DNA from: Aliikangiella marina
GTDB taxonomy: Bacteria > Pseudomonadota > Gammaproteobacteria > Enterobacterales > Kangiellaceae
NCBI RefSeq assembly: GCF_007004765.1
Contig: NZ_VIKR01000004.1
Coordinates: forward strand, 372,001 to 436,000
DNA: 64,000 nucleotides
Direction of reading: 5' to 3'
The notes below the pieces were generated by a model. The model had not been told where the DNA came from. It ran no database searches and saw only the letters and a list, made by a program, of their open reading frames with translations. A program made the translations under genes and the position numbers. Shown in pieces: positions 1-64,000 of the stretch (its first letter is position 1; the number at the start of each line of letters is the position of its first letter).

Positions 1-522
1 GGGTAATTCACCTAACAATTTCGTCGCAAATTCGGCAAGCTCGCGCTCATCAATGGTAAAAGGATCGATTGCAAGATATCGAATAAAGGCATCGCGATAG
101 CTGATATCGATTCGCTCAATCGAGCCAACGCACAATTGAATGATTCGATGGACTTCATCCATTAATTGCTGATCATCCCACCCGATACGATACCATTCCA
201 ACATTGTAAATTCTGTCCGATGGTGCTCGCCGCTCTCATCAGCGCGAAATGCTTTGTCAAATTGATAAATATCCCCAGCGCCATGGCACAATAGTTTTTT
301 CATTGAGTACTCAGGAGAAGTCTGCAAAAACCCGTGGCTTTTTCCTTGAAGGTTGTTTGCCTCAAGTTGCGACATGTACGGATCGGTCACTGAGTACTTG
401 GCGAGTAATGGCGTGTCCACTTCGATTACTTGATGCTGTAAAAAGTAATCTCTAATTAACGCTTTAGTTTTTGCTCTCAGATTTAAAATTTGAGAAACCT
501 GGTTGGTATTTTCGCCCTGCAC
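1..522 (-). CDS. epmA: EF-P--(R)-beta-lysine ligase EpmA, 5' part (runs off left edge)
   Basis: This is the first 174 codons of a lysyl-tRNA-synthetase-like ligase (also called GenX, PoxA or YjeA). The family activates (R)-beta-lysine with ATP and attaches it to Lys34 of elongation factor P, relieving stalling at polyproline. The translation contains class II synthetase motif-2 signatures: VTDPY, LQTSPEYSMKKLL, a FDKAFRADE stretch and EFTMLEWYR. The best start is GTG at 522, shortly after an upstream TAA; there is no ATG before the conserved core. The 3' half with motif 3 lies outside the window. It lies downstream of efp on the same strand, separated by a hairpin terminator. The function is firm from motifs and neighbours efp and epmB. 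Confidence 0.93.
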   Translation of the reverse strand, partial: MQGENTNQVSQILNLRAKTKALIRDYFLQHQVIEVDTPLLAKYSVTDPYMSQLEANNLQGKSHGFLQTSPEYSMKKLLCHGAGDIYQFDKAFRADESGEHHRTEFTMLEWYRIGWDDQQLMDEVHRIIQLCVGSIERIDISYRDAFIRYLAIDPFTIDERELAEFATKLLGELP

Positions 523-620
523 TGTTATTTAAACTCTTGTTAAACCACTAGAAAGGTTACATCTCTAAAAACCAATTGAATCAACGCTTGGTAACCCCTA
601 GATTAAAAATCTAACCGTAA

Positions 621-646
621 AAAAGCCGCATATGAATGCGGCTTTT
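621..646 (-). terminator. Hairpin terminator after efp
   Basis: An 11-bp perfect stem (621-631 with 636-646) with a 4-nt loop is flanked by A and T runs on both sides, so it could terminate in either direction. It lies in the 147-bp gap between the efp stop and the epmA start, and should end efp transcription. Confidence 0.75.
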
Positions 647-669
647 TATCTGAACGCTCCCACAGACCT

Positions 670-1233
670 CTATGCGCGAGAAACATACTCGCAACTGCGG
701 GTATCAACTTTGATTTTTTCACCGATCTGAACAAACAATGGCACGCGAACTACCGCACCAGACTCTAAGGTTGCCGGCTTACCACCGCTGCCCGATGTAT
801 CTCCTTTGAGTCCAGGATCAGTCTCAACGACTTCTTGGACGACAAAGTTGGGTGGCGTTATTGAAATCGGTGTTCCGTTAAATAAAGTCACCATGCATGA
901 CTCTTGCTCTTTCAACCATTTTGCGTTTTCGCCAACGGCTTTTTCATCCGCTGCAACCTGCTCAAATGATGCAGGGTCCATAAAATGCCAAAACTCACCG
1001 TCGGTATAAAGATACTCCATATCGGTTTCCATAACGTCTGCAACATCATAGCTTTCGCCTGACTTGAAGGTCTTTTCTACCATCCTGCCAGTCAATAAAT
1101 AATGGACTTTTGTTTTTGCAAATGCTTGTCCTTTACCTGGACGAACAAAGTTATTTTCGACAATAGCTACAGGCTCACCGTCGAGCATAAATTTTAAGCC
1201 CGGACGAAAGTCGTTAGTCGTATATGTTGCCAT
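670..1233 (-). CDS. efp: Elongation factor P
   Basis: The 187-residue product has the full length and all three beta-barrel domains of bacterial EF-P, which binds between the ribosomal P and E sites and rescues ribosomes stalled on proline runs. The loop RPGKGQAF places the modified lysine at residue 34, the EpmA/EpmB target. The C-terminal signature [17 protein letters not shown] is intact. The start ATG at 1233 is preceded by an A/G-rich Shine-Dalgarno region. It is divergent from epmB, and the 249-bp gap between them carries a degenerate 16-bp repeat. The beta-lysylation type follows from the lysine and from the two modification genes alongside. Confidence 0.98.
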
Positions 1234-1313
1234 GAATACTCTCTCTTTCTATTCTTTTATTTTGACACTTTCAAATTTATCGACTCGTTGGTTCGTTTGC
1301 GCGACGATACCTT

Positions 1314-1393
1314 GTGTTCATACTATTCACGCTAGTTACAGTTCATATTACTTACTATTCATAATACTTACTGTTCACAATACTTGCTGTTAA
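1314..1393. repeat. Degenerate 16-bp tandem repeat, five units, between efp and epmB
   Basis: Five consecutive 16-nt blocks share a similar layout, and four end in TTCA: 1314-1329, 1330-1345, 1346-1361, 1362-1377 and 1378-1393. Units three to five are most alike (TATTACTTACTATTCA, TAATACTTACTGTTCA, CAATACTTGCTGTTAA). The array fills the divergent promoter region of efp and epmB. Function is unknown; it could hold regulator sites or be a slippage relic. Confidence 0.55.
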
Positions 1394-1482
1394 CAGTAGC
1401 AACTTTTAGACTGTCGCTGTTTTTCACCAATTGAGCCATTTTGCTGATTATACATCTGGTGTAACTGATGTAGAATACGCCG

Positions 1483-2505
1483 ATGAATACGATGAGCCCA
1501 ATAATACCCGTTTCTCAAGTAGATTGTCAGGTCCCTGCATGGAAAAAGCTGTTAAAAACCGCAATTAAAGACCCACTTACGTTACTCGAAACGGTCGCAG
1601 TCGATCCAAAGTCATTGGATTTTAGTCTGTCTGAAAATAATCCGTTTAGTACCCGCGTACCACAGCCTTTCATTGACAAGATGAAACCAGGAGATGCCAA
1701 GGATCCCTTACTTTTGCAGGTCCTCACCAGTCACCTAGAGGAGCTAGAAGTCCCCGATTACTCATTTGACCCTCTCGATGAGACCCAAAATCAACTACCC
1801 GGTTTACTCCACAAGTATCATGGTAGAGTTCTTTTAATTCTTGCCGCAGCCTGTGCAGTAAACTGCCGATATTGTTTTCGGCGCCATTTTCCTTATCAAG
1901 ACAAAATGGCAACCGGCGACCAGCTCAATAAGGCGATTGAGTATGTACGAAACTCAGAATCAATCACTGAAGTGATTCTAAGTGGCGGCGATCCGCTCAT
2001 GGTTAGTGATGACCAGTTACGCAACTTAATTTCACAACTCGATAACATTCCGCACCTTAAACGGTTACGAATCCACACGCGACTTCCCGTTGTTATTCCC
2101 CAACGAGTCACTAACCAACTCTGTCAAACCTTGGCGAGCTCAAATCTCGATTGCTCGATTGTTTTGCACATCAATCACGGTAATGAAATTGACCCATTGC
2201 TCAGCAGAGCAGTCAATGACTTGAAACATTCCGGTGTGACTCTGCTCAATCAAAGTGTTCTCCTTAAACACATCAACGATAACCTTGACGCACTTTGCGA
2301 GCTGAGCGAAAGGCTATTCCAAACCGGAATCCTTCCTTATTACCTTCATTGTCTCGACAAAGTTGCAGGCGCTGCACACTTTGACTTACCCATGAACACT
2401 GCGAAAACACTCATTAGTGGCATGCGAAATCGTTTACCGGGTTATCTCGTACCAAGGCTGGCGATGGAAGAGCCAGGTAGGCCGGCAAAAACGATTGTCG
2501 CTTGA
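1483..2505 (+). CDS. epmB: EF-P--lysine 2,3-aminomutase EpmB
   Basis: This 340-residue radical-SAM enzyme (YjeK) converts (S)-alpha-lysine to (R)-beta-lysine, the substrate EpmA attaches to EF-P. The 4Fe-4S motif CxxxCxxC is visible as CAVNCRYCFRRHFPYQ near residue 130. It is followed by SGGDPL and the PLP-lysine-type C-terminal region (CLDKVAGAAHF). The length fits the short EF-P-specific members rather than the longer lysine-fermentation aminomutases. ATG at 1483 is used; an in-frame ATG at 1492 is an alternative, and neither has a strong Shine-Dalgarno. It is transcribed divergently from efp. Confidence 0.97.
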   Translation: MNTMSPIIPVSQVDCQVPAWKKLLKTAIKDPLTLLETVAVDPKSLDFSLSENNPFSTRVPQPFIDKMKPGDAKDPLLLQVLTSHLEELEVPDYSFDPLDETQNQLPGLLHKYHGRVLLILAAACAVNCRYCFRRHFPYQDKMATGDQLNKAIEYVRNSESITEVILSGGDPLMVSDDQLRNLISQLDNIPHLKRLRIHTRLPVVIPQRVTNQLCQTLASSNLDCSIVLHINHGNEIDPLLSRAVNDLKHSGVTLLNQSVLLKHINDNLDALCELSERLFQTGILPYYLHCLDKVAGAAHFDLPMNTAKTLISGMRNRLPGYLVPRLAMEEPGRPAKTIVA

Positions 2506-2873
2506 CCTTCTGTGGCGCCATTGAAGCACTACAAAACCGAGCTAGGGTGCTAAAAAGACGCATCTGTCAGCTTAGACTGCCAGTTAGTCGTCTAGAAAGC
2601 CCTGTTTACAGGCATTTGCGGTATTATTGTACTAAGCTTTTAAACAGGCATTTTCTGTAGAATATGAACAATGGGTGGCTATTTTGAAGTAGGAGTCTGC
2701 CTGAATGATGTAGTTCAAACTCTCCGTTACAGCACTAGACTGCGACTTTCCGAGTGTTTTTTCGACATAAGTGAGAATTTAAATGATTTTCACAATTATT
2801 TAAGGTAAATTTCTTAATATGGCTCGTTGTTCGAACAAAATTAGCCATAAATTTCAAGCTGTTAGGAATTTAA
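2506..2873. other. Intergenic region without a gene
   Basis: No convincing ORF on either strand. It holds a 10-bp direct repeat ACAGGCATTT at 2608-2617 and 2644-2653 (36 bp apart), and the leader of the following gene with a palindrome at 2827-2838. No clear terminator for epmB is visible. Confidence 0.5.
2827..2838. promoter_or_regulatory. Perfect 12-bp palindrome upstream of the PilZ-like gene
   Basis: TTGTTCGAACAA reads identically on both strands and ends 35 bp before the ATG of the next gene. It could be an operator for a dimeric repressor; no regulator is identified. Confidence 0.35.
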
Positions 2874-4727
2874 ATGAAATTAGGGAAGTCTGGTTTAACA
2901 ATTCGAGAAATACAGGTTTACTACAAACCTGAGTTCGAGTTGACGCCAAGGAAAGTGGCAAATTGGGTTAAAAATCTCCCGATGGCGAATGTTGGCGATA
3001 GTTCTCAACGCGTATACCGGTTACTAGTCGACATTAATCAAGCGATTCTTGACCCGGACAAACGCCTATCAATTCTTAACACAATAGGACCGGTTGCAAG
3101 CAAATTAATCACATCACTCGAAAAACAGTTTATCAACAATCGGATCGCGCTGACTGAAAAGCAAAAAAAAGTCGCGGCATTGTTACAGGCGATTCAGACT
3201 GAATTGTCAATTGGCTACCACTCAGTCATTGAGTCTTACTACGGCGAAGTCGATCTCAAACGGTCTCAGCGAAAGCAAATGGCAACCGCGCTGGTGCTAG
3301 CAATCAAGTTTCATGGTCATGTGATTCTGAGATGTTATCAATTGTACGCATCGATTCCCAAACGAGTTTGGAGAGAACTATATTGCCTGTATCAAATTGC
3401 CAGAAACCTGGAGCTTAACGAACAAAAAGTATCGATTAGTGCATTTGATATCGATTTATCAGTCAATGATATTTTTACTCAAATACTATTGATGAGCGTT
3501 GCCAGCCCATATCAATTGCGGCAACGTGAAATCGATATGCTCTGGCAGATTATTCCTGAGCTGGTCGCTTCAGTCACGCTAAAAAGTCACGCTTACAACA
3601 AACACCACTATGTCATCGCCCTCAATGGCTCTCAGCCTCCAGTTCACAAGTCGCTTTATAAATCCACTGAGAACGACATTACCCTTAAACTAACGGCGTT
3701 TGATGCTGTCGACAAACTCAACCTAATGTTGGCTGATATTCATGAGGTGAATCAAGCCAGCAGCCGAAAAATTATGTTGATCAAACACTTGATACAATGC
3801 TGGAATCAGGGGGCTCACAGAGCGTTTGCCAGAACCGGATGTCAAGGCAGCGCGAATATTAGTTTTGGACTGGGCGCGACCCATTACCATTTAAAAATGG
3901 TGACCGAAGAAGATAATAAACCCCAAAATAATACGAGAACAACATTGGATGCGATGGAAGGCAGCCTTAAAAATGCCACCCTCACCGAAGTTGCTGTGGC
4001 AAAAGATACAGCTAAAAAGCAAACTTTTGATTATTTAAGTTCGTCAGGTGCGCCCAGCAAAGATGTTTGGGAAAAGCTGTACCAAACAGAAAAAGAGAAA
4101 GAATACGAAGCTGCGCGCGAAAAAATGTATCAGAGTTCTCATCGAAGCCGAGATACCATTTTGCGCGACAGCTACAAATCACAAGAAGTCAAACTCTTAA
4201 ACATGAGCCCCAATGGTTATTGCATTGAAATCAAATCCGAAGAGTTGCCGAGTCATGCACAAACGGGCGAGGTTTTGGGCTTTCTTGAAGAGACTCACGA
4301 AGCTGATGAACATTGGAACATTGGCGTGGTTCGCTGGGTCAAACGACAACCAAAAGGCAGTCATGTGCAGATGGGAGTGCAACTGCTCGCGCCGGGAGCA
4401 AAACCTGTCGACATCCAACTACGAAATTCTCGTGGTTCAGCCAATGAATTTCAACGCGCATTACTGCTACCAGCTTTGACTGGCGTCGGTCAGCCAGCGA
4501 CTATGCTGACAAATTCATTATCGTTTACCCTCAATAGTAAGGTCCGCATTCACGATAAAGACGAAAAGTACGATGCGAGGTTATCGAAAGAGGTCGCAGC
4601 AACGAGCAGTTATCGCCAATTTCATTTCGAGCGGATAGGCGGTAGTGAGCGAGCAGCGCAACAAAAAAACAGTCCTCAATCTCCCCTTGGACCGGATGAT
4701 TTAGATGGAGTTTGGGACCTGGTCTAG
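2874..4727 (+). CDS. PilZ-like domain protein with a large uncharacterised N-terminal region
   Basis: I do not recognise the N-terminal 400 residues, which look mostly alpha-helical and lack a signal peptide or membrane segment. The C-terminal part (about residues 425-535) resembles a PilZ domain, the usual c-di-GMP receptor fold: NMSPNG fits the [DN]xSxxG element and GVQLL fits the final strand. An Arg-rich stretch (HRSRDTILRDS) lies where the RxxxR motif would be, but the spacing is not canonical, so ligand binding is uncertain. The start at 2874 is preceded by TAGGAA. A FimX-like c-di-GMP receptor and other c-di-GMP genes follow, which supports a signalling role. Function is inferred only at domain level. 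Confidence 0.6.
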   Translation: MKLGKSGLTIREIQVYYKPEFELTPRKVANWVKNLPMANVGDSSQRVYRLLVDINQAILDPDKRLSILNTIGPVASKLITSLEKQFINNRIALTEKQKKVAALLQAIQTELSIGYHSVIESYYGEVDLKRSQRKQMATALVLAIKFHGHVILRCYQLYASIPKRVWRELYCLYQIARNLELNEQKVSISAFDIDLSVNDIFTQILLMSVASPYQLRQREIDMLWQIIPELVASVTLKSHAYNKHHYVIALNGSQPPVHKSLYKSTENDITLKLTAFDAVDKLNLMLADIHEVNQASSRKIMLIKHLIQCWNQGAHRAFARTGCQGSANISFGLGATHYHLKMVTEEDNKPQNNTRTTLDAMEGSLKNATLTEVAVAKDTAKKQTFDYLSSSGAPSKDVWEKLYQTEKEKEYEAAREKMYQSSHRSRDTILRDSYKSQEVKLLNMSPNGYCIEIKSEELPSHAQTGEVLGFLEETHEADEHWNIGVVRWVKRQPKGSHVQMGVQLLAPGAKPVDIQLRNSRGSANEFQRALLLPALTGVGQPATMLTNSLSFTLNSKVRIHDKDEKYDARLSKEVAATSSYRQFHFERIGGSERAAQQKNSPQSPLGPDDLDGVWDLV

Positions 4728-4823
4728 CACAGACAGGATCACAATCACTCATCCTTTTCGAACGGCTATGGCACACCTGCTGTTTATTTTTTAGACAAAC
4801 CGGCATACTTAGACTATTGTCTC

Positions 4824-4865
4824 AATAAATATTAACCAGTGTTTAATAAATATTTGATCCGTGTC
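4824..4865. repeat. Imperfect 21-bp direct repeat upstream of the FimX-like gene
   Basis: AATAAATATT occurs at 4824-4833 and 4845-4854, within two adjacent 21-nt units with weak further similarity. The spacing is two helical turns and lies about 65-105 bp before the gene start, suitable for a regulator or an AT-rich upstream element. Confidence 0.35.
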
Positions 4866-4930
4866 TCTTTTGTGTTTGCATGATCTCAGCTACAATTTAA
4901 CCTTGAAAATTAAAGAGATACTGACATCGA

Positions 4931-7003
4931 ATGACCGCAAAAATAAAAACAATCCATTTACTTTTGCTCGAGCCCTCTTCAAATCAGGCTGAGGTCATTA
5001 TTAATTCGCTACGAAATCGCGGCTTTGCCGTTCGTGCGACCCAGGTTCTCACCACTGAAGAGTTGTCGACGGCGCTGGAGAAAGGCGTTTCTGACTTACT
5101 TATCGCAGATCTCGAACATCAAGAGCTCTCTGCAAAACAAGCGATAGAACAGATCGACTCATTTGGCAGAGACATTCCCTGTATTGTGATGATGAATGAG
5201 CATTCAGATGACATTTTGATTGAATGTATGCGCTATGGCGCTGTTGATGGGGTAACCAAAGCTAACCTCGACTTGCTTTGCCTAAAAGTAGAAAGAGAGC
5301 TCGCCAGTTTAGAAACTCGCCGCGGAAAGACTCAATCAGACTTACAATTAAAAGCAACTGAAAAACGTTGCACCTTGCTACTTGATAATTCACAAGATGC
5401 AATCGCCTATGTTCACGATGGCATGCATGTCTATGCCAATAATGCTTACCTAGAATTATTCGAGTACAGTGACCACGACGAACTCCTTTGTGTTCCAGCT
5501 TTGGACATGATTGCTAAAGAAAGCCAAGACGAGTTTCGTCAATATTTAAAATCGATATCGGCGACAAGTGACCAACAAAACTTCAGCTTCACCGGCACAA
5601 AATCAGACCTCAGTCATTTTGAAGCGATTATGACGCTTTCTACAGCGAACTATGATGACGAAGTTTGTACTCAATTATTAATCCGTCCGGCCGCAGACAA
5701 TGCCGAACTAGAAGAGAAGTTAAAAGAGCTAAGCGCGCAAGATACGCTTACCGATTTATATAATAAAAATTACTTTACCGATCAATTACAACACGCTATT
5801 GAATCGGCTAACGACCAAGCAGAAACTTATAGCGTGCTCTACATTACCTACGACCAACATGAGCAAATATTAGGCGAATATGGTATTGCGGGTGCTGATC
5901 AAATTACTGTTGATTGTTCAAAATGGTTGTCAGAGCAAGTAAAAGAAGAATTCTTGCTTGCGCGAATTGGTGATCACTCTTTCAGTATGTTATTACCAAA
6001 CTCAGCCGGGATTAAATCAAGAGACATGGCGCAAGAACTTTGTGAAAAAGTCAGCAGCCACTTGTTCGATATTGAGGGTCACACAATAAAAATTACTTTC
6101 AGTATCGGTATTTGTCCAGTCGGTGATAGCAGTAGCGACCCCGCACAAATACTATCTGATGCAATAAGTGCCTCAGCGAGAGTCGACAACGGTAACGGCT
6201 TTAAAGTATTTAACAAAGCAGTCCGAGCGGCTGGCAGTGAACAAGATGTGCAAATGCTCGATAAAGTCCAAGAGGCTATTGAGTCTGGCAGAATTCAGTT
6301 GATGTACCAGCCGATCGTCAAACTCCATGGCGAAGAAAAGCTACTTTATCAAGTGCTATTAAGACTCAGTGATGAGAAAGGCAATATGCTCGAATCATCC
6401 AAGGTTTTTCCGGTCGCTAAAGCAGCAGGATTGGGAGAAAAACTTGACCGCTGGATAATCAAACAGTCTCTGAAATCTATACTGACTCAAAAAGTTGATA
6501 AAAAAACGCAACTATTTGTCAATCTTAGCTCCGTTTCATTGATCGACAAAAATATCGTGAATTTTATCGAAAAAACTATCACTGCTAGTGGACTCCCCAA
6601 AGAAAGTATCGTCTTTCAAATTGAAGAAGGTGACGCAGTCAATCATCTTAAGAGAGTCATTGCGTTATGTGCAGAACTTCGCTCGAAAGGCTTTGCTTTG
6701 TGCTTATCTAATTTCGGCGCACAACCCGACCAAAAAACCTTAGTCGACCAACTCGATGTTAATTTTGTGAAAGTCGCCGATGAAAAAGTGAAGTCGTTGC
6801 ATACCGACAGTGAATCAGCAGAATTTGTCCAAGAATTATTAAACGAAATCCATAATCGAGACAAACACAGCATTATTCCGAAAGTAGAAGAAGCAGCAAT
6901 GTTAGCAGCCCTGTGGCCACTGAATGTGAAGTATATTCAAGGTTACTATTTGCAACGCCCAAGTCTTAAAATGGATTATGACTTCGCGTCTGGTGGATTC
7001 TGA
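4931..7003 (+). CDS. fimX: FimX-like REC-PAS-GGDEF-EAL protein with degenerate catalytic motifs
   Basis: At 690 residues this matches the length and order of Pseudomonas FimX, a c-di-GMP receptor controlling type IV pilus assembly. Domains: a receiver-like region (about 5-125), PAS (about 145-260), GGDEF (about 270-420) and EAL (about 440-685). The GGDEF signature is replaced by RIGDHSF, and the EAL motif by YQVLLRL. The second EAL position is therefore lost and neither cyclase nor phosphodiesterase activity is expected. FimX is known to bind c-di-GMP through such an inactive EAL domain. It is a single gene with its own leader. A role in twitching motility is inferred from family; no pilus genes lie in the window. 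Confidence 0.8.
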   Translation: MTAKIKTIHLLLLEPSSNQAEVIINSLRNRGFAVRATQVLTTEELSTALEKGVSDLLIADLEHQELSAKQAIEQIDSFGRDIPCIVMMNEHSDDILIECMRYGAVDGVTKANLDLLCLKVERELASLETRRGKTQSDLQLKATEKRCTLLLDNSQDAIAYVHDGMHVYANNAYLELFEYSDHDELLCVPALDMIAKESQDEFRQYLKSISATSDQQNFSFTGTKSDLSHFEAIMTLSTANYDDEVCTQLLIRPAADNAELEEKLKELSAQDTLTDLYNKNYFTDQLQHAIESANDQAETYSVLYITYDQHEQILGEYGIAGADQITVDCSKWLSEQVKEEFLLARIGDHSFSMLLPNSAGIKSRDMAQELCEKVSSHLFDIEGHTIKITFSIGICPVGDSSSDPAQILSDAISASARVDNGNGFKVFNKAVRAAGSEQDVQMLDKVQEAIESGRIQLMYQPIVKLHGEEKLLYQVLLRLSDEKGNMLESSKVFPVAKAAGLGEKLDRWIIKQSLKSILTQKVDKKTQLFVNLSSVSLIDKNIVNFIEKTITASGLPKESIVFQIEEGDAVNHLKRVIALCAELRSKGFALCLSNFGAQPDQKTLVDQLDVNFVKVADEKVKSLHTDSESAEFVQELLNEIHNRDKHSIIPKVEEAAMLAALWPLNVKYIQGYYLQRPSLKMDYDFASGGF

Positions 7004-7018
7004 TATCGGTAACAGTCA

Positions 7019-7041
7019 ACTAATCCGATAACACGATTAGT
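7019..7041. terminator. Weak hairpin between convergent genes
   Basis: ACTAATC (7019-7025) pairs with GATTAGT (7035-7041). There is no T-run, so terminator function between the FimX-like gene and serB is only a guess. Confidence 0.3.
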
Positions 7042-7048
7042 CAACCCA

Positions 7049-8038
7049 TCACCAATCGAAGACCGCCGCCAACCAACCTAAGTGGGTATTATTTATGCGT
7101 CCATTTGCGGTGGCTTGGACTTTAGGTTTTGCTCTGTAAGCAAGATTAAAGCCCGCCTTTTCCATCATTTTTAAATCATTGGCACCATCACCAATAGCCA
7201 TCGATTGGCCGAGCGTAATCTCTAAAGCCTGGCAAAGCTCCTCTAAAAAAACCGCCTTTGCTTGAGCATCAACGATATCTCCCGACACTCGACCGGTTAA
7301 CTGGTCATTATTAACTTCTAGTTGATTGGCGTGAACTCGATATAATCCCATATCGTGTTTTAACTTCTCTACAAATGGCTTAAAACCACCACTGACAATG
7401 GCAATTTTTGAATGGTTAGTGTGGGCTTTTTCAACTAGCTCTGGTACCCCTTTTGAAACCGGCAAGCGACTGGCAATTTGCTCAATAGCTTCGACGCCGA
7501 GGCCGCTCAAGCAAGCAACTCTCGAAATCAGACTCTCAGCAAAATCTAACTCACCTCGCATAGCTGCCTCAGTTACCGCTGCCACTTTTTCGCCGACCTT
7601 ATGCTGCCGAGCCAGCTCATCGATAACTTCAATTTCAATAAAAGTTGAATCCATATCAAACAACAGCAGTGAGGGGGGCATTTGAAGATTATTTTCGGGC
7701 CAAATTAAATAGTCAAAATCGCTACGAATCAGTTCTTGCTGAATCATTGGTTCCAGATGCTCGCGCGCCAAATAGAGATCCCACACAAGCGTTGGTTCGT
7801 CGCCACGCAACATAAAACAGAAATGCGGTACACCGCGAGTTAGTTCGCCTAGCTCGTCAACTTGCTCATCAAAAGACTTATTAACAAACAAAGATATCTT
7901 AACTATCTCCGCTGTTTGCAAAGCCGCTCGCGCCGTCGACACAGAAGAAACTCCTCCATCCGATGCTAAATATAACTGTTTTCTCTCGACCTTTACGGAA
8001 GACCAATTCATACCTTTACTCCAGGCGCGAATTTTCAA
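7049..8038 (-). CDS. serB: Phosphoserine phosphatase
   Basis: This HAD-superfamily enzyme performs the last step of serine synthesis, removing phosphate from O-phosphoserine. Of 329 residues, the C-terminal 210 form the catalytic domain. It has the nucleophile motif FDMDSTFI (DxDxT), IVSGGFKPF (motif II Ser), and GDGANDLKMM (motif III Asp). The N-terminal region of about 110 residues resembles the regulatory domain of longer SerB proteins. The start at 8038 faces a divergent membrane-protein gene, the arrangement seen for serB and ytjB in other gammaproteobacteria. Confidence 0.95.
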   Translation of the reverse strand: MKIRAWSKGMNWSSVKVERKQLYLASDGGVSSVSTARAALQTAEIVKISLFVNKSFDEQVDELGELTRGVPHFCFMLRGDEPTLVWDLYLAREHLEPMIQQELIRSDFDYLIWPENNLQMPPSLLLFDMDSTFIEIEVIDELARQHKVGEKVAAVTEAAMRGELDFAESLISRVACLSGLGVEAIEQIASRLPVSKGVPELVEKAHTNHSKIAIVSGGFKPFVEKLKHDMGLYRVHANQLEVNNDQLTGRVSGDIVDAQAKAVFLEELCQALEITLGQSMAIGDGANDLKMMEKAGFNLAYRAKPKVQATANGRINNTHLGWLAAVFDW

Positions 8039-8118
8039 TGATTTTAAAAGCTGTTATTGTACCCATGAAGCTAGCTAAATTAGAAATAAAAAACTGTGAT
8101 TTAGACAACACACAAAAG

Positions 8119-8148
8119 CTGACAAGATTTTTCGTTCATTGCTACAAT
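8119..8148 (+). promoter_or_regulatory. Sigma70-type promoter giving a possibly leaderless mRNA
   Basis: CTGACA at 8119-8124 and TACAAT at 8143-8148 are separated by 18 bp. The predicted transcription start, about 7 nt past the -10 box, falls on the ATG at 8155, and no Shine-Dalgarno is visible before that ATG. Confidence 0.5.
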
Positions 8149-8154
8149 TCGACT

Positions 8155-9618
8155 ATGACAAAAGAAAAACAAAAAAAGTTTAAAGAACCCCGTTTCCTCA
8201 GAGGCATGTTCTCTGCAATTGTCGCGATTACCCTCGCGATACTGATATTGGCATGGTCAATAATCAACTATCAGATTGAACAACTCGTAGCCACTCGCAC
8301 GTCCGAATATGCTCATAGTATCGCCCAAATAGCCGCCAACTCCTCCGCAGACGCGTTACTATCTGGCGATAAGCTTCAACTCAAAATGTTAGTCGAAAAT
8401 GTCGCCAAAGATCCCTATATTCGAAGCGCGACCGTTTTTGCTGAGGATGGTCAGGTCGCAGCCCAGTACCCGGAACCCGACATCGTTGATTCTGTGGTAA
8501 CTTCGTTGCCAACTGACACAGCCAATTTGCCCGAGACAGCGACGACCAATCAAGCCTCCTTAGAAGACGCAGATGATGCTCAACCGCCAAATAACGACAA
8601 CTCAGCTGATATTTCTCAAGACAAAGCGTCCAATCAACCATCGTTAGATGAAAGAACACAAGCCTATATTCAATCGGAAAACGATATCCCATTTATCGAA
8701 AAAATCGTTTATCAAAATGTCACTGCCGGTTGGTTTAAAATTTCCTTGAACCGCCAGCTATTGGAACAAAGTTTTCGTGAGTCATTAAAGCGTTCACAGA
8801 ATCTAATATTAGCGATCGCAGGCTTGTTATTTGTTGTACTCGTTTTTGTTGTGCTCCGATATCAAAAACGAGTCGCTAAAATTGTTACAGCCTGCCATCG
8901 ACTGATTCAGATAAACGCGCCACAAATTCCTTATGATAAAAAGCAATGGCTTGAATCCTTACAAGAGTTAGCTGAAACTCGTTTTCAATCGCTAGCCGAG
9001 CACCCTCATTTACCCAATGAAGAACCGCTTTGGGTTAAAAGCGAACGCATTACAAATACTTTGTTTTGTTACTGTGAATTTGCCATGCGAGAACAAGAGG
9101 ACGAAAAAACTGCCGAGGTGATATCACTAGCCGAGCAGTATCTTCAGTCGGCTATTCAAGCCTATGGTGTTCAATCCCAAGGCGACATTTTATCCGGTTG
9201 TCTAATTCCTTTCGTCGACGCTCATGACGAGCAGGAGGCCATTTTAGAAGCTGTCTCGCTGCTCCACGTGATAAATGAATCAATAGCCAGTTTAGAACTA
9301 GAAATCACCATGAAGGGTTTTATGGGTAAAGGAACCCTGCTTACCTTGGAAAATGCGCGAGGTGTTGTCACCGGAATATCGCTGTCTAACCGGCTAAAAG
9401 ACAAACTATCAAAAGCCAGTCGTCTTTTAGATTATGGCCAAGTCATGTCTGTTGCGATCGAAGAAAAACTTCTGGCTTCCGCTGGCGAATTTACCGAAGT
9501 TGAGCTGCCAGAAAACTTAATCAGTACGCCTATATTTAAACTAGCGAAACTGAATGAAGCCATAAAACAACAGACCAATCGTCAAATCCAATACATTATT
9601 CACACTAATGACGATTGA
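8155..9618 (+). CDS. ytjB: AhpA/YtjB-family membrane protein
   Basis: This inner-membrane protein of the AhpA/YtjB (formerly Smp) family sits divergent to serB, as in E. coli. I place the start at ATG 8155 (487 residues). An open frame extends back to 7963, but that would overlap serB. A first membrane helix covers about residues 17-38 and a second about 215-235. Between them lies a periplasmic domain with the family-like segment on residence and damage of the strand (LVENVAKDPYIRSATVFAEDGQ) and an acidic Asn/Asp/Gln-rich insert at about 120-175. The C-terminal 250 residues are cytoplasmic and not recognised. The product is about twice the usual YtjB length. Molecular function is unknown. Confidence 0.75.
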   Translation: MTKEKQKKFKEPRFLRGMFSAIVAITLAILILAWSIINYQIEQLVATRTSEYAHSIAQIAANSSADALLSGDKLQLKMLVENVAKDPYIRSATVFAEDGQVAAQYPEPDIVDSVVTSLPTDTANLPETATTNQASLEDADDAQPPNNDNSADISQDKASNQPSLDERTQAYIQSENDIPFIEKIVYQNVTAGWFKISLNRQLLEQSFRESLKRSQNLILAIAGLLFVVLVFVVLRYQKRVAKIVTACHRLIQINAPQIPYDKKQWLESLQELAETRFQSLAEHPHLPNEEPLWVKSERITNTLFCYCEFAMREQEDEKTAEVISLAEQYLQSAIQAYGVQSQGDILSGCLIPFVDAHDEQEAILEAVSLLHVINESIASLELEITMKGFMGKGTLLTLENARGVVTGISLSNRLKDKLSKASRLLDYGQVMSVAIEEKLLASAGEFTEVELPENLISTPIFKLAKLNEAIKQQTNRQIQYIIHTNDD

Positions 9619-9721
9619 TTACTGGTATTTTCCAGATATGTTGCTATGTTTTAAGTAGTTGAATTGAACTTTTCAAGCCACCACACCGAGGAACTTTCCA
9701 CGGGGAATAATAACAATATCA

Positions 9722-10738
9722 ATGACCACGACAGTATTAATTTGTGATGACTCAAGAATGGCCAGAAACCAACTGGCTAGATGCTTGCCGCCCGAATGGG
9801 ACGTCGATATTCACTTTGCCGAAGATGGGCAGCATTGCCTTGAAGTCGCCGCTGAAGTCGATCCCGCGCTTATCTTTCTCGATTTAAATATGCCTGAGAT
9901 GGATGGCTATGAAACACTCGAAGAATTTAGAGCGCAAGATTTTGAATATGATGTGATAGTTGTATCTGGAGATATCCAACCCGACGCCCAAGCACGCGTT
10001 ATTGGGTTGGGGGCGCTTAACTTTATCAAAAAGCCGGTCAGCAAAGAAAAAATGCTGGAAACACTCGATCTCCACGGATTCTATCATGCGCCAGATAGTG
10101 CACCAGAGACGCCACAAGTTGAGCGAGTCGTCGAGCAAACCGATCTTAACGACCAAGCAACATTTATCGACGCCTGCCAAGAAATCACCAACGTTGCTAT
10201 GGGTAGAGCTGGCGACTCTCTCGCACGATTCCTTGATGTATTCGTCGAACTACCCGTGCCTAAAGTCAACCTCATTGAAATCGGCGAGTTGATTATGGCA
10301 CTTCAATTTAGCGAACAGGAGTCAACCGTTTCGTCGGTCTGCCAAGGCTTTATTGGCCCTGGAATTTCAGGTGAAGCTCTACTTATCTTCAACGATTCGA
10401 GTTTTAGTAATATTGCTCGTTTAATGAAATATAAAGGTAAGATTGACGACTCGGTAGAGCTCGAGCTACTGATGGATACAGCAAACATTTTAGTGGGCGC
10501 CTGTTTGCAAGGAATCTCAGACCAGCTGGATTTAAGTCTCAGTCAAGGTCACCCTGTTGTACTTGGCCAGCATGTTCAAATTGCCGATTTACTTGCGAAT
10601 GACAAGCCTTGGAACAAAACACTCAGTATAGAAATCAACTACAGTATCGAGAATGAAAGCGTCGACTGTGATCTACTCTTACTGTTTACCGAAGATTGCA
10701 TTGACACTCTTAAACAACGAATCAGTTATATTGTTTAG
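9722..10738 (+). CDS. Response regulator with CheC-like output domain
   Basis: The 338-residue product has an N-terminal receiver domain (about 3-120) with the acidic pair D9-D10, phosphoacceptor D54 in FLDLNMP and conserved Lys in FIKKP. A C-terminal CheC/CheX-like domain (about 140-335) follows. CheC-family proteins dephosphorylate CheY-P in chemotaxis. Here the fused domain may set the lifetime of its own receiver's phosphate or of a partner's. It is followed after 3 bp by a diguanylate cyclase gene, so the two are surely co-transcribed and probably form one pathway. A purine-rich Shine-Dalgarno (CGGGGAAT) lies upstream but is distant from the ATG. No cognate histidine kinase is nearby. 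Confidence 0.82.
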   Translation: MTTTVLICDDSRMARNQLARCLPPEWDVDIHFAEDGQHCLEVAAEVDPALIFLDLNMPEMDGYETLEEFRAQDFEYDVIVVSGDIQPDAQARVIGLGALNFIKKPVSKEKMLETLDLHGFYHAPDSAPETPQVERVVEQTDLNDQATFIDACQEITNVAMGRAGDSLARFLDVFVELPVPKVNLIEIGELIMALQFSEQESTVSSVCQGFIGPGISGEALLIFNDSSFSNIARLMKYKGKIDDSVELELLMDTANILVGACLQGISDQLDLSLSQGHPVVLGQHVQIADLLANDKPWNKTLSIEINYSIENESVDCDLLLLFTEDCIDTLKQRISYIV

Positions 10739-10741
10739 CCT

Positions 10742-11707
10742 ATGGATAATGTAGAACAACTAAAAGAATTCCACTGGATGGCTGACATGTTGCAAAACAT
10801 CGACGCTGGTCTTGTTGTATTGAATCGCAAATTTGAGGTTCAAGTATGGAATTCATTTATGGAAAACCACAGCGGCATTCTTGCGCCTAACGCCAAAGAT
10901 AAAACACTGTTTAATTTATTTCCCGATATTCCAGAAGATTGGTTCAAACACAAAGTAGAGTCGGTTTTCGAGCTTCGCGCTCGCGCATTTACTATTTGGG
11001 AACAACGCCCTTATATTTTTAAGTTCAATAATTATCGACCAATCACAGGAACTGCCGATTACATGTATCAGAATATCTCGGTTTTTCCGCTCACCTCCAC
11101 TACCGGTGAGGTAACCAATATATGTATTATCGTATACGATGTAACCGACATCGCGACTAATAGTTTAGCGTTGGCTGATGCTAATCAACAACTAGAGCAT
11201 TTGAGTCGCACCGATAGATTGACAGGCCTCAACAATCGTGGCTACTGGCAGGAGCGTCAAGAACGAGAGTTTTCCCGGTTTCAACGTCACCAAGCGCCCT
11301 GCTCACTAATCATTTTTGACATCGACCACTTTAAAGCAGTCAATGACACTTATGGCCATGCAGCCGGCGATGAAGTGATCAAGTTAGTAGCCCGAACGTT
11401 ACTCGCAACCGCTCGCGATATTGATATCTGCGGCCGCTATGGCGGCGAGGAATATGTTGTCATTCTTGAAAACACTGATGCCAATGGTGCACTGATCTTT
11501 GCAGAGCGTCTCCGAAAACTCATCGAGAAATTGACCGTAACTCACGAGGGTAAAGAAATTAAATTTACGATCAGTTTGGGAATTTGCGAACTCAGTTTGA
11601 AAATAGCTTCAGCGAAACAATGGCTTGAACTTGCCGATCAAGGTTTGTATCAGTCTAAAGAAGGTGGGCGAAATCAGACTAACATTATGGATGCACCGAA
11701 GGACTAA
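10742..11707 (+). CDS. PAS-GGDEF diguanylate cyclase
   Basis: This 321-residue protein should make c-di-GMP from two GTP. It has an N-terminal PAS-like sensor (about 8-130), a short coiled linker, and a GGDEF domain (about 155-315). The active-site motif is GGEEY, with DIDHFKAVND as the metal-binding strand. RDID sits five residues upstream of GGEEY, which is the inhibitory I-site RxxD, so product inhibition is expected. There is no membrane segment, so the PAS domain senses a cytoplasmic cue. It lies 3 bp downstream of the REC-CheC gene and its stop overlaps the convergent HDOD gene. Confidence 0.93.
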   Translation: MDNVEQLKEFHWMADMLQNIDAGLVVLNRKFEVQVWNSFMENHSGILAPNAKDKTLFNLFPDIPEDWFKHKVESVFELRARAFTIWEQRPYIFKFNNYRPITGTADYMYQNISVFPLTSTTGEVTNICIIVYDVTDIATNSLALADANQQLEHLSRTDRLTGLNNRGYWQERQEREFSRFQRHQAPCSLIIFDIDHFKAVNDTYGHAAGDEVIKLVARTLLATARDIDICGRYGGEEYVVILENTDANGALIFAERLRKLIEKLTVTHEGKEIKFTISLGICELSLKIASAKQWLELADQGLYQSKEGGRNQTNIMDAPKD

Positions 11708-12570
11708 AACTCACTACCTAATTGATACTTAACCGCATCTTCCAAATCTTCAAAATCGTATTCAGAAAGACCGGAAAAGTCGAGGACCTTGGCACCGACT
11801 TTTTCCCACTCAAAATCACGATCGGATTGTGCTAATTTCTCTGGTAGATTAACCATATGCTCTGCCATCTTGAGGACACACAACATTGTCTTTAAAGTCG
11901 GGTTTTCAATGGATTGATCGTCCAGCACTCTGTCCACTGAATGATGATTTTTGACGGCCTTACAGATAACCTCCGGAAGATTCCAAACGCGAGCGATCCG
12001 ATATCCTGCTGCAGCATGATGCACACCAAAATTAGAAAATTCTTCGCTCGATATTCTACCGTCCTCACGACTGTAGGAAAACTCCATCACTTGTTGATAA
12101 TTATCGTATCGAGCGGCTAATACAGGAATCCCACAATTATGGAAAAGTCCGAGTGTATAAGCCTCATCAGGCATTGCTAAATTTAATTGGCGACAAATCG
12201 TCGAGGCAACGCTAGCAACAGATACCGAAGATTTCCAAAACATTTTCATGTCTAACTTCGATTCCAAACCGTTGAGCGATTCTTTCAAAAGTAGCGTTTT
12301 TAGGATACTGGTGATCCGGCCAATGCCGAGCATAACGACTGCATGCGGAATTGAACCGACTTTTTCGGTCCTGCCCAAAGCAGGAGAATTGACAACTTTT
12401 ATAATTGCTGCACTAACCGCTGGGTCGACAGAAATGAGTTCAGCAATACGGTCAAGGTCACCACCGCAGTCATTAATTTGATCAATGATGCCAGGTTGCG
12501 GCGGAATATATATTTCACTTGACGATCTGTTTAGCTTGTTGTTGCTCAAGATTCTTCCTTTGAGATTCAA
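11704..12570 (-). CDS. HDOD domain signalling protein
   Basis: The 288-residue protein consists of an HDOD domain (about 20-215) and a short C-terminal tail. HDOD is a non-catalytic relative of HD phosphohydrolases found in bacterial signalling proteins. The ISVDPAVSAAIIKVVNSP segment is typical. The position corresponding to the HD pair reads FHNCGIP, so the metal-binding Asp is replaced by Asn, consistent with a binding role only. Its stop overlaps the stop of the convergent diguanylate cyclase by 4 bp. Partner and output are unknown. Confidence 0.85.
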   Translation of the reverse strand: MNLKGRILSNNKLNRSSSEIYIPPQPGIIDQINDCGGDLDRIAELISVDPAVSAAIIKVVNSPALGRTEKVGSIPHAVVMLGIGRITSILKTLLLKESLNGLESKLDMKMFWKSSVSVASVASTICRQLNLAMPDEAYTLGLFHNCGIPVLAARYDNYQQVMEFSYSREDGRISSEEFSNFGVHHAAAGYRIARVWNLPEVICKAVKNHHSVDRVLDDQSIENPTLKTMLCVLKMAEHMVNLPEKLAQSDRDFEWEKVGAKVLDFSGLSEYDFEDLEDAVKYQLGSEF

Positions 12571-12653
12571 ACGGGTCGTTTAAAGCGACTTTCTTGTTTA
12601 CTCGCTCTGTAAATATAGACCAAAATCTCACAATCAGGAGGTTGAATTACTTA

Positions 12654-14903
12654 TTATTGCTCATCGGTCTCAACAACCAGACTATCAACTTTTTGGAAAC
12701 CTCGCGGTAACTTACTCCCTCTTCTGCCACGCTCTCCCCGATAATGCTCTAGATCGCTGGGCTTTAAACGCAGATAGCGTTTACCAGAGTAAACTAATAA
12801 AGATTCATCAGGTGACACGACAGCGATTGAAACCACATACTCCTCGCGCAGTTGAAGTTTGGCAGCAGGAATACCAATGATTTTATTGCCTTTACCCTTT
12901 GCCAACTGTGGTAAATCTGAGATCGGGAACACCAGCATTCGACCTTCGTTACTCACCGCGACACACAGTTGTTTGGCATAATCCTCGACAGCACACGCTT
13001 TTAATACTTTGGCTCCGCTCGGCAATGATAACAGCGCCTTACCATTCTTGGTACGAGTCACGGTATCGGCAAACTTGGCGACAAATCCGTAGCCAGCATC
13101 GCTCGCAAACAAAAACTCTTGCTCATCAGTGCCCATCAAAGCGTCGACAAATGTTGCTCCAGCAATCGGATTGAGACGACCAGTCAAAGGTTCTCCCTGA
13201 CCTCTTGCTGAGGGTAAAGTGTGCGCAGGGATTGCGTAACTTCGTCCCGTGGAATCGAGAAAAACCGCTGATTGATTGCTCTTACCCTTGGCCGACGCAC
13301 AATAACCATCGCCTGATTTGTAATTTAATGAAGCCGCGTCGATATCATGGCCTTTGGCACATCGAACCCACCCCATGGTTGAAAGAACCAAAGTGATTGC
13401 CTCACTCGGCATCAGGTCAGTTTCGCTAAGCGCTTTTGCTTCTTCGCGCACGACTATCGGCGAGCGTCGTTCATCACCAAATTCCTCAGCGGCTTCCTTG
13501 ATTTCTTTTTTAACTAAAGTTTTTAGGCGCGCTTTTGAGCTTAAAGTTAACTCAAGATTTTTCTTTTCTTGGGCAAGCTTTTCTTGCTCTTCTTTAATTT
13601 TCATTTCTTCCAAGCGAGCTAATTGGCGCAGCTTGGTATCGAGAATGTAATCCGCTTGAACTTCAGATAATGAAAATCGTTCCATTAAAACCGGTTTAGG
13701 TTTGTCCTCAGTTCGAATGATTCGAATAACTTCATCAATATTCAGAAAAGCAATTAACAAACCTTCTAAAAGGTGGAGTCGTTCGTTTACTTTGTCAAGG
13801 CGATACTGCAAACGTTTGCGAGTAGTTTCGGTTCTAAAAGCTAACCACTCTTTTAAGAAGGTGACGAGTCCCTTAACCTGAGGCCGACCATCGATACCAA
13901 TCACATTCATATTGATACGATAGTTTTTCTCTAAATCGGTTGTGGCGAACAAATGTTTCATTAAACCATCAATGTCGACTCTATTTGAGCGAGGTACAAC
14001 CACAAGGCGAGTCGGGTTTTCGTGATCAGACTCATCTCTTAAGTCAGCAACCATCGGCAATTTTTTCGCCTGCATTTGCGATGCAATTTGTTCAAGAACC
14101 TTCGAACCAGACACTTGGTGAGGCAGCGCTTCGATAACGACTTCACCGTTTTCAATCAGATAAGCCGCGCGCATCTTTACACTGCCTCTTCCCGTCTCGT
14201 AAACTTTATAGAGGTCTTGCTTGGGCGTAATGATTTCAGCACTGGTTGGAAAATCAGGGCCAGGGACAATGGAATGAATTTCCTCAAGGCTCGCTTTCGG
14301 GTTTTCCAACAAATGTATACAGGCTTCAGCAATCTCACGAATATTATGTGGCGGGATATCGGTTGCCATCCCCACCGCAATACCCGTGGTGCCATTGAGG
14401 AGCAAATTCGGCAATCGCGCAGGCAACACCTTCGGTTCTTTTAAGGTTCCATCAAAATTAGGTAACCAGTCGACGGTTCCTTGGCCAAGTTCCGAAAGTA
14501 GCACCGCAGCATATTTAGACAAGCGAGATTCGGTATATCGCATGGCCGCGAAAGACTTGGGATCGTCTGGTGCGCCCCAGTTACCTTGACCATCAACTAA
14601 CGGATAACGATAAGAAAAAGGCTGTGCCATTAATACCATGGCTTCATAACAGGCGCTGTCACCATGGGGATGAAATTTACCTAACACATCACCGACTGTA
14701 CGGGCCGATTTTTTGTATTTCGCCGTAGATTTCAGTCCCAACTCGCTCATCGCATACACGATTCTCCGTTGAACCGGTTTTAGTCCATCACCAATGTGCG
14801 GCAAAGCCCGATCCATGATGACGTACATTGAATAGTTTAAGTAGGCTTTTTCGGTAAACTCAGAAAGCGTTTGCTGTTCTACACCGTCAAAATTTAATTC
14901 CAT
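12654..14903 (-). CDS. parC: DNA topoisomerase IV subunit A
   Basis: ParC is the DNA-breaking subunit of topoisomerase IV, which decatenates daughter chromosomes. The 749-residue product has the full length. The catalytic tyrosine is Y123 in [11 protein letters not shown]. In the quinolone-resistance region the wild-type-like residues S83 and E87 are present ([13 protein letters not shown]). The C-terminal beta-pinwheel (about 495-740) is complete. It lies 65 bp downstream of parE and is probably transcribed with it. Confidence 0.98.
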
Positions 14904-14968
14904 AACAATTCTTATTTCTTTAGTTTTTTACTCTTAATTTTAAGCGCTTGGTATTTTTCTTATTGAAA

Positions 14969-16876
<1,908 letters not shown>

Positions 16877-17124
16877 TTATATTAATTGAAATGCTTAATG
16901 ACGCCATATCATCGCGTCAAATTCAGCCAAACGCAAGCTTATTCCGGTAAAAATTAGCCTGATTTTGAGGTTGATAAGTTGGCTTGCAGGGGGATTGGGA
17001 ATCCTTGCTCAAAAAGCGAGCAGAATCTTATTTTTTTCGTTGATAAAAAAGAAGTGAGTACTTACTAAATCAATAACTTTTTGGCTGTAAAACGATAACG
17101 GCAATCTTATTATGCCATGAGAGA

Positions 17125-17964
17125 CTAATAACCTTTGATCGAGTAATCGACCGTAAACTCGATGTTATCGATACGATGAACAATAGACTCGATACGCCCA
17201 TCCGAGTATAGGTTTAAATAGCGGTATCCCGGCGCTTCTACACCGGCACTAAAATCCTCAGAGCCTGGTTTAAACTGGACGCAACTGGATGGCGTGGCAA
17301 TATATCGAATTCCATTGACCGATTTTTGATATTCTTGATGGATATGGCCCCACAAAACGCCTTTTACCTGTTTGTATTTTTCAATAATACGATTAAACGT
17401 TTTCGCGTTTTTTAAACCAATTTGATCGAGCCAATGACTGCCAATATCTACTGGTTGATGATGCAAACTAACCAACGCATGCCTATCAGGATAGCGTTTG
17501 AGGGCTTTCTCCAAGAACTCTAACTGCTCATCAGCCAACTCACCGTGCACTTTTCCTTTCACCGAAGAATCCAACAAAATCACCTGCCAGTGGCCAATCA
17601 AAATCTGATTAGCAGCAAAAACGCGGCTGTTGCTGAGATAAAGCTCCATTGTCTCTGGGTTATCATGATTGCCTGGACACCAAAATGTCGGAATGTTAGT
17701 GGCCTTAAACTCGTCGGCCAAATACTGATAAGACTCTGGAGATGCGTCTTGCGACAAATCTCCAGTCGCTAATATTCCATCTGGCCGCCATTCTTCTCGC
17801 AAGACTCTATCTCGAACCGCCTCAAAACTATCGCGCGTATTGAGTCCAAGCAAGCAGCCTTGCGGATCTTCAAAAATATGGCAATCTGTTATTTGCGCGA
17901 ACCTCACAACATCCAGTCTCGATGGCTGGATTTCGTGCGGAATTTTTTCTACTTTGTCTACCAT
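17125..17964 (-). CDS. cpdA: 3',5'-cyclic-AMP phosphodiesterase CpdA
   Basis: This calcineurin-like metallophosphoesterase hydrolyses cAMP and so lowers CRP activation. All metal motifs are present in 279 residues: DCH (about residue 28), GDLSQD (about 68), GNHD (about 98), HHQP (about 168) and GHIHQ (about 207). Gene order nudF-yqiB-cpdA-parE is the conserved gammaproteobacterial arrangement, which separates it from other phosphoesterases of the superfamily. Spacing to yqiB is 132 bp. Confidence 0.93.
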   Translation of the reverse strand: MVDKVEKIPHEIQPSRLDVVRFAQITDCHIFEDPQGCLLGLNTRDSFEAVRDRVLREEWRPDGILATGDLSQDASPESYQYLADEFKATNIPTFWCPGNHDNPETMELYLSNSRVFAANQILIGHWQVILLDSSVKGKVHGELADEQLEFLEKALKRYPDRHALVSLHHQPVDIGSHWLDQIGLKNAKTFNRIIEKYKQVKGVLWGHIHQEYQKSVNGIRYIATPSSCVQFKPGSEDFSAGVEAPGYRYLNLYSDGRIESIVHRIDNIEFTVDYSIKGY

Positions 17965-18096
17965 ATTTAACTTCTCGAAATCTGTCCTTTTCGTACCAAT
18001 TCCCTAGTCAGCTTTACTGCTCTTTTTGAGCGGATACTCTTTTAGCCGTTATTCTTTAGCTGCTACTCTTTCTTATGCGAGAAACACTCACCACTG

Positions 18097-18597
18097 CTAC
18101 TCATCAACGGGCGTTTCCGAAGAAACGGGGTTTGCACGACTGCAATTTCTTAAACACTCACCGATGAATCGATTGACTTGACGTTTTTCATCAACCGTTT
18201 TTTGATTCCCTTTGACTTGCTCGTAAATCGCTTTGAGCGCACCCGGTCCGCTGCCTTCCATCACTTCCAACATTTGTGCATCATGATAGAGCCTGATGAT
18301 GAGTTTTTCAGATTTTAGCAGCTTGATTTTAGGTGATCTAATAACCAAATCTAGCGTCGTTGTGTAACGAGCGATTTCAGTCGCTCGCAACTCTAAACTT
18401 AACGCGGACGACTTTAAGCACCAGCGAGAGTCGACAGCATCGTTGCTAGAATCTTCCTCGTAAAGGTTTTGTAACTCTGGCACTAGTTTTAATAGCAATA
18501 AATAATTGACTTCGCATTGCGACAAAAACTCGCTTAAATCAGGCGTATACGCCCGCTTAGTGGTATTTCTGTGTTGCGTTGTTTGAATATTACTCAT
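18097..18597 (-). CDS. yqiB: DUF1249 family protein YqiB
   Basis: The 166-residue soluble protein matches DUF1249 by synteny between nudF and cpdA and by the N-terminal block with NYLLLLKLVPEL, followed by the LYHDAQMLEV strand. It has no catalytic motif or membrane segment. Function is unknown across the family. The C-terminus ends in a short Cys- and Ser-containing tail. The start ATG at 18597 is used. Confidence 0.85.
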   Translation of the reverse strand: MSNIQTTQHRNTTKRAYTPDLSEFLSQCEVNYLLLLKLVPELQNLYEEDSSNDAVDSRWCLKSSALSLELRATEIARYTTTLDLVIRSPKIKLLKSEKLIIRLYHDAQMLEVMEGSGPGALKAIYEQVKGNQKTVDEKRQVNRFIGECLRNCSRANPVSSETPVDE

Positions 18598-18719
18598 TGC
18601 GTTGTCGTTCTCTGATGTTGGCTTTATTCTAGTCCAAATTAGGGGGGCCGCGATAATTTATTCTAACTAAGTCGTTGTTTTTGGTAATTTTCCAGTAATT
18701 TTGTAGTGGAATTCACACT

Positions 18720-19328
18720 TTATGGCCAAATTTCAGCCATTTTTGCCCAATTGAGCTTGAGCCATTGAATTGCAATTATGCTCACTCCGTTACTAAACGC
18801 GTCGTTTTCAAGCATTTCAAACAGTGTTTCGATAGGGATTTTATGGATTTTGATATCTTCATGTTCATGATCAAGCCCTGCGAACTCAGGAATATCCCGA
18901 CTATCAACTTCTCCTACGTAAAGTTCTATCGTTTCAGTCGTTCCCCCGGGGCTCACTAGATATTCAAAGACTTTACGAATTCTTAAAATCTTACAGCCAG
19001 CTTCCTCTTCCGCCTCGCGCATTGCCACATCCACCGGTGATTCACCCGGCTCGATGATCCCAGCAACGGGTTCCATTAACCAAGGGTTTTCTTGCGTGGG
19101 CACCGCGCCCGGTCGAAACTGCTCAACCATCACAACTTGTTGACGTTCTAAATCAATTAATAAAACAGCAACTGCGTGACCTCTTTCAAACATTTCTCGT
19201 TGAAAAGGTTCGCTCCAACCGCCTTGGAATAATTCTGTTTGATAGGTATAACGCCTTAATTTAAAAAAGCCATCATACATGGTCTCTCGTTTGTTTTGTT
19301 TAAAGCTTAGATCCACCGAATCACGCAT
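18720..19328 (-). CDS. nudF: ADP-ribose pyrophosphatase
   Basis: This Nudix hydrolase cleaves ADP-ribose to AMP and ribose 5-phosphate. The Nudix box is intact: GIIEPGESPVDVAMREAEEEAG, read as G-x5-E-x7-REUxEExGU. The MVEQFRPGAVPTQENPWLMEPVAG region before it is typical of the NudF group. At 202 residues it has the expected length. It is divergent from the methyltransferase gene at 19454, with tolC beyond, the usual nudF-tolC neighbourhood. Confidence 0.94.
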   Translation of the reverse strand: MRDSVDLSFKQNKRETMYDGFFKLRRYTYQTELFQGGWSEPFQREMFERGHAVAVLLIDLERQQVVMVEQFRPGAVPTQENPWLMEPVAGIIEPGESPVDVAMREAEEEAGCKILRIRKVFEYLVSPGGTTETIELYVGEVDSRDIPEFAGLDHEHEDIKIHKIPIETLFEMLENDAFSNGVSIIAIQWLKLNWAKMAEIWP

Positions 19329-19453
19329 TAGATTTCTCTTTGATAGGCTAACTTAATGTTTTAAAAACAAAATTTTTGCTAAAGAACGATAGCAATATTA
19401 AACGGCCTAGGGCAAAATAACCAGCAACAATAAGGTTATCTGGACTGCGATTG

Positions 19454-20107
19454 ATGAATATCGAAAAAGCACGTTTCAATATGATTGAACAGCAAGTCAA
19501 ACCCTGGAAAGTCTTTGATGAGCGACTTTTAGGCGCCATGGCGACCATACCCAGAGAGAAGTTTGTACCAGAAAGCCACCGTTCTGTAGCCTATGCCGAT
19601 ACTCACATTCCACTGGGTCACAACCAATCAATGCTGGCGCCCAGAGAAATCGCGCGTATGATTCAGGCACTTGGTCTGACGGGCGAAGAAAAAGTCCTCG
19701 AAATTGGCTGCGGCAGTGGCTATTCGAGTGCGCTTCTCGCAAAACTGTCGAAAAAAGTATATAGCGTCGATATCATTGGCGACTTTGTTAGCGATACCAG
19801 AAAACGCCTAAAAAAATTGGCATTCAGCAATGTCGAAATTGAAGAAGTTGACGCTGCTGACGGCTGGATGGCTCAAGCGCCTTACGATGCGATCATAATG
19901 ACGTCAATGCTTAACAAATGGCCGGACTCGATGATAAAGGGTTTAACCAGTGAAGGTCGGATCGTCGGTATTCTCGGTTCACCAGAAAATCAGCACGTCG
20001 TCCTAGGCTATTTTGATGAACATAGCAGCTGGCAACAAGAGGAATTATTTCCCGTCCAGGCAACACCGATGATCAACGCTGAATTACCCAATACTTTCGA
20101 GTTTTAA
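19454..20107 (+). CDS. Protein-L-isoaspartate O-methyltransferase family protein
   Basis: The 217-residue protein carries a Rossmann SAM-binding fold with motif I VLEIGCGSGYSSALLA and the acidic motif VYSVDI. The N-terminal MIEQQVKPW and the IPREKFVP segment with an upstream substrate loop (IPLGHNQSMLAP) are typical of the Pcm-like proteins located beside tolC in many gammaproteobacteria. Classical Pcm repairs isoaspartyl residues; activity of this tolC-linked subgroup is less certain. ATG at 19454 is chosen over TTG at 19451. Confidence 0.83.
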   Translation: MNIEKARFNMIEQQVKPWKVFDERLLGAMATIPREKFVPESHRSVAYADTHIPLGHNQSMLAPREIARMIQALGLTGEEKVLEIGCGSGYSSALLAKLSKKVYSVDIIGDFVSDTRKRLKKLAFSNVEIEEVDAADGWMAQAPYDAIIMTSMLNKWPDSMIKGLTSEGRIVGILGSPENQHVVLGYFDEHSSWQQEELFPVQATPMINAELPNTFEF

Positions 20108-20379
20108 ATAAAAATCAACGACTTAACAAAGAAGAAAAGCTTTCTTATTACTAAATATTTGTAAAATCCATTTACAAATTCTGTAAATTACTAATAACTT
20201 AACGCTAAACGATTGCTTTTTAGGTGAGTTACAATAGTAACACACCTGCTCGAGGAAGCTGTCTTTTTAACAGATTCGTAAAAATTCGTGTGTTTTGATA
20301 TCTCGCTGTAAGAATTTTGCGTATATCAGGACAAATAGATAAGAGCAGACCTAAATTTGGATGAATTAAAGGTAATAAA

Positions 20380-21804
20380 ATGAATAAACCGACAAAATTG
20401 GCCGTAGGAATACTTGCAGTACTTTCTTCTCAAACGATTTGGGCAGATAACCTGCTAGAAGTTTACAACGTCGCAAAAGACAATGATCCGACTTTTCTTG
20501 CCAGTGATGCAGGTCGATTGGCGACCAACGAGCGGGTTAATCAAAGTATGTCTTCGCTATTACCTTCGGTTAATGCTGCAGTAGGATATAGCTTTACAGA
20601 TTCAGAATCGACTCAAACGACAACTGGTGAATTAACCCTACTTTCTGATCCAAATAACCCACAACCTTTTCTTAATGAGCGGTTTTCAGAATCGGAAACG
20701 ACAGGTTCTTCTTGGTCGGTAACCTTAACCCAAGAAGTCTATAACCATGCGTCATGGCTCAATTTGCGACAGTCTGAAAAACGCGCCCTGCAATCAAATA
20801 TTAACCACGAAGATGCGAAACATGACCTCATCATCCGAGTCGCAGAAGCTTACTTCAACGTGCTCGGAGCCATGGATAACTTAGACTTTTCAAAAGCCGA
20901 GCTAGAAGCTGTCTCTAAAGAGCTCGCGCAAACCAAACAGCGATTTGAGGTCGGCTTGATAGCGATGACAGACGTCCACGAAGCGCAATCCCGACACGAC
21001 CGTGCGGTCGCTAACCAAATTAGTGCGCAGAATGGACTCGATAACGCTCATGAAGCGCTTCAACAAGTCACAGGTCAATACCACTACGACCTACTTCAAC
21101 TGAAAGAACAAATTGATTTGCGCAATCCTCAACCGGAAAATATCAAAGAGTGGGTTAAACAGTCAGAAGAAAATAACGTATCGATTAAAGCCTCGCGCAT
21201 AGGACTCGATATAGCAAAAAAATCAATCGATATCGCCTCCGCGGGCCATCTGCCACGCGTTGATTTTACTGCACGTTATTCCGACTCGGACAGAGATACA
21301 GACTCTCCTGCATTCCCCATTGAAGATGTTGGTGTCGTCATTGGAACGGTTACTGACGCGGTCACTAACAACACTAACCCGACCACTTCTTTGTCATTAG
21401 ATGTTTCAATCCCAATTTATGCTGGCGGTAACGTAAGTTCTCGAGTTAAAGAAGCTCAAAACTTGTATCAACAATCAGCGCATACGTTAGAAGCCGATAG
21501 AAGACGCGCGGTCAGTGAAACTCGGAGCTCATACCTAGGCGTAGTCGCAGCAGTGAGCTCTGTCAACGCACTAAAACAAGCTGTTGTTTCGTCTCAAAGT
21601 GCATTAGAGGCGACTCAAGCGGGTTTTGAAGTAGGTACCAGAACCATCGTTGATGTGTTGTTACAAACCCAACAACTTTATTCAGCGAAGCGTGATCATG
21701 CGAGAGCTCGTTATGATTACATTTTGAATACGCTGAAACTAAAAAGAGCTGCTGGCTTGCTCTCAGAGAAAGACTTAGAGCAGGTTAACGGTATGCTTCG
21801 ATAA
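20380..21804 (+). CDS. tolC: Outer-membrane efflux channel TolC
   Basis: The 474-residue precursor has a Sec signal peptide ending near residue 22 (SSQTIWA-DN) and two outer-membrane-factor repeats that build the trimeric alpha-barrel/beta-barrel channel. Each half shows the family coiled-coil pattern, including RFEVGLIAMTDVHEAQSRHD and the parallel segment FEVGTRTIVDVLLQTQQLY in the second half. Partners are RND, MFS or ABC pumps and type I secretion systems. The gene has a long (272-bp) A+T-rich leader and is followed by a strong terminator. Confidence 0.95.
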   Translation: MNKPTKLAVGILAVLSSQTIWADNLLEVYNVAKDNDPTFLASDAGRLATNERVNQSMSSLLPSVNAAVGYSFTDSESTQTTTGELTLLSDPNNPQPFLNERFSESETTGSSWSVTLTQEVYNHASWLNLRQSEKRALQSNINHEDAKHDLIIRVAEAYFNVLGAMDNLDFSKAELEAVSKELAQTKQRFEVGLIAMTDVHEAQSRHDRAVANQISAQNGLDNAHEALQQVTGQYHYDLLQLKEQIDLRNPQPENIKEWVKQSEENNVSIKASRIGLDIAKKSIDIASAGHLPRVDFTARYSDSDRDTDSPAFPIEDVGVVIGTVTDAVTNNTNPTTSLSLDVSIPIYAGGNVSSRVKEAQNLYQQSAHTLEADRRRAVSETRSSYLGVVAAVSSVNALKQAVVSSQSALEATQAGFEVGTRTIVDVLLQTQQLYSAKRDHARARYDYILNTLKLKRAAGLLSEKDLEQVNGMLR

Positions 21805-21827
21805 ACAATTCATGCAATTCCACTATT

Positions 21828-21853
21828 ACGGCGCCTAACTGGCGCCGTTTTTT
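21828..21853 (+). terminator. Rho-independent terminator of tolC
   Basis: ACGGCGCC (21828-21835) pairs with GGCGCCGT (21841-21848) around a 5-nt loop and is followed by a T-run to 21853. It ends 24 bp past the tolC stop. Confidence 0.92.
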
Positions 21854-21891
21854 ATCGCAAATCCTTTGCAGACAAAAACGCATCATTCCCC

Positions 21892-21897
21892 TATAAT
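21892..21897 (+). promoter_or_regulatory. -10 box of the smpB promoter
   Basis: A consensus TATAAT lies 33 bp before the smpB start, with a weak -35 (CAGACA, 21869-21874) at 17-bp spacing. It is placed just after the tolC terminator, so smpB starts its own transcription unit. Confidence 0.6.
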
Positions 21898-21930
21898 CCC
21901 TCCCATTAAGATTCATCAAATACCGCAGTA

Positions 21931-22410
21931 ATGGCTGGAAAAAAGAAAAAAACGCCTGAAAACACAATTGCCCAGAACCGCAAAGCGCGCCACGATTATT
22001 TTATCGAAGATACTTTTGAGGCCGGTCTTGCGCTAGAAGGTTGGGAAGTTAAATCAATGCGCGAGAAAAAAGTTAATCTGAGTGATGCCTACGTTATTGT
22101 TCACAATGGCGAAGTCTATCTCCATGGCTGTCATATCACACCATTAAAGACCGTTTCTACCCATATCACCGCAAACCCAACCAGAAACCGCAAACTATTA
22201 CTACACCTCAGCGAAATCAATAAGATTATCGACGCACAACAAAAAGAAGGTTATACAATTGTGCCTTTGTCCCTGTACTGGGTTAGAAATCTTGTTAAAC
22301 TCAAAATTGGAACTGCAAAAGGTAAGAAGCTACACGACAAGCGTGCCACGGAAAAAGCCAAGGAATGGAATCGCGATAAGCAGAGATTGATGAAAAACAA
22401 CTTTAATTAA
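21931..22410 (+). CDS. smpB: SsrA-binding protein SmpB
   Basis: SmpB binds the tRNA-like end of tmRNA and brings it to stalled ribosomes in trans-translation. The 159-residue product has the canonical length and motifs: [28 protein letters not shown], the KLLLH segment, and the basic C-terminal tail ([19 protein letters not shown]) that enters the mRNA channel. Its RNA partner ssrA is encoded about 6 kb downstream on the same strand. It starts a run of small plus-strand genes ending with rnfH. Confidence 0.98.
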
Positions 22411-22423
22411 TCGAGCCATTTTG

Positions 22424-23485
22424 ATGAGATTGAATAGCTTAAAATTTTTACTCTGTTCATTGTTTGTACTGGTTGTCAGTGGCTGTCAACTTACCCCAAA
22501 AACTGGCCAGCAAGCCCGTGTCGATGATTTAAGCCTGAAGTCGGTAACTCGCCAAAATGAACAAATCAATGCGGCAATTCATTTATTAGAGACTGGAGAT
22601 ACCGGAACTGCAACGATTATGATAGACCAAGTACTGTCCCATAATCCCGATCATCCAACGGCCAAAATGCTCAAACAACAACTCACACAACCGGCCGCAA
22701 AAATATTTAAAACCAACCGCACCACCCAATATAAAGTCAAACAAGGCGATACGCTCGGCAAAATTGCGCAAGATTGGCTCGGAAATTCACTCTATTTTGT
22801 CAGCATTGCAAAACTCAATAATATTCGTCGCCCTAATGCACTGCAGCCAGGTAAGACAATCACAATCCCAGTCACTGAGAAAAGCAACCTTGTAACCAAA
22901 GAGCGCCGTCGTTCAGCCGCGAACATTAACTTAATACGACAATACCGAGAAGACAAACGTTTCTATAAGGGACTGGATAAATCCAATACATTATTTGTCA
23001 TTGATTCAGATATTGAAAAGCTCTTTCACGAACAACAGCTGATATTGGATGCCTTAGCTGAGCGCTCAGTTTCGTTGAGTGATAGAGGCGCAATGCTAAA
23101 GAGAGTGACAGAATTTTCTGAAAATAGTCGAAACGGCCAGCAACGAGCGCTTTATCAACGATTTATCAACGCCCAGAATCGCTTACTTTTCCTTGATGAG
23201 GCAGTGCTATTATTTGAAGATGAAAGTTACTCAGAAGCGGCTACACGATTGATCAACGCGAAAAAAATCGATGCTAAAGTCGACAAAGAAACTCAAGTTT
23301 TTCGCATCGAAAAACAATTGCTCAATAAACTTCATGAACAGGCGGTTGTCCTCTATCGGAATCATGCATTGAAAGATGCGCTCGACCGTTGGGGGCTAAT
23401 TCTTCAACTTGATCCAGAAAACCAACTCGCTCAAAAATATTCAGAGCGAACCAATAAATTACTCAAAAAGCTCAATCAATATTAG
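22424..23485 (+). CDS. LysM domain lipoprotein
   Basis: This 353-residue lipoprotein has a signal peptide with lipobox VVSGC (Cys near residue 21). A LysM peptidoglycan-binding domain follows at about residues 101-150 (YKVKQGDTLGKIAQDWLGN to TITIP). The remaining C-terminal 200 residues are helical with a TPR-like end (LKDALDRWGLILQLDPENQLAQKY). ATG at 22424 is preferred to TTG at 22421. It lies 13 bp after smpB and ends just before ratA. It is probably anchored in the envelope at the cell wall; specific function is unknown. Confidence 0.75.
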   Translation: MRLNSLKFLLCSLFVLVVSGCQLTPKTGQQARVDDLSLKSVTRQNEQINAAIHLLETGDTGTATIMIDQVLSHNPDHPTAKMLKQQLTQPAAKIFKTNRTTQYKVKQGDTLGKIAQDWLGNSLYFVSIAKLNNIRRPNALQPGKTITIPVTEKSNLVTKERRRSAANINLIRQYREDKRFYKGLDKSNTLFVIDSDIEKLFHEQQLILDALAERSVSLSDRGAMLKRVTEFSENSRNGQQRALYQRFINAQNRLLFLDEAVLLFEDESYSEAATRLINAKKIDAKVDKETQVFRIEKQLLNKLHEQAVVLYRNHALKDALDRWGLILQLDPENQLAQKYSERTNKLLKKLNQY

Positions 23486-23501
23486 GGCTAGAAAACTATC
23501 T

Positions 23502-23933
23502 ATGGAAAAGATACACCGCAGCGCTTTAGTTATGCACACGGCTCAACAAATGTATCGTTTGGTCGATGACATTGAAAATTACGCACAGTTTGTTCCAAAC
23601 TGCAAAAGTGCATCAATTATTAGTAGAGATGAAAACACTGTCAGTGCAAAACTGGAAGTTTCCAAAAGTGGAATTGCCAAATCCTTTTCCACTAAGAACA
23701 GTCTAACGCCTCACTCGTCGATAAAAATGAATTTACTTGATGGGCCATTCAGACACTTAACGGGCGAGTGGATTTTTACGCCGTTATCTGACGAAGCATG
23801 TAAAATCGAATTGTATATTGAATTTGAATTTTCAAACAAACTGGCCTCTGTGGCCTTCAGAAAAATTTTTAGTCAATTAATCCAATCAATGGTCACCGCA
23901 TTTACTGACAGGGCAAAAGAAATTCATGGCTGA
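23502..23933 (+). CDS. ratA: RatA / Coq10-START family protein
   Basis: The 143-residue protein belongs to the START-like SRPBCC fold (YfjG/RatA, related to yeast Coq10, which binds ubiquinone). The signature VDDIENYAQFVPNCKSA and the C-terminal amphipathic helix FRKIFSQLIQSMV are clear. In E. coli it was reported to block 70S association, and a role in ubiquinone handling is suggested by homologues. The chosen ATG at 23502 gives the family start (MEKIHRSALV); a longer frame from 23409 overlaps the lipoprotein gene and is rejected. It overlaps rnfH by 8 bp. Confidence 0.9.
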   Translation: MEKIHRSALVMHTAQQMYRLVDDIENYAQFVPNCKSASIISRDENTVSAKLEVSKSGIAKSFSTKNSLTPHSSIKMNLLDGPFRHLTGEWIFTPLSDEACKIELYIEFEFSNKLASVAFRKIFSQLIQSMVTAFTDRAKEIHG

Positions 23934-24222
23934 ACTCATCAAAATAGAACTAATCTATGCCCTTCCTGATGAGCAAGATCTGATTGAACTTGATGTCAAA
24001 GACGGTACCACGATAGAACAAGCAATCATTCAATCAGGACTGTTAGAGCGTTACCCTCAAATCGATTTACAGTCTAACAAGGTGGGAATTTTTAGCAAAG
24101 TGGCGAAGCTCGACACTACCTTACGAGAGGGTGATAGAATAGAAATTTATCGCCCATTAATTGCAGACCCAAAAGAGGTCAGGAAACGAAAAGCAGCGAT
24201 GCAAAAGGAAGCAAAAAAATAA
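23926..24222 (+). CDS. rnfH: RnfH family ubiquitin-like protein
   Basis: The 98-residue RnfH (RatB/YfjF) protein has a beta-grasp fold, with the ELDVKDGTTIEQAIIQSG core and the DRIEIYRPL strand near the end, then a basic tail. Function is not settled. It is overlapping and translationally coupled with ratA, the standard pair in gammaproteobacteria. It is the last gene of the plus-strand run and is convergent with the kinase operon. Confidence 0.92.
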   Translation: MAELIKIELIYALPDEQDLIELDVKDGTTIEQAIIQSGLLERYPQIDLQSNKVGIFSKVAKLDTTLREGDRIEIYRPLIADPKEVRKRKAAMQKEAKK

Positions 24223-24277
24223 GTCTAACGCCTATCGCACAGTTAAAGGTTAATTTACTACCTCAACGAACTAACCA

Positions 24278-24925
24278 TTAAAGCGACTCGACAATTGGCC
24301 GAATTAACAAACCATCGGTCGTGATCGACAATTGATACTCAGCGACTTCATCAGCATTTACAAAACTGGCTGATCCATGTTCGACATCTAACAGTACAGA
24401 GAGCATCGAATATTCTTGTCGCCATTCAGCAACACCGGCTCCCGACTTAGCATTGATTGCAAATACCGTTGCTTGGTTGTTCTGTTCATCTTTTAAGCTT
24501 TTATATCGACCACGAATGCGATCAAGTCGGTAGGCAGTATGCAAGCCGAGTACATTGGCCCAAGGTTTCCATTTTAAAACATAAGCATCTATCATCAACT
24601 CATCGCCCTTCAGAGAAAAGACTTGAGAATGACCATCGCTGAATTCCATCCGGGCATGGAATGATTGATTTCCGGTGGGTGTGACTTTTATTTTAGCGGC
24701 AAGTTCCTCTTTAGTAAGCGCATTGTAGCCTTGGGTACCAATCAACAGAAAGGTAATCGACAGAGTAACAAAACCAAAAACCATAAAGCCAAACAAACGC
24801 TTGACCGCGCCAAGTACTTTTAGCTTTTTTAAACGAAATACTACTGATAACAAATAATATATTGAAAGCAAGCCTGTCAACGAAGCGACGACTATCATCG
24901 GGCTAACATTTTCAATCAAAGGCAT
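24278..24925 (-). CDS. Uncharacterised membrane protein downstream of the kinase
   Basis: I do not recognise a named family. The 215-residue protein has two N-terminal membrane helices (about residues 9-29 and 43-64), then a soluble domain of about 150 residues rich in beta strands, probably periplasmic. It contains KWKPWANVLGLHTAYRLDRIRGRY, a basic aromatic segment likely to be conserved. It lies 33 bp after the Ser/Thr kinase gene on the same strand and so is probably the last gene of that operon. A role linked to kinase signalling is only an inference from position. Confidence 0.55.
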   Translation of the reverse strand: MPLIENVSPMIVVASLTGLLSIYYLLSVVFRLKKLKVLGAVKRLFGFMVFGFVTLSITFLLIGTQGYNALTKEELAAKIKVTPTGNQSFHARMEFSDGHSQVFSLKGDELMIDAYVLKWKPWANVLGLHTAYRLDRIRGRYKSLKDEQNNQATVFAINAKSGAGVAEWRQEYSMLSVLLDVEHGSASFVNADEVAEYQLSITTDGLLIRPIVESL

Positions 24926-24958
24926 AATTTTTTCTCTTTGGTTTTGCTATTCATATCA

Positions 24959-26722
24959 CTACTTTTTTTGCTGGGTCACAATATCAAGCTCAACGGTTTC
25001 TTCTAGCTCTTCATCGTGTAATGTCTCATTGACCTTGGTTACTGTCACTTGCGACACTTGGCTAGCCGAATTTTTTTGTGGCGAATCAAAACGGTTTTCT
25101 AAAAATTTCGCTAACTGATTAAACGCCGCAAATAGCTGCCCTACTTCATCGTTTCGCTCGCTAATAAGTCGTGCATCAACCCGCCCCATCGACATCTTGT
25201 TAAGCGCTTGAGTAATTCGTTGAAAATCCTTAGAGGTTCTTCTCGCCAGCTCTAAAGTCACTGCAAAAACGATGATCAAAGTTATCATCATAACCATTAA
25301 CATGGTTACCAAGGTTGTTTTAGAAGCCGCATACATTGAGTCGGCACTAAAAGAGACATAGAGTCTACCTAAATTTTTGTCACCAAATAGTATCGGGGTC
25401 GCAATATCAAATAAAACTTCATCTTCGGCGATAATTCGTTTGTAGATGATGATGTTATCTTGGGACTGCATCAATTCGCGTTCTTCGGGCGCTTGGAAAG
25501 TTTGATTAACCGAATCGATTTCTGTTGAAGCAAGAATCAAATCATTATTATCCATCACGAAAACCGCTTTTAATTGTTCATTATTGCTGGTTTCGCTCAC
25601 GAGCGCGTTAAGCCCAATCGTATCATCTAACAGTATTGGTTCTGAGCTTTCATAAGCAAGCATTCGAGCGATTGAGCGACCGTAATCAAAGGTAATTCCA
25701 GAGAGGGCTCGATACTGCATGTAATAAACAGTCGCCAAACCGATACACATAGATACAAAAACGATCCCAGCCATCATCGCGGTCCAGCGAAGCCGGAGAG
25801 AAACAAACTGTTTCTTAGGGGTTAGCTTTTTGTTACCTAGTTTGTTTTGGATACCCCGTAAATCGGCGGTTAATTTAGCGGCGTTGTCGAATCGTTTGTG
25901 TGGTTGTTTTTGTAAGAGTTTACGCACCAGGTCTTGTAAATCATCTTTGACGACTTCTTCTTGCACTATCAACTGTGGTGGTTTGGACTTAATAATTTGC
26001 TTGAATAATTCACCGAGATCATCATTAACAAACGGCGCCATGCCCATAAGCATTCTAAATATCAAGACACCAAAAGAATACAAATCCGACCGGCTATCAA
26101 CGGGTTGTCCTAACACTTGTTCTGGCGCCATATATTCAGGGGTACCCAAAACTTTGTCAGAGCGTTTCCCAGCCTTACCCAATGTCTCATCCAGTTGAGC
26201 AATACCAAAATCGGTTAATTTAACCGTCTTTTTATCTTTTAAAACAACAATGTTTCCGGGTTTTATGTCACGATGAACGACGCCTTGTTTATGCGCATAG
26301 CTCAAGGCTCGACTGAGCTGTATCGCCATGGCTAGCACGGTTTTTAAATTAATCTTTCCTTGAGTCGACAAAATCTGTTCGAGCGTAGCACCTTCCAATA
26401 GTTCCATACCGATATAAGGTTTGTTGTCTGCGACGCCAACATCAAAAATCGTTACAATCCCTGGGTGGGTGAGTGCAGCGGCTAGACGCGCCTCTTTCAG
26501 AAAAGCATCTCGATAATCTTTATCTCGGGCCAATTCTTCACGCAACACTTTGATGGCCAAAAACCGATCAAGTTGCGGATCGTACGCTTTATAGACGAAT
26601 GCTGTGGCACCGCGACCTACTTCATTAAGAATTCGATAGCGTCCCAATGTCTTGGGCGGCGCTTCTCGTCGCGGAAATTCGCCTTCGTAGACAGTATTGC
26701 GCTGATTAGGAAGGTCAGACAT
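24959..26722 (-). CDS. Transmembrane Ser/Thr protein kinase with HAMP domain
   Basis: The Hanks-type kinase domain occupies about residues 28-285. It has the glycine loop VGRGATAFVYKA, the ATP lysine in LAIKVLREEL, catalytic HRDIKPGN and metal-binding DFG (TDFGIAQL). A membrane helix (about 325-348), an extracytoplasmic sensor region of about 130 residues, a second helix (about 475-498) and a HAMP-like stretch (DFQRITQALNKMSMGRVDA) follow. The C-terminus is acidic. I use ATG 26722 (587 residues), 4 bp after the FHA gene; an upstream ATG at 26755 overlaps that gene. Kinase, FHA reader and PP2C phosphatase form one operon. Confidence 0.88.
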   Translation of the reverse strand: MSDLPNQRNTVYEGEFPRREAPPKTLGRYRILNEVGRGATAFVYKAYDPQLDRFLAIKVLREELARDKDYRDAFLKEARLAAALTHPGIVTIFDVGVADNKPYIGMELLEGATLEQILSTQGKINLKTVLAMAIQLSRALSYAHKQGVVHRDIKPGNIVVLKDKKTVKLTDFGIAQLDETLGKAGKRSDKVLGTPEYMAPEQVLGQPVDSRSDLYSFGVLIFRMLMGMAPFVNDDLGELFKQIIKSKPPQLIVQEEVVKDDLQDLVRKLLQKQPHKRFDNAAKLTADLRGIQNKLGNKKLTPKKQFVSLRLRWTAMMAGIVFVSMCIGLATVYYMQYRALSGITFDYGRSIARMLAYESSEPILLDDTIGLNALVSETSNNEQLKAVFVMDNNDLILASTEIDSVNQTFQAPEERELMQSQDNIIIYKRIIAEDEVLFDIATPILFGDKNLGRLYVSFSADSMYAASKTTLVTMLMVMMITLIIVFAVTLELARRTSKDFQRITQALNKMSMGRVDARLISERNDEVGQLFAAFNQLAKFLENRFDSPQKNSASQVSQVTVTKVNETLHDEELEETVELDIVTQQKK

Positions 26723-26726
26723 AAGC

Positions 26727-27239
26727 TTAGAGGATAAAGTAGAACAAACCTGCAAATGCGGCTACGAGGCCAAGCGCCATTAAAATAAGCCCCAGACCAC
26801 CAGAGCTTTTCCCCGTCGGAACGGGCTCATCGACCATGGTAAAGACAAACTCCGCACCGGCAAACGCAATTCTGTCACCGCTAGTGATGAATTTCTCGGA
26901 AACTTTCTCGCCATTAACAAATGTTCCATTTGAAGACAACAGATTAAGGACTTTCCAATCGTCTCCTTGCTTAATAATCTGCGCATGCATAGATGACACG
27001 CTCGCGTCCTCCAACACGATATCCGCAGTCGGTCGTCGACCAACTTCAAGCTTGTCTTTCATTAAAATAATTTGGATGCCCGCGACATTCTCACTCACAC
27101 CAATCAGAGCAGGCGTTGTTGCCGTTCCCGATTGCGCATTCGCGATTTTATCGGCGATCATCTTGTTAATATCGTTCTTCTCAAATACTTGAGTACCTTG
27201 AGGCCCCATCGAAGGATTATTGTTATCTTTATCGGTCAT
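26727..27239 (-). CDS. FHA domain protein with C-terminal membrane anchor
   Basis: The 170-residue protein has a disordered N-terminus, an FHA phosphothreonine-binding domain (about 60-140) and a C-terminal membrane helix (GLILMALGLVAAFAGLFYFIL). The FHA core GRRPTADIVLEDASVSSMHAQI and LSSNGTFVNGEKV has the binding Arg, Ser and Asn of the family, so phosphothreonine reading is expected. The N-terminal region includes Thr in a GTQVF context, a possible substrate of the neighbouring kinase. It sits between the phosphatase and kinase genes with gaps of 10 and 4 bp. The likely job is to recruit phosphorylated partners to the membrane. Confidence 0.87.
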   Translation of the reverse strand: MTDKDNNNPSMGPQGTQVFEKNDINKMIADKIANAQSGTATTPALIGVSENVAGIQIILMKDKLEVGRRPTADIVLEDASVSSMHAQIIKQGDDWKVLNLLSSNGTFVNGEKVSEKFITSGDRIAFAGAEFVFTMVDEPVPTGKSSGGLGLILMALGLVAAFAGLFYFIL

Positions 27240-27249
27240 CTAAGCTCTC

Positions 27250-28032
27250 TTAGTTGGTGCTCTTAACAAATACTGCTTTTAACTTTTGCCAAAATGAAGG
27301 CACTTTTTGCACGGGTGAATCAACAAGTACAATACTTATGTTATCTCTACCGCCAAGATTTTTGGCGATATCTGTCAGTTTAGCAAGTTTTTCCTGACTA
27401 CTTATCTCAAGCTGCAGTATATCCACCATGGCTGCCTCACTTACATCATCACTCAACCCATCGCTGCACAATAGAATTTGTTGGCCCGCTTGCCAACTAC
27501 CGAAGTAATTGTCAACCAAGACATTCTCTATCTCCACAGACCCTAAACATTGGGTGATCATATGCCGTTGCGGGTGATTTTTCGCGTCCTCAGCACTGAT
27601 TAAACCAGATTTAAGCAACCTGACCATCAATGAGTGGTCCTCACTCAGCTGGGTCAGTTGCTGCTTATTTTTGTCCCAAAGGTAGGCCCGGCTATCACCG
27701 ACCCAAGAAACTTGATAGTTGACATTATTGCTGGTGAGCGCAACCACTGTCGTCCCCATACCAAACTGACCATTTCCCGACTCCGCGGCCTCAACAATTT
27801 TTTGATGAGCCGCCTCAATTGCCTTGGGCAATTGACCCGATTTCGAGAATTCGTTGGATATGGTCTCTGCTGCGAGCTGACTAGCAACTTCACCACAGGC
27901 GTGACCGCCCATACCGTCAGCGACCAGCCAGAGACGATCATCACAGTACAAGGTATCTTCGTTCAATTCTCTGACACAACCGACATCGGTGATATGTGCA
28001 TATTGGATTTTATAGTCTTCGGTAATTTCCAT
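27250..28032 (-). CDS. PP2C-type protein phosphatase
   Basis: A 260-residue metal-dependent Ser/Thr phosphatase that should reverse the kinase encoded two genes downstream. PP2C motifs are complete: RELNEDTLY, VADGMGGHACGE, GTTVVAL, SWVGDSRAYL, LCSDGLSDDV and GGRDNISIVLV, with the Asp residues that hold Mn/Mg. It is the first gene of the phosphatase-FHA-kinase operon. Such triplets also occur in type VI secretion clusters (PppA-Fha-PpkA), but no T6SS genes are present here. Its leader shares the 160-bp gap with the divergent ssrA gene. Confidence 0.93.
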   Translation of the reverse strand: MEITEDYKIQYAHITDVGCVRELNEDTLYCDDRLWLVADGMGGHACGEVASQLAAETISNEFSKSGQLPKAIEAAHQKIVEAAESGNGQFGMGTTVVALTSNNVNYQVSWVGDSRAYLWDKNKQQLTQLSEDHSLMVRLLKSGLISAEDAKNHPQRHMITQCLGSVEIENVLVDNYFGSWQAGQQILLCSDGLSDDVSEAAMVDILQLEISSQEKLAKLTDIAKNLGGRDNISIVLVDSPVQKVPSFWQKLKAVFVKSTN

Positions 28033-28052
28033 TCAGCCCTTTAAAATCAGCA

Positions 28053-28088
28053 ATTAATTCATATATTTATTATGTTATTAATTCATAT
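28053..28088. repeat. 12-bp direct repeat in the phosphatase-ssrA divergent region
   Basis: ATTAATTCATAT is repeated exactly at 28053-28064 and 28077-28088 (24 bp apart), in an A+T-rich stretch between the PP2C start and ssrA. It could be a regulator site for either unit. Confidence 0.4.
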
Positions 28089-28192
28089 GACAGGATAAGT
28101 GTGGCATAATTCGCCGTTCGTTTCGAGTACTATTCTTGCTCATCGAGCAAGGGTACTTTGTGATGCGTATCTCAAGTTTGGATTTTCCTAAA

Positions 28193-28541
28193 GGGGGCGA
28201 CCTGGCTTCGACGGGGATTACAAAACTCAAGGTGCATGCCGAGGTGTCAGCGAACCTCGTACCCACTAGCTGAAAACTATAGTTGCAAACGACGACAACT
28301 ACGCTTTAGCCGCTTAATGGCTAACTGTTGCTTCTGAGCGTCACCGGTAGGGAGTTCAACAGTCATATACGGAGACTCGCGTGTAAGGGTGTTTACCCCC
28401 CAAGCGTTAAACTTTAAGTAAACTCGCCCTAAGCCTCCTGTCAGTCGGAAAAGCTTTGGGTTAACTCATAGACTGACTAAGCATGTAGTACCAAGAGCAG
28501 AGGATTTTCGGACGCGGGTTCGATTCCCGCCGCCTCCACCA
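28193..28541 (+). ncRNA. ssrA: tmRNA (SsrA), one-piece
   Basis: The RNA rescues stalled ribosomes by acting first as alanyl-tRNA and then as a template for a degradation tag. The 5' end GGGGGCG pairs with CGCCUCC at the 3' end (28531-28537, one G-U pair), followed by discriminator A and CCA at 28539-28541. The TTCGA T-loop is present (28519-28523). The tag frame starts with GCA at 28285 and reads ANDDNYALAA, with stop TAA at 28315-28317; the ALAA end is the ClpXP signal. Length 349 nt is normal. The 3' end is a known phage integration site, and foreign genes begin just beyond it. Confidence 0.97.
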
Positions 28542-28548
28542 ATTGAAG

Positions 28549-28580
28549 AAGGTGAACTGATCTCAGTTCACCTTTTTTTA
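28549..28580 (+). terminator. Rho-independent terminator after ssrA
   Basis: AAGGTGAACTGA (28549-28560) pairs with TCAGTTCACCTT (28563-28574), followed by a T-run to about 28579. It begins 8 nt past the tmRNA CCA. Confidence 0.92.
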
Positions 28581-28792
28581 TGTCTCCACCCCGCGCTACA
28601 GGCCTTATGTGGCAAGGGTTTACGGACTTCGCACCACCCTTGATCACCGACTATCCAAGGCGAATATTCTCTAAATTGCCGAATACTCTCTGTGCCTCTC
28701 CCTATCTCGAACTGCCCAAGTCCATGACCAGAGAATAGAGAACCCTTTAAAATCAGCAGCTTATTATCGGACTAATCAAAAGGTTTGTTTGG

Positions 28793-28812
28793 TGAATTGG
28801 TTAACCAATTCA
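28793..28812. promoter_or_regulatory. Perfect 20-bp palindrome upstream of the R-M operon
   Basis: TGAATTGGTTAACCAATTCA is identical on both strands and lies 93 bp before the HTH gene start. Its size suits an operator for a dimeric DNA-binding protein; the ligand is unknown. Confidence 0.55.
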
Positions 28813-28861
28813 AATAAGCTGTTTATTTAGACAGTATTTTTATTGGATTCTAATGTATTGT

Positions 28862-28890
28862 AGTGTACTCTACCGTCACCAAGTGTACTC
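28862..28890 (+). promoter_or_regulatory. AGTGTACTC direct repeat, 20-bp period, before the HTH gene
   Basis: AGTGTACTC occurs at 28862-28870 and 28882-28890, on the same helix face, ending 14 bp before the ATG. Such a pair could bind the HTH product for autoregulation, as control boxes do in many R-M systems. Confidence 0.45.
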
Positions 28891-28904
28891 GGCGCAAGTG
28901 ACCC

Positions 28905-29099
28905 ATGGAACAAGCATTAACCGTCAAACAAGTAGCAGAACTTCTGAATGTCAACGAAAGAACTATCTATCGCATGGCAGTATCCGGAAAACTTCCTGGA
29001 TTTAAAGTTGCTGATAGCTGGAGGTTTCTCCCGAACGATATTGAGCAATGGATTGACGAACAAAAAGCTCAAAGTGTAGCCAAGAGTGATAACCAATGA
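28905..29099 (+). CDS. Small HTH (excisionase/MerR-like) DNA-binding protein
   Basis: The 64-residue protein is essentially one winged helix-turn-helix of the excisionase-type family. LTVKQVAELLNVNERTIYRM forms the HTH, GKLPGFKVADSWRF the wing, and IEQWIDEQ the final helix. Its stop overlaps the methyltransferase start (ATGA), so it is translationally coupled to it. Two roles are possible: controller of the R-M genes, or a recombination directionality factor of the prophage given its position near the attachment site. The coupling favours the first. No strong Shine-Dalgarno is visible before its ATG. Confidence 0.8.
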   Translation: MEQALTVKQVAELLNVNERTIYRMAVSGKLPGFKVADSWRFLPNDIEQWIDEQKAQSVAKSDNQ

Positions 29100-31927
29100 A
29101 TCATTTAGAAGTTTTGAGGGACACTTCACCAGCATCTTTAACAGAAGAGTTTCGAAAGAAGGCTACGGGTTGTTATTACACCCATAAATCTATTGCCACT
29201 CAAATGTTTGAGCCTCTGCTTTCAGAAACCGAATTTGTTGAAGCTGGAAGATTAAAAGTTTTTGATCCATTTGCTGGGGACGGACGGTTAGTAATTTGGC
29301 TTATTGAATTCTGCCTTTCCAATAACTTACCAAAAGAGTGGGATGTTTACCTTTTTGATATTAATGAATCAGGTCTAAAGGAGGCAGAAAGAAGTATTAA
29401 ACGACTAGAAGACGAAGGTGTGTCCATAACGTACACAATCAAGTCTGGTGATGCATTTAAATTTGCAAGTATGTATAGAGACAAAGCAGACCTTGTTGTC
29501 ACAAACCCGCCGTGGGAACTTCTTAAGCCTGACTCCAGAGAATTAAAGCAGTTGGATGAAGATTCAAAGAATCTATATATATCCTCAATGAAAGACTACG
29601 ATAATTTTTTGTCTGACAATTATCCAGTTTCGCAACCGAAAAGAAAGTTTGCAGGATGGGGAACAAATCTCTCAAGGGTAGGAGCAGAACTAAGCCATCT
29701 ACTCTTAAGGAATAATGGCTATTGCTGCATCGTTTTACCTGCTTCTTTTTTTGCTGATGACCAATCAGGAAGAATAAGAAAAAAGATCATATCTACCTCT
29801 GATTTAATCGAGTTATCTTACTACCCAGCAGAAGCAAAGTTGTTCGGAAAAGCTGATGTTGCATCTTCATCATTAACCTATAAAAAAAGTGACTCAGCCA
29901 GACGCACAACTAAGCTAACAATATTTGATAAGAACGTAGAGGTAAAGTCATCGGGCGATATTTCTCTTGAAGAAGACAATCAAGATGAGTACATGATACC
30001 TATAACTTTAGGTTCAGAGTCTATAAAAGTTTTACAGAAACTGAAAAGAGACTTCCCAACCTGGGAGGTTCTTGAAAAGGAAAAAATGGAATTATGGGCA
30101 GGCAGAGAGCTTGATGAAACAGGCAGTAAAAATTGGCTATCTAACGAGAAGTCAGGACTACCCTTTGTTAAAGGCAGAATGGTAAATCGTTTCAAGCTAG
30201 ATGACCAAGAAAAACTTTATGCCCAAAAGCCAGAATATTCCCCTCCAGAAAGCATTTCACATCAAAGGATTGCCTGGCGAGATATTTCTCGTCCTAGCCA
30301 GAAAAGGAGAGTCATTGCCACCATAGTCCCAAGAGGAGCCATTACGGGGAATTCATTAGGCGTTACGTTTTATAGAAATAGTGATGAAACTAGCTTGCTA
30401 TCACTACTAGGAATCATCAATTCGCTATGCTTTGAATTTCAACTTCGTTTTTATCTTGCCACGGGACATGTATCTCTTTCAGCAATAAGAAAGGTACACA
30501 TACCATCACAGAAAATCACATCCAAGCTAACAGAGCTTGCAAATTTATGTAAAAGAAAAGTCAACGGTGAAAATGTATCTTCAGAAAAGCTAGAAGCCAT
30601 TGTGGCCCGCCAAGTATACGGACTCAATAGGAAAGAGTTCGAACTAATTATCGATTCTTTCGAAAAAATAACTAAAGAAGAAAAGCAAAAGATTCTATTA
30701 GAGTTTGAAGATACGTCCATGAATAAAGCAGAAATATCTCACTTAATTCCAAATCATCTTAGTTCAAAGTTAAGTGAGCTTGATATGAAAATTGTTCATT
30801 CAGTTCCACCCGGAGGGAACTGGAAAAACATTCCTGAAGATATACCCTCAAAAAGAATTGCTCAAATACGAGAGAGCTATATTCAAGGAAAAGGAAGCCG
30901 CTCGACATATTATGGTAGGTTACGAGCAGAAATGCCATCATATACAATCAACACCTATTTCAACAGGCCTGGAAATGGATGCCACATTCACTACTCTCAA
31001 GATCGTGTTCTTTCACAACGAGAAGCTGCTAGATTACAGTCGTTTCCGGACAGCTTCGAGTTTTCAGGACCTCAAACAGCGGTCAACACTCAAATAGGGA
31101 ATGCAGTCCCCCCTCTTTTATCATTTCAGATTGCAAATCAAATCAAACAAAGTATTGGATCAACGGGCGTTTTTATTGACCTATTCTCTGGCGCAGGAGG
31201 AATGGGCCTTGGATTTAAATGGGCTGGCTGGCAACCACTGTTAGCTAATGACATTGAGTCTCGATTTCTAGACACTTACGCCAAAAATGTTCATGGCAAT
31301 ACCCTGTGTGGAAGCATCTCGGATGATGACTTTTTCACAACTTTAGTTCAGGAGTGTATAAAAATACGAGCCAGGTATCCTTCTACTCCATTTTGGGTTT
31401 TAGGCGGCCCACCTTGCCAAGGGTTTTCAACTGCTGGAAACAAACGCTCTATGGACGACCAGAGAAACTCATTGTTTGTTCATTATAAAAAATTACTAGA
31501 AGAAGTTTCACCAGATGGCTTTGTGTTTGAAAATGTTGCGGGCCTATTGAGCATGGAAAAAGGAAAGGTATTTGAGAGAGTAAAATCTGAATTTAGCAGT
31601 GTAATGACAAACTTAACCGGCTGGGTTTTAAATAGTGAGGACTATGCAATACCGCAGAGAAGAAAGAGAGTCATATTGGTAGGCTCAAAAGATGCTAATT
31701 TTAAGATCTTTCCACCAGCACCAAAAACAAGCAACAATAAAAATGATCTTTTTTCAGATCTAAAAAACTGGATAACGGTTGAGGAATCCATTTCGGATTT
31801 GCCTCCAATTTCTCAAGGCGAGAACGGCTCACATTTGAACTACATATCAGAGCCAAAGAGTGACTATCAGCGACTCATGAGAGGGGAAATATCTCCCGAA
31901 ACCTACCTTTCTTACTTCTCGAACTAA
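29096..31927 (+). CDS. Fused N6-adenine and circularly permuted C5-cytosine DNA methyltransferase
   Basis: The 943-residue modification enzyme joins two methyltransferases. The N-terminal half (1 to about 550) is an m6A enzyme with SAM motif FDPFAGDG (56-63) and catalytic NPPW (137-140). The C-terminal half is an m5C enzyme in permuted order. The motif IX-X region comes first (RVLSQREAARLQSFPDSF, 637-654; QIGNAVPP, 666-673). Then come motif I (FIDLFSGAGG, 693-702), motif IV GGPPCQGFS with catalytic C774, ENV (812-814) and QRRKR (854-858). Alw26I/Eco31I/Esp3I systems are known to put m5C on one strand and m6A on the other of an asymmetric site, and this protein fits that scheme. Base use is A+T-rich with many AGA/ATA codons. 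Target sequence is unproven. Confidence 0.92.
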   Translation: MNHLEVLRDTSPASLTEEFRKKATGCYYTHKSIATQMFEPLLSETEFVEAGRLKVFDPFAGDGRLVIWLIEFCLSNNLPKEWDVYLFDINESGLKEAERSIKRLEDEGVSITYTIKSGDAFKFASMYRDKADLVVTNPPWELLKPDSRELKQLDEDSKNLYISSMKDYDNFLSDNYPVSQPKRKFAGWGTNLSRVGAELSHLLLRNNGYCCIVLPASFFADDQSGRIRKKIISTSDLIELSYYPAEAKLFGKADVASSSLTYKKSDSARRTTKLTIFDKNVEVKSSGDISLEEDNQDEYMIPITLGSESIKVLQKLKRDFPTWEVLEKEKMELWAGRELDETGSKNWLSNEKSGLPFVKGRMVNRFKLDDQEKLYAQKPEYSPPESISHQRIAWRDISRPSQKRRVIATIVPRGAITGNSLGVTFYRNSDETSLLSLLGIINSLCFEFQLRFYLATGHVSLSAIRKVHIPSQKITSKLTELANLCKRKVNGENVSSEKLEAIVARQVYGLNRKEFELIIDSFEKITKEEKQKILLEFEDTSMNKAEISHLIPNHLSSKLSELDMKIVHSVPPGGNWKNIPEDIPSKRIAQIRESYIQGKGSRSTYYGRLRAEMPSYTINTYFNRPGNGCHIHYSQDRVLSQREAARLQSFPDSFEFSGPQTAVNTQIGNAVPPLLSFQIANQIKQSIGSTGVFIDLFSGAGGMGLGFKWAGWQPLLANDIESRFLDTYAKNVHGNTLCGSISDDDFFTTLVQECIKIRARYPSTPFWVLGGPPCQGFSTAGNKRSMDDQRNSLFVHYKKLLEEVSPDGFVFENVAGLLSMEKGKVFERVKSEFSSVMTNLTGWVLNSEDYAIPQRRKRVILVGSKDANFKIFPPAPKTSNNKNDLFSDLKNWITVEESISDLPPISQGENGSHLNYISEPKSDYQRLMRGEISPETYLSYFSN

Positions 31928-31947
31928 ATATTGCTCTTCAAAGAAAA

Positions 31948-31976
31948 AGGCTAGCCTACGACTATTAGGCTAGCCT
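31948..31976 (-). terminator. Hairpin between convergent methyltransferase and endonuclease genes
   Basis: The self-complementary 10-mer AGGCTAGCCT occurs at 31948-31957 and 31967-31976, giving a 10-bp stem with a 9-nt loop. On the minus strand it is followed by a T-run, so it should terminate the endonuclease transcript; plus-strand termination is less certain. Confidence 0.7.
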
Positions 31977-32028
31977 CCATATACAATCAGACAACAGCGT
32001 AGATATTTTATTCCGGCAACGACAAAAA

Positions 32029-33678
32029 CTAGCTTACATCCTCAAACTCTTCTCTAACGTAACGATCACTTTCCCACATGTCGTTAATCGATTTACCTAC
32101 GACAGACATAGCCAAATTTAAACGCTCCTTAGCTTTATCAAAAGGCTCTATTTTCTCTATAGGAAAAGATTGGGCCCATTCTCGCAAAGCAAATTCTGAC
32201 CTCCCGCCATCCTCAGAAAAAAGAATACCCTTTACTTGAGCATCTAATTCAAGTATTTCCTGGCTCGAATTATTTAAAATATTAACTGCATCTTCGACTA
32301 GTACGGACACAGCATCAACTTCAACCTCAAATGTATGTCTATTATTTTTCTCTATATAGGTTCTTAGAGCCTCAAACCCAATTCGAATTCGCCGAGCCTT
32401 CTGTTCGCTGGAGTACTTGGTTGTCCTAGGTTCTTCTTCTAACTGATCAAACGCAGTAAAGAAGTCTTCCGCTCTTAGGTTTTCAAATTCGACTTTTCGA
32501 TCGGCATAATGAAGCTCAAGCAAGTATACAAGAAATGCATATTTCTCACTCTCAAACATCGAGCATAATATTTTCATCGCATTTCTTTGATTATCCCTAA
32601 GCATTTTAGATAATCTGAGTGCCTTTTCGTCACTATTCACACTTAGTTTACGTAGATCCCACAAAGGTTTTGCATACCAAGATGCGACATTGATTCCTTT
32701 CCTTTCACATTCGATTAAGTAATAAACATCCTCCAAAGACATTCTATTATTTTTTGCAGAATTAGCAGCCTTACTTAAAAGTTTAAATTCAGGACGATGG
32801 CAAAATCCGAGCGATAATGGACCAATATGGTCGGCTGTAGGAGGACCTTCTCCCCCATCTGCATTTGCTTCATTTCTAAGTACTGTTTTAACTAGCCCCA
32901 TTAAGCGATCTGCAGCGATCCAATCACCTTCAGACCAAAATTCAAAGACCCGCCTATCCGTAGTATAGCTCCGCAAGTTGGCAGCATGCCTTCCAGTATC
33001 AGCCTTCCCCCTGCAACATCTATTAAATGAATGAAACCCATCAAATCTGTCCGGGGCATTCGACATCACGCCTGGACTCAAAATAGAAGGTTCATTAGGG
33101 ATGTATTCATCATCAAGCCAGCTAAATATTTCGTCTATATTATCTCCAATCTCAGGGACAACAGAATCCTTTGTAGCAAACAGCTTTTTAAAAGATGATA
33201 GAAACTTTTCCGGCAATAAATCATATGCCCGTTGAACTACATCATGGATTGGCTCCATTGTAGAAATTTCAAAGTCTTCACCCAGATGCTTTTTAAATCG
33301 CTTGACAAGGTTTGCCTGTGGATAAACATAAGCAATTTTCATAATCTCTCCGCACCTTTTGCAAGGTTTCTCCCCTGTGGGGTGAATCTGCTTTGCTGTT
33401 TTGCTTATCCATTGATCCTTCGTAGTATCAATTCCAAGGCTCTCGGCTTTGGCTTTCCACCAGTCCCTCCTTTTATTGTGCGTAAATTGATATTGACCAC
33501 TTGAACGATTTGATGGTGCCTCCCATTGAATTTTCCCATCATTTTTTATCGCGTCTGGCATTCCCTTGTAAGTTGGATGGGTTACTATCGCCTTCATGTA
33601 GGCAACAAACTCACTCGCCCAAGATTGGCCTTTGCTTCCATACTGGGAAGGGTCATCAATGATTTCACTGTGTTCCAT
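32029..33678 (-). CDS. HNH-type type IIS restriction endonuclease, Alw26I/Eco31I/Esp3I-like
   Basis: The 549-residue protein has an HNH-like active site: DHIGPLSLGF with D283-H284, followed by NSAKNNR (306-312). This resembles the single HNH site described for Eco31I, where a D-H pair and a downstream Asn are essential. A CKRCG zinc-ribbon-like element (about 107) and a second Cys-pair region (FNRCCRGK) flank it. Size agrees with that family. It is convergent with the dual methyltransferase, and its own promoter carries a palindrome. Members cut GTCTC-type sites outside the recognition sequence; here both site and cut position are inferred from family only. Confidence 0.8.
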   Translation of the reverse strand: MEHSEIIDDPSQYGSKGQSWASEFVAYMKAIVTHPTYKGMPDAIKNDGKIQWEAPSNRSSGQYQFTHNKRRDWWKAKAESLGIDTTKDQWISKTAKQIHPTGEKPCKRCGEIMKIAYVYPQANLVKRFKKHLGEDFEISTMEPIHDVVQRAYDLLPEKFLSSFKKLFATKDSVVPEIGDNIDEIFSWLDDEYIPNEPSILSPGVMSNAPDRFDGFHSFNRCCRGKADTGRHAANLRSYTTDRRVFEFWSEGDWIAADRLMGLVKTVLRNEANADGGEGPPTADHIGPLSLGFCHRPEFKLLSKAANSAKNNRMSLEDVYYLIECERKGINVASWYAKPLWDLRKLSVNSDEKALRLSKMLRDNQRNAMKILCSMFESEKYAFLVYLLELHYADRKVEFENLRAEDFFTAFDQLEEEPRTTKYSSEQKARRIRIGFEALRTYIEKNNRHTFEVEVDAVSVLVEDAVNILNNSSQEILELDAQVKGILFSEDGGRSEFALREWAQSFPIEKIEPFDKAKERLNLAMSVVGKSINDMWESDRYVREEFEDVS

Positions 33679-33699
33679 ACTAATTGCACCAAAAAGTCA

Positions 33700-33721
33700 A
33701 TATAATCATTAGATTATATCA
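33700..33721 (-). promoter_or_regulatory. Endonuclease promoter with overlapping inverted repeat
   Basis: On the minus strand TGATATAAT (33721-33713) is an extended -10 element located 35-43 bp before the endonuclease ATG. It is embedded in a perfect inverted repeat ATATAATC/GATTATAT (33700-33707 and 33712-33719). A protein bound here would block RNA polymerase. Confidence 0.55.
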
Positions 33722-33731
33722 GTAGGCATTT

Positions 33732-34169
33732 TCAGAACAATGTTTTATATGTTTTTCCTTCCATAACTCGGCGAGTTAATAAGCCTCTCAACTTCCGCCC
33801 ATCAGCCCACACCCAGCGCATTAGCTGCTCCGGGACCTCGGTATGAGCTTGGCGATTCACCTTTCTACGAAGGGTTGAACGCTGAAAAGCCCCTGATCCC
33901 AGGTTAAAGGTAAATGAAACCAACGCATCAAACTGACCATCAGTTAGTGGGACGTTCACCAAACGTAAGACCGCTCGTTCTGCCGACTCGACATCCCTAC
34001 GCAATAGTTCCTCAGCTTCAGTCTCACTGATCTCATTAAAAGACTCGCCCGAACGAACCAAATGCCCATAGCCGATGGTTGGGTAACCGGCGGGGCAGAT
34101 ATAAACTGACGAGCTAAAACCTTCGAACCGCTTGATCAAGTCGATGCCATCTTGGGTAATGTGGCGCAT
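33732..34169 (-). CDS. Phage endolysin, GH24 lysozyme
   Basis: The muramidase cleaves peptidoglycan at lysis. From ATG 34169 it has 145 residues. The GH24 triad is E16, C25 and T31 (E-8-C-5-T), within RFEGF and YPTIGYGH. Cys instead of Asp at the second position is known in P21/P22-type endolysins. The short N-terminus begins directly with the catalytic domain, so there is no signal-anchor, and release should need the holin. The start is 1 bp after the holin stop; a longer frame from 34208 overlaps the holin and is rejected. Confidence 0.92.
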   Translation of the reverse strand: MRHITQDGIDLIKRFEGFSSSVYICPAGYPTIGYGHLVRSGESFNEISETEAEELLRRDVESAERAVLRLVNVPLTDGQFDALVSFTFNLGSGAFQRSTLRRKVNRQAHTEVPEQLMRWVWADGRKLRGLLTRRVMEGKTYKTLF

Positions 34170-34170
34170 A

Positions 34171-34629
34171 TTACTGCCCCCTGGCCTTTGCCAAAGCTCG
34201 CTGACCAAACCAAAAACTCATCACAGCTGCAAACAGTGCTTGTGTTTCTGGGTCCCAGATTTGTGGCAAAGCCACAACAAACTCCATACCTTGATCAACC
34301 ACCAGCACATAAAGAGCACTGACTTTTACAGTGGTAAACAGCAGGAAGAAAGCGTAAGTGATTACCGGGCGCACAGAAGCTCGAAGCCCATCCGCCCACT
34401 TTACCCCGGAAGGCTGACTGTCGTGCTTTAGTAAGGCGAGGCTTTCGTTGATATCCGCATTGACGGTAATTTCTTCAAGCCTCTGATTATGGCCGAGGCG
34501 CATCTGCTCCATCTGTCGATCGAGAATCTGTAGCTCGTGTTTTCTGTCCTGTTTGTCCTGCCAGATTTTCAGCAAGTCTGGAAAGGCACTAGAAATAAAG
34601 CCAAGTAGGCTACCTAACAATGTGAGCAT
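34171..34629 (-). CDS. Holin of the three-helix family
   Basis: The 152-residue protein has an N-terminal hydrophobic segment (2-17), a charged coiled stretch (about 20-60) and two C-terminal hydrophobic helices (about 87-108 and 125-142). This resembles phage and gene-transfer-agent holins of the 3TM type. It should form membrane holes that let the endolysin reach the wall. It lies between a small membrane protein and the endolysin, forming a compact lysis cassette with 1-bp gaps. Assignment is by topology and position. Confidence 0.75.
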   Translation of the reverse strand: MLTLLGSLLGFISSAFPDLLKIWQDKQDRKHELQILDRQMEQMRLGHNQRLEEITVNADINESLALLKHDSQPSGVKWADGLRASVRPVITYAFFLLFTTVKVSALYVLVVDQGMEFVVALPQIWDPETQALFAAVMSFWFGQRALAKARGQ

Positions 34630-34630
34630 A

Positions 34631-34921
34631 TTATTGTCCTCCGAACAGTTTCAATTTGATGGCGGCACCTAGCAGTAATGTGGCTAGAATGCCTGTGGTT
34701 GCGACTTTGATTACCGTTTGCCATGCGGTTCTCCTGGCATCTCGCCAGGCTTCCAATAGGTCCCTAAGCTCTCGAATGTCACGTGCGGCATGACCGTTTT
34801 CTAAACCCACGTGGGCCAATACTCGTTCCGCCCCTCGCTCGGCAGCGTTATTTAAAAGGCTCTCAAATTCGTCTTTTGGCATGACGACCATGCCGTTTTC
34901 TTTTTCTTTGGCAGGCGCCAT
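34631..34921 (-). CDS. Small phage membrane protein of the lysis cassette (DUF6127-like)
   Basis: The 96-residue protein has a charged N-terminal helical part (MPKDEFESLLNNAAERGAERVLAHVGL) and a single C-terminal membrane helix (about 70-90). Similar proteins precede holins in P2-like prophages. It may be a holin regulator or second holin, but this is not demonstrated. It lies 1 bp before the holin gene and after a hairpin that separates it from the tail operon. Confidence 0.65.
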   Translation of the reverse strand: MAPAKEKENGMVVMPKDEFESLLNNAAERGAERVLAHVGLENGHAARDIRELRDLLEAWRDARRTAWQTVIKVATTGILATLLLGAAIKLKLFGGQ

Positions 34922-34941
34922 TTATGCTCTCCTAAAACGAC

Positions 34942-34964
34942 GAAACCGCCTCAGGGGCGGTTTC
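34942..34964 (-). terminator. Hairpin between tail operon and lysis cassette
   Basis: GAAACCGCC (34942-34950) pairs with GGCGGTTTC (34956-34964). On the minus strand a short T-rich stretch follows within 4-7 nt. It may end or attenuate the tail transcript before the lysis genes. Confidence 0.5.
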
Positions 34965-34983
34965 AACAATCAAGAATATTCAA

Positions 34984-35955
34984 TCAATTATTGGGGACTT
35001 CAGCATCACACAGTGTTTGCAGTCCGCTCGCATCGAGCTGATGCTCAACCCGAGTCACAAACCACTCGCCGTTAACCGGGTCACGAATGCCGCCGACTCG
35101 CAGCTTGCCTTCTGCTTGAACCAATGGATTTCCAAGTAGCGTCAGTGACAAGGTAGCGGTTCCTCGCATCAGGCTTTTGAGCTTGGCACTAGCTGCTGCC
35201 GCTGCCTGTTGAGCGTTACTGTAGGTATGACGTATGGCGAAGACAGGCTCACCATCACCAACGATGATGCTCTGCTTTACGGCATTATTGGCATCGTGCC
35301 AGAAGGCTTTTACCGCTGAATATTTGCCACGCTCTGCCTGAGTAAATCGATGGCGTTGTATATGAGAGGGCAACACATCTAAAGTCTTTATTGCTTGCCC
35401 TGTGGCTGAACGGGCTTCGCCTTTTGGTACGAAAACTAAGTTACCGGCTGCGGGCTTAGCAATGGCACCGTGTGCACGTGCAAGCCGTGTTAATAGGTGC
35501 AAATCAGATTCATCGGTTTGATCTAAATGTTCCAGTACAAACCGATCTAAGGCCTCCGAAATTTTCGGTTCTAACTCATGCTCTGCCGCAATCGTTCGCA
35601 CTAAGTCACCCAAGCTCAGGCTATCCCAACTGCGTGATTTAGGCGCTTTAAATGACGCTCTCATATCGGCAGCTTTCGCTCGAATCGTCAGTGTTTGAGG
35701 CGGTCCGGAATGTTCGATCTCATCAACGGTATACACACCCATGGCGACGAAATTATCTTTGGTGACGCCCAGCGACACGACCAATTCTGCACCATGGGCA
35801 GGCCATTCAATGATTGAATCTCGATCATCCAGCTGGATCTCCAAAGCGTCGGATTGGGTACCAGATTCATCGGTAAGTCGAAGGGATAACAAACGATCAC
35901 GAATCACCTCTGTAATATCTTGCGCATCAGCAATGATTCGAAAGTCAGGCCGCAT
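34984..35955 (-). CDS. P2 gpD-like baseplate hub / late protein
   Basis: The 323-residue protein is the phage late control gene D family, structurally the baseplate hub that caps the tail tube above the spike (like T4 gp27). The segments TDESGTQSDALEIQLDD, the VYTVDEIEHSGPPQTLTIRAKAADM strand and LDQTDESDLHLLTRLARAHGA are typical. It follows gpX after 26 bp, the usual X-D order in P2-like tails, and is the last gene of the tail operon. Confidence 0.9.
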   Translation of the reverse strand: MRPDFRIIADAQDITEVIRDRLLSLRLTDESGTQSDALEIQLDDRDSIIEWPAHGAELVVSLGVTKDNFVAMGVYTVDEIEHSGPPQTLTIRAKAADMRASFKAPKSRSWDSLSLGDLVRTIAAEHELEPKISEALDRFVLEHLDQTDESDLHLLTRLARAHGAIAKPAAGNLVFVPKGEARSATGQAIKTLDVLPSHIQRHRFTQAERGKYSAVKAFWHDANNAVKQSIIVGDGEPVFAIRHTYSNAQQAAAAASAKLKSLMRGTATLSLTLLGNPLVQAEGKLRVGGIRDPVNGEWFVTRVEHQLDASGLQTLCDAEVPNN

Positions 35956-35981
35956 ATTTCACTCCAAATTAAATTTTCCAG

Positions 35982-36197
35982 TCAGTCCCAAAGCCGCACA
36001 CGATCGGTTTGCCCCTGTAGTTTTAGTTCAGGTAGTTCAATGATCACACCAGCTTCATACACTGAGCCAAGCGCAGCTAAGCCGGGGTTGTGCTTCAGCA
36101 CTGCTTCAACAGCCTCACTCGAATACCCATAGAATTCAAGGCAAATGCGGTCGAGCATGTCGCCTTGTCGAGTCCGATACTTCGCAGCCGTATTCAT
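35982..36197 (-). CDS. P2 gpX-like tail protein (LysM-like)
   Basis: The 71-residue protein has a LysM-like fold: YRTRQGDMLDRICLEFYGYSSEAVEAVLKHNPGLAALGSVYEAGVIIELPEL. The family is a small tail component between the tube and hub in P2-like phages. Its start overlaps the gpU stop by 4 bp. Confidence 0.9.
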   Translation of the reverse strand: MNTAAKYRTRQGDMLDRICLEFYGYSSEAVEAVLKHNPGLAALGSVYEAGVIIELPELKLQGQTDRVRLWD

Positions 36198-36592
36198 CGG
36201 GTATCATCTCCATAGCGAGAAAGGCTCAGTTGAAACGTCTGCTTGAGTGGTTGCCCGTTTGGCTGGAAAACCGTTTGGCCTTCGCTGATCTGTTTGATGA
36301 CCCATTGCCCCCAGACAAAACCAAGCCCATCAACCAACACAAGTGGCAAGCCTTTGCTGGCCTCAATACGCATGGCCTCCACTTGAGTTAAGCCGCCGCG
36401 AAAATGCGGGTAAATGAGCCCGTTCAATTCGATGGTTTCTTCCCCTAGTCCAATAAATTGCAAAGCAGGTCTGCGTAGCAATCGCTCTTGTGACTGCCAG
36501 CGGTATGTTTGGCTTCGTTTAAAGTCTTGGTAGGCGGCGGTATCTAAAGAAAAGCGAAAAGCTCCCAATGCCATCATGGTTTCACTCATCAT
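36194..36592 (-). CDS. P2 gpU-like tail protein
   Basis: The 132-residue protein belongs to the gpU family needed for tail completion in P2-like phages. MMALGAFRFSLDTAAYQ, the WQSQERLLRRPALQFIGLGEETIELNG core and the GLVWGQWVIKQI-like end (GLGFVWGQWVIKQISEGQTVF) are recognisable. It is directly adjacent to the tape-measure gene and overlaps gpX by 4 bp. Confidence 0.9.
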   Translation of the reverse strand: MMSETMMALGAFRFSLDTAAYQDFKRSQTYRWQSQERLLRRPALQFIGLGEETIELNGLIYPHFRGGLTQVEAMRIEASKGLPLVLVDGLGFVWGQWVIKQISEGQTVFQPNGQPLKQTFQLSLSRYGDDTR

Positions 36593-38908
36593 TCACCCTC
36601 CGTCAAAAAGCGCACCTCGACGCTCAGTGGCAGCTCTCGCTTCACGCTGCTCTAAGGCACGTTGTACTTCTCCAGCAATCGCCCGTTCATCCATGCCAGG
36701 TGCGGCATGAATTGTGATGGGCGCATCAATAGCGACACTGTTTTGCTGATAATTTGCAGGGGAAACAGCTTCGATTCTGGGAGTGACTTCGTTGCTGCCA
36801 TCAGGTAATGCCATCACTGGCTGAGCGGCCAAAACACTACCAACCGCTGCAGTCGCGACATTACGTTTTCGTTGACTATTGCCAGAACTTGGAGACTGGG
36901 ACTCGTCATCATCAAACCAGCCAGCCACAGCATCCCAGGCAGCACCGAGTAACTGAAAGGGTTTAGCGAGCAAGTCCAACTTACCAAGAAGCCAATCCAC
37001 AGCGCCGCTCGTGATTTCTTTTACGCCATCCCAAAGGCCAGAGAAAAACTCGCCAATAGGCTCCCAATGCTGAAACAGTAGATAAGCTGCACCAGCCAGT
37101 GCAGCAATACCCGCGATAATTAGACCAATGGGGTTGGCAGTCATAGCAATATTAAGCGCCCACTGAGCCGCCGTGACGACCCCCATGCGCACAGCACTTA
37201 ATGCTGACAACACATTCACTCGAGCCATACCCAGTTGCGCCAGCGCTAAACCAGCACTTAAGGTTCGGTAGGCTGTCATCAACGAAAGCACACCGCCTTT
37301 GAGAAAGGTAAAGGCGTAAGCACCTGCAATGGCAGAAACCTTTATGGCGACCAAGCCCGCGGTTGCACCCACAATTACTTTCGTGAGCATGGGGTATTCT
37401 TGTGCGGCACCAGACACCCAACTGGCCATGCCCGCAAACAGTTCAGCGCTTGCAGCAATGGTTGGTAGCAATAAACTACCGACACTAATGGCCACGCTCT
37501 CTAGCGCACTGCCCAGTCTTTTGAGGCTACCAGAGGTAGTTGCACTCATTTTCTGAGCCATGGCATCAGCCGTACCCTGGGCTTTTTGTAGTTGTTGAAT
37601 GTAGCTATCCAGCGCGCCTGTTCCGGCTTGCTTAAGTAGCTCAGTCATACCGGCCGAAGCTTCTTCACCGAATATTTGTTTGATTGCTTCGGCTCGCTCT
37701 GCCGATCCCAACCCCTCAGTCGCTTGCGCTAATTCCTGCAACAACTCGGGAACCGAGCGCAAATTACCATCAAGGTCTTTGACCTCAACACCAAGTGTCG
37801 CCAAGGCATCGGCAGCCTTTTTAGGTGGTGCCGATAACCTGAGGAACGCAGCCCTTAATGCCGTACCCGCCATACTGCCTTGGATGCCCACATTGCCAAG
37901 CAAACCTGCCATCGCGGCAACTTCTTCGATGCTGGCACCTGCGCTACTGGCAACCGGTGCGGCATACTTCAGGGTGTCACCCAACATCTGCAAAGTAGTG
38001 TTCGACGTAGTAAAAGTCGCCGCCAGCACATCACCCACACGATTCATATCCTGGGCTTGTAGCGAAAAACCGCTCAATATATTGGAGGCAATATCCGCCG
38101 TATCGGCCAATTCGCTGCCTGCGGCTTGAGCAAGGTTCAACATGCCAGGCGTAGCTGCAACAATCTGATTGGTGTTAAAGCCCGCCATCCCCAAGAAAGT
38201 CATGGCCGACGCTGCCTCAGATGCTGAGAACTGAGTTGTCTCACCCAAGCTTCGTGCAGTCTGCTCTAGGTTTTTTAGAGACTCATCGCTTGATCGAGTA
38301 ATGGCTCCCAGTCTTGCGATGGATTGCTCAAAGTTCACCGCAATGCTCACCGGTGCTGCAACACTGGCCCCTAAGGCAACCACATCGAATAGCTGTCCAC
38401 GCAAATCTGCTCGACGAGATTTGTTGGCTTCTTGAGCCTGCATGGCTTGATTCAACCTGCGATACTTCTGACTTAAGCGATCGAGTGATGCACCAAGACG
38501 AGTGTTTTCACGCGATAGCTCTCGCGTACTTACACCAGTTTGTTGAAGCTCTCGTCGACTGCGCTGAAGTCGGTCACGCTGTTTGGCCAGTTCTGCAGAT
38601 AAGCGTTGTGTTTTTTGCTTAGCTGCTTCAAAAGATTGCGTCAGTTGTTTTGACGGTTGCTCGGTTGAGGCCACCTCACGACGCAAACGAGATAGTTCTC
38701 GGCTAGCTGCTTCGTAAGCAACTCGCGCTTTACCAACATTGGCCTCGCCCAACTCGACTTTACGAATCGCACTCTGCTGATTCTTCAGACGATTAATGGA
38801 TGTGCCTAACTGGTTTAACTGCGCTTGCGAGCCACGAACAGATGTCCGAAAACTCTGGCCAATGGAGGCACCTATTTGAAGTGCCAACTTAAATGACGAG
38901 TTAGCCAT
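36593..38908 (-). CDS. Phage tail tape measure protein
   Basis: The 771-residue protein (P2 gpT / TP901 family) sets tail length and threads the tube. Residues about 30-165 form long coiled coils rich in Arg, Gln and Leu. A conserved core follows with SASEAASAMTFLGMAGFNT, AASIEEVAAMAGLLG and GSMAGTALRAAFLRLSAPP. Hydrophobic helices at about 505-625 probably insert in the membrane at DNA entry. It is preceded by the E/E' frameshift pair, as in P2. It is shorter than many tape measures, so a rather short tail is expected. Confidence 0.95.
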   Translation of the reverse strand: MANSSFKLALQIGASIGQSFRTSVRGSQAQLNQLGTSINRLKNQQSAIRKVELGEANVGKARVAYEAASRELSRLRREVASTEQPSKQLTQSFEAAKQKTQRLSAELAKQRDRLQRSRRELQQTGVSTRELSRENTRLGASLDRLSQKYRRLNQAMQAQEANKSRRADLRGQLFDVVALGASVAAPVSIAVNFEQSIARLGAITRSSDESLKNLEQTARSLGETTQFSASEAASAMTFLGMAGFNTNQIVAATPGMLNLAQAAGSELADTADIASNILSGFSLQAQDMNRVGDVLAATFTTSNTTLQMLGDTLKYAAPVASSAGASIEEVAAMAGLLGNVGIQGSMAGTALRAAFLRLSAPPKKAADALATLGVEVKDLDGNLRSVPELLQELAQATEGLGSAERAEAIKQIFGEEASAGMTELLKQAGTGALDSYIQQLQKAQGTADAMAQKMSATTSGSLKRLGSALESVAISVGSLLLPTIAASAELFAGMASWVSGAAQEYPMLTKVIVGATAGLVAIKVSAIAGAYAFTFLKGGVLSLMTAYRTLSAGLALAQLGMARVNVLSALSAVRMGVVTAAQWALNIAMTANPIGLIIAGIAALAGAAYLLFQHWEPIGEFFSGLWDGVKEITSGAVDWLLGKLDLLAKPFQLLGAAWDAVAGWFDDDESQSPSSGNSQRKRNVATAAVGSVLAAQPVMALPDGSNEVTPRIEAVSPANYQQNSVAIDAPITIHAAPGMDERAIAGEVQRALEQREARAATERRGALFDGG

Positions 38909-38959
38909 TAAGACACTCCCTTAAAAACAAACTGGCACTAACACCAATAGAACCTGGGA

Positions 38960-39100
38960 TTAGGGCCGTTTTGGCAATACGTCGAGCCAGGCCATTAATT
39001 CATGGCCATCAAGCTCTAACAGTTCAGATAATTGCCAGCCGGTATGGCTAGCCAAGGCGATCACGGCTCTGCGAGCATCACGAGGGTTTAAGACAAAAAA
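38960..39100 (-). CDS. Tail assembly chaperone E' extension (reached by -1 frameshift)
   Basis: The 46-codon frame has no usable start and is open from the slippery site to TAA at 38960. It reads FFVLNPRDARRAV then TGWQLSELLELDGHELMAWLDVLP, which is the E' part of P2-like tail chaperones. It is expected only as the E+E' fusion made by -1 slippage. Together they coat the tape-measure protein during tail assembly. Confidence 0.88.
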   Translation of the reverse strand, partial: FFVLNPRDARRAVIALASHTGWQLSELLELDGHELMAWLDVLPKRP

Positions 39101-39333
39101 TCCTGATAGGCCTTTTGCAGTTTTGCGTAATCGGCCATGTCCAACTCCAACAAATTATCGGGCGATAACTCACTTAGATTGGCAAAGAGCTGAATTTCTT
39201 TTTCAGCATCGTTATCCACGCTTTTTTCAACACTGAGCATGTCTCGAACCTTTGGCCTGCGCAGTTGAATAACTCCAACCTTCGCACCATCGATTTCTAT
39301 CGAGTGCGTTAATTCAATTTTTACCTTGCTCAT
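39088..39333 (-). CDS. Tail assembly chaperone gpE
   Basis: The 81-residue protein is the P2 gpE family: VKIELTHSIEIDGAKVGVIQLRRPKVRDML is characteristic. Its last codons contain the heptamer that directs -1 frameshifting into E'. It overlaps the preceding 80-residue gene by 4 bp. Confidence 0.92.
   Translation of the reverse strand: MSKVKIELTHSIEIDGAKVGVIQLRRPKVRDMLSVEKSVDNDAEKEIQLFANLSELSPDNLLELDMADYAKLQKAYQDFLS
39094..39100 (-). other. -1 ribosomal frameshift site T TTT TTG in gpE
   Basis: On the minus strand the 0-frame codons GAT TTT TTG TCT TAA end gpE. Slippage by -1 on TTTTTTG gives TTT TTT GTC and continues into the 46-codon E' frame. The same heptamer is used in phage P2. Confidence 0.88.
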
Positions 39334-39572
39334 GCTTTTTCAGCCTCGCTGTCTTTGGTTGTTTCGGTAGTCTCTGTCGGCTGGCTGGCCTTTAACTCGG
39401 TATTTTCTTTTACCAGTTCAGCAATCCGGTCGGCAGCGGCTTTATCTGGAGTGATAAAACCACCATTGCGAAGCGGCCTTGCTTGCGACTCGGTCAGAGA
39501 AAGCTGATCACCTAGCGTGACTTTCTTTCGGGCATGCGTAGTGGGTTTAATTACATAGTACGTTGCAGTCAT
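39330..39572 (-). CDS. Small phage tail-module protein of unknown function
   Basis: The 80-residue protein has a compact N-terminal half (YYVIKPTTHARKKVTLGDQLSLTESQARPLRNGGFI), which may be a small barrel. A helical, acidic and Thr-rich C-terminus follows. It lies between the tail tube gene and gpE. The N-terminal half slightly resembles the capsid-module protein at 47611-47955 (GD/ES..L/V-S/T..EA..L...GF), perhaps the same small fold. No function is assigned. Confidence 0.65.
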   Translation of the reverse strand: MTATYYVIKPTTHARKKVTLGDQLSLTESQARPLRNGGFITPDKAAADRIAELVKENTELKASQPTETTETTKDSEAEKA

Positions 39573-39581
39573 AGCGGCCTC

Positions 39582-40085
39582 TTATAAACCTAATGCGCTG
39601 CGCGTAGCAGCCAGTTGATCAACTCCACCGATGGTGCGAACCATATTGGGAATATCGATTTCATGGAGAACGTCACCACCGTGTGTCAGCTTGTAGTAAC
39701 GTAAAGACAAGCTGACTTTGAGCGTGGCTTTGTCTCCTGGCTTCCAATTACCAGGATCCATTTCTCGGACGATGCCTTGAAGGTTTACGACCACTGGTGT
39801 TTGTGTGCCATCATCGGAAACCACTGCGCCACGAATGCTCAGTGGTGTCAATTGGCCGGGCGCTAAACCGAATAACTTGAGTACGTTTTTATCGAAGCGA
39901 GTTAGCGTAAATTCACTTTCGAGCTTCTCCATCCCCATCTCGACTTCAATGGGTGCATCCATACCACCGTTTCTGAACTCTTCTGTTTTAAGTGCAAGCT
40001 TTGGCAAGGTTAATTCTTCAACATTGCCTGCATAGCCACGCCCATCCACAAAGAGCGCCATGTTTTTTAAAATATCATCAAGCAT
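39582..40085 (-). CDS. Phage major tail tube protein (P2 FII-like)
   Basis: The 167-residue protein matches the P2 FII family that stacks as hexamers to form the inner tube of a contractile tail. Conserved parts include LPKLALKTEEFRNGGMDAPIEVEMGMEKLE, TLTRFDKNVLKLFGL, and the end YYKLTHGGDVLHEIDIPNM. It lies 11 bp after the sheath gene in the canonical FI-FII order. Confidence 0.96.
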   Translation of the reverse strand: MLDDILKNMALFVDGRGYAGNVEELTLPKLALKTEEFRNGGMDAPIEVEMGMEKLESEFTLTRFDKNVLKLFGLAPGQLTPLSIRGAVVSDDGTQTPVVVNLQGIVREMDPGNWKPGDKATLKVSLSLRYYKLTHGGDVLHEIDIPNMVRTIGGVDQLAATRSALGL

Positions 40086-40096
40086 AAGTCGCTCCT

Positions 40097-41332
40097 TTAG
40101 GCGGCATCTGGCAGTACTTCTACCAGATAGTCATTGACCAAATGGCTTCGAAAGGTAATGTGCTCGGCTGGATAAGGCGGCGTAAAATCAAAGTCGATAT
40201 ACACCTTGCCCTGAGAAATCTGATCAGGCGTATTCAACTCTGGATTAGCCCATGCTCGACCGTTAATAATCGCACCCACTGTTTGCAAATGACGCAAATA
40301 AGCGTTCACGCCTTCGAGCACATCCTCGATATAGGTCTTCGTTATATTCCGATCTACCGCCCACATATGCGCTCGCAGTAACGATTCATTGATCATGTCG
40401 GCGGTTCGTCGAACACTTAAAAAGGCCCACTTCGGATCAGCGCTACAACTGCGATTACCCCAAAGTCGAAATCCATCTTTCTGGATAATGGTGGCCACTT
40501 CATTTTCATTTAAGAAATTGGCGCGTGCATTGACATCACCCAATGCAAAATCAACACTTCGAGCAGTACCCATCAAACCGCGAATTTCACGATTAGACGG
40601 TGACCACCAGAAGCCGCGCTCTGCATCTGACTTAGCAATCAACCCGGCTACTCGTGCACTGGCTGGACGCACGACTTCGATGTTGTCTGCGGCATCCCAA
40701 ACGCGAACCCAAGGATCAATTAGATACAGTCTTGGGCTACCAAACATTTGTCGGTAATCGATGGCTTCTTCATCGTTGTAATTCGGTCCATCAGCAATCA
40801 CAACCGCCCGCAGCCGCTCAGCAACAGAAAGAAGTTCATTGGCTACGGCTGGGTGATGACTAAACTCAGGCGCGATCAAAATACGGGGCGTGACATGCAC
40901 TTCGCTTTCGGCAGCGAGGAATGCCTGGATACCAAGATACTGACCGGTTTCATCATCAATGCCTCCGATGACCTGGCCGATGTTTGGAAACCAAGGGCCT
41001 GCCATTGCCAAACGAGGACCCTCTTCTTCGATGAGCGAGGGCCATTCCTCATCTTCACCAAACCAGTCCGGCACACGGATCAGAACGATCATCGCTCCCG
41101 TTTGATCGAAGATATCGTCAATGGCTGCAGGCAAGGTTCCGGTTCGTCCCAAACCAGCCGCTTCACTGCGTTTACCCGCAATTAAAATAGGCGTGTGATA
41201 AGGGAATCGGTCTTCATCTGCATCGGGCGCTGTGCCGATCAAACCGATAACGGATGAGCGAACCGTTTTTATTGGGCGTGGACCAGAGTCGATTTCAACG
41301 ACCTCCACGCCATGGAGAAATTGTTCAGGCAT
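40097..41332 (-). CDS. Phage tail sheath protein (P2 FI-like)
   Basis: The 411-residue sheath protein contracts to drive the tube through the envelope. The N-terminal EQFLHGVEVVEIDSGPRPI and VIGLIGTAP, and the C-terminal FDFTPPYPAEHITFRSHLVNDYL, are family signatures. The length is typical of P2-type sheaths. This gene settles the morphology as myovirus-like. It overlaps the upstream gene by 8 bp. Confidence 0.97.
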   Translation of the reverse strand: MPEQFLHGVEVVEIDSGPRPIKTVRSSVIGLIGTAPDADEDRFPYHTPILIAGKRSEAAGLGRTGTLPAAIDDIFDQTGAMIVLIRVPDWFGEDEEWPSLIEEEGPRLAMAGPWFPNIGQVIGGIDDETGQYLGIQAFLAAESEVHVTPRILIAPEFSHHPAVANELLSVAERLRAVVIADGPNYNDEEAIDYRQMFGSPRLYLIDPWVRVWDAADNIEVVRPASARVAGLIAKSDAERGFWWSPSNREIRGLMGTARSVDFALGDVNARANFLNENEVATIIQKDGFRLWGNRSCSADPKWAFLSVRRTADMINESLLRAHMWAVDRNITKTYIEDVLEGVNAYLRHLQTVGAIINGRAWANPELNTPDQISQGKVYIDFDFTPPYPAEHITFRSHLVNDYLVEVLPDAA

Positions 41333-41828
41333 TTGGCTTCACCTCAATATGATGTAAAAACAGGAAACAGAGGTACCAGTCATCCTGCTGAGTGACAGGT
41401 ACTTGATGTTCGTTTGCCAAAGAAAAGAAGTAAGCATCTCCGGCCTTGTTGGTTAGCCCTTCGGCTTTGCCTGAATCCCACAATTCAAATACACCACCAT
41501 CGTTAAGCGGTATAGATAGGCAGTTAAATAGTGGTTTGGCTGCTAGATAGCGATCTAATTGCCCCCCTTTGGGAAAGTGGAGTAACCAGGCTTCATTGGC
41601 ATTTTTTCGAAGCTCGGCTGGAAGCGAAGCATCCACCATAGATTTAAGTGAATCCGGCATGTGCCAGTATTTGAGAAACTGGTATTCGGAAAGCACTTCA
41701 TTGCCGCTGGCTCCCATTCGCCGCAATAAGCCTTGGCTTGCTTTAAACAAACCGATTTTTTCCTGAGCTGCAGACAATAGCTGTCCGCACTTCTCATGAC
41801 TGAGCAGTGATGTGAATGTTTGATGCAT
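41325..41828 (-). CDS. Degenerate 2OG-Fe(II) oxygenase-like protein of the tail-fibre module
   Basis: I do not find a named family for this 167-residue protein. Its C-terminal half aligns by eye with the neighbouring oxygenase-like protein: GGQLDRYL, then a double-stranded-helix core GGVFELWDSG, AGDAYFFSLANEHQVPV and WYLCFLFLHH. The HxD metal pair of the neighbour is replaced by DRY and the conserved Arg is missing, so it should be catalytically inactive; one His is kept. It probably arose by duplication and may pair with its neighbour. It lies between the sheath gene (8-bp overlap) and the oxygenase-like gene (4-bp gap). Confidence 0.5.
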   Translation of the reverse strand: MHQTFTSLLSHEKCGQLLSAAQEKIGLFKASQGLLRRMGASGNEVLSEYQFLKYWHMPDSLKSMVDASLPAELRKNANEAWLLHFPKGGQLDRYLAAKPLFNCLSIPLNDGGVFELWDSGKAEGLTNKAGDAYFFSLANEHQVPVTQQDDWYLCFLFLHHIEVKPNA

Positions 41829-41832
41829 GGGT

Positions 41833-42318
41833 TTACCTGTAAAGAAAGACGATGACGTATCGTTCGGAATGCGCTGGAGGCACTGCGTGGATTAAGTCGA
41901 CCTGATCAAAACGAATAACCTGCCCAGCTTCATCAGGAATTTGTTCTGGCTTACTTAAGTCATTCCCGTGATACCACTCAAAGCAACCGCTGCCCGACTG
42001 TAAGCACAATAAGGCAACCGCCAAATACCCTTCATTATCGATGTGCGGAGGCATACCGCCTTGCTTAGGTGTTTTATTTACAACCCAGTCTTCCAAGTCA
42101 TAGCCAAAGAAATTAGGCGCAGTGTCATCAATTAACTGACGTATTTCCTGAGGGACGGATTCACGGCCACAAGAGAAGTAGTGACCAACCTCTCCACTAA
42201 GACCAACATTCGGTTTATGGCTTCGGCGATCACGCCAATAGGCCGTATCAAGCGCGCTTAATTGAGCCCTGATGTTGGCTGCCACATTTGACTCGAGGTG
42301 CTGACATCGAGAAATCAT
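41833..42318 (-). CDS. 2OG-Fe(II) dioxygenase-like protein of the tail-fibre module
   Basis: The 161-residue protein has the facial-triad pattern of 2-oxoglutarate/Fe(II) oxygenases: H92-x-D94 in GMPPHIDNEG, H144 in DLIHAVPP and R153 in SERYVIV, the last a candidate 2OG anchor. The double-stranded beta-helix core spans about residues 80-160. Such enzymes hydroxylate proteins, nucleic acids or small molecules; the substrate is unknown. Its place downstream of the fibre gene, where fibre chaperones usually lie, suggests action on fibre or on host surface. It overlaps the preceding gene by 4 bp. Confidence 0.65.
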   Translation of the reverse strand: MISRCQHLESNVAANIRAQLSALDTAYWRDRRSHKPNVGLSGEVGHYFSCGRESVPQEIRQLIDDTAPNFFGYDLEDWVVNKTPKQGGMPPHIDNEGYLAVALLCLQSGSGCFEWYHGNDLSKPEQIPDEAGQVIRFDQVDLIHAVPPAHSERYVIVFLYR

Positions 42319-42848
42319 TGCGGTGTCCCTGGGTGCGCTTCACGGCCCAGAACCTCATGTAAGCCACCCTCAAGCTGGGCGTTCAATACCTCACGCTCTT
42401 TGGCTTTATCGCGATACTCATATCCGTCTTGAGTAGCGTATGCCATCTTGTATCGCTCATTATTCGACACAATTGAATCAATGTATTGGCGCATCGAGCG
42501 ATACTCACTCAGCAATGACTCATCAATGGTTGAATCTTCGATAAGTTTGTCGAGCACGCCATAAACTACATTTAGCTGATGATAGTAACGGTACTCTCGA
42601 AAGATTTTATCCTGACAATCGGCGTCTAATTCCGTTTCAGTAATGACTGTTTTTTGCTGCCCTAAAGGGACTACGGCACCTTCGGAAAAATTGCCTTGCC
42701 ACACCTCAGTTTCTGGATCCATGTCGACCGTTTTATATTTGAAGTGAACATCGCAGCAGGCAGACTCATCCAACTTCATATCATCAGTGGCGTAAGTAAT
42801 ACCGATGTATTCGTCAGTGAATTTATTAAATACGACTATGACGTTCAT
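42315..42848 (-). CDS. Uncharacterised protein following the tail fibre gene
   Basis: I do not recognise this 177-residue soluble protein. It has a beta-rich N-terminal part (MNVIVVFNKFTDEYIGITYATDD) and a helical C-terminal part (about 85-160) with many Tyr and charged residues. Its position directly after the fibre gene, with a 3-bp gap, is that of tail-fibre assembly chaperones, and a fibre-associated role is the best guess. The overlap of 4 bp with the next gene indicates co-translation. Confidence 0.6.
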   Translation of the reverse strand: MNVIVVFNKFTDEYIGITYATDDMKLDESACCDVHFKYKTVDMDPETEVWQGNFSEGAVVPLGQQKTVITETELDADCQDKIFREYRYYHQLNVVYGVLDKLIEDSTIDESLLSEYRSMRQYIDSIVSNNERYKMAYATQDGYEYRDKAKEREVLNAQLEGGLHEVLGREAHPGTPQ

Positions 42849-42851
42849 GTA

Positions 42852-43820
42852 TTACCCCCAAAAACCATTGGTGCTTGTGGCAATCGCTCGCCATGCGCCT
42901 GCTCTAACAAATGTGGTTGTGTATTCATCGGTCCACCAGGCACTGCCATTTCCTGTACCTCGCACATAGCGATTTTTATAGCGAACCTGAATATGGTCGT
43001 TATCTCTAAAACCACTGCTGGGATGAATTGCCAATGCCCAATTAAGTGCCGTACTGGCGGTTGAGGTATTCCCCGTAGACCTCACATCGACATAGACTGC
43101 TCTGGGTGCATTAACTAAACGCAAATAGCGGTCGTCATGATTATGCGACGAGGGTGGATACGTCTTAGGCTTGCTATCAATCTGAGACCAGGTATGGCGA
43201 TGCGATGAAGGCGGATAAGCTGAAGGTTTACCATCGATCTCACTCCAAGGGTGCCGGTGAGATTTTCGAGCATACCGAGCGTCTCCATGTAACCGCACAC
43301 CGCGTGGCGTGATCACTTCGTTATTGATGCTACCAGCGGTTGCTTCACTGTCCGTTGAAAATCGAACCACACCTAGCTTGGTCGTGGTGGCCGGTGCAAG
43401 GTTTACCGTTCCATTACCGATCACATTAATACTGTTGGCTGGTAACGCGCTTAGCACAATATCAAAGGCTAATAGTAAATCGACACCCGGCGCTTTATAC
43501 GCAAGCGGTTGAGTTGGATGACTCCAAATCGCCAATAGCGTTCCATCTTCCAGGTAGAAGCCAACTTCTCGCACCCAATATCCAGCTTGAGTACCATCCT
43601 CAATCGCCGTTATGTGGATTTGGTTAGGTGATATCTGATCACCATTGCCAACAGGAACACGGCGTTTTTCCCGCTTTAACTTTGTCGCACTCGCAGACGG
43701 TTCCCAACCCAGATCACCCAAAGCAACCGATACGATGTTGGCTTCGAGCCCCGAATTTGTCGCGTTAAACACGGCTGTGATGCCTGCTTGTGTAATAACG
43801 GGTTTAAATGCTGAACTCAT
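42852..43820 (-). CDS. Phage tail fibre with HxH repeats
   Basis: The 322-residue fibre has a P2 gpH-type N-terminal collar (about 1-150) that docks to gpI (ITQAGITAVFNA, YWVREVGFYLEDGTLLAIWS). A middle section follows with two 19-residue repeats beginning SHRHPWSEIDGKP and SHRHTWSQIDSKP, and a third partial SHNHDD (about 190-235). The C-terminal knob domain (about 240-322) is rich in Tyr, Trp and Arg and should contact the host receptor. HxH motifs bind iron along the axis of the T4 gp37 trimer, and a similar role is inferred. Its ATG overlaps the gpI stop. Confidence 0.9.
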   Translation of the reverse strand: MSSAFKPVITQAGITAVFNATNSGLEANIVSVALGDLGWEPSASATKLKREKRRVPVGNGDQISPNQIHITAIEDGTQAGYWVREVGFYLEDGTLLAIWSHPTQPLAYKAPGVDLLLAFDIVLSALPANSINVIGNGTVNLAPATTTKLGVVRFSTDSEATAGSINNEVITPRGVRLHGDARYARKSHRHPWSEIDGKPSAYPPSSHRHTWSQIDSKPKTYPPSSHNHDDRYLRLVNAPRAVYVDVRSTGNTSTASTALNWALAIHPSSGFRDNDHIQVRYKNRYVRGTGNGSAWWTDEYTTTFVRAGAWRAIATSTNGFWG

Positions 43821-44455
43821 TACAGCTCCATACTCATTCTAGTAACCGAATGGCCTTGATTAATGCCTCCAATATTGAGGTCACCATCTAGTCCGGCTCC
43901 CAGGTAAATGAACTCGCCATCTACCCGTTTTATCGCGAGGGATTGTTGAACTACGCCAATACCAAAATCGCTATCAAACAAAATACCGACTTTAAAATCG
44001 TAATGACTTCGGACCGGCTTGGAGTAATCAATGGCTCGCTTCAATGCATCGTAATAGGCTTCGGTCAACACCGGTTCGTGATTGTCTCGAAAGTTGTCAC
44101 CAGCCCAAGCCATCACCGAGAAAGTATGCGGTGTGCTTTTTGTCTCGAACCATTCGCTTAACTCAACTTGAACACCGAACACGGCCATCGCTTTTTTCAC
44201 CGCTGACACAGTGCCTTTGCGGCGATGAATTTCGATGCTATTAGCGATTTGCTGCCGTTTAACAGACGTTGGCCATGCACTATTCCAATTGTCGACGGAC
44301 AACGACCATGCCAGCCAAGGCAATAGGTTTTCAGGGCATCGAAACGGATCCCATAAATGGTTGATATTGACTGGCAGGCTGCTGCTTCGCTTAGTTACCA
44401 GCGAAAGGTTTCGCTCAGTTTGTGTTGCATTGAAAGGCAATAAAGACTCATTCAT
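43820..44455 (-). CDS. P2 gpI-like tail protein
   Basis: The 211-residue baseplate-wedge protein links fibre to gpJ. SLLPFNATQTERNLSLVTKR, the VNINHLWDPFRCPENLLPWLAWSLSVD block and RRKGTVSAVKKAM are diagnostic of the family. It overlaps gpJ by 8 bp and the fibre start by 1 bp. Confidence 0.95.
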   Translation of the reverse strand: MNESLLPFNATQTERNLSLVTKRSSSLPVNINHLWDPFRCPENLLPWLAWSLSVDNWNSAWPTSVKRQQIANSIEIHRRKGTVSAVKKAMAVFGVQVELSEWFETKSTPHTFSVMAWAGDNFRDNHEPVLTEAYYDALKRAIDYSKPVRSHYDFKVGILFDSDFGIGVVQQSLAIKRVDGEFIYLGAGLDGDLNIGGINQGHSVTRMSMEL

Positions 44456-45344
44456 CCACGCCCCCTAGTGTCACTTCAACCGATTGACACCAAGCCGCTT
44501 CTTGATTGGCCACCTGAATAGTCTGTGTCGGCGTAATTAGTTCAACGCGCTGTATACCTGGCTGATGCAATGCAGCGTATAGGCCAGATAAAGTGATGTC
44601 GTTACCGAGCAGGTGATGGTTGCGAACATAATCATTCACTGCATTCACCGAGGTTTCTTTCACGACCTCAGCATCGGGACCCTCGTATAAATACAGTTTT
44701 GCATGCACGTCGTAGTTTATGATTCGGCAGGCTTTGACTGTTAGCTCGTCTGTCAAAGGCCGAACTTCGTCAGCGTTTAAAGTCTGGAAAACCTCATCCA
44801 GCAGCTCACTTGAGGGCACGCCTTTGCCTTGCGTGGACAGCACTGTGACATCGACCTTTCCGGGGGATGGACTGTCGACATCCACATCTTTAACCTGGGG
44901 GCTTGCCGCAAGAGCATGGTAAACATAACTGCCTATTGGACCAGCCGTACTATGTCCTTCTAAACTGAGTTGGACACGTTTTCTAAGTCGCTCATCGCTC
45001 TCATAAGTTGGCTTAACAGGAGGTAGCGCATCTGGATCGCCTGGACTGATCAATTGGCGTGTCACGCCGAAAAAAGCTGCTAAGTTATCGAGGTCAGAAC
45101 CGATTGCATAGGCCAGCATGACGCCATGAGCAGAGTCGTTAATTCTCGCTCTGATCAGCATCTCTCGGTATGCAGCGACCTCTAATATTTTGTAAACGGG
45201 ATCACTTTCTAAAAATGCGTTGAAAGAAGCGTCTCGACTGATTAAGTCATTTAGCATCTCTTTCAGAATTTGCTCAAAGCTTAATGGCTCAATAATGTCT
45301 GGCGATGCAAGCTCTGCTAAATCAATCGCACTGAATCCACTCAT
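44448..45344 (-). CDS. P2 gpJ-like baseplate wedge protein
   Basis: The 298-residue protein belongs to the gpJ/T4 gp6 family, forming the baseplate wedge ring. FSAIDLAELASPDIIEPLSFEQILKEM and AAYREMLIRARINDSAHGVMLAYAIGSDLDNLAA are clear signatures. It is coupled by a 4-bp overlap to gpW. Confidence 0.96.
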   Translation of the reverse strand: MSGFSAIDLAELASPDIIEPLSFEQILKEMLNDLISRDASFNAFLESDPVYKILEVAAYREMLIRARINDSAHGVMLAYAIGSDLDNLAAFFGVTRQLISPGDPDALPPVKPTYESDERLRKRVQLSLEGHSTAGPIGSYVYHALAASPQVKDVDVDSPSPGKVDVTVLSTQGKGVPSSELLDEVFQTLNADEVRPLTDELTVKACRIINYDVHAKLYLYEGPDAEVVKETSVNAVNDYVRNHHLLGNDITLSGLYAALHQPGIQRVELITPTQTIQVANQEAAWCQSVEVTLGGVDE

Positions 45345-45676
45345 AACATTAAACCCTCCAAGCGCATTTTCTGATTCTCAGGAAGGTAGTTTCCTTCAAC
45401 GGCCAGCTGTATTTTGCCTGGCGATATCGATTCGACCTGCACCCGAGTAAGTTCAAATCGTGGCTCCCACCGCAGCAAAGATTCAGCGACCGCAGAGTAA
45501 ATCTCCACAAGGAGCGCTCGATTAACAGGTGCGTCAACTAAGTCATACAAACGTGAGCCATAGTCACGACGCATAACTCTTGAACCAATCGGCGTCGTTA
45601 AGATATCCACAATCGACTGGCGTAAGTGATCTACACCAGACAGTGAGTGCCCAGTGGTTCGATTCATGCCATTCAT
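45341..45676 (-). CDS. P2 gpW / T4 gp25-like baseplate protein
   Basis: The 111-residue protein is a gp25-like wedge component that nucleates sheath assembly. HLRQSIVDILTTPIGSRVMRRDYGSRLYDLVD contains the conserved EPR-type core in altered form (GSRVMRRDYGS). It is coupled to gpJ. Confidence 0.95.
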   Translation of the reverse strand: MNGMNRTTGHSLSGVDHLRQSIVDILTTPIGSRVMRRDYGSRLYDLVDAPVNRALLVEIYSAVAESLLRWEPRFELTRVQVESISPGKIQLAVEGNYLPENQKMRLEGLML

Positions 45677-45681
45677 AAGAT

Positions 45682-46263
45682 TTACTGTGATTGGTTGGGT
45701 GGTGCTGTTGAGCCGGGACCAGATTTAATACCGCTATGCGTGTGTGCGTTATAGATATCCCGGTCTGCCTGCATTGAGCGAGTATGGTCTTTGATATCTT
45801 GAGTGGCAGTAATATTTCCTTTCACCAAAACATCACCAACAATTTCCACACCGCCCTCTGAAATTAATTGCGTACTTGCGCCACTGGGTAACACCGCTTT
45901 CAAATGGTGTGCTTTACGATCGTATTCGATCACTGCACCATCGCTGTAAGTTATGCGATGGTTGTCTGCTGAATTGCCGTTGGCAGGTATGCTTTGCTGA
46001 TTGATCGATCCAAGAACCACGCCTTGCATTAGTTCACCGCTGGGAGATAACACAACAACTTGCTCACCAATTTCCAGCGGCCACCAGCTTCGATCATTTC
46101 CCGCTCGGTTCACCATCATGGGCAACCATGCACTAGTGATCTCACCCACAACAACCTTTGCCTTGGGGATTGAGCCGCTATAGTCAGCCTCGATAACCTT
46201 TGCTAGTAACACCATGTTTGCAAGTCGGCGATGTAGCTCAGTCACCTCAAATGCTAAGTTCAT
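45682..46263 (-). CDS. P2 gpV-like baseplate spike protein
   Basis: The protein (193 residues from ATG 46263) is the gpV spike that punctures the outer membrane. It has an OB-fold N-terminal domain (about 20-95, VVVGEITSAWLPMMVNRAGNDRSWWP) and a beta-helical region with a HTHSGIKSGPGSTAPP end carrying an HxH motif, which holds iron at the P2 spike tip. I choose 46263 because GGAG lies 8 nt upstream; a frame from 46308 overlaps the previous gene by 62 bp. Confidence 0.92.
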   Translation of the reverse strand: MNLAFEVTELHRRLANMVLLAKVIEADYSGSIPKAKVVVGEITSAWLPMMVNRAGNDRSWWPLEIGEQVVVLSPSGELMQGVVLGSINQQSIPANGNSADNHRITYSDGAVIEYDRKAHHLKAVLPSGASTQLISEGGVEIVGDVLVKGNITATQDIKDHTRSMQADRDIYNAHTHSGIKSGPGSTAPPNQSQ

Positions 46264-46753
46264 CTGCTGCTCCAGAATCACTGTAAGAACCATCACCCCA
46301 GCCGACATTGATTATCGAGGGAATTGCATCCTCGCCACTCCAGAGGTTGTCACCAACACGAACAGCATGTGTCCATTCCAAAAGCCAGATCGAATGCCCT
46401 TGTAGTTCAGGCGAAAAATGATCAGGCGTCGCTTGTTTTATATTGGCGCGGCCAATGTTTATTTCCGACCAATGATGGTTGTAAAGCCAAGACATCGCTT
46501 GCTGTACTAAAGCCCAACCATGCCATTGTGGCTCCTGATCTGAAAATAGTATTCGCGCCTCCCAGTGAGTGGTTAACGCAAGTTCACCGGTACCAGGATC
46601 ACGGCCGGGCTCAATTTCTACGAGATCAATCAACACAGCCGGAAGTCGAATATCATCACGTCTTTTTGGGAAAGCACTGCAGTGAGCAACGCCTGCTATG
46701 TCAGCAAAGCCTTCCTGTAGTGCATCGAATAGCGTTTTAACCTTATCCATCAT
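46247..46753 (-). CDS. Tail completion/terminator-like protein
   Basis: The 168-residue protein is not matched to a precise family. It has the composition and place of head-tail or tail terminator proteins, between the minor tail Z-like gene and the spike. PAVLIDLVEIEPGRDPGTGELALTTHWEARILF resembles the core of such terminators, which cap the tail end facing the head. It overlaps the Z-like gene by 4 bp. Confidence 0.6.
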   Translation of the reverse strand: MMDKVKTLFDALQEGFADIAGVAHCSAFPKRRDDIRLPAVLIDLVEIEPGRDPGTGELALTTHWEARILFSDQEPQWHGWALVQQAMSWLYNHHWSEINIGRANIKQATPDHFSPELQGHSIWLLEWTHAVRVGDNLWSGEDAIPSIINVGWGDGSYSDSGAADELSI

Positions 46754-47283
46754 GCTACCCGTAATAAATAATTGAGCTCTCGTTCAAAGATACGCTCGAA
46801 GTTATCCATCAAGCCCCGCTCGGATAGCGATTCCATCTCATCACGCAATCGTCCGGTGATGACAATTTGAACCTCTTGAATGGGAAGCCGAGACTTCGAA
46901 CGCCGACGAAATACACCTTGGTGCCCATTTGGCATTTGAGCGATAAACGCATGATCAAATTGGCGCTTAGCAACCCTGACGCCAGAAGCATTCTGACGCG
47001 CTGCTCCCAACTTGTGCGCCTTAATCACACCAGCCTTTTGGTTCAGCCCTACAACAATCGAGGGTTTGGATGGTCTGGCGCGAACCACAGATAAACTGTT
47101 TCTGACCAACCCAACTTTTACATTGGATTTTTTCGCCGTGATACTTGCAAGGTGTGACCTTGCCCAGCGAGCGGTTTTATTCAAAGCGCGCACTGCTGCG
47201 GTATTCACCTGTTGCTCGGTCGCCGTTAGTGCTTGCTGCCACGACGCCAAGTCTGGCGTTGTTACAATATTAACTGCCAGCAT
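46750..47283 (-). CDS. Lambda gpZ-like minor tail protein
   Basis: The 177-residue basic protein resembles prophage minor tail protein Z: NTAAVRALNKTARWARSHLASITAKKSNVKVGLVR is the typical helical start. The FRRRSKSRLPIQEV element and amphipathic C-terminal helix follow. gpZ acts late in tail maturation before joining to heads. It lies in the lambda-like connector block (FII-Z), upstream of the P2-like baseplate, so it marks the join of the two modules. Confidence 0.8.
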   Translation of the reverse strand: MLAVNIVTTPDLASWQQALTATEQQVNTAAVRALNKTARWARSHLASITAKKSNVKVGLVRNSLSVVRARPSKPSIVVGLNQKAGVIKAHKLGAARQNASGVRVAKRQFDHAFIAQMPNGHQGVFRRRSKSRLPIQEVQIVITGRLRDEMESLSERGLMDNFERIFERELNYLLRVA

Positions 47284-47297
47284 GAACGCCTCCTGAC

Positions 47298-47621
47298 TTA
47301 GTCATAAATGGGTAATGCCAGAGCCACCCAAACCAATTGATGAAGATCCAATCGCGGTTCGGCTTCTATTCGATAAACCCGTCCATCAATTTCAATTTCA
47401 TCACCTCGACTGGGTGAGCTTACTTCCGACACGCGAAACTCCAGTTGTGGTTGTTCGGCATGCATATGACCATCTCCCAATTCAAACAGCTGCTCAGGTC
47501 GGCGAGCAATAACTCTTACCGACAGAGACTGGCTGTTTGATTGGGTATAAGTGGCATCTCTGCCTAGGTGATTAAATTGACTATCAATGGCTCGTCGAAA
47601 TCGAGACTGACTATCCATCAT
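47298..47621 (-). CDS. Lambda FII-like head-tail joining protein
   Basis: The 107-residue protein resembles gpFII, which forms the attachment site for tails. RFRRAIDSQFNHLGRDATYT and the DEIEIDGRVYRIEAEPRLDLHQLVWVALAL ending are typical. It overlaps the preceding gene by 11 bp. Confidence 0.82.
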   Translation of the reverse strand: MMDSQSRFRRAIDSQFNHLGRDATYTQSNSQSLSVRVIARRPEQLFELGDGHMHAEQPQLEFRVSEVSSPSRGDEIEIDGRVYRIEAEPRLDLHQLVWVALALPIYD

Positions 47622-47955
47622 TGGTCAGCGCCTGATATTCATCCCAAGCTTTATCGCGATCAGAAGCACTGATGCTTTGACCAATGATGTCCTCGATCGC
47701 TTTTACTGCTGGCTTACCATCTTTACCAAAATCATTAGGCTTGAGGTCATCAATCGCATCTAAGATTGCATCAACTAGGTGATGCGCCTTGCCCAGTTCA
47801 TCCTTAGAGGAGCAGGCTTTATCATCGGCCGCGAAGCCTCGCTGAATGAGTGTCTCAGCTTCTTCACGACTTACATTGATAGACTCCCCAGGATAAACAA
47901 ATTCATAGGCACCGGGTTCACCGGTGCGCAAGGTAACAGTTGTTGTTATCTTCAT
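47611..47955 (-). CDS. Lambda FI-like small head protein
   Basis: The 114-residue protein occupies the position of lambda FI, between the capsid and FII genes. It has a beta-rich N-terminus (MKITTTVTLRTGEPGAYEFVYPGESI), a short helix-turn (SREEAETLIQRGFAA) and a helical acidic tail. FI helps DNA packaging in lambda, but sequence evidence here is positional. ATG 47955 is preferred over GTG 47964 because AGGTG lies 6 nt upstream. Confidence 0.6.
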   Translation of the reverse strand: MKITTTVTLRTGEPGAYEFVYPGESINVSREEAETLIQRGFAADDKACSSKDELGKAHHLVDAILDAIDDLKPNDFGKDGKPAVKAIEDIIGQSISASDRDKAWDEYQALTNDG

Positions 47956-47964
47956 GGGGGGCAC

Positions 47965-48996
47965 CTATCGAACAGTTGCACAGAAGGTGGCATTAGGACG
48001 GTAAGGCACAATCAACGGTGCGGATTGCATCAAGAGCCAACGCACCGCAGGGTCTTCTTCCAGCCACGACTTGGTAAAGTATCGGCTGGCGCGATAGTTA
48101 GCTTTTTCATCCTGAATCACCCCGTAACAACGTGTGCCTTCGAGCAATCCCTGACTGGCCAACAGTACCGTGTACTCAGGCAGCATATTGCGGGCTACAC
48201 CAGCATCGTCAACGTAGGAGTCGTTGTAGACCCAGAAATCAAAGTCGCCCACCGAGCCAACGTATCGCGCTTTATCGTTAGCCTGGCCCCGCAAGATAGG
48301 ATCAATGACCAAGGTGTTTGACGTGCCTCGGCGCAGTTCTAATAGTCGCTCCACTTTTGGATCAGCCTTAAAGACACGCCAAGCTAAAGGGTCCATGACA
48401 ACAGTTCGGGCTGCAGCACCAGATTTAATCTGTACCAGACCCGCCCAGTCCTCAATATCATCGAGTACTTTAACGCCGGTTTCTCCCCAGCGAGTCGCGC
48501 CTGTTAGCGCTTGTGTCAAAGCAGGGTCACGCTGAAAATCGATGACCTGCGTTGGGTAGTCTTCGCCCGTTACAGTGATCTTGCCCGTTCTCAACGCCTC
48601 AGCTGCCATAACCTCCTCTCGGCGAGTAAGGTTTTCAACCTGGTTAGTTAGCGATCGATTCAATGCCGCTTCGCGACGATCCATCGCCTTCAAATTACCG
48701 CCAATGGTTTCACCAATTTGGCGCTTCAACGGAGCATTAGGATCAAAGCGACGTTTATCTTTTACATAGGCCGGTTTAAAGCTACGCGTTTCAAACCCTT
48801 CAGTGGCAACCACTTTGCCTTCAACCAAAGGCGAAACAAAAGGCACCAAACGGGGTTTTGATTTATCAATATCAAAGTGAATTTCTTCACTGTCTTCTGT
48901 CTGTATTGATGCGAAAAAGGTATCCAGCAAAAAGGATGCTGGACGATCCAAATGCTCAACCACACGATTGAGCACGTGAGTAGAAAAAATATCCAT
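47965..48996 (-). CDS. Major capsid protein (lambda gpE-like)
   Basis: The 343-residue HK97-fold capsid protein matches the lambda gpE family: FFASIQTEDSEEIHFDIDKSKPRLVPFVSPL, AYVKDKRRFDP and the C-terminal SAPLIVPYRPNATF. It assembles the icosahedral head with the decoration protein upstream in the operon. Its presence with portal and terminase shows that this is a phage and not a tailocin. Confidence 0.96.
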   Translation of the reverse strand: MDIFSTHVLNRVVEHLDRPASFLLDTFFASIQTEDSEEIHFDIDKSKPRLVPFVSPLVEGKVVATEGFETRSFKPAYVKDKRRFDPNAPLKRQIGETIGGNLKAMDRREAALNRSLTNQVENLTRREEVMAAEALRTGKITVTGEDYPTQVIDFQRDPALTQALTGATRWGETGVKVLDDIEDWAGLVQIKSGAAARTVVMDPLAWRVFKADPKVERLLELRRGTSNTLVIDPILRGQANDKARYVGSVGDFDFWVYNDSYVDDAGVARNMLPEYTVLLASQGLLEGTRCYGVIQDEKANYRASRYFTKSWLEEDPAVRWLLMQSAPLIVPYRPNATFCATVR

Positions 48997-49015
48997 GAAA
49001 GAATCCTATTGCTAG

Positions 49016-49399
49016 TTAAGCTTGATTGTTGCGAAGAAAAATTGATCGCTCTCGAAAAGCAATCGAGACCGATGCGGGTGAATGTCCGGGACCGATCGTC
49101 AATGCATCTGCATTAAACTCACCGGCAAGGTAAACGTGAGCCTGAACATCACCCAATGACGCATCAGTATCGTGAGCCAAAATTGCATCTGGCTCTTCTG
49201 ATCCATCATTTTCACCTGCGTCACTCAGGACATAAGTACCTGATGCCGCTACTCGGCCAAGCACAGATCCTGCAGGCAATGTTGCTCCACCGGTGATAGT
49301 CACGACACGGATGATACGAGGAAACTCACCTGCGATGAGGTTGTCGTGAGCCAGACTTCCTTGGTCCGTAAATCCTTCAGCTATTCCGGGCAAACTCAT
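49016..49399 (-). CDS. Head decoration protein (lambda gpD-like)
   Basis: The 127-residue protein stabilises expanded heads as trimers. AHDNLIAGEFPRIIRVVTITGGATLPAGSVLGRV and the DAILAHDTDASLGDVQAHVYLAGEFNADAL core are characteristic. It overlaps the protease gene by 4 bp and precedes the capsid gene. Confidence 0.93.
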   Translation of the reverse strand: MSLPGIAEGFTDQGSLAHDNLIAGEFPRIIRVVTITGGATLPAGSVLGRVAASGTYVLSDAGENDGSEEPDAILAHDTDASLGDVQAHVYLAGEFNADALTIGPGHSPASVSIAFRERSIFLRNNQA

Positions 49400-49845
49400 A
49401 CGGCACCTCCGTTTGAAAATTGGGCGATGCGCTTAGCGACTGTTTCTGCATCATCTGTTTCTTGTTCAGGAGCATCAGGTTCAATCGCAGGATTGGTAAC
49501 CGTTGCCATGACTTGCTCAAACCCGGTATTCGTCGCTGTAGAAGGCGCCTCGGTTTTGACCGGTGACGCGTTCAGCGTGGCCAAGGCCATATCGACCGTC
49601 ATGTCCGTAGAGAATGCTAAGTGCTGAGCCAATTGCTCTCTGCCTTTAGCCGCCTCCGATGAGACAATCGCGCCAATGCGCTCACGTTCCTGCTGAATGC
49701 CTTGCTGTGCAGCCTGTTGTTGGGTTGAAGCAACGGTTTCGCTTTGAATGGCTTCTACCAATTGCGGGTAATTTGCTTTTAATGTTTCCAGACTGAGGGT
49801 ATGGCTCTCAGCATCCTCAGTCTTGCGGGTTTTGTCAGTCATCAT
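49396..49845 (-). CDS. Nested scaffold protein (Nu3-like), in-frame internal start
   Basis: The internal ATG-ATG at 49845 is preceded by GAGG at a 5-nt spacing and would give a 149-residue protein. It is rich in Glu, Gln and Ala (ESHTLSLETLKANYPQLVEAI, QQQAAQQGIQQERERIGAIV), as scaffolds are. A 10-bp hairpin lies just upstream. Separate production is inferred by analogy with lambda C/Nu3. Confidence 0.65.
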   Translation of the reverse strand: MMTDKTRKTEDAESHTLSLETLKANYPQLVEAIQSETVASTQQQAAQQGIQQERERIGAIVSSEAAKGREQLAQHLAFSTDMTVDMALATLNASPVKTEAPSTATNTGFEQVMATVTNPAIEPDAPEQETDDAETVAKRIAQFSNGGAV

Positions 49846-50688
49846 GCTGTCCTCAAGTGCTAGAAAAGAAGAACCCCGCAACTTGGCGGGGTTCTGGTTG
49901 TTGATTTGCTGTTGAATAATGTTTTCAAGGCTTCCTACATCATCGGCGAGCCCTGAACGAATGGCGTTTTTGCCGACAAAGACATCGCCGCCACCAAACT
50001 CTTTTAAAACGGTGGGAGGATCAACACCGCGATGTTTCGCTATCGAATCAATAAAGACTGATGCCAAGTCATCAATACGAGATTGGAGCCGGGATTTACC
50101 GTCATCGCTGTTCGGATCTAAGCGCTTGTATGGGCTTTGTGATGACACAATTTCAAGTACATTCTGGTCGTTACTGTCTCGATACACGGCGACAACCCCA
50201 ATGGAACCCAGCAATGAAGTTTCAGAAGCAATAATTTGATCACAGGCTGAGGCTATCCAATACGCACCTGATGCAGCATCACCCGATGCATAAGCGATGA
50301 TGGGTTTCGTACCTCTCGACTCATAGATCATGTTGGCAAATTCAGCACAGCCATTAACTTCGCCTCCCGGCGAGTCGATATCTAAAACAATGCTATGCAC
50401 ATCGGGATCTTCCAGGGCTGAATTAAAATCCTTAGCCAAAACCTCATAGCTCGAAGCACCACTGATGGCGGTGAATAAGTTTGCATATCGAAACAGCGGG
50501 CCAACAACAGGAATAACAGCGACTCCGTCGCGAACTTCAGTAACGTAGGTATTATCTAAATCCCGTCCGAGCTTCGCAGAAACCGCCTCGATAGATTCGT
50601 TTTGGCGTGAAGCAATCGTTAATATGTTATTAAGAGCAGTCTCGGTAATGGCCCAGGGTTCACCGGCTGCATGATTCCAAAACTTCAT
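49396..50688 (-). CDS. S49 capsid maturation protease with scaffold domain (lambda gpC-like)
   Basis: The 430-residue protein combines a signal-peptide-peptidase-A-like protease (about 1-260) with a scaffold (about 282-430). The catalytic Ser is in GDAASGAYWIAS, and the Lys is in the segment SQSPYKRLDP; DIDSPGGEVNG is the oxyanion-region motif. In lambda the same gene also gives the separate scaffold Nu3 from an in-frame internal start, and a good internal start is present here at 49845. It overlaps the portal gene by 4 bp. Confidence 0.93.
   Translation of the reverse strand: MKFWNHAAGEPWAITETALNNILTIASRQNESIEAVSAKLGRDLDNTYVTEVRDGVAVIPVVGPLFRYANLFTAISGASSYEVLAKDFNSALEDPDVHSIVLDIDSPGGEVNGCAEFANMIYESRGTKPIIAYASGDAASGAYWIASACDQIIASETSLLGSIGVVAVYRDSNDQNVLEIVSSQSPYKRLDPNSDDGKSRLQSRIDDLASVFIDSIAKHRGVDPPTVLKEFGGGDVFVGKNAIRSGLADDVGSLENIIQQQINNQNPAKLRGSSFLALEDSMMTDKTRKTEDAESHTLSLETLKANYPQLVEAIQSETVASTQQQAAQQGIQQERERIGAIVSSEAAKGREQLAQHLAFSTDMTVDMALATLNASPVKTEAPSTATNTGFEQVMATVTNPAIEPDAPEQETDDAETVAKRIAQFSNGGAV
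49870..49895 (-). other. 10-bp stem-loop before the internal scaffold start
   Basis: AGAACCCCGC (49870-49879) pairs perfectly with GCGGGGTTCT (49886-49895). It lies inside the protease coding sequence, directly upstream of the internal Shine-Dalgarno, and could affect initiation of the scaffold. Confidence 0.5.
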
Positions 50689-52196
50689 TGACTATCCTCT
50701 GCAGTTGGAGAAACGTATTGAGACGTCTCCGTGTTTAAACCCAGTTCTCGCATCTTGGCTTGTTCCCTTGCTCGTTGCTCGAGCACTTCTTCCCAATCTA
50801 AACCTTGGGTAGCGCATTCATCTTCCAGCGTCGAAAGGCCGGTTTCCAAGCGAATTTTTGATGCTTTAGCTTCCTTAACAGGGTCGATCCAACCCCGACC
50901 AGGACCAATCCATTTACATCGACACCACAAAGCTTTGTTTTGGTAAAAGCCTGGTGCTTCGATCAAGCCTTTGTTGATCGCTTCCTCAAGCCATAGCTCG
51001 TAAACGGGCTTCGCCCAATAAGTTGCCAGCCAATGACGTCTGCCGATGAAATACCGCCAAGCTTCCATGAGTGCTGCACGAGCTGACGAATAATTCGTTT
51101 TTGAAAAATCCTTCATCAGCAATTCGAAGGGCAAATTTAAACCCGTTCCAATATGCCTTAGGATATTTTCAACAAAACTGCTGTATGCCGAGTTCGGACG
51201 ACTCGGTGTGAATGGCGCGACTTTATCTCCCGGAAATATTGGAATGACAGCACCACCTTGAAGCTTAACTTGCCACTCATTACGAGCAGCCATGTAGTCC
51301 TCTACGGAACCGCCAAACATTTCGCTGATTGACTCACCATCTAAGGGGGTTTCAATAAATGCAGCGATCATGGCATTCACAACTGCCGCCTGCATTTCGG
51401 AGCGCTCGTAATGATCGAGCATTTTAAAAAGCGGCATGATGCTGGTAAAAATCGGTTTTCCTCGATTCTGCCCGGTACGTTCTTTGTCGTGCACATGGAT
51501 AACTCGTTGTCGGCCAAATCGCGTTCTTGCAGGAATTCGTTCAAACTCCTGACTAAGACCAGCAACACCAAGTAATTGATCGCCCGGATGAGTTTTCGCT
51601 ATCCAATAGGCTAAGGGAGCACCATAAACATCGACCTCGATGCCTCCGCGTATTTTTCTGTCATTGAGCCGGTCATTCGGATTCCCTAAACGATCTGGCT
51701 CGACTAATTGAATCGTCGTAGCGAAAGTCTGGTTTCGTTGTGGAAGCCAAAGAGGCAAAGCGAGTGCTTCGCCATTGATAAGACCAGAGCGAAACATCTG
51801 CGTGGTCAACCCGTTAAAGGTAAGATTTCTCGCCGCATCACAATCTGTCGTTTCAGCCCAGCTGCGCCACAAAGCCTCAGTCTTTCTCGACCAGCTGTCG
51901 GCCCAGTCTTTATCTTTGCCAAGGGCTTTGTAATCAGGTAATGCCGATAGTCGCAGGCCAGTACCTACGACATTGTCCACTAGCGTTTGGATTGCTCCAG
52001 CGGCGACGCCATGGTTTCTCGCTAAGTCGCGAGAGCGTGAAACCAGTGTGGACAGTTCATCAAGCAAGTCTGCATCAGGCGAACCGGCCATGGGACGCCA
52101 GCTGGATAATTCTCGTGCCGAAAGTGACGCGCCTCTATGGGCTGTATCTGCGGCAAGCGGCAAGCCATCAGGCCCTAAGATCATTTGATTGCTCAT
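50685..52196 (-). CDS. Phage portal protein (lambda gpB-like)
   Basis: The 503-residue portal forms the dodecameric ring through which DNA enters and leaves the head. Lambda-family signatures are visible: ARDLARNHGVAAGAIQTLVDNVVGTGLRL, the LVEPDRLGNPNDR block, and the ILRHIGTGLNLPFELLMKDFSKTNYSSARAALMEAWR segment. Order terminase-gpW-portal-protease is canonical. Confidence 0.96.
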   Translation of the reverse strand: MSNQMILGPDGLPLAADTAHRGASLSARELSSWRPMAGSPDADLLDELSTLVSRSRDLARNHGVAAGAIQTLVDNVVGTGLRLSALPDYKALGKDKDWADSWSRKTEALWRSWAETTDCDAARNLTFNGLTTQMFRSGLINGEALALPLWLPQRNQTFATTIQLVEPDRLGNPNDRLNDRKIRGGIEVDVYGAPLAYWIAKTHPGDQLLGVAGLSQEFERIPARTRFGRQRVIHVHDKERTGQNRGKPIFTSIMPLFKMLDHYERSEMQAAVVNAMIAAFIETPLDGESISEMFGGSVEDYMAARNEWQVKLQGGAVIPIFPGDKVAPFTPSRPNSAYSSFVENILRHIGTGLNLPFELLMKDFSKTNYSSARAALMEAWRYFIGRRHWLATYWAKPVYELWLEEAINKGLIEAPGFYQNKALWCRCKWIGPGRGWIDPVKEAKASKIRLETGLSTLEDECATQGLDWEEVLEQRAREQAKMRELGLNTETSQYVSPTAEDSQ

Positions 52197-52245
52197 AGCG
52201 CCTCAATTAGCTCGAGTTACTTGGGTAACTCAGGTTTTTCTAGTT

Positions 52246-52473
52246 TTAAAATCGCATGAATAAAGGTCCGCGCCTCGGGCGTCGCTCCTTTGCAGCAATC
52301 TCTATTTTGAGTTTTGCGATATACGCATTAAGTTTGTTGATATCTGATTGCGCATAAGTCGTTGCGCCGTATCCACCCACGGACACGGTGACTTCTAGCT
52401 CACCGATCATCAATCGGTGAAGCGCACTTTCTGCCTCAACTAATCGCTGACGTAATGTGGATAAATCACTCAT
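52246..52473 (-). CDS. Head-tail connector gpW (lambda-like)
   Basis: The 75-residue protein has the helix-hairpin-helix layout of lambda gpW: LSTLRQRLVEAESALHRLMIGELEVTVSVGGYGATTYAQSDINKLNAYIAKLK. gpW binds the portal so that tails can attach. It lies between terminase and portal as in lambda. Confidence 0.93.
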   Translation of the reverse strand: MSDLSTLRQRLVEAESALHRLMIGELEVTVSVGGYGATTYAQSDINKLNAYIAKLKIEIAAKERRPRRGPLFMRF

Positions 52474-52494
52474 GGTTTTATTTTCCTACCCTCG

Positions 52495-54510
52495 TTAAAG
52501 ATAAGGGTCATCTGCCATAACAGAGGCTCGTTGACGAAACGAGTTAATGGCTTTTGGCTTCGTTGGTTGGGCAGTCTCACGCTCAACTGCTGGGCTTTGC
52601 TTTGTTTCACCCAGAGCATTTTCAAAACGCTTCCACTGCACCTCTTTAAATCTGTCCAATCCATATATGCTCGCTGCAGCGCGTGCATAAACTCGGCAGT
52701 CCAATGCTTCGTTATTTCGAGCAGGATCTTTTTCCCAGGTCGCTTTTGGAAACCCTTTGTGCATTCGAATAATGCGGCGCTCAGCGGTCAGTTGTTTAAA
52801 GTACTCCTCGCCATACTGGGGAAAGTGACAGGTACCCGGTGCGAAGCTTTCACCTGTAGCAAGCTCTTCATCAGTAAGCCTCGGTAGTTTCAACCAGCGA
52901 TAAAGCTCTACTTTGGCAACCGGACCACTGACATTCCAAACTCTCAATCCCCGACGTTTGCCACCGGTATCGGCTTTTGACACATTGAGGATTAGTGCGG
53001 TTTCAGTATCGCGCCCCTTAATGGCGACGACCGTTCTCGGCTGTGATGCTCTCGCACCAGCGCCACCCCATACTGCCTGAGGATACTGCCGCACCCAACC
53101 ATACACATCTTGTGTTGCATAACCAGAATCGACGCACATAACTCGTATTGGTAAGGTCGAACCCAGTGCGTGCGGCCAGTCTTTTGAAAGAACCTTATCC
53201 AGTTTTTTCCAGACTTCAGGTTGTGCGGTATCACCGTCCAACACCAAATAGTCAACTGACCAAGATTCTTTATTGCGCCCCCAAGCAACAACCTCGCATT
53301 CCAATCTATCCCGCTGAACATCGACACCCGCAGTCAGGAACAAGCCACCCTCAGGCACTACTCCTACGCTGTAGGATTCACGGCGCTCGTATAAGCGTTC
53401 CCACTCAGGGGCTTCAAACTCTTCTTCATAAGATTCGCCAAGAACCGTATTCACAAAGCCTTTCATCAAATCCGGGTTTTGCTGTGCGCTTTCAAACACA
53501 CGTGCAGCATCTTCCCAAGAAAACCAACCCACAGGGCTGTATAGCGATGACAAGTGATAACCTTGTGTATAACCATCGCCCTCGGCAGTGGCTTGCCAAA
53601 ATCCTTGATTCAACATCTCTGTCTTTTGATGCTCAGCAATCAGAGCTTCACAGGACTCACAGCAATACTGCGCTGTTTCTGGTTTACCTTCTTCCCATCG
53701 TAATTGCGAAAATCTCAAAGGTTGAGCATGTCCGCAAGAAGGGCAAGGCACATAGAAATAGCGTTGATCTGAGCTTTCAAATTCTCGCTGGATACGTGAT
53801 GTGCTTTTAATGGTCGGCGTGCTCACAAGCAGTATTTTTCGTCGGCGCGCAAACGTCGCACTTCGGCGTTCTGCCAGCAAAATAGGATCGCCTTCACCTT
53901 CAACGTCTCCCGGATAACCATCTACCTCATCCATAAACAGATAACGCGCAGGCATAGAGCGCAGACCAACTGCGCTATTCGCACCGGTCATAACCAGTAC
54001 GCCGCCCGGGAACTCTTTTGAGAGCACCGTGTTACCTGAATCTCTGCTTCGCGCTGGGGCAACACGCGCCCGGAGCTCTGGCACATCTTCAAGTTGCGGA
54101 TCAATACGCTGGCGTGAATTACGTTTGGCCATCTCAACGGTTGGAGAAACAGCCATCATCGGACCGGGTGCCATGTGAATAACATAGCCAATCCAATTGT
54201 TACCGGCTTCGGTACCGCCAACCTGAGCACCTTTCATAAATACAACGCGCTGGACCGGAGACGAAACGGACAAGCAGTCCATTATTTCTTGTAGATATGG
54301 CGTTCGCTGAGTTCGCCATCGGCCAGGCTCCGCAGCAGACTTTGGCGAAAGTACCCGATACTCATCAGCCCATTGAGAAACAAGCAGCATCGGATCAGGC
54401 TTGATGCCTTCTTTCCATGCTTTTTCTAACTCTAGAGCGCCTTCATAAAATTCAGAGTCAATCGACCTTTGGCTGGATGTCGCTAAGCTCGGATAGGTGC
54501 TGTCTGACAT
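52495..54510 (-). CDS. Terminase large subunit (lambda gpA-like)
   Basis: The packaging motor-nuclease (671 residues from ATG 54510) has the GpA ATPase: a Walker A-like deviant region in VVFMKGAQVGGTEAGNNWIGY, Walker B FMDEVDGYP, and the coupling segment LLVSTPTIK. The C-terminal nuclease has acidic residues in AGVDVQRDRLECEVVAWG and CVDSGYATQDVYGWV. A zinc-binding-like CPSCGHAQP...CCESC unit lies at about 245-290. I use MSDSTYP at 54510; the upstream ATG at 54546 gives an unlikely Cys-rich start. Confidence 0.95.
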   Translation of the reverse strand: MSDSTYPSLATSSQRSIDSEFYEGALELEKAWKEGIKPDPMLLVSQWADEYRVLSPKSAAEPGRWRTQRTPYLQEIMDCLSVSSPVQRVVFMKGAQVGGTEAGNNWIGYVIHMAPGPMMAVSPTVEMAKRNSRQRIDPQLEDVPELRARVAPARSRDSGNTVLSKEFPGGVLVMTGANSAVGLRSMPARYLFMDEVDGYPGDVEGEGDPILLAERRSATFARRRKILLVSTPTIKSTSRIQREFESSDQRYFYVPCPSCGHAQPLRFSQLRWEEGKPETAQYCCESCEALIAEHQKTEMLNQGFWQATAEGDGYTQGYHLSSLYSPVGWFSWEDAARVFESAQQNPDLMKGFVNTVLGESYEEEFEAPEWERLYERRESYSVGVVPEGGLFLTAGVDVQRDRLECEVVAWGRNKESWSVDYLVLDGDTAQPEVWKKLDKVLSKDWPHALGSTLPIRVMCVDSGYATQDVYGWVRQYPQAVWGGAGARASQPRTVVAIKGRDTETALILNVSKADTGGKRRGLRVWNVSGPVAKVELYRWLKLPRLTDEELATGESFAPGTCHFPQYGEEYFKQLTAERRIIRMHKGFPKATWEKDPARNNEALDCRVYARAAASIYGLDRFKEVQWKRFENALGETKQSPAVERETAQPTKPKAINSFRQRASVMADDPYL

Positions 54511-55000
54511 AGGACTCCAACATGACGTGCATCTTGTGCGGGTCAACCTCCAATTCTGCAGCCATTTGAGCCGAAACCCTTGCTGGCCAGCTTAGCCAAG
54601 CATCTCGCTCAGATCGAGCCATACGAAAGACATGAGCTATGGCCTTGGCACGATCGACCAACTCTTTTTTAAGCTGCTGTAATTTGATTCGATTAGTTTG
54701 TGCTTTCAGCACTTCATTGGCAGTTCTGGCTTGCATATAGGTGGTGCCACCACCGGTATTGCCACTTTCACTTAGGGTATCTGCGACCGCATCCAGTGCC
54801 GCTTTGGGGACTACTTTTGTCGCACCCGATGATTTGCGTTGCTGGGCGCGATCCGTGTTGCGATCCCATTGCTTGTCGACTTTATCGATATCAATCGTGC
54901 CATCAGATTCCGCTTGGATACGGCCAGACTTAATCGCTTTCCGCACTGCAGTATCAGATACCCCTCGATGTTTGGCATAAGCCCGCAGTGATACACCCAT
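54458..55000 (-). CDS. Terminase small subunit (Nu1-like)
   Basis: The 180-residue protein starts with a winged HTH (SLRAYAKHRGVSDTAVRKAIKSGRI) that should recognise the cos site. A coiled dimerisation region follows (RTANEVLKAQTNRIKLQQLKKELVDRAKAIAHVF), and the end binds the large subunit. It overlaps the large-subunit gene by 53 bp. A cos site would be expected just upstream, near 55000-55110 or beyond, but I cannot identify it. Confidence 0.88.
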   Translation of the reverse strand: MGVSLRAYAKHRGVSDTAVRKAIKSGRIQAESDGTIDIDKVDKQWDRNTDRAQQRKSSGATKVVPKAALDAVADTLSESGNTGGGTTYMQARTANEVLKAQTNRIKLQQLKKELVDRAKAIAHVFRMARSERDAWLSWPARVSAQMAAELEVDPHKMHVMLESYVRQHLSELSDIQPKVD

Positions 55001-55106
55001 GTTTTAACCTGTTGTTTTTAATCGAATTAATAAGCAGAAATGAGTTGATAAGGCCGCTGAATGAAGCGTTCATGTGCTTAACAGAACAGCATTTGGAGAC
55101 AACAAA

Positions 55107-55319
55107 ATGGCCCACAAACAAGACGCATTAGACGCTTTTTTAGCCCGGAAAGCCGAAATTGATAATGCACTTGAGCGCCTTCAGGCACTCAGCGATGACC
55201 ACTTCAACGCTCACCCCGACGAAATCAACTGGGGGCACGTGGGCGATCTGGGGCACTACGCCGAACTCCTCAAACAAATTACCGATTCAGCCTTTAAAGA
55301 AGGCGAACATGCCGAATAA
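55107..55319 (+). CDS. Small plus-strand protein of a moron-like cluster
   Basis: The 70-residue acidic helical protein starts at ATG 55107 with TTGGAGA upstream. It has no recognised domain; a helical stretch (LDAFLARKAEIDNALERLQAL) dominates. It lies opposite in strand to all surrounding phage genes, and is 10 bp ahead of the DUF3489-like gene, so the three plus-strand genes form one small operon between terminase and methyltransferase. Confidence 0.65.
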   Translation: MAHKQDALDAFLARKAEIDNALERLQALSDDHFNAHPDEINWGHVGDLGHYAELLKQITDSAFKEGEHAE

Positions 55320-55329
55320 GGAGCGCACT

Positions 55330-55785
55330 ATGAGCAAATTAACTGATACCCAAGCCGCCATTTTGCAAGCCGCGAGTAAGCGGCCAGATGGCAACATCGA
55401 GCCACTACCAAGTAATATCAATGCAGGCATTAAACCCAGAGTCATCCAAGGGCTTCTAACTCGGAAGCTCATCACCCAAAATGGCGATAGCTACACCATC
55501 AATGAAAATGGCTTTGACGCCATAGGCTTAGAAGCACCTTTAAAATCAGAAACCAACAAGACAATCACCCTTCGAGAAGGCACTAAACAATCACGTATGA
55601 TCGCTCTAATGCAGCGCCCAGAAGGCGCCAGCATTGAAGAAATTTGTACTGAAACTGGCTGGCAAAAGCACACCGTTCGAGGTGTCTTTTCAAACACAGT
55701 TAAAAAACGACTGGGTATGACGATCACCTCATACAAAGATGATGGCCAACAACGCCGATATCGTGTGCAAGGAGGTGACCAATGA
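55330..55785 (+). CDS. DUF3489-like protein with winged-helix features
   Basis: The 151-residue protein starts at ATG 55330 after a strong AAGGAG. The C-terminal half (REGTKQSRMIALMQRPEGASIEEICTETGWQKHTVRGVFSNTVKKRLGMTI then YRVQGGD) is the DUF3489 signature, probably DNA-binding. The N-terminal half (LTDTQAAILQAASKRPDGNIEPLP) looks like another winged helix. Function is unknown; such proteins are common in prophages. A longer frame from 55159 is out of context and overlaps the previous gene. Confidence 0.85.
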   Translation: MSKLTDTQAAILQAASKRPDGNIEPLPSNINAGIKPRVIQGLLTRKLITQNGDSYTINENGFDAIGLEAPLKSETNKTITLREGTKQSRMIALMQRPEGASIEEICTETGWQKHTVRGVFSNTVKKRLGMTITSYKDDGQQRRYRVQGGDQ

Positions 55786-56123
55786 GCACCCGCTGCTTTA
55801 TTGCGATGACTAAAGACAATACCAATTTCCAATCAATTTATTGCCATCACGATGGCTATGATTCAGTTAATGGTGTTGGACCAACGCTGCGGCAATATCA
55901 CAATAGTGAATCCCACGCCGAAAGCCTGATTGCGCTGGGCGACATTTCCTACGTGCAGGGAGCAACAGTCTGTGCTTACCACCGTGATCGTGGCGATGCC
56001 TGGGAGCAAACCCAGCCAAGAACTACCCGAAGCGAATCAGAGCTATTTGCACTGGCCAAAGCCTGTGATGCCCAATACCTGTACCTTTTTAAACAAAGCG
56101 AATGGCACACATTTAAGCTTTAA
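55782..56123 (+). CDS. Small plus-strand phage protein, unknown function
   Basis: The 113-residue protein is unrecognised. It is rich in His, Tyr and Cys (CFIAMTKDNTNFQSIYCHHDGYDSVNGVG), with a compact beta-like core and a LFALAKACDAQYLYLF end. It is coupled to the DUF3489-like gene by a 4-bp overlap and its stop overlaps the convergent methyltransferase stop by 4 bp. A small accessory or defence-type role is possible but nothing shows it. Confidence 0.65.
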   Translation: MSTRCFIAMTKDNTNFQSIYCHHDGYDSVNGVGPTLRQYHNSESHAESLIALGDISYVQGATVCAYHRDRGDAWEQTQPRTTRSESELFALAKACDAQYLYLFKQSEWHTFKL

Positions 56124-57385
56124 TTCGCAACTGCTTCTGTTTGCATTGATAGGGCAACCTCATCAAAGGAAAGCTCATCACTTTCACGGATAGCCTGCTC
56201 GCCCGAGTAGTCCTGCCAGCGCCTGACAATGACATCCACATACTTAGGGTCCAATTCGATCAAGCGTGCTGCACGACCTGTTTTTTCACAAGCAATCAAT
56301 GTGCTTCCAGATCCACCAAAAAGATCGAGCACAATGTCTCGGCTCTTACTGGAATTGCGAAGCGCACGCTCAACCAACTCCACCGGTTTCATTGTTGGGT
56401 GCAAATCATTTTTAACGGGTTTGTTAAAAAACCAAACGTCTCCCTGATCACGAGCCCCACACCAAAAGTGGTCGTTGCCTTCGCGCCAACCATACAAAAT
56501 CGGTTCATACTGACGCTGATAATCGGATCGACCTAGAGTGAAAGTATTTTTTGCCCATACGATAAATGTTGACCACTTGCCGCCAGCATCTCGAAACGCT
56601 TTTTGAAGCGTGTCTAATTCACTGGATGACATGGCGATGTAGCACGCTCCTTTAGTCACACTCAAAAGATTCGTGAGCGCATCTTTAAGAAACTGATAAA
56701 AATCATCACCCAGATTGTCATTCATAATGCGCCGATCTTTACCGCGCATTTTGTCTTTAGCGTTGTTGCCGTAATCAACGTTATAAGGTGGATCGGTGAA
56801 AGCCATATCGGCAAGCTCACCGCTCATTAATTTTTCTAAATCCTGTTTGCTAGTCGAATCCCCACATAACAATCGATGGTTACCCAAAACCCACACATCA
56901 CCATGTCGGCTTACAGGCTCATCTTCCACCTCGGGAATTTCATCCTCATCACTTTCACCAGACTGTTCGTTGTTACCCAAAAGCTCATCCAGCTCCTCGT
57001 CAGAGAAGCCGATGAGATCAAGGTCAAAACCCAGATCGCCGAGTTCTTCAAGTTCTAGCTTGAGAAGCTCATCATTCCATCCAGCGTTTTCAGCAATCTT
57101 GTTATCTGCGATCACCAATGCGCGACGTTGTGCTTCGGTCAAGTGATGTAAAACGATCACCGGAACCGTGTCTAAACCAAGTTGCTGAGCCGCCATCAAG
57201 CGACCATGGCCTGCGATAATGACGTTGTCATCACCGACCAAAATCGGATTCACAAAGCCAAATTCTGCTATCGAACCGGCTATTTGCGATACCTGTGTAT
57301 CGTCATGCGTCCTCGCATTTTTGGCATAGGGAATGAGTCGTTGAAGCGACCAGTGCTCCACCGATTCGACAGTGTTAAGTTGCAT
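56120..57385 (-). CDS. ParB-like domain fused to a DNA methyltransferase
   Basis: The 421-residue protein has an N-terminal ParB/Srx-like domain (about 1-120, with NPILVGDDNVIIAGHGRLMAAQQLG), an acidic linker (about 125-165) and a C-terminal beta-class N4/N6 methyltransferase. There, the catalytic motif DPPYNV comes before the SAM motif DLFGGSGSTL. The FWCGARDQGDVWFF region carries target contacts. ParB-methyltransferase fusions are common in phages and may protect phage DNA from restriction. Target sequence and base are unknown. It stands apart from neighbours, with convergent plus-strand genes on its left. Confidence 0.92.
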   Translation of the reverse strand: MQLNTVESVEHWSLQRLIPYAKNARTHDDTQVSQIAGSIAEFGFVNPILVGDDNVIIAGHGRLMAAQQLGLDTVPVIVLHHLTEAQRRALVIADNKIAENAGWNDELLKLELEELGDLGFDLDLIGFSDEELDELLGNNEQSGESDEDEIPEVEDEPVSRHGDVWVLGNHRLLCGDSTSKQDLEKLMSGELADMAFTDPPYNVDYGNNAKDKMRGKDRRIMNDNLGDDFYQFLKDALTNLLSVTKGACYIAMSSSELDTLQKAFRDAGGKWSTFIVWAKNTFTLGRSDYQRQYEPILYGWREGNDHFWCGARDQGDVWFFNKPVKNDLHPTMKPVELVERALRNSSKSRDIVLDLFGGSGSTLIACEKTGRAARLIELDPKYVDVIVRRWQDYSGEQAIRESDELSFDEVALSMQTEAVAN

Positions 57386-57531
57386 TAGATTACCTTGGAA
57401 ATTGCAGTGCGAACTGCGAACCTGCGAACCCGGTTTAACGGGCTGTCGCTAGCGAAATGCGGCGGCCTTGCGACCCGCATCGATTCGATGGCCAGGAAGG
57501 ACCCATTTTTTTCCGGGGCCAGAAATAGCAA

Positions 57532-57555
57532 AGCCACGGTGTGGTGGCCGTGGCT
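57532..57555 (-). terminator. Possible hairpin terminator upstream of the methyltransferase
   Basis: AGCCACGG (57532-57539) pairs with CCGTGGCT (57548-57555) around an 8-nt loop, followed on the minus strand by TTGCTATTT. It lies in the 246-bp gap 57386-57631, where I find no gene. It may end the replication transcript. Confidence 0.4.
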
Positions 57556-57631
57556 TGTGTGCAGTTCACTCGTGAGATTAGCAAGTATTCTCGCCTAAAA
57601 ACCGGGTTTTGTCCCACTGGGGGTTTTGGCA

Positions 57632-58021
57632 TTAGCACGCAGGTCTTTGCTCTTGCGCGAGCCGCTCCGCAATTTTTATTAACGCCCCTTGCCAATAACG
57701 CTGTGCCGACGTTCTTGGAAACCCAGTCTCACGAGAGATCACTCGCCATGGCGTTCGATAAGCTCGTAACCAAATCAGGTTTCTTTCACCATGATTGACA
57801 TACGTTATCCATGACAGCGTTTCCTCCATGCGGGTGATTTGGTCTGGCGTTGGACGTAAACGAATCGGTTGAACCTCTTGTCTGGCGAGCTCTCTCCGAT
57901 CGTATTTGATCTCTGGCCAATAGCTCACGTAACCCAAGCTTCGCTCACCAGGCAATTTACGCAGCGTTGATACACACTCCTCAAATCTGAGAGCAACGTG
58001 TTCTGGCGTGAAGTTATTCAT
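57632..58021 (-). CDS. DUF6362-like phage protein
   Basis: The 129-residue protein resembles DUF6362: RPTPDQITRMEETLSWITYVNHGERNLIWLRAYRTPWRVIS then RTSAQRYWQGALIKIAERL, a C-terminal helix-turn-helix of sigma-factor-like type. Proteins with this layout are found before terminase or late genes in phages and might regulate transcription, but this is unproven. It overlaps the RuvC-like gene by 4 bp. Confidence 0.8.
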   Translation of the reverse strand: MNNFTPEHVALRFEECVSTLRKLPGERSLGYVSYWPEIKYDRRELARQEVQPIRLRPTPDQITRMEETLSWITYVNHGERNLIWLRAYRTPWRVISRETGFPRTSAQRYWQGALIKIAERLAQEQRPAC

Positions 58022-58791
58022 AATTGCTCTCCTATTCGTTGATCAATAGCCCAATAAACCAAAGCCAATGCATCGGCTTCGTTATCATCCGCTGGGAGAT
58101 GGCCTCGCGCTTTCGCTGACTCAATCATCATGGTTTTATTCGCATTACCTTTGCCAGTTGCATGCCGCTTGATGGTTCCAACCGGAACACCCTCGTAGGC
58201 AATATTTTGTTGCTCACACCAAGCAGTCAGATGCGCCATAAAACCACCGTAAGCGTGAGCCGCATCCACACCCATGTGACGACGAACTTCCTCAAAAAAC
58301 ACCATGCTGATAGGCCCAGCATTTTCGTTTAGCTCATTCAAGAAACGGTTGAACTTCAAAAAGCGCATACCGCCACCTTGCCAGCGATCGTTTTTAAAAC
58401 TGATGGTGCCGCTGGTGATCACGCCTTGTTTGGAATGAATTGCCCATCCAGTTGTTGTACCCAAATCCAAGCACAGCACTACAGTCAATGTTCGGTTGAT
58501 ACTCTCTTTCTCACCGAGATGGAGAGCCTCCCCTTTAGGGGACTCTCCTCTCTCGTAGAGAGAGGGGGTTTGCGTGCAATCTGGATTTGTCTCTGAAACC
58601 CTTGAATTATCTGGGATTGCGTTCAGTTTGCAGGGGGGATCCGCAATCTGGGCTCCGCAATCTGCAATCTGGCTGGATGCCTTGTTATTGCTGACTTCCA
58701 GTTTGCGGGTAGTTTGCAGATTGCAGCAAACTGGTTCAGATTGCAGACTGCAAATGGCCATGTTCGAGGCCTTATTTTGATCATGATTCAT
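58018..58791 (-). CDS. RuvC-like Holliday-junction resolvase family protein with long N-terminal extension
   Basis: The 257-residue product ends in a RuvC-like RNase H-fold domain of about 155 residues: LCLDLGTTTGWA holds the first catalytic Asp, FEEV is the second acidic strand, and DDNEADALALVYWA the last. It would resolve branched DNA in replication or packaging. The ATG at 58791 is backed by AGGAGG 9 nt upstream. The first 100 residues are low-complexity and coincide with DNA repeats at 58520-58750, so they may be a by-product of a cis-acting site or an inserted repeat. A shorter product from TTG 58488 cannot be excluded. Confidence 0.78.
   Translation of the reverse strand: MNHDQNKASNMAICSLQSEPVCCNLQTTRKLEVSNNKASSQIADCGAQIADPPCKLNAIPDNSRVSETNPDCTQTPSLYERGESPKGEALHLGEKESINRTLTVVLCLDLGTTTGWAIHSKQGVITSGTISFKNDRWQGGGMRFLKFNRFLNELNENAGPISMVFFEEVRRHMGVDAAHAYGGFMAHLTAWCEQQNIAYEGVPVGTIKRHATGKGNANKTMMIESAKARGHLPADDNEADALALVYWAIDQRIGEQL
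58520..58750. repeat. Iteron-like cluster: six GCAATCTG copies plus inverted repeats
   Basis: GCAATCTG occurs forward at 58576-58583, 58643-58650, 58657-58664 and 58664-58671, and inverted at 58717-58724 and 58737-58744. AGTTTGC/GCAAACT (58711-58717 and 58726-58732) forms a further inverted repeat. CCTCTCTC/GAGAGAGG (58547-58554 and 58558-58565) and CCCC/GGGG arms (58530-58541) lie to the left. The cluster is inside the 5' part of the RuvC-like gene and directly downstream of the primase-helicase gene, like iterons in a phage origin. Confidence 0.6.
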
Positions 58792-61006
58792 GGCTTGTTT
58801 CCTCCTGGTACACCCAAACATCCGGATTCTCGACGGGGAGCACCGCACCGGTTTGAGCGCATTTGTAATGGGTGGGTTTAACCCACAAGTGAGACTGTTT
58901 GACCTCACCGGTATCGGTATCAATGGCTTCCCCTGCGGGAACCGTCATACCCTCAACACAGAGATAGCCGTACTTGCTTCGGGTGAGTGCTGGTAAGTTG
59001 TAGTCCTCAGGATGACGGAAGAACTTGATATCGCCTTTTGTGGCAAGGACAGCAATGCGCTCATTAATGGTCCGGTTCGCACCGAGTCCAGCTTGGCCTT
59101 CGAACGATTCTGCAAACTGATTCGAGGTGTAAACTCGACCTTGCGACGCTTCATCAAAGATCATTTGCACAATGACATCGCGCTTGCGTTGTCGCTCCGC
59201 ATCGAGCTTGGCGCCATAGTCTTGATTGACCAAACGATCACTGTGAGGATCCAATTCAATCCAGCGCCCCTGACTTTTATCTACCCGCTTGGCAGGTAAG
59301 CCAGGTCCATTGCGCAGCTCGAACACCAAGGTGCGATCCGTCAGCATTTCATCAGGGCGATACAGCAACATGCCGGTGGTGTAGTAACCACGCAAACTGC
59401 CTGCACCTGACAAGGCTAGAAACGGATCTTCCTCGACCTGTTTTTTACTGATCTTCTTGGTGTGGTGAGCCAGGATGATTCCTGCATCGGGATTGACCGC
59501 ATCACGCAATTGTTCAACTCGCTCACGCAAGAAAAACAACATCGCGTTGTTGTCGTTTTCGCTATTGCCTTCAGGGCCACCGTCGAACACATTGCGAATA
59601 GGGTCAATTACCAGAATATCGACACCACCTTGAGATGCAGCCCGCTGCAGTGCCTCGATCACTTGCTCAACACCCTGATCATTGAGCACTAAACGAAGCT
59701 GAGGTGTGACCAAAAGGTTATTGGCAGCTTGACGACTTACTGCTTCTGGCAAACCCATGGACTGAATCCGCTCACGCAAGTAGTGATACTGAACCTCGGC
59801 TTGCAGGTAAAACACCCGCAATGGCCTTGAGGGCGTGAGCTCAAGAAAGGGCTCGCCTGCCGCCATATGCGTTAACCAAGACAACAGAAAATCACTTTTC
59901 CCCACCTTAGGCGCACCACCAAATACAATCATGCCGCCGGGCGTTAAAACCCTCGGTGCAATCAAATCGTCTGGCATCGGCGAGGTATCGGCTAACAACT
60001 CCCCTAATGAATGCAGCGGTATCGGCTCAGCATCTTTAACAATGGTTCTCGGTGCCGACTGAACGAAAGCCCACACATCCATCCCTTCATCGACTGCATC
60101 ATAGGCGTCCCACTTAACGGATTTATCACCCGGAATATGCAAAACCGCCACAGAAGCGGCACCGCCGCATGCGATCGCTTCTGATGCTTTTCTGGCATAC
60201 TCAGCACCCGCATCATCATTGTCAGGCCAGACTAAAACGTGTTTATCTTTCAGTGGCGACCAATCCGTTTTCGCTATTGGAGCATTAGCGCCATTCATGG
60301 CCGTGGTTGCCACCAATCCTAAGCGAATGAGTGCGTCCGCAGCCTTTTCACCTTCGACCAGTACCACTTGATTGGCGCTTAATATTTGAGGCTGGTTGTA
60401 GAGCGGTCTTGGATCCGGTGCTTTCATTGAGCGTGATCGCACATCCCACGGTCTGAACTCTTTGCCCGACTCGGTATCGTATCTATATACGCAGGCAATT
60501 AGCTGACCTTGGCTATCACGATAATCCCATTTTCCGGTTGCTGGCCCAAGGTCATCAGTAGGTTGTTGTCGAGCAGGCATTGTGGGTTTATTGGCTTTCT
60601 CATAAGCCACGGATAATGTCCGTGATTGATCAACAGACACACCTAACCATTGAGCGACAGAATTCACCAGCTCAGGAAATTGGCTGGCGGTATCAAAGCC
60701 ATTAACACGTGCCCAGGCATCAAAGATGTCACCACCTTCTCCGGTAGCAAAATCCATCCACATACCTGCACGAGAACCTGCAAGTTCAACGACTAAACTT
60801 TTACCGGGATTGCCTTCCAGATCGCCTACAATGAACTGCTTGCCTCGATGCTTTCCTGCAGGAAACAGATAGGTCAACACAGCATCTAACGAATCGATTA
60901 ATCGTTGCTTGAGCTCTCGAGCATCATGCTTTGATTTTGTTGATTCACCCTGCTCAGGTGCGTCGTTAAAATCGAGCCAGATCACTTTATCGGTGCTGCT
61001 GTTCAT
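58781..61006 (-). CDS. Phage primase-helicase (TOPRIM plus RepA-like AAA ATPase)
   Basis: The 741-residue replication protein has a primase-like N-terminal region, a TOPRIM-like domain (VVLVEGEKAADALIRLG, then VLVWPDNDDAG) and a RecA/RepA-type helicase (about 350-570). The helicase has Walker A GGAPKVGKSDFLL, Walker B ILVIDPIRNVFDG and ILAHHTKK. The start ATG 61006 overlaps the nuclease stop by 4 bp, with AGGAGGTG upstream. It is the likely motor of phage DNA replication. An iteron-like cluster lies immediately downstream. Confidence 0.9.
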   Translation of the reverse strand: MNSSTDKVIWLDFNDAPEQGESTKSKHDARELKQRLIDSLDAVLTYLFPAGKHRGKQFIVGDLEGNPGKSLVVELAGSRAGMWMDFATGEGGDIFDAWARVNGFDTASQFPELVNSVAQWLGVSVDQSRTLSVAYEKANKPTMPARQQPTDDLGPATGKWDYRDSQGQLIACVYRYDTESGKEFRPWDVRSRSMKAPDPRPLYNQPQILSANQVVLVEGEKAADALIRLGLVATTAMNGANAPIAKTDWSPLKDKHVLVWPDNDDAGAEYARKASEAIACGGAASVAVLHIPGDKSVKWDAYDAVDEGMDVWAFVQSAPRTIVKDAEPIPLHSLGELLADTSPMPDDLIAPRVLTPGGMIVFGGAPKVGKSDFLLSWLTHMAAGEPFLELTPSRPLRVFYLQAEVQYHYLRERIQSMGLPEAVSRQAANNLLVTPQLRLVLNDQGVEQVIEALQRAASQGGVDILVIDPIRNVFDGGPEGNSENDNNAMLFFLRERVEQLRDAVNPDAGIILAHHTKKISKKQVEEDPFLALSGAGSLRGYYTTGMLLYRPDEMLTDRTLVFELRNGPGLPAKRVDKSQGRWIELDPHSDRLVNQDYGAKLDAERQRKRDVIVQMIFDEASQGRVYTSNQFAESFEGQAGLGANRTINERIAVLATKGDIKFFRHPEDYNLPALTRSKYGYLCVEGMTVPAGEAIDTDTGEVKQSHLWVKPTHYKCAQTGAVLPVENPDVWVYQEETSHES

Positions 61007-61764
61007 TGCGCACCTCCTGGCCAGCAGCGATCCTGCCAAGAGCAAAACTTACACTCGTAATGGGCTGGGTCTTTACTGATTCTGGGTAGAAGTTCTCCTG
61101 CATCAGTCGCCTGAATGACACGCACACCTCGATCGGATGCCCGCTGAGCCAACTCACCATTAAAAGGAACCCACTCGAAATACAATTCGGCGGTATCTTT
61201 ATTCATGGCAGTGAACAAGGCGGGATTGGAAGCAATGCCAGGAATCTGTTCTTCCATGTAGGCCTGATACAACGCTATCTGTGCCGCATAGACCGGTTTA
61301 GAAAGAGTCACACCACGTTTGACCGTGTCCTTCCAAGACTTTGCATTCAGTGATTTACACTCCCACAAAGCAGGAAAGCCTTCGCCAATTGATTCAGGTC
61401 CTCCGGCAAGCACGCCATCCACGTGTCCACGCAAACGGCCATTCACGGCAGAAAAACCGAACTGGCCACCGGTGGATGTTTCCGTATACAGATCAAAGCC
61501 TGCTTTACGCAACCAATCGATAGCGAGCTCTTCAAAGACATGACCCGCCGCAAAAATTCTAAGAGTTCGTCCAGTAAATGATCTACCTTCGTCGACAGGT
61601 GTATGTGTGAACTCAAACTGCAAAGCACGATCGCAAGACACTCCAAGTCTTGAAGCACCAAGATAATTTCTTGGTACTTGTGACAGCTGTTCTTGCTGTA
61701 ATGCTACGTCGATGCGTTCACTGACTTGTTCCGACAAGGTTGGTCGATGATTAAAATCCAACAT
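61003..61764 (-). CDS. PD-(D/E)XK nuclease with Cas4-like cysteine cluster
   Basis: The 253-residue protein has the nuclease core: GRLRGHVDGVL with the catalytic Asp, ALWECKSLN as the ExK strand, and QIALYQAYM as the QxxxY motif of the RecB/Cas4 family. YECKFCSWQDRCW at the end and Cys near residue 44 could hold an Fe-S cluster as in Cas4 and AddB. A role in phage recombination or DNA end processing fits. It overlaps neighbours on both sides by 1-4 bp. No CRISPR array or cas1/cas2 is present. Confidence 0.87.
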   Translation of the reverse strand: MLDFNHRPTLSEQVSERIDVALQQEQLSQVPRNYLGASRLGVSCDRALQFEFTHTPVDEGRSFTGRTLRIFAAGHVFEELAIDWLRKAGFDLYTETSTGGQFGFSAVNGRLRGHVDGVLAGGPESIGEGFPALWECKSLNAKSWKDTVKRGVTLSKPVYAAQIALYQAYMEEQIPGIASNPALFTAMNKDTAELYFEWVPFNGELAQRASDRGVRVIQATDAGELLPRISKDPAHYECKFCSWQDRCWPGGAQ

Positions 61765-62120
61765 CAGAAAGGCACCTCGTCTTTGTACAACTCCTGCAAA
61801 GTCTGGTGATAGGACTCAAGCACTGTATCCACCAAACCAACAATTTCTGTTTTGCTGTAATCACCCAGTCCTTTGTCCATACCAACAGCCATTACAAAAT
61901 CAGCAAGTGGGGCCAAGACAGACTCAGCAGCTTTTTGTTCTAAATCAGTTCTGTTCATGGCCACTCCCTTACGATGCAACTGGTAATGGATGTCTTGGCA
62001 CTGCTTGGAACAGAATCGTTTAAAGCTAGCGCGCCGACTGTCGCTGGATTGGTTACGGCTTGGATCAAGCCAGCAAAAGCCTCGAGGCGGTTTGTGGCAA
62101 ATAAAGCAACGGTAATGCAC
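61764..62120 (-). CDS. Small Cys-rich phage protein (DUF6511-like)
   Basis: The 118-residue protein starts at GTG 62120 with AAGGAGG upstream. An N-terminal zinc-finger-like unit (CFICHKPPRGFCW then FCSKQCQDIH) is followed by a helical C-terminal half. It resembles the DUF6511-type proteins seen in phage replication modules. It is coupled to the nuclease gene (1-bp overlap) and lies 1 bp after the helicase stop. Likely a nucleic-acid-binding helper; not demonstrated. Confidence 0.75.
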   Translation of the reverse strand: MHYRCFICHKPPRGFCWLDPSRNQSSDSRRASFKRFCSKQCQDIHYQLHRKGVAMNRTDLEQKAAESVLAPLADFVMAVGMDKGLGDYSKTEIVGLVDTVLESYHQTLQELYKDEVPF

Positions 62121-62121
62121 A

Positions 62122-63795
62122 TCAAGCAGCCTCCTTGCCTTCGACTTTGTTGAAAATACGGGACTGGATATCACGCTTGTTAAACTGGAAGGCCAAGAGG
62201 CAGGAAGCTTGATAGCGTGTTAAGCCAAAGTCCTGGCGATACGCAGGAGGTAGATACCGAAGTTGTTGAGCGGTCGCAGCTTGGTTTAACCACTTGCGGG
62301 ATTTGCTGGCAGCATCTTCGGTTTCATGCTCATTCAACCAGTCATCTGCAGCGGCCAGGCAAACCGTTCGCTCCCCCATGGCGAGTAATCTCGCAGGCAG
62401 TTTTTTACCACCGCCCATTCCAAACCAGTGACCTGCCAGAAAGAACACACCTGCCCACGCCTCGAAACCAGTCGCCATCAATGCGGCATCGTCACCAAAC
62501 AAATCACACCAACGGAAAGATGAGCGTTTAAGCAGGTCAATTTCAGACATCACAAAGTCCGTGAGATCAACTTTCCCATCGCCCTCTGTTCGTTCCCAAA
62601 CATGACCGCAAAGAGAACACTCCTTTGCGGCAGCAGGTAACATTGCACCGCATTCCGGGCACTCTTTTTGTGGCGCTTCGCCTTGCCCCTCGTGGCCATC
62701 CAAGTTCACATCCTGCTCTAATGACCCGTGAAGCATGGTGCTTGTGCCGAAGTCGAGCACCACACAATCACTTTTCACAACGCCCGGATGCTCGTTGGGG
62801 TCGACGGTTCGAAGACCGCGCCCAATCATTTGAATCAACGTCGATTTATACGAACTTGGCCGTAGCAGAACAACACAACTGGTTGGAGGGAAATCCCAGC
62901 CTTCGGTGAGCACCGCAACATTAACAACGACCTGCGACTCACCGGACTCAAAGCGAGACAGCGCAGCCTTTCTCGCTTCACTTGATAGCTCGCCATGAAT
63001 GACTTCCGCACTGATTCCTGATGCTGAAAAGGCTTCCGCTACATTCTTGGCGTGCTGGACGGTCGAACAAAACACCACAGTAGGACGGTCATGAGCCTTG
63101 TCTTTCCAGTGGCGTATCACCGCTTCGGTGATAGGTGCTTTGTTCATAATGGCGTCGACAGCTGCCATGTCGAAATCATCAGCAGTACGTTTGACTTGTG
63201 ACAGCTCTCCTTGGGTCCCCACATCAACTACGTAAGTTCTGGGTGGAACCAAGTGTCCTGATTGAATGAGTTCAGCCAAGGTGATTTGATCACTCACATT
63301 ACTGAACACTGGACGCAATGCTTTGTTATCACCCCGGTTTGGAGTAGCCGTGACACCAAAAATCGCCACATCAGGATTGCGATCGCGAACGCTATCAATG
63401 ATGCGACGATAGGTCGGTGCCGCCGCATGATGCGCTTCATCGATAACAAGCAGATCAAGTTTAGGCATCGTCTTTAAGTTCGATTCGCGCCCTAAGGTTT
63501 GCACCATGGCGAAGGTCGTTTGACCGTTCCACGACTTTTCTTTTGCGTCATAAATCGAAGTCGAGATACTCGGATTAACACGACTGAACTTGGCGGCATT
63601 TTGCGTTGTGAGTTCATCACGGTGGGCAAGCACACAAGCCTTGGCATCTTCATTTTCTAACCACTGGCCAGTGACACCGGACAACATGATCGTTTTACCG
63701 GCGCCCGTAGGCGCCACCCCCAGTGTGTTTTGGTGTTTATCAAGCGCAGTTAGACTGCGCTCAACAAACAGTTTTTGACGAGGTCGTAATAACAT
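62122..63795 (-). CDS. DEAD/DEAH-box superfamily 2 helicase
   Basis: The 557-residue helicase has Walker A GVAPTGAGKT, DEAH box VIDEAHHAAA, motif III GVTATPNRGDN and C-terminal IQMIGRGLRT (motif VI). A zinc-ribbon (CPECGAMLPAAAKECSLCGHVWE) follows the two RecA-like domains at about 393-416, and a helical C-terminal extension binds DNA in related phage enzymes. It is a standard early gene of this phage type, probably working with the primase-helicase. Its start is preceded by AAGGAGGTC, 12 bp after the next gene's stop. Confidence 0.93.
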   Translation of the reverse strand: MLLRPRQKLFVERSLTALDKHQNTLGVAPTGAGKTIMLSGVTGQWLENEDAKACVLAHRDELTTQNAAKFSRVNPSISTSIYDAKEKSWNGQTTFAMVQTLGRESNLKTMPKLDLLVIDEAHHAAAPTYRRIIDSVRDRNPDVAIFGVTATPNRGDNKALRPVFSNVSDQITLAELIQSGHLVPPRTYVVDVGTQGELSQVKRTADDFDMAAVDAIMNKAPITEAVIRHWKDKAHDRPTVVFCSTVQHAKNVAEAFSASGISAEVIHGELSSEARKAALSRFESGESQVVVNVAVLTEGWDFPPTSCVVLLRPSSYKSTLIQMIGRGLRTVDPNEHPGVVKSDCVVLDFGTSTMLHGSLEQDVNLDGHEGQGEAPQKECPECGAMLPAAAKECSLCGHVWERTEGDGKVDLTDFVMSEIDLLKRSSFRWCDLFGDDAALMATGFEAWAGVFFLAGHWFGMGGGKKLPARLLAMGERTVCLAAADDWLNEHETEDAASKSRKWLNQAATAQQLRYLPPAYRQDFGLTRYQASCLLAFQFNKRDIQSRIFNKVEGKEAA

Positions 63796-63807
63796 GAGTC
63801 GACCTCC

Positions 63808-64000
63808 TTATTGTGCCCAACTGGGACGACCAGTCGGAGCGCTAGCCGAAGCTTGTGGTGAAGAAGCTTGCTGCGTTGAAGCGGCAGGTTGAACCGTGTT
63901 GCCTGACACTGCTGCGTAGTCTTTTTGGTCTGGCGTGATAGCAGTTCTAATTACATTCTTATCATCACCGTTCTGGTCTTTGTCCATCTCGACCTTTGCA
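63808..64000 (-). CDS. 3' end of an early phage gene (runs off right edge)
   Basis: Only the last 63 codons are in the window. The product ends in a low-complexity tail rich in Ala, Ser, Pro and Gln (SGNTVQPAASTQQASSPQAS then PTGRPSWAQ) after a charged piece VEMDKDQNGDDKNVI. Such tails are seen on phage single-stranded-DNA-binding and related accessory proteins, but the family cannot be named from this fragment. Confidence 0.7.
   Translation of the reverse strand, partial: AKVEMDKDQNGDDKNVIRTAITPDQKDYAAVSGNTVQPAASTQQASSPQASASAPTGRPSWAQ

Follow-up and report, generated by a model that had tools for sequence, protein, structure and literature searches.

A fused m6A and predicted circularly permuted m5C methyltransferase adjoins an endonuclease of a type IIS family at the end of an apparent prophage in Aliikangiella marina

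The window (the whole stretch of DNA analyzed here, 64,000 nucleotides of an Aliikangiella marina contig) carries, next to a tmRNA gene, a pair of convergent genes, 101 bases apart, that encode a fused DNA methyltransferase (P0001) and a restriction endonuclease (Table 1). A phage-like region starts after the tmRNA gene, as in prophages integrated at such a gene, and the two restriction-modification genes are followed on their right by genes for a phage lysozyme, a tail sheath, a tape-measure protein, other tail proteins, a capsid, a portal and a terminase. On the other side of the tmRNA gene lies a host signaling cluster, in which the ORF at 26727-27239, between the kinase and the PP2C phosphatase genes, looks by eye like an FHA protein.

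Table 1. Features in the window and to its right (positions are those of the window; L049 denotes the stretch of the same contig to the right of the window)
Feature	Position	Strand	Profile or source	Remarks
Serine/threonine kinase with HAMP domain and PP2C phosphatase	24959-28032	-		Host signaling cluster by the integration site
tmRNA gene	28193-28541	+		Encodes tag ANDDNYALAA; borders the restriction-modification genes on their left
Fused modification methyltransferase P0001	29096..31927	+	TIGR02987, PF00145	943 aa, intact ORF
m6A (gamma-class) domain with its own target-recognition region	29159..30709	+	TIGR02987	Residues 22-538
m5C domain, first piece: segment following the variable region, motifs IX-X	30752..31114	+	PF00145 183-323	Residues 553-673
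m5C domain, second piece: motifs I-VIII (C774), start of the variable region	31172..31924	+	PF00145 3-203	Residues 693-943
Type IIS restriction endonuclease, Alw26I/Eco31I/Esp3I family	32029..33678	-	TIGR02986, PF09665	549 aa
ParB N-terminal domain fused to an N6/N4 methylase	56120-57385	-		Second DNA methyltransferase, in the phage genes
AAA ATPase and McrC-like pair	L049:7516-10678	+	PF07728, PF10117	Beyond the phage genes, shortly past the right end of the window
Large serine recombinase	L049:11527-12876	+	PF00239, PF07508	Candidate prophage integrase; right of the window
Apparent second defense cluster: RtcR-like CARF-AAA-HTH regulator, DrmC-like, MkoA-like helicase	L049:13452-19929	-	PADLOC	

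The methyltransferase gene begins with an ATG, runs for 943 codons without an internal stop and is preceded by an in-frame TAA two codons 5' of the start. A motif script applied to its product, with motif names following convention, placed the m6A motifs first (FDPFAGDG at residues 56-63 and TNPPWE at 136-141, with N137), followed by GGNWKNIP at 573-580 and by the m5C motifs in the order IX-X (REAARLQSFPD, 642-652, and QIGNAVPP, 666-673), I (FIDLFSGAGGMGLGF, 693-707), IV (GGPPCQGFS, 770-778, with C774), VI (ENV, 812-814) and VIII (QRRKR, 854-858). The motif order and all of the residue numbers that the first-pass annotation had assigned to this ORF are thus confirmed.

TIGR02987, the profile of the Alw26I/Eco31I/Esp3I adenine methyltransferases, matches the N-terminal part of P0001 with 484.8 bits, above its curated cut-off of 353.5, which places this part in that family. 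The m5C profile PF00145 matches twice, first with its positions 183-323 (63.6 bits, E 3.9e-17) and then with its positions 3-203 (146.9 bits, E 1.6e-42), and this swapped order, together with the motif positions, shows a permuted m5C enzyme. In phmmer comparisons with solved structures, the first half of M.HaeIII (1dct) aligns with residues 694-890 and its C-terminal end with residues 637-686, DNMT1 (3pt9) aligns with residues 694-931 and, swapped, with 606-687, and the C-terminal match of further DNMT1 chains starts at residues 551-552. The m5C domain is, as judged from its sequence, circularly permuted inside its variable region; the available portion of PMC5944983 locates the permutation of natural permuted m5C enzymes at the same place. 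Taken together, the TIGR02987 match and the two swapped PF00145 pieces bear out the earlier description of an m6A enzyme joined to a circularly permuted m5C enzyme. Two PADLOC models, among 25 of the 69 matching families, each span the protein in one colinear stretch, PDLC03381 (396 positions) from residue 543 to 938 and PDLC03237 (1036 positions) from residue 18 to 876, so that PADLOC already holds the permuted layout and, by the length of PDLC03237, the fused one as well. We also considered a type IIG enzyme, with methyltransferase and nuclease in one chain, and rejected it: P0001 has 7 Pfam and 9 NCBIfam matches at E up to 1, and none of them is a nuclease family.

In an AlphaFold2 model of P0001, built from 14 aligned rows (pLDDT 80.6, pTM 0.55), the m6A half matches M.BseCI, CamA and M.TaqI, whereas the arrangement of the two domains is not read from a model with a pTM of 0.55. 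The best 50 of 1,607 Foldseek matches obtained with this model are all of the m6A kind, so that the assignment of the m5C fold derives from the sequence comparisons above.

The product of the convergent gene matches TIGR02986 with 513.8 bits (curated cut-off 443.85) and PF09665 with 654.2 bits, likewise above the curated cut-off, and the methyltransferase thus has an endonuclease of the Alw26I/Eco31I/Esp3I family at its side; a search of solved structures returned no match for this endonuclease (E up to 0.1). The first-pass annotation had made no use of this gene; with it, the fusion is no longer just a curiosity but part of a complete type IIS restriction-modification system. As in M.Esp3I, the m6A and m5C enzymes are contained in a single polypeptide, and we conclude, with a probability of roughly 0.94, that P0001 is the modification enzyme of an Alw26I/Eco31I/Esp3I-family type IIS system with the fused architecture of M.Esp3I and a role on both strands, a reading that claims no particular site. 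By analogy with characterized relatives, the N-terminal gamma-class domain would place m6A on one strand (the GAGAC strand in the relatives) and the C-terminal domain m5C on the opposite strand (the GTCTC strand) of the same asymmetric site; after replication, every daughter duplex would then retain one mark, and the convergent endonuclease would cut incoming DNA that lacks the modification. The earlier proposal of a single protein that protects both strands in a system of this type agrees with the TIGR02987 match and the adjoining family endonuclease, from which such two-strand protection would be expected.

Among the genomes searched, P0001 was found in 1 of the 40 of the family set (E up to 1e-50), TIGR02987 in 1 of the 369 of the class set and TIGR02986 in 1 of the 398 of the phylum set (both E up to 1e-30); the one genome was always the window's own. 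Phage records with a match to P0001 number 695 and plasmid records 4,362; these matches are mostly single-domain, and 1 and 13 of the records, respectively, cover at least 80% of the query. Viral contigs contributed two related loci, L026 and L027. In Marinospirillum minutulum (L004), a single ORF encodes a fused protein of 942 aa that is 78% identical to P0001 over residues 1-942; the endonuclease found there in the same convergent place shares 85% identity with the window's. L005 likewise encodes a fusion in one ORF (956 aa, 57-58% identity over P0001 residues 1-943), and fusions are also found in L006 (954 aa), in L007 and L026, which give values equal to those of L006, and in the plasmid loci L019 and L023, where the fusion in L023 is taken from annotation and tblastn and its m6A part failed the 1e-8 threshold of the locus comparison. 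Each of these fused relatives has an adjacent convergent endonuclease. In L008-L011, L022, L025 and L027, the two enzymes are split into two overlapping genes, with the m5C part permuted in the same way.

L022 is an Eco31I-type locus of E. coli with an M1 of 546 aa, an M2 of 396 aa and a convergent R gene; annotated M1 ends at 5123 and M2 starts at 5116, an overlap of 8 bases. Its assignment to Eco31I follows from the ST131 origin, a statement on EC958 in the available part of PMC4659465 and the two protein lengths, rather than from an Eco31I entry. Its proteins are 47% (m6A), 67% (m5C) and 45% (endonuclease) identical to those of the window. M1.Eco31I and M2.Eco31I (BsaI type) share with P0001 the two domains, the permutation and the convergent endonuclease, but they are separate proteins encoded by overlapping genes. 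DNA at least 99% identical to the L022 type is present in 632 of 5,426 E. coli genomes, in 631 of these with a match spanning at least 80% of the query, and the annotation of three stretches of E. coli EC958 contains no Eco31I-type genes. In a further relative, the Roseomonas mucosa plasmid CP099480 (L024), the m6A ORF has 604 aa, the frame of the m5C gene looks broken, and a gene annotated as a very-short-patch repair endonuclease lies upstream; the family endonuclease matched 12 plasmid records, none of them this one.

The first-pass annotation had been unable to say whether the fused and permuted form was already described. It is: the available portions of two papers together show that the layout of P0001 is of the kind already published for M.Esp3I. 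PMC3874165 describes M.Esp3I, and likewise Esp3I/BsmBI, as a gamma-methyltransferase fused to an m5C methyltransferase. PMC5944983 counts M.Alw26I, M2.Eco31I, M.Esp3I, M2.BsaI and M.BssHII among the circularly permuted enzymes, in which motifs IX and X precede motifs I-VIII, and reports 27 such m5C sequences among 20,677 REBASE entries. Compared by these descriptions, M.Esp3I and M.BsmBI resemble P0001 in joining a gamma-class m6A enzyme to an m5C enzyme in one protein, M.Esp3I and M.Alw26I in their circularly permuted m5C domain, and M.BssHII in being a natural circularly permuted m5C enzyme with the same order of IX-X and I-VIII. The endonucleases of the Esp3I and Alw26I systems belong to the same family (TIGR02986) as that of the window. 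M.Alw26I is presumably a fusion as well, and M.BssHII has a palindromic site and is not known to carry an m6A domain. Esp3I/BsmBI-type enzymes are routine in cloning, and the fused, permuted layout, being already described for them, carries little weight as a discovery. M12.MhoVII of Mycoplasma hominis, as presented in the available text of PMC12898733, is similar to P0001 in fusing two methyltransferases that each act on one strand of an asymmetric site; unlike what we propose for P0001, both of its halves make m6A (GATG/CATC), and no m5C activity was found. The available text of that paper on M12.MhoVII nowhere uses the word "circular".

Which site the system reads is a separate matter. The only relative that we reached with a measured site is the Eco31I-type L022, and its identity to the window's endonuclease and m6A domain is too low for this site to be transferred to P0001. 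The Alw26I site has a GTCTC core. According to the available portion of PMC3874165, this core is common to Eco31I and Esp3I. In E. coli EC958, the Eco31I homologue yields GAGm6ACC according to the available portion of PMC4659465, which predicts m5C for the complementary strand. We counted sites in twenty 20-kb stretches, a total of 400 kb of the 5.34-Mb genome, against a maximal-order model, which gave 517 observed and 480.8 expected occurrences of GTCTC, 110 and 110.5 of CGTCTC, 82 and 93.3 of GGTCTC (z -1.17), 169 and 159.4 of AGTCTC, and 156 and 153.9 of TGTCTC. Within the phage genes, at 33.7-64 kb of the window, GTCTC was observed 32 times (33.2 expected), CGTCTC 7 times (5.5 expected) and GGTCTC twice (5.9 expected, or 9.3 under an order-2 model), the last count being too small to use. 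Neither GTCTC nor its six-base versions are avoided in these 400 kb of the genome or 30 kb of phage genes, an absence that fits a recent arrival of the system and does not decide the site.

A fused methyltransferase of the same build could also have come to read a site that does not belong to the GTCTC group; this variant overlaps with our preferred reading, and we consider it unlikely. The endonuclease is just 45% identical to its Eco31I-type counterpart, and in the endonuclease tree the window, L004 and L005 form a clade of their own (100/99); on the other side, the family profiles score far over their cut-offs, and the GTCTC core is common to Eco31I, Esp3I and Alw26I. With P0001 taken as the modification enzyme of an Alw26I/Eco31I/Esp3I-family system, the system is a prophage-borne member that is distant in sequence from the Eco31I type, so that the flanking base could differ.

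With phage genes on one side and the tmRNA gene on the other, the restriction-modification system is apparently carried as cargo at a prophage end. In the 34 kb past the window, we found no convincing right-hand repeat of the tmRNA end; the only candidate is an 11-base match at 95519. The position of the P0001 gene beside phage lysis and tail genes, and the existence of at least one relative without an endonuclease match (the Roseomonas plasmid L024), would also suit an orphan methyltransferase that is encoded by the phage, shields its DNA and plays no role in restriction. We regard this as very improbable in view of the intact convergent family endonuclease here and in the same place in L004-L009, L011, L019, L022, L023, L025 and L026. 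The E. coli locus L022 adjoins McrBC genes, as the window adjoins the McrC-like pair. McrBC requires a purine before the methylated C, as is also stated in the available part of PMC4659465; T precedes the m5C in GTm5CTC, so that the McrBC-like pair and the window's methyltransferase could coexist. One ORF inside the apparent second defense cluster gave no match.

That an assembly or frame error joined two overlapping genes, such as the M1 and M2 genes of the Eco31I type, is scarcely credible: the split genes overlap by 8 bases in L008, L009 and L022 and by 16-29 bases in L010, L011 and L027, and a small error could join them, but in L004, from another organism, and in L005 a single frame bridges the junction, and both flanks of the m6A/m5C junction are colinear in alignment A1 (14 rows, P0001 and 8 loci; L007, the m5C part of L009, L017-L019 and L022-L025 were left out). 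The first-pass annotation had raised the concern of a frame error between residues 550 and 690; such an error is thus improbable, and the single-frame fusion stands.

We then compared fused and split forms on trees of the m5C domain (13 rows), the m6A domain (13 rows) and the endonuclease (11 rows). Left out were L007 and L026 (BLAST values as for L006), L012-L014 (distant, m5C only), L017 (Eco31I-like, broken frames), and L018 and L024 (broken frames); L010 and L027 are absent from the endonuclease tree, with no endonuclease within the stretch covered. On each of these trees, which are small and have several rows on long branches where false joins are possible, fused and split forms interleave and the fused label requires 3 changes, of which well-supported branches force at least 2 (m5C), at least 2 (m6A) and at least 3 (endonuclease). 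Shuffled labels did as well in 60, 67 and 152 of 500 trials, respectively, so that the fused label is not clearly clustered. The pattern suggests joining or separation more than once, on an m5C domain that is permuted in every row, and it is plausible that overlapping split genes were joined through a small frame change.

The first-pass annotation had proposed that the two domains may owe their register in part to the permutation, an idea that these data do not support: the split relatives share the permutation, and recombinant M2.Eco31I (396 aa) is described in the available portion of PMC10810934 as protecting plasmid DNA on its own. The evidence therefore speaks against a special link of the permutation to the fusion. 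One could suppose that the fused enzyme modifies both strands in a single binding event, that fused and split forms differ in how long DNA stays half-modified, and that repeated gene joining was then selected; we hold this to be distinctly unlikely. The fused and split relatives nevertheless offer a natural series for asking whether fusion alters methylation kinetics. Another observation was that L006 groups with L011 and L027 in the m6A tree (82/82) and with the Eco31I clade in the endonuclease tree (100/100), a conflict that could reflect either a swapping of parts or a long-branch effect.
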